Assembly (NCBI GenBank): GCA_025934475.1 | Contig: JAICXZ010000040.1 | Span: forward strand, 1-11,049 | DNA length: 11,049 nucleotides | DNA from: Mucilaginibacter sp. | Lineage (GTDB): Bacteria; Bacteroidota; Bacteroidia; Sphingobacteriales; Sphingobacteriaceae | Reading direction: 5' to 3' | In this document: positions 1 to 11,049 of the stretch, one piece after another | How positions within the stretch are numbered: the stretch's first letter is position 1 | Layout of the letters: each line of letters opens with the position of its first letter | Notes under the pieces: model-generated | What the model saw: the letters and a program-made list of their open reading frames with translations, nothing else | Database searches by the model: none | What the model was told of the DNA's origin: nothing | Translations under genes and position numbers: made by a program

Positions 1-34
1 AGCTTAAATACACCCTATATCGGATAGAAGATCT

Positions 35-858
35 TCATTTCTTGAAATTTTTGCAGTTAATTATTTCGCTTTTAACCTGTTCGTTATTTAGCCAATCTAA
101 ATCAGTTAAATGCGGTTGAGTGTCAAAGGATAGGTCTTTCAAATACTTCATTTCGTTAATAGGTAAAAGATTTTCGATCATAAGTTGTCGCACCCGCATA
201 AACGATAGCTTTTCAATTTTGCCAATGTTTGGTAAGTTGGATAAATTCTTTGTTCCACCAAGTTTGAAGTGCAATTCTTTCAGCCTACTTAGATTACTTA
301 AAAAGTCGAGGCTTTTTAGGGTTTGCATCGAAAAGGTGAGATTTTCAAGCCAGGGCATTTGCCCTACTATCTCTATGTCTTTGGGCTGACCAAAAACAAA
401 TAGGCTTGTTAGACCAACCTGTTGAATAACTGGCTTCAAAGAATTTTTGTAAATTCCAATAGCCAAAATGTTCAGGTTTAAATACTTATTGATTTTCTCA
501 ACCTCATTGTGTTGAGCAAGTCCACAGTAAGATTTTTTAAGTTTGGCAGTTTTGATAGAAAGTCTAGGCTATCAAAAGCACCATTTCCGTTTACTACAAT
601 GCTTAAACAAATATTTTGTTGAGAAGGTAAAAGCGTTTCGTCAATGTGCTTGAGTGTCTCGCCACTTAATTTGCTCCCTGCAAATTGAATTTGATTGAAT
701 CTTTGGGCTCCAATTATCAAGTCACAGTCTTCTTTGGTTAGGTCATTATAAATATTTAGGACACCGCCAATTGTTAGCGCAAAATTATCAGTGTAAACTG
801 GCGTAGTTGAGGTTAGTGCTGGACTACTTTCAATCATTTGCCTAACGGAGTATATCAT
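35..858 (-). pseudogene. Leucine-rich-repeat protein, split by a frameshift
   Basis: Two minus-strand frames, 858 to 478 and about 530 to 35, together form one protein of about 270 residues. The first starts with ATG at 856-858 and has LRR-like segments such as SLDFLSKLPNLKNLTVDL before running out of frame into a stop at 478-480. The second frame is open through the junction (LAQHNEVEKINKYLNLNI) and continues with more LRR-like units (LDFLSNLSRLKELHF, MKYLKDLSF) spaced about 22-24 residues, ending with TGA at 35-37. The downstream part has only a TTG (464-466) as a nominal start, so it is unlikely to be a separate gene. The break is equivalent to one missing base between about 505 and 540, a stretch that includes a run of six A (coding strand). 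The region looks more AT-rich than the neighbouring metabolic genes. LRR proteins of this kind are usually protein-binding; no ligand can be named. A sequencing error is possible. Confidence 0.7.
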
Positions 859-893
859 AGCGGATTTGCAATTAACATCCAGTACTTTAATAT

Positions 894-1295
894 TTAAATT
901 ATCGTATTCGGCACCGGATTATAACAAACCTCCCATCTATTACCTTCCGGGTCGGCGAAGAAGCCGCTATAACCACCCCAGAAAGCTTTTTTAGGCATAC
1001 GGATAATATCTACACTCAATGCCGCTAGCTTTTGCAGCGTTTGATCCACGCGTTTAGGTGATTCCAGGTTGACGGTAAGATAAAAATGCTTTTCGGTTGA
1101 ATCAGCAGGCTTCATGCCCGAATATTCGGCGTAGACATCAGCTGCGCAAATAGTCAGAACCGTATTATTTAGGCGGAATATTATCACCTTCTCATTCTGG
1201 GCCAAAATCCGCCATTCCAGTATCTGGCTGTAGAATCTTTTGAGCGCCTGTACGTCCTGAGCGCAAATAGTTATGGCATTGATCTGTGGCTCCAT
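894..1295 (-). CDS. VOC-family (glyoxalase/bleomycin-resistance fold) protein
   Basis: A 133-residue protein with the vicinal-oxygen-chelate layout: a beta strand and helix at residues 5-28 (INAITICAQDVQALKRFY), and a C-terminal module at about 107-127 containing GGYSGFFADPEGNRWEV and then CYNP. The latter is characteristic of small bacterial VOC proteins annotated as glyoxalase or bleomycin-resistance-like. Glu122 in WEV is at the usual metal-ligand position; the first-strand ligand position is not a clear histidine, so metal use and substrate cannot be predicted. The ATG (1293-1295) overlaps the stop of the upstream ABM-like gene as TAATG, which suggests one transcript and translational coupling. 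The full length fits a single-module VOC protein that dimerises. Function beyond the fold is unknown. Confidence 0.85.
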   Translation of the reverse strand: MEPQINAITICAQDVQALKRFYSQILEWRILAQNEKVIIFRLNNTVLTICAADVYAEYSGMKPADSTEKHFYLTVNLESPKRVDQTLQKLAALSVDIIRMPKKAFWGGYSGFFADPEGNRWEVCYNPVPNTII

Positions 1296-1612
1296 TAAGC
1301 AAAGGGTTTGAAAGAAGAAAATAACTGCGCCGCCTCAGATACGGTCCCGATAGGGACATAGTCACAAACTTCACCATACTCTGCCCACATCTGTAAAACA
1401 TTCGGATTGGTATGTGCTTTTTCAACTGCTTCCCTCGACAGCCATTCAAAAACTTCGATAATGGTACCGTCTGCAGCTTCCATCATGATCGACTGGCGGT
1501 CGGTAACCAACCCTTCGTTATGCAAACGCGGCAAATGCGTCCGCATCAGTTCTTTTAATGGTTCGGCTTTACCTTCCTTTGGCTTATAAGCCGAAATGAC
1601 GATGATTCCCAT
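1295..1612 (-). CDS. ABM-like (antibiotic biosynthesis monooxygenase fold) small protein
   Basis: A 105-residue protein that begins with a strand typical of dimeric alpha-beta barrels (GIIVISAYKPKEGKAEPLKELM), followed by EVFEWLSREAVEKAHTNPNV at about 53-72 and a second helical stretch, QMWAEYGEVCDYVP. The pattern of strand, KxGK turn, E(V/F)EW strand and AH-NP helix resembles the ABM superfamily, whose members range from quinol monooxygenases to proteins without a known enzyme activity. The start is ATG at 1610-1612. It is the first gene of a two-gene unit with the VOC protein and is divergent from poxB, with 93 bp between the start codons. No catalytic residues can be assigned, so the fold is fairly likely and the activity is unknown. 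Confidence 0.7.
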   Translation of the reverse strand: MGIIVISAYKPKEGKAEPLKELMRTHLPRLHNEGLVTDRQSIMMEAADGTIIEVFEWLSREAVEKAHTNPNVLQMWAEYGEVCDYVPIGTVSEAAQLFSSFKPFA

Positions 1613-1705
1613 GATTACTCATTTTGGCTAATATACCTGTTTTTGAGCCCTGATGAAACTAAGATTAAGGCCGTTGGTTTAAATCAATACAATTATTCAC
1701 AGACA

Positions 1706-3439
1706 ATGGCTCAGACAATAGCAGAACAATTGGTGGAAATGCTGGTGGATGCCGGTATTAAACGTATCTATGCGGTAACGGGCGACAGCCTGAACGAGGT
1801 AAACGATGCCGTAAGGCGCAATGGCAAAATACAATGGATACATGTGCGTCATGAAGAAGCCGGAGCCTACGCTGCCAGCGCCGAGGCGCAGCTAACCGGA
1901 CTGGCGTGTTGTGCGGGAAGCAGCGGCCCGGGGCATGTACATTTGATCAATGGCTTGTATGATGCACATCGGGCAGGCGCACCTGTTATCGCTATTGCAT
2001 CTACTGTAGCCAGCACTGAGTTTGGGTCGGAGTATTTCCAGGAGACCAACACCATTAAATTGTTTGACGACTGCAGTTGCTATAATCAGATTGCTACCAC
2101 ACCGGCTCAACTGCCGCGTATGCTGCAAGCAGCAATTCAAAACGCGATACATAAAAAAGGCGTTGCCGTGGTAGGGTTACCGGGCGACTTAACCAAAATG
2201 GACGCTGAAAAGATCGGCACATCGACACAGATATTTAATACCGGGGCCGAAATAAAACCAGCAGATAATGAATTGAAGCAGCTTGCAGGGTTGATCGTCG
2301 AACATAGCAAGATCGCTATTTTTTGCGGAATAGGGGCGGTGGATGCCCACGATGAGGTTGTGCAGCTATCACAATTACTAAAGGCTCCTGTCGGCTATTC
2401 GTTCCGCGGCAAAATGGGGATTCAATACGATAATCCTAACGAGGTTGGAATGACGGGTTTGCTGGGATTGCCTTCTGCGTTTCACGCCATGCATGGGTCC
2501 GAATTGCTGCTCCTTTTGGGAACGGATTTTCCGTACACGCAGTTTATGCCAGATTGTAAAATAGTGCAGGTGGACATCAAACCAGAGCGTATCGGTCGCC
2601 GGGCTAAAGTAAACTTGGGTTTGCATGGCTCGGTAAAAGATACGCTACGGGCATTACTGCCAATGCTATCGGCCAAAAATGACAGCAGCTTTTTACAGGA
2701 GCAGCTGAAATTTTATGACGAGGTAAAAAAGGAGATGCAGGCATACGTGGATGATCGTGGCGGGAAAAACATGATACACCCGGAATATGTAATGCGTACC
2801 ATAGACGAGATCGCCTCTAAAAACGCAATATTTACTGTAGATACAGGCATGTCGTGCGTTTGGGGTGCGCGTTACATTAATGCAACAGGGAAGCGCGAGA
2901 TGCTGGGGTCGTTCAATCATGGTTCTATGGCTAACGCAATGCCGCAGGCTATAGGAGCCTCGCTTACTGATCCGGACAGGCAGGTTGTGGCGCTTTGCGG
3001 CGATGGTGGTCTGTCGATGCTTTTGGGTGATCTTGCTACGATAGCTCAATATAAATTACCTATTAAAGTGATCGTATTCAATAACCGATCATTGGGTATG
3101 GTTAAGCTGGAAATGGAGGTAGCTGGCATACCCGACTGGCAAACTGAAATGTTCGACCCGGATTTTGCATTGGTAGCGCAGGCAATGGGTATCAAGGGTA
3201 TGACGGTGAAAGATCCGGATGACGTAAAACAGGTGCTTACAGAAGCCTTTCTTTACAAAGGACCGGTGCTTGTAAATGTATTTACCGACCCTAACGCGCT
3301 GGCTATGCCGCCCAAGGTGGAATTTTCGCAGGTTAAGGGCATGGCTCTATCAATGTCCAAATTGGTGCTTAACGGCCGAATGGACGAGGTAATGGACACA
3401 CTTAAGGCCAATTACAAGCATTTGAAGGAAGTGTTCTAA
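1706..3439 (+). CDS. poxB: Pyruvate:quinone oxidoreductase / pyruvate oxidase-type ThDP enzyme
   Basis: A 577-residue ThDP- and FAD-dependent enzyme. By homology it oxidatively decarboxylates pyruvate to acetate and CO2 and passes electrons to the membrane quinone pool. It aligns closely along its length with E. coli PoxB as I recall it: YAVTGDSLNEVNDAVRR (22-38), catalytic Glu50 in RHEE, SSGPGHVHLINGLYDAH, VGMTGLLGLPSAFH in the FAD domain, GSFNHGSMANAMPQAIGA, and the ThDP/Mg motif with Gly432-Asp433-Gly434 through Asn459-Asn460. Asp433 and Asn460 match the E. coli numbering. The C-terminal tail (LVLNGRMDEVMDTLKANY) corresponds to the lipid-activated membrane-binding peptide of PoxB. I chose ATG 1706-1708 because the homology begins there; the frame is open back to a TTG at 1643, but those 21 residues are not family-like. 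No Shine-Dalgarno sequence is visible. It converges with the MBL hydrolase. Confidence 0.92.
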   Translation: MAQTIAEQLVEMLVDAGIKRIYAVTGDSLNEVNDAVRRNGKIQWIHVRHEEAGAYAASAEAQLTGLACCAGSSGPGHVHLINGLYDAHRAGAPVIAIASTVASTEFGSEYFQETNTIKLFDDCSCYNQIATTPAQLPRMLQAAIQNAIHKKGVAVVGLPGDLTKMDAEKIGTSTQIFNTGAEIKPADNELKQLAGLIVEHSKIAIFCGIGAVDAHDEVVQLSQLLKAPVGYSFRGKMGIQYDNPNEVGMTGLLGLPSAFHAMHGSELLLLLGTDFPYTQFMPDCKIVQVDIKPERIGRRAKVNLGLHGSVKDTLRALLPMLSAKNDSSFLQEQLKFYDEVKKEMQAYVDDRGGKNMIHPEYVMRTIDEIASKNAIFTVDTGMSCVWGARYINATGKREMLGSFNHGSMANAMPQAIGASLTDPDRQVVALCGDGGLSMLLGDLATIAQYKLPIKVIVFNNRSLGMVKLEMEVAGIPDWQTEMFDPDFALVAQAMGIKGMTVKDPDDVKQVLTEAFLYKGPVLVNVFTDPNALAMPPKVEFSQVKGMALSMSKLVLNGRMDEVMDTLKANYKHLKEVF

Positions 3440-3442
3440 CTC

Positions 3443-3470
3443 TCAAGTCGACTTTTGACTCAAGACTTGA
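3443..3470. terminator. Inverted repeat of GACTnnn heptamers between convergent genes
   Basis: TCAAGTC (3443-3449) is the exact reverse complement of GACTTGA (3464-3470). From 3450 to 3470 the sequence is three consecutive 7-mers that start with GACT, the last being GACTTGA. A 10-bp palindrome, AAGTCGACTT (3445-3454), overlaps the left arm. It lies between the stop of poxB and the stop of the MBL hydrolase and runs into the hydrolase C-terminus, so a bidirectional transcription end is plausible. There is no clear T tract. It belongs to the same heptameric family seen at 9017-9090 and 10139-10210. Confidence 0.45.
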
Positions 3471-4458
3471 ATTTACCCCACCAGTTTGAATTGACGGGGC
3501 CGTTTACCTCAGTTGGCTTGCCGGGCCCGGGAATAAAAAGGTTGATATTTTTTTCCTTAGCATACTGAAGCAGCCGTTCAATCGGCTCGAACCAGGCATG
3601 AGTTGCGAGACTAAACGTCCCCCAGTGGATGGGCATCATGAGTTCGCCTTTCAAAGCGAGATGAGCATTGGCGGCATTTTCGGGGCCCATATGAATATCG
3701 GGCCAGTATTTTCCATAAGCGCCAATTTCGAGCATAGTCAGATCGAACGGGCCGAAGATATTGCCGACATCTTTAAATCCCGGCCACCAGCCTGAGTCGG
3801 CGCCGTAAAAAATATTGTGTTTTGGTCCCCTTATCACAAATGATGCCCAAAGCGTCTCGTTGCGGTTGAGAATGCCACGGCCCGAAAAATGCCTTGATGG
3901 CGTGGAAGTGAGCACAATGTCGGGCGCTATCATGGCGCTGTCGCCCCAATCCAATTCGGTGATATAATTGGGGTCAATACCCCACTTTTCCAGGTACCGG
4001 CTTACACCCAGCGAACAAAAGAAAGGTACTTTAGTACCGGCAAAATGTTTGATGGTTTGTTTATCCAGGTGGTCGTAATGATCGTGCGAAACTAGTATCG
4101 CATCCAGATGTGGCAACTGGTCAAGCGGCAGGGGGGGCTCAAAAAAGCGTTTCGGCCCCATAAATGAAAGGAACGACGCCCGTTCGCCCCATACAGGGTC
4201 GGTGAGGAAGCTGCGCCCGTCGATCTCTATTAGCAAGCTTGAATGCCCAATCCATGTAACGCGTAACCCGCTTTTGGGAGAGTGTTTGTAAATAGACGCA
4301 TCAGTATGAAACGGCCCCATTGGCCGCAAAGGCGTAGTCTCGGCCTTATTGTTGATATATTCCCGCAAAATGGGAATCATTTTATCAAAGCCGGCTTCTT
4401 TGGTGGGGATGGGGTTAAGAAATTTGCTGCCTCTTTTTCGCGCGTCGCCTATATCCAT
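3460..4458 (-). CDS. MBL-fold metal-dependent hydrolase (NAPE-PLD/UlaG-like)
   Basis: A 332-residue metallo-beta-lactamase-fold protein; residue numbers here count from a TTG two codons upstream (4462-4464), the first ATG being 4456-4458. Visible motifs are WIGHSSLLIEIDG (71-83), LTDPVWGERASF (87-98), the HxHxDH metal site His127-x-His129-x-Asp131-His132 in SHDHYDHLD, His192 in SRHFSGRG, Asp223 in GADSGWWPGF and His280 in PIHWGTF. This is a complete binuclear metal site. The overall pattern is that of Bacteroidota proteins related to N-acyl-phosphatidylethanolamine phospholipase D and UlaG lactonases. The true substrate (phospholipid, lactone or phosphodiester) cannot be read from the sequence. 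No signal peptide is visible, so a cytoplasmic location is likely. It stands alone on the minus strand, facing poxB; a palindrome 61-78 bp upstream could be its operator. Confidence 0.88.
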   Translation of the reverse strand: MDIGDARKRGSKFLNPIPTKEAGFDKMIPILREYINNKAETTPLRPMGPFHTDASIYKHSPKSGLRVTWIGHSSLLIEIDGRSFLTDPVWGERASFLSFMGPKRFFEPPLPLDQLPHLDAILVSHDHYDHLDKQTIKHFAGTKVPFFCSLGVSRYLEKWGIDPNYITELDWGDSAMIAPDIVLTSTPSRHFSGRGILNRNETLWASFVIRGPKHNIFYGADSGWWPGFKDVGNIFGPFDLTMLEIGAYGKYWPDIHMGPENAANAHLALKGELMMPIHWGTFSLATHAWFEPIERLLQYAKEKNINLFIPGPGKPTEVNGPVNSNWWGKFKS

Positions 4459-4518
4459 GTGCAAGTATCGTAATAATAACTAATGTACGTGCAGATACCC
4501 CCAATGGTTTGTCCAAAA

Positions 4519-4536
4519 AATGACTTTGTGGTCATT
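4519..4536. promoter_or_regulatory. Palindrome AATGAC-N6-GTCATT upstream of the MBL hydrolase
   Basis: Perfect 6-bp arms (4519-4524 and 4531-4536) with a 6-bp spacer lie 61-78 bp before the hydrolase start and 29 bp beyond the RDD pseudogene stop. The symmetry and length would suit a dimeric helix-turn-helix repressor. No TAnnTTTG element was found on the minus strand between it and the gene, and no T tract supports a terminator, so the role is uncertain. Confidence 0.3.
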
Positions 4537-4564
4537 GAATCGATAATTCTTGTCGAAAATTAAC

Positions 4565-5006
4565 TTACGTTTCTATAATGTCAGTCTTTTTTACATCTAC
4601 GGTTTCCGCCAGGAGGTCTCCTAATCGCTGAAACTTCGGCGTTTTATAAATACAAATGAGTGCGGGTATTCCATAAAAGAAAATATCGACTGCGTCGACA
4701 ATGTGCCTTCTCAGAGAATTTGAGATGCTTATCTTCTCCCCCATTAGTTTTTACAACAATCAGCTTGCAAATCTCATGCCCCGGTGTAGCCTGGTTTGAG
4801 GCTTCGAGCACAACGAAATATAAAAACCAAAATGCAGGCAATGGCAGGGCCAGCATCCCATCCACTTCTTAGCTCCCCTCATTATTCACAGTGCCAAGGC
4901 AGTAACAGTAAATGAAGAAAACAGTAAAATAAATACCGTAATCAATCAATGTGGCAAGGATTCGCAGTTTTACATATCGTTTAGGTTCTACTCTTCTGAT
5001 AATCAT
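4565..5006 (-). pseudogene. RDD-family membrane protein, broken by an internal stop and a frameshift
   Basis: Reading the minus strand from ATG 5004-5006 gives RRVEPKRYVKLRILATLID and then a hydrophobic helix (YGIYFTVFFIYCYCLG), interrupted by TAA at 4869-4871. The same frame continues with a second helix (ALPLPAFWFLYFVVLEAS) and the RDD signature NQATPGHEICKLIVVKTNGG. Near 4709 the frame must shift by one; the new frame reads HIVDAVDIFFYGIPALICIY, then FQRLGDLLAETVDVKKTDI, and stops with TAA at 4565-4567. The conserved Arg15 and Asp22 of the first helix and the Asp of RLGDLLA give the family its name. With both lesions repaired, the product would be about 146 residues, normal for an RDD protein. 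The family's function is poorly defined; some members affect ion or pH homeostasis. A minus-strand TATATTTG (5027-5034) suits the Bacteroidota -7 element. Two independent lesions make a true pseudogene more likely than a read error. Confidence 0.85.
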
Positions 5007-5026
5007 TGGATAAGATTCTTGAACAG

Positions 5027-5034
5027 CAAATATA
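5027..5034 (-). promoter_or_regulatory. Possible -7 element (TATATTTG) of the RDD pseudogene
   Basis: The minus strand reads TATATTTG, a full match to TAnnTTTG, 20 bp before the ATG at 5006. A -33 element is less clear: GTTG lies 16-17 bp upstream, slightly too close for the usual spacing. Confidence 0.35.
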
Positions 5035-5069
5035 AATTATCTGCGTAAATCAACATATTGTCAAAAAAA

Positions 5070-5083
5070 GTGATTAAGATCAC
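5070..5083. promoter_or_regulatory. Crp/Fnr-type site GTGAT-N4-ATCAC
   Basis: GTGATTAAGATCAC has perfect 5-bp arms and contains both GTGA-N6-TCAC (CRP-like) and TGAT-N4-ATCA (Fnr-like). It is centred about 55 bp upstream of the expected transcription start of the RDD relic and about 165 bp upstream of that of hemA. Which regulator binds it, if any, is not shown. Confidence 0.4.
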
Positions 5084-5164
5084 AAATTGTAATGAGCATC
5101 AACATCCGGCAAAGTTTTTTTAACGTATAATATTGTGATGTCAAATGAACGTTGTTTAGACATT

Positions 5165-5187
5165 TAATTTAGAAACCTTCTAAATTA
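5165..5187. promoter_or_regulatory. Perfect 10+3+10 palindrome upstream of the hemA promoter
   Basis: TAATTTAGAA (5165-5174) and its exact reverse complement TTCTAAATTA (5178-5187) flank the 3-nt spacer ACC. The element ends 16 bp before the -33 element of the predicted hemA promoter, a usual position for an operator or activator site. It has no T tract and does not follow a gene, so a terminator is unlikely. I cannot match it to a known regulator motif. Confidence 0.5.
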
Positions 5188-5203
5188 GGGTGTTTGACAA
5201 AGT

Positions 5204-5238
5204 TTTGACAGAATAGGAGCGTAATCCTTTTACATTTG
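5204..5238 (+). promoter_or_regulatory. hemA promoter (TTTG-N23-TACATTTG)
   Basis: TTTG at 5204-5207 and TACATTTG at 5231-5238 match the Bacteroidota -33 (TTTG/TTG) and -7 (TAnnTTTG) elements with a 23-bp spacer, within the published range. The expected transcription start at about 5243-5246 leaves a short leader of about 15 nt before the TTG start codon at 5261. Confidence 0.6.
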
Positions 5239-5260
5239 TTGGGTTAAAATTTAAACTGAA

Positions 5261-6484
5261 TTGAAGCATCTAAAAGTTATAGCTTTTACACACAAGCAGA
5301 TCGAGCTGAAGCATTTGGGGAAATTGGTGATCTGCCAGGAGAACTTAACCGATAAGCTTCAACGAGTTAGGCTTTTATTCGATATTCCCGAGATATTTTA
5401 TCTGGCCACGTGCAACCGTGTAGAATTTGTGATGGCTACTGCCACACCGGTTAACAGGGCATTCGCCGAAAAATTGGTTACTGCACTCGAGATTGGCCTT
5501 TGCGCTGAACATCTGGATACCTTTTTGGATGGTGCATGCTATTACGAAGATAATGAGGCTTTGAATCACTTGCTGCGTACCTCGTGCTCAATGGAAAGCC
5601 TGGTAGTAGGAGAGAAGGAAATATTGGCCCAGATGCGAAAGGCCTATGAGCAATGCAAGGAGGCCGGATTAACAGGCGATTACATGCGAATGGTGATGAA
5701 CACCGTCGTCAAAACCGCCAAAGAGGTGTATACTCACACTAACATCTCCAAAAATCCCATCTCCGTCGTCTCCCTGGCCTATCGAAAGTTAAAAGATCTT
5801 AAACAATGCTCCAATGCCCGCGTACTGATCATCGGCGCAGGCGAAACCAACCGAAACATATCCAAATACCTTCAAAAACATAAATTCTCCAACTTCGCCG
5901 TATTTAACCGCACATTATCAAAAGCCGAAGATCTGGCTGCCGATCTGGATGGCGAAGCACACGAGATAGCTGAACTGAAAAACTACAAACAGGGCTTCGA
6001 CGTAATCATCACCTGCACCTCCTGCACCGAGCCCATCCTCACCAAAGAACTTTACGAAAGCTTACTGAACGGAGAAACCGGCAAAAAAACTATTGTCGAC
6101 TTAGCTGTGCCGAACGATACTGCTCCTGAAGTATTGGTCGAGTATCCTGTTAACTTCATCGAAGTACAGTCGCTGAACGAGGTTGCCAAAAAGAATATGG
6201 AAGAGCGTTACCAGGAACTGGTTCACGCCGAAAAGATCATCAATCAGAACATTGCCGAATTCATTCCATTATTGAAGCAACGACGCATTGAAGTTGCCAT
6301 GCGCGAGGTACCGGAGCGCATCAAAGAAATTCGTCAAACGGCACTCAATTCTGTTTTCGCCGATGAGGTTCAGAATTTGGACAAAGAATCGCGCGAAGTA
6401 CTCGAAAAAGTGATCGCTTATATGGAGAAGAAGTACATCAGCGTACCAATGATCATGGCGAAGGAGATCCTGATTAATTCCTGA
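5261..6484 (+). CDS. hemA: Glutamyl-tRNA reductase
   Basis: HemA reduces glutamyl-tRNA(Glu) with NADPH to glutamate-1-semialdehyde, the first committed and usually controlled step of C5 tetrapyrrole synthesis in the cytoplasm. The 407-residue protein has the family order: an N-terminal catalytic domain with YLATCNRVEF, in which Cys51 is the thioester-forming nucleophile; SMESLVVGEKEILAQMRKAY; a Rossmann NADPH domain starting VLIIGAGETN at 188; IVDLAVPND; and a C-terminal helical dimerisation domain (from about 300). The only possible start in frame is TTG 5261-5263, because a stop (5252-5254) lies just upstream; the family-like peptide MKHLKVIAFTHKQ begins there. No Shine-Dalgarno sequence is visible. 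The promoter and two palindromic sites lie upstream. It is followed by a period-7 repeat hairpin and then an unrelated gene rather than directly by hemC. Confidence 0.95.
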   Translation: MKHLKVIAFTHKQIELKHLGKLVICQENLTDKLQRVRLLFDIPEIFYLATCNRVEFVMATATPVNRAFAEKLVTALEIGLCAEHLDTFLDGACYYEDNEALNHLLRTSCSMESLVVGEKEILAQMRKAYEQCKEAGLTGDYMRMVMNTVVKTAKEVYTHTNISKNPISVVSLAYRKLKDLKQCSNARVLIIGAGETNRNISKYLQKHKFSNFAVFNRTLSKAEDLAADLDGEAHEIAELKNYKQGFDVIITCTSCTEPILTKELYESLLNGETGKKTIVDLAVPNDTAPEVLVEYPVNFIEVQSLNEVAKKNMEERYQELVHAEKIINQNIAEFIPLLKQRRIEVAMREVPERIKEIRQTALNSVFADEVQNLDKESREVLEKVIAYMEKKYISVPMIMAKEILINS

Positions 6485-6488
6485 TTTG

Positions 6489-6545
6489 AGCTGAAAGCAG
6501 AAAGACCAAAGCGGAAAGCTGCATAAATTCCTTTCCTCCCCTTTG
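6489..6545 (+). terminator. Period-7 AGCnGAA repeat and imperfect hairpin after hemA
   Basis: Five successive 7-mers (6489-6523) fit a degenerate AGCnGAA unit, for example AGCTGAA, AGCAGAA and AGCGGAA. The array forms an imperfect hairpin with the pyrimidine-rich stretch that follows: GGAAAG (6513-6518) pairs with CTTTCC (6531-6536), and CAAAG (6507-6511) with CTTTG (6541-6545). It starts 4 bp after the hemA stop, so a transcription end or mRNA 3'-end structure is likely. There is no strong T run. Confidence 0.45.
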
Positions 6546-6619
6546 CTTGTATCCTCACTGGCAAAATGAAAGATTACCATTCGTTATTATTATTCCAATT
6601 AATTTGGTAAATATGATTT

Positions 6620-7327
6620 ATGGTTTCTCCATTTGAAAAAGAATATAAACTCTCAAAATTAATAAAACAAGGTAAGGCATCTATCCCGGCGATTCTCAGG
6701 CCACTTGCTGAATGGATAGACAGAAAGTATGGTGTCAAGACGTTAAATATAATTTACGACTGCGTCGATAAGGATGTTGATAGGCCCCTGCTTTCGGTTA
6801 TTCTCGAATATGAAAACGATAAGCAAAAGTTTTATACTGAGGGCGGACGGTATTTAGACAGTAAAAAGCAAAAACAAGTGGCTGAAGCGTTTAAAACTCT
6901 TGTTCAAGAGTCAAAAAATACAGGTACCAATGGCTTTTTTAGCATCCTTAATAAAAAAGAGCCAGAATACACTGCAAATAACCTTCGGGTCTTTTTTCAC
7001 GTGTTTGAGCCATACGCCAAGGCAGAAGCTAACGAGAAAGTGACTGAAAGCAAGATAAAACAACTTCAATCCGAAATTAACAATGAAGAAATATGGGCTA
7101 TTGTTAAAGCCTTCAATACGGCTGTTTTCTTCTTTTACACGAATGAACAAGTTAGAAGGAATGAATATGATGGCATGAGGGAAAAACTATCGTTAAAGTA
7201 TTTTGAATTAGTAAAACAATTCGACGAATTTGACTACTTCAAAAAGGATGATTTTTCGATTAATTTAGATAGTAAAGAAACTTTCGATAAAGATTATCAG
7301 GGCAACTGGTACTACTATTTCAAATAA
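6620..7327 (+). CDS. Hypothetical protein, AT-rich, between hemA and hemC
   Basis: A complete 235-residue frame from ATG 6620-6622 to TAA at 7325-7327. I do not recognise a named domain. The protein is rich in Lys, Glu, Phe and Tyr, has no signal peptide or long hydrophobic segment, and is probably cytoplasmic. Visible pieces are a lysine-rich N-terminus, a central region with KESKIKQL-type helix (about 140-155), a hydrophobic stretch IVKAFNTAVFFFY followed by TNEQVRRNEYDGM, and an aromatic C-terminus (NWYYYFK). Base composition and codons are clearly more AT-rich than in hemA and hemC on either side, which suggests horizontal acquisition into the hem locus. Its clean boundaries and natural amino-acid composition make a real gene likely. 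No role in heme synthesis can be claimed. Confidence 0.75.
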   Translation: MVSPFEKEYKLSKLIKQGKASIPAILRPLAEWIDRKYGVKTLNIIYDCVDKDVDRPLLSVILEYENDKQKFYTEGGRYLDSKKQKQVAEAFKTLVQESKNTGTNGFFSILNKKEPEYTANNLRVFFHVFEPYAKAEANEKVTESKIKQLQSEINNEEIWAIVKAFNTAVFFFYTNEQVRRNEYDGMREKLSLKYFELVKQFDEFDYFKKDDFSINLDSKETFDKDYQGNWYYYFK

Positions 7328-7404
7328 AAGTTGAAGGCTTTTCTCCAATGCTGCCGTGCAACAATTGTTAGTCTTTTCATCGTAAAAAATCCGATTAAAA
7401 TCGC

Positions 7405-7412
7405 GAAATTTG
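7405..7412 (+). promoter_or_regulatory. Weak -7 element upstream of hemC-hemD
   Basis: GAAATTTG differs from TAnnTTTG at the first base only and lies 25 bp before the TTG start, nearly the same distance as the hemA -7 element from its start. No -33 TTTG with acceptable spacing is visible, so support is modest. Confidence 0.3.
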
Positions 7413-7437
7413 CATTAATTAATACAATACCACCGCA

Positions 7438-9018
7438 TTGAACAGAACACTTATCATAGGTACCCGTGGCAGCGATCTTGCGCTCTGGCAGGCGAATTTT
7501 GTAAAGGATCGGCTGGCCGAGATCGGTATTGGTGCCGAGCTCAAGATCATTAAAACTCAGGGCGATCGTATTCTTAACCTGAGCTTTGACAAACTAGAAG
7601 GCAAAGGCTTTTTTACTAAAGAATTAGAAGAGGAACTGCTGGCTGGCACCATTGACCTTGCTGTTCACTCACATAAAGATTTGCCGACCGAAAATCCACC
7701 CGGGCTGATTATCGCAGCTGTTTCTGAACGCGAAGATCCGTCAGAGTTATTGCTGATCCTGAAGGATTGTGTAGATGTGCGTCAAAAGATGTCGCTGAAA
7801 TATGGTGCACTTGTTGGTACTTCGTCAAATCGGCGTAAGGCGCAATTGCTGGCGTATCGGCCGGACTTGGAAATAAAAGATCTGCGCGGTAATGTGCCTA
7901 CGCGCATTGATAAGTTACGCAGCGAGAAGTATGATGCTATCATGATTGCCAAAGCCGGCGTAAGCAGGCTGAATATAGATCTGAGCCAGTTTCATGTTGA
8001 AGTACTGACTCCGGCCGAACTGATCCCGGCGCCTGCGCAAGGTGTGCTGGCAATTCAGATACGCGAGAATGACCCTGAACTATATAATGCGCTTCAAAGG
8101 CTGCATCACCCCAATGTGGCCGAAGAGTTAAGAGTTGAGCGTACAGTATTGAAGCTATTTGGGGGCGGCTGTCACTTGCCTTTAGGCTGCTACTGCCGTA
8201 AGGATGATGGTCTGTTTCAGGTATTTGCCTCGAAGGCCGACAAGGGCGAGGACTTCCCCGACCGGGCATTCTTACAAGCGCAAACGACCGAGGGGCTCGC
8301 AGAAAAAGTGGTGTCGCTATTTGATAAGAAACGTAAGCTGCCTCAAAGCGTCTTTATTTCGCGCGAGTTATCGGAACAAAGTTATTTCAGGCGGGCGCTG
8401 CAAAAGCATGGTATTCGCGTAGATGCAAGGTCCCTGATACGTACGGTTCCGGTGATTACCAAGTTGTCGCCACATGTGTTGCAGGACGCTGATTGGATAT
8501 TTTTCAGCAGTAAAAATGCAGTTGAATACTTTTTTCAATTAAACCCAGTATTACCAAAGGATGTTAAGTTTGGCGCAGTAGGCGCCGGCTCTGAAGAAAT
8601 GCTCAGGCTCAAAGGTTATTTTACCAGCTTTACGGGCGATGGCATCGATACTGCTGACGTAGCCGCCGAATTTGCAAAGGTCGCCAATGGCAAAAAAGTG
8701 GTGTTCCCGGGTGCTGAAGAGTCGCTAAGAAGTGTACAAAAGGGTATGTCGGCCGATACTAAAATCGTTGATCTTTCTGTTTACGAAACCGTTCTCGAGG
8801 AAAATATAGAAGCAAGTGGCGCCGATGTGCTGGTATTCACAAGTCCGTCAAATGTTGAGGCCTACTTCGCAGATAACCTGCTCGACCCTTGGCAAAAAGT
8901 AGTTGCTATTGGCAAATCTACGGGTAGTAAATTTGACGAGATGGGTAGTAAATACATTTTGCCTTACTCGCCCGATGAAGTGGGGCTTGCTGAGGCCGTA
9001 TTTGGCTGCACAATTTAG
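7438..9018 (+). CDS. hemC: Bifunctional hydroxymethylbilane synthase / uroporphyrinogen-III synthase
   Basis: The 526-residue protein joins two successive heme enzymes. Residues 1 to about 295 are porphobilinogen deaminase: IIGTRGSDLALWQANFV (6-22), IIKTQGDRI, AVHSHKDLPTE with catalytic Asp81, SSNRRKAQLL, LRGNVPTRIDKL, and Cys245 in GGGCHLPLG, the attachment site of the dipyrromethane cofactor. After a basic linker (about 295-302), residues 303-526 show the weakly conserved HemD pattern: FFSSKNAVEYFF (355-366), VYETV (448-452), VFTSPSNVEAYF (466-477) and AIGKSTGS (490-497). The first half condenses four porphobilinogens into hydroxymethylbilane; the second cyclises it to uroporphyrinogen III. 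A normal HemC is about 310 residues, so the fusion is clear. The start is TTG 7438-7440, with the family-like peptide NRTLIIGTRGS directly after it. An inverted-repeat hairpin follows the stop. Confidence 0.93.
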   Translation: MNRTLIIGTRGSDLALWQANFVKDRLAEIGIGAELKIIKTQGDRILNLSFDKLEGKGFFTKELEEELLAGTIDLAVHSHKDLPTENPPGLIIAAVSEREDPSELLLILKDCVDVRQKMSLKYGALVGTSSNRRKAQLLAYRPDLEIKDLRGNVPTRIDKLRSEKYDAIMIAKAGVSRLNIDLSQFHVEVLTPAELIPAPAQGVLAIQIRENDPELYNALQRLHHPNVAEELRVERTVLKLFGGGCHLPLGCYCRKDDGLFQVFASKADKGEDFPDRAFLQAQTTEGLAEKVVSLFDKKRKLPQSVFISRELSEQSYFRRALQKHGIRVDARSLIRTVPVITKLSPHVLQDADWIFFSSKNAVEYFFQLNPVLPKDVKFGAVGAGSEEMLRLKGYFTSFTGDGIDTADVAAEFAKVANGKKVVFPGAEESLRSVQKGMSADTKIVDLSVYETVLEENIEASGADVLVFTSPSNVEAYFADNLLDPWQKVVAIGKSTGSKFDEMGSKYILPYSPDEVGLAEAVFGCTI

Positions 9019-9090
9019 TCCATAGTTCATAGTCAATAGACCATAATTTTTCTTCTCCAGCTATGGACTATGGTCTATCGACTATGAACT
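9017..9090. repeat. Inverted repeat of degenerate 7-bp units; likely bidirectional terminator
   Basis: Four 7-mers of the type AGTCCAT/AGTTCAT fill 9017-9045, and four of the opposite orientation (ATGGACT/ATGAACT type) fill 9063-9090. Bases 9024-9045 pair with 9069-9090 with one mismatch in 22, leaving a 23-nt loop. Alternatively, TAGTCCATAG (9017-9026) pairs exactly with CTATGGACTA (9061-9070). It lies between the hemC-hemD stop and the stop of the reversed lipoprotein relic, so a long hairpin would form in transcripts from both sides. Confidence 0.8.
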
Positions 9091-9100
9091 TAGAAAACCA

Positions 9101-9962
9101 TCAATGCACCTCGTATTTCACCACCAGCCTCGGATGTCGTGACGCCACACTGTAATAGCTTGAGCAGAATATCCTGCTGGTGTACTCAACCTCGCTTTGC
9201 AGCGTCAGTTTAAAGCCGTAATTCTGGTTATTATTCACCATTGCAGCCACAAGATTAGCCACGTTGATGTCCAAATTCAGGAATGGTTGGGTAGTATTTG
9301 GCACCACAACCTGGTTTGCCGTTAGTCCCGCCGATTGGTTGAACCATGTTACTGTTGCCGGATCCCATGCGGTTGCAACCTGCTGCACTACGAAAGAATT
9401 GTCGGTGCCATAGTTGGCGTGAACAAGGTCGCCATTTAGTGGAATAGTGTCAGAGGACATATGCAAATCAGCAGATAAAATGATAGAATTTGCAGGTATG
9501 CTACTCAAATCAAACTTCAACAGGTTGCGTACTGTGACTGCGGTGCCACCAATGGTCCACGCCGCAAGCGGCTCCTCTACGGAAGTTTTGTTAGTAGCGT
9601 CGGCGCCTCCCAGCAAAGTAAGTGGAATTTCGTAGGGGTTATCGGTTGGAGACAGATCAAGTGTAAATATTTTCGGAGGGTTAACCTTCACTCTAACCGT
9701 ATCGGTTGCCGATTGCCCGCTTTTGTCAATAACAAGCAACTGGAATAGATAACTGCCTGCAACAAGACCTTTGGCCTTCGCATTTGGTGAGCTTTCGTTA
9801 ATTATCGTCGCCTCAGCCGGCCCTGATACCTGGCTCCACAGATGAGTCGACTTTTGCTATCGCTTCAACGCCAACAAGGGGTTTTACTTGCGCTTTTTGG
9901 CAGCTGTAGACCATAAATAGCGAAAGGATAGCTACTATAAGGTTTAGCGATTTGGTTTTCAT
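9101..9962 (-). pseudogene. Lipoprotein with PKD-like and DNRLRE domains, disrupted by deletion/frameshift
   Basis: The minus strand starts at ATG 9960-9962 with a lipoprotein signal peptide (LIVAILSLFMVYSC, Cys21 as lipidation site) and runs to GVEAIAKVDSS before a frame change leads to a TGA at 9811-9813. Another frame, open from about 9855, continues with the second half of a PKD-like domain (LWSQVSGPAEATI, then GLVAGSYLFQLLVIDKSG, ATDTVRVKV) and a DNRLRE-type C-terminal domain (VRNLLKFDLSSIPANSIILSA, VATAWDPATVTWFNQ, RHPRLVVKYEVH) ending with TGA at 9101-9103. About the first 25-30 residues expected before LWSQVSGP in this fold are missing, so an out-of-frame deletion near 9835-9860 is the simplest explanation. 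The only nominal start of the larger piece is an internal TTG at 9739. The intact protein would have been a surface-exported carbohydrate-binding-like lipoprotein; its ligand is unknown. Confidence 0.72.
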
Positions 9963-10113
9963 AATTGTGAAAAGGGGGTATCGAAGGTAAATGTAATATA
10001 TTTATTTATAATACATTATGACTTTTAAGGCGAAAAGTTTGGAGGAGCCTATAGAATAAAATCATTTGTACGCCATAAAACGCCTTTGAATTAGGTTATT
10101 GTCTTCGATTCTA

Positions 10114-10121
10114 TAATTTTG
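10114..10121 (+). promoter_or_regulatory. Possible -7 element of hemB (TAATTTTG)
   Basis: TAATTTTG is a full match to TAnnTTTG, 96 bp before the hemB ATG. The nearest TTTG (10085-10088) is 25 bp upstream, slightly longer than the usual spacing. If used, the hemB transcript would carry the 10139-10210 inverted repeat in its leader. Confidence 0.35.
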
Positions 10122-10138
10122 TCATTCCTTAAATGGCG

Positions 10139-10210
10139 AGTCCAGAGTCCATGGTCGACAGGCTATAGAATTTGTGATAACCATGGACTATTGACCATCG
10201 TCTATCGACT
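10139..10210 (+). repeat. Heptamer inverted repeat directly upstream of hemB
   Basis: Four 7-mers (10139-10166, such as AGTCCAG and AGTCCAT) face four inverted ones (10183-10210, such as ATGGACT and ATCGACT) across a 16-nt spacer. CCATGG occurs in both arms (10150-10155 and 10182-10187). Pairing is less perfect than at 9017-9090, but unit, period and layout are the same. The right arm ends only 7 nt (AAAAAAG) before the hemB ATG. Confidence 0.7.
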
Positions 10211-10217
10211 AAAAAAG

Positions 10218-11049
10218 ATGCTGCAAAGACCAAGAAGAAACCGCAAAAGCGAAGTGATCCGCCAGATGGTGCAGGAGACACACGTGAGCGCTGCCAATCT
10301 TATATTCCCGCTGTTTATCATTGAAGGGAACAATCAAAAAAGTGAAGTTGCTTCCATGCCGGGTATTTATCGGCATTCAGTTGATAATTTACTCCGCGAA
10401 GTTGAAAGCTGCCTGAAGCTGGGGCTGAAAGCTTTTGATCTCTTTCCTAACATTGAAGAATCGATCAAGGATAAATATGCTACGGAGAGCTATCGTGGCG
10501 GCAGTCTTTACCTGCGTGCTATTGCCGAGGTGAAAAAGAATTTTCCGGAAGCCTGCGTGATTACCGATGTAGCTATGGACCCCTATAGCAGCGACGGTCA
10601 CGATGGTATCGTTGAAAACGGCGAAATACTGAACGACGAGACGCTGGAGGTTTTGGGTAAGATGGCATTGGCGCATGCACAATCTGGAGCAGATATTATC
10701 GCTCCCTCAGATATGATGGATGGCCGCGTTGGTTACATCAGAAATGTATTGGATGACAACGGATTTACGAATGTTTCTATCATGTCGTACACTGCCAAAT
10801 ATGCCAGCGCATTTTACGGACCGTTTCGTGATGCATTAAATTCAGCGCCAAAATTTGGTGATAAAAAAACCTATCAAATGAACCCGGCCAACCAGCGCGA
10901 GGCTTTGATAGAAGCCGACCTCGATGAGGCTGAAGGTGCAGATTTTCTGATGGTAAAGCCGGCACTTCCTTACCTCGACGTAATAAAGTTGTTAAAAGAC
11001 AATACCGAATTGCCTATCGCCGCTTATAATGTGAGCGGTGAATATGCTA
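10218..11049 (+). CDS. hemB: Delta-aminolevulinic acid dehydratase (porphobilinogen synthase), 3' end outside the window
   Basis: The first 277 codons of hemB are present, starting with ATG 10218-10220 and open to the window end; the family is about 325 residues long, so about 50 residues are missing. HemB condenses two 5-aminolevulinates to porphobilinogen. Both Schiff-base lysines are present: Lys194 in SYTAKYASAFYGP and Lys247 in LMVKPALPYLD. The metal-site segment at 117-130 reads DVAMDPYSSDGHDG, with Ala, Asp and Asp in place of the three Cys of zinc-dependent enzymes, so this is the Mg-type, zinc-independent class as in Pseudomonas. The start fits the family N-terminus (RPRRNR). An inverted repeat ends just before the start codon. 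Confidence 0.95.
   Translation, partial: MLQRPRRNRKSEVIRQMVQETHVSAANLIFPLFIIEGNNQKSEVASMPGIYRHSVDNLLREVESCLKLGLKAFDLFPNIEESIKDKYATESYRGGSLYLRAIAEVKKNFPEACVITDVAMDPYSSDGHDGIVENGEILNDETLEVLGKMALAHAQSGADIIAPSDMMDGRVGYIRNVLDDNGFTNVSIMSYTAKYASAFYGPFRDALNSAPKFGDKKTYQMNPANQREALIEADLDEAEGADFLMVKPALPYLDVIKLLKDNTELPIAAYNVSGEYA

Follow-up and report, generated by a model that had tools for sequence, protein, structure and literature searches.

Inverted heptad arrays in Mucilaginibacter gene spacers and the turnover of repeat types between hemC and hemB

Two inverted arrays of degenerate 7-bp units lie between hemC and hemB in the DNA analyzed here, and they raise the question of whether such arrays act as hairpins at the RNA level or exist as hairpin elements at the DNA level. 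A preliminary description of the window (the whole stretch of 11,049 nucleotides) had proposed a genome-wide family serving as bidirectional terminators or mRNA 3'-end stabilizers, or a REP-like mobile element. We find that the arrays are a real finding and a larger one than that description had it. The window belongs to a draft genome of 4.3 Mb in 852 contigs (completeness 70), and the closest named relatives of its hemC are from Mucilaginibacter.

Heptad arrays in the window, the genome and the genus

The first array (9017..9090) consists of a left arm on the + strand with the four heptads AGTCCAT, AGTTCAT, AGTCAAT, and AGACCAT (9017..9044), a pyrimidine-rich centre of 18 nt (9045..9062), and a right arm on the - strand that reads ATGGACT, ATGGTCT, ATCGACT, and ATGAACT (9063..9090). 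As described previously, four units face four inverted units and form a 22-bp stem with one mismatch; 9024-9045 pairs with 9069-9090, an offset of one unit. The predicted RNA fold of this array has an energy of -30.9 kcal/mol on the + strand (z -7.9) and -38.5 kcal/mol on the - strand (z -10.3), and 0/200 shuffles were as good in either case. The second array (10139..10210) repeats the unit, period, and layout of the first, with the left arm AGTCCAG, AGTCCAT, GGTCGAC, and AGGCTAT on the + strand (10139..10166) and a right arm on the - strand (10183..10210) that ends 7 nt upstream of the hemB ATG (10218). Its pairing is weak, however, with a longest ungapped stem of 10 bp in a scan of the window and a fold z of -2.9. 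The third array (3443..3470) is located at convergent gene ends and had been viewed as a shorter GACTNNN version. The units are present, but the array is mostly one-sided, with one TCAAGTC facing GACTTTT, GACTCAA, and GACTTGA, and its fold has a z of -1.9 on the + strand and -2.9 on the - strand.

The placement of all three arrays between genes, as first reported, is nearly right. The hemC stop codon TAG (9016-9018) supplies the opening AG of the left arm of the first array, and the third array overlaps the 3' end (3460) of a minus-strand ORF. Absent from the earlier list of repeats was a decayed GAAAGC-type heptad block directly after hemA (6489..6521), for which, by eye, we read a decayed opposite arm extending to about 6548. 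The window yielded no Rfam match above the gathering score.

Upstream of the first array is a hemC-hemD fusion gene (Porphobil_deam and HEM4 domains; 7438..9018, + strand), and hemB (ALAD; 10218..11049, + strand) continues past the window edge. Between hemC and hemB lies an ORF with a CBM96 domain on the - strand (9101..9739), the N-terminal part of which may extend to about 9962 in another frame, judged by eye. The second array is located in the hemB leader, downstream of a sequence that is promoter-like when judged by the Bacteroidota promoter motif. A reverse-strand ORF at the hemC-hemB position, compared by position only, is also found in L093, L094, L096, L109, L110, and other loci.

Further copies were found in the window's own genome (G000), in agreement with the proposed genome-wide family. 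Two AGTCNAT-type units with at most one mismatch gave 121 matches compared with 27 for the reversed pattern, and three units with at most three mismatches gave 136 compared with 4, where one array can give several matches. Searching the genome with the first array returned 55 further matches at E values up to 10, a number that includes both strands, several matches per array, and the array's own two arms; the best other copy matched at 79% over most of the array. In the complete genome from which L104 was taken, four more copies of its octad element align almost end to end at 73-77%, and the C-rich element of L097 likewise has copies at 72-77%. The unit types in the window's genome are AGTCNAT, AGTCTTR, and AGTCRGA, and relatives carry GAAAGCN, TCAAGAN, TCAAAAN, AACTGNN, ACTCACN, GATTAGN, and others. 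A GACCAT unit is present in 36 of 42 AGTC arrays, in both arms in 17 and innermost on at least one arm in 28. The small palindromes GACCATGGTC and GGTCCATGGACC occur inside AGTC arms, and two viral contigs (L390 and L391) matched the AGTC hairpin pattern.

A period of 7 bp is in strong excess across 80 related loci. In these hemC loci (1.50 Mb), we detected 188 imperfect tandem stretches at lag 7 and 142 at its multiple, lag 14, compared with 2-34 at lags 4-6 and 8-13. Samples of ~185 kb from genomes G001 and G072 contained 12 and 16 lag-7 stretches, respectively, and 1 each after dinucleotide shuffling, with lags 8 and 9 also raised in G072 (11 and 9). We then surveyed the class with a single piece of 20 kb or less from each of 20 families out of 47 others, partly picked for pattern matches, of which 18 were readable. 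A lag-7 stretch was present in 9 of the 18 families (24 stretches in total), and lags 5, 6, 8, 9, and 10 gave 0, 4, 7, 8, and 0. These counts make one ask why a period of 7 bp prevails over other short periods.

We counted heptad sites by the orientation of the flanking genes. Gene calls followed a plain longest-ORF criterion, and the counts are therefore approximate. Sites occurred in 19/90 convergent, 34/293 co-directional, and 6/92 divergent gaps of G072; in 5/64, 12/263, and 4/65 of G001; and in 10/181, 132/1001, and 11/196 of the 80 hem loci. Within co-directional gaps, 28/35 sites in G072 were closer to the stop codon of the upstream gene (median distance 1 nt), as were 6/14 in G001 (median 46 nt) and 88/137 in the hem loci (median 4 nt). 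Called ORFs contained 11/72, 2/27, and 28/191 of the sites in G072, G001, and the hem loci, respectively. This count by intergenic class, suggested in the preliminary description, gave a divided answer. G072 avoids divergent gaps (P = 0.005 for convergent compared with divergent), but the difference between non-divergent and divergent gaps was not significant when G001 and G072 were pooled (P = 0.22). The hem loci lacked a convergent excess over divergent gaps, although their co-directional gaps were richer in sites.

Repeat types in the hemC-hemB gap and in sister spacers

In Mucilaginibacter, the hemC-hemB gap is usually occupied from stop codon to start codon by an inverted repeat, and the type of repeat differs among species. 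We labeled the repeats by hand in 53 of 80 loci, leaving uncounted the other 27, in which the next gene was another one or the locus was an outgroup, cut, or ambiguous. Type A (AGTCNAT or AGTTCAT heptads) occupied 20 of the 53 slots, type B (GTTCATTN octads) 6, type C1 (CCCCTAAAGGGG) 8, type C2 (CCTCCCTACCGGGGAGG) 11, and type D (GTCATTN types) 5; no element was present in 3. The repeats were incomplete in L132 and L133, which have a one-sided block, and in L142, which has one half. An automatic hairpin score of at least 10 was reached in 46/66 hemC-hemB gaps, outgroups included, and a score of at least 12 in 39/66 compared with 0/66 for the best of five shuffles. Nine other gaps reached a score of at least 10 in anywhere from 0/63 to 48/72 cases. 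Unlike types gave hemC-hemB spacers of similar length (medians 81-108.5).

The hemC-hemB gap spans only 1-12 bases in 4 of the 10 loci outside Mucilaginibacter (L161, L162, L163, and L165) and about 50-80 bases in L158, L159, L160, and L167, these eight being the outgroup loci with a resolved gap. One neighboring gap was shorter than 40 bp in 17/61 loci, outgroups included. With some neighboring gaps this short in many species, occupancy of a gap is not a general requirement.

To follow the types across species, we used a HemC plus HemB tree of the 53 species, built by a quick search in which 16 of the 50 inner branches stayed open. On this tree, the six labels required 27 changes compared with a mean of 29.6 for shuffled labels, and 15/200 shuffles were as low. 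Type C2 was clustered (7 changes compared with 10.1; as low in 5/500). Types A, B, and D have a common GTYCAT-like core and may represent one family rather than separate families; with these merged, 50 rows gave 14 changes compared with 17.5 (as low in 4/200). Three pairs of loci from close species, L099/L100, L104/L105, and L136/L137, carry unlike repeat types between the same hemC end and the same hemB start, and their surrounding blocks are identical at 94.0%, 89.7%, and 89.8%, respectively. In the spacers of L099, L104 (gap between hemB and the next gene), L137, L122, and L146, a CGTCATTGCGAGG-type palindrome lies inside or beside another element. These nested palindromes are possible intermediates of type swaps.

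We next compared spacers between 18 hand-picked close pairs of hem loci, in which some species appear twice and several pairs were picked for unlike hemC-hemB types. Co-directional spacers of 30-400 bp in which one or both partners had a repeat were classified by local alignment against shuffles. The 59 such spacers comprised 31 homologous, 24 unrelated, and 3 unclear cases and a single gain or loss; leaving out the hemC-hemB gap, the numbers were 23, 17, 1, and 1. Both partners had a repeat score of at least 11 in 14 of the 24 unrelated spacers, and one partner was weak or gapped in 10, and spacers that are unrelated by alignment may still hold elements of one family. Spacers without a repeat comprised 18 homologous, 9 unrelated, 7 unclear, and 3 gain/loss cases. 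All 12 divergent spacers were homologous, and the convergent ones comprised 3 homologous and 1 gain/loss case. An earlier split by a global identity cut of 0.62 (29/29/1) misassigned spacers in both directions, and the shuffle-based split was preferred. The surplus of unrelated spacers over gain or loss is the least explained and most interesting part of these results.

Arm pairing and RNA-level signals

The preliminary description had noted that units vary within a block while the two arms stay nearly complementary, and had taken this to suggest selection or copying for pairing. Three tests revealed neither covariation nor special matching between the arms. For the 16 AGTC arrays of the window's genome, arms scored lower with their own partners (mean 12.1) than with swapped partners (14.3); the scores were 14.31 and 14.34 for 26 arrays of other genomes and 13.45 and 14.17 for all 42. 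The own partner of the first window array was unsurpassed among the 16, and that of the second array was the worst. We rejected the notion that own arms pair worse, as this effect was strong in G000 (P = 0.0007, 16 arrays) and absent in the 26 others (P = 0.50).

We aligned 13 of the 20 type-A hemC-hemB arrays, in which 82% of cells were paired, far above slid versions of the alignment. The covariation score was 0.087 compared with 0.078 for shuffles (76/500 shuffles), with no covariation beyond column shuffles. Only 4 pairs had changed on both sides, compared with 5.4 in shuffles, and two columns remained mismatched, in 9/13 and 10/13 arrays. The search for compensatory arm changes that had been recommended thus found none beyond shuffles in these same-slot arrays. 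With both the comparison of own and swapped arms and the covariation test null, selection for pairing was discarded as a general property, and a general rule of complement-type mismatches did not hold once all types were considered. The arms are alike because both share one unit, not because each pair has been kept matched.

We then compared G.U and A.C mismatches on the sense strand; orthologues are non-independent in both the test set and the control. The 83 heptad/octad hairpins of the hem slots contained 89 G.U and 88 A.C, and the 106 other hem-slot hairpins contained 138 and 154. The control, 74 terminator-like hairpins with a U-tract in these genomes, was biased toward G.U (43 compared with 17, P = 0.0011). 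Among other co-directional hairpins, those of G001 leaned toward G.U (35 compared with 16, P = 0.011), and those of G072 had 29 G.U compared with 39 A.C. A TTTT followed the hairpin in 1/73 heptad/octad hairpins of hem slots and 2/83 others. The promoter motif TAnnTTTG was found in 1/49 element-bearing hemC-hemB spacers. With TTTT and this motif both nearly absent, transcription most likely reaches hemB by reading through the repeat.

Terminator and RNA-hairpin roles therefore lack support from the substitution test. The proposed bidirectional terminators are at odds with both the rarity of U-tracts and the equality of G.U and A.C, unlike the terminator-like control. The proposed role in stabilizing mRNA 3' ends is unsupported, given the same equality and the lack of arm covariation. 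The comparison of G.U with A.C offers a simple way to separate DNA-level hairpins from working RNA hairpins. If spacers refill repeatedly as species split, hairpin shape alone cannot mark terminators or stabilizers.

Readings of the arrays and comparison with known systems

We consider the chances about even that the array belongs to a pool of small, REPIN-like inverted-repeat DNA elements, dispersed and non-autonomous, that turn over in spacers. An element would have two arms of ~28 nt, mostly of four degenerate heptads, around a centre of ~25 nt, and the wider pool, alike in build, would include other heptad/octad types, C-rich palindromes, and CGTC-type palindromes. Elements would land in Mucilaginibacter gene spacers and persist where no gene is broken. 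Residents would then decay, with no sign of selection for RNA pairing, and be displaced by other elements. Arm pairing, which stems from the common unit, would belong to the element in its DNA form rather than to the host gap. Copying at the DNA level, possibly with a single-stranded hairpin as intermediate, may account for the spread, and an old copy may be replaced when another element inserts into a spacer that is already open and the old copy is then lost. In favor of this reading are the dispersed copies within single genomes, the changes of type on the tree, the unlike repeats of close species and of sister spacers, the nested elements, the very short gaps of four outgroup loci, the equality of G.U and A.C, and arms that match no better than swapped ones and do not covary. 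Several observations count against it. No transposase could be tied to the arrays. The 24 unrelated spacers compared with 1 gain or loss are hard to obtain by independent insertion and deletion, and C2 is clustered, so that the distribution of repeat types over the tree is not entirely random. Centres also differ among AGTC arrays, whereas simple copying predicts that they should be alike unless centres diverge fast. We regard as unlikely an unrecognized process in Bacteroidota that swaps whole inverted-repeat cassettes from stop to start codon, never via an empty gap. If such cassette exchange were true, gene spacers would form a rapidly renewed stock of hairpin DNA with interchangeable members.

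There is a minor chance that the gap needs any hairpin, in which case the repeats would be interchangeable intercistronic RNA elements, with selection filling the slot and leaving the type free; RNase III processing, exonuclease protection, or translation insulation are the proposed roles. An element was labeled in 50/53 hemC-hemB slots (L132, L133, and L142 on one side only), and the rarity of gain or loss among sister spacers, the similar spacer lengths, the G072 arrays that begin near the stop codon, and the strong predicted fold of the first window array all fit such a need. However, the sense strand lacks the G.U bias that the control displays, arm covariation is absent, and arrays in G001 lie farther from the stop codon. 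Hairpins are also missing from a share of the hemC-hemB gaps (score of at least 10 in 46/66) and vary widely across the nine other gaps, and short gaps occur both at a neighboring position in 17/61 loci and at hemC-hemB in 4/10 outgroup loci. The earlier proposal of bidirectional intrinsic terminators is extremely unlikely. The convergent excess in G072 and the stable fold of the first array favor it, but TTTT follows the right arm in only 1/73 hairpins, 48/49 element-bearing hemC-hemB spacers lack the promoter motif, a G.U excess is absent, the second window array sits in the hemB leader, and neither G001 nor the hem loci have a clear convergent excess.

Local mutation alone, in which slippage generates 7-bp tandems and template switching at a hairpin generates the inverted copy on the spot, is clearly improbable. 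It would account for the period-7 excess, the degenerate units, the unlike centres, and one-sided arrays such as 3443-3470, and types A, B, and D with their common core could intergrade. However, the same small set of unit types is found at many places in a single genome, octad and C-rich copies are alike over nearly their whole length, and template switching predicts that own arms match better than swapped arms, which is not so. It is very unlikely that species trade spacer alleles by homologous recombination via the flanking genes. The pairs inspected have clean junctions on both sides, at the end of hemC and at the start of hemB, and synonymous identity over the first 20 codons of hemB (70 loci) is 0.66 compared with a gene mean of 0.505; the rise at gene starts is smaller in some other genes of the row and absent in others. 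The arms of the 13 aligned slot arrays are slightly more alike (0.87 left and 0.83 right) than arms elsewhere (0.79), and part of them may therefore be inherited in place. Against exchange, species pairs with like types had no extra synonymous identity over 20 codons on each side compared with unlike-type pairs (P = 0.66), although very short tracts could escape this comparison, and the hemC end had no rise (0.46 compared with 0.489). Arm identity among 19 type-A slots (0.62-0.65 for pairs below 0.6 synonymous identity) equaled that to arrays elsewhere (0.62-0.64). Recombination through the flanks was rejected on the flanking synonymous sites, which carry no signal. The placement counts at the hem loci and the 19-species arm comparison slightly lowered our odds for terminators and for recombination and left those of the other readings as they were.

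Searches of an open-access library, among the papers listed, gave no account of inverted heptad arrays in Sphingobacteriaceae or of one repeat type replacing another between genes, which does not prove that none exists. REPINs are short inverted repeats that occur in many copies outside genes, with two arms, a variable centre, and a length of ~100 bp. The arrays resemble REP, BIME, and REPIN sequences in being short inverted repeats in many copies, mostly outside genes, with two arms and a variable centre and a similar length, and to this extent the earlier suggestion of a REP-like mobile element holds. Unlike REP/REPIN sequences with a RAYT (TnpA-REP), however, their arms are degenerate heptads, and membership in the REP-RAYT system fails on the transposase test. 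No AGTC array was found within 250 bp of 19 Y1 genes with a readable frame (0/19), drawn from 20 places with one weak Y1 match per genome; "RAYT-like" is a label given to these genes in this analysis. Lag-7 blocks of other kinds were present at two Y1 genes, L382 (A-rich) and L389 (GAAAGC type), and several of the examined Y1 genes have palindromes of their own. Across 25 genomes of the genus, AGTC counts did not track Y1 counts (Spearman -0.07, P = 0.73), and among Y1-free genomes, G023 has 136 AGTC matches and G002 only 4. A question that follows is which machinery copies such elements where a genome has no evident transposase for them.

Like intrinsic terminators, the arrays are hairpins after stop codons; unlike them, they lack both the U-tract and the RNA-level substitution bias. 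CGTC-tagged palindromic repeats have been reported from Bacteroidetes (PMC3733652). One of the interchangeable spacer elements described here is similarly a CGTC...GACG palindrome, assigned by tag and eye only, whereas the AGTC arrays differ in sequence. The gaps of a Nostoc operon are reported to contain heptad-like repeats and palindromes (PMC2408588). Look-alikes of the TTGTCAG-like repeats and of the agacgcga...tcgcgtct palindrome in Table 3 of that source occur in spacers of Mucilaginibacter and relatives (L156, L091, and L135). The resemblance hints at element families common to different phyla.

Heptamer tandem repeats go by the name STRR. In the accessible part of PMC4679880, they are described outside genes in cyanobacteria, Beggiatoaceae, and Xanthomonas (TAACTGA), and the TAACTGA repeats are direct, with one inverted case among 170 sets. 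The arrays described here likewise consist of degenerate 7-bp tandem units outside genes. Unlike the TAACTGA-type direct repeats, as far as that part of the source portrays them, the blocks here face each other, many unit types occur per genome, and the types swap at a single site.
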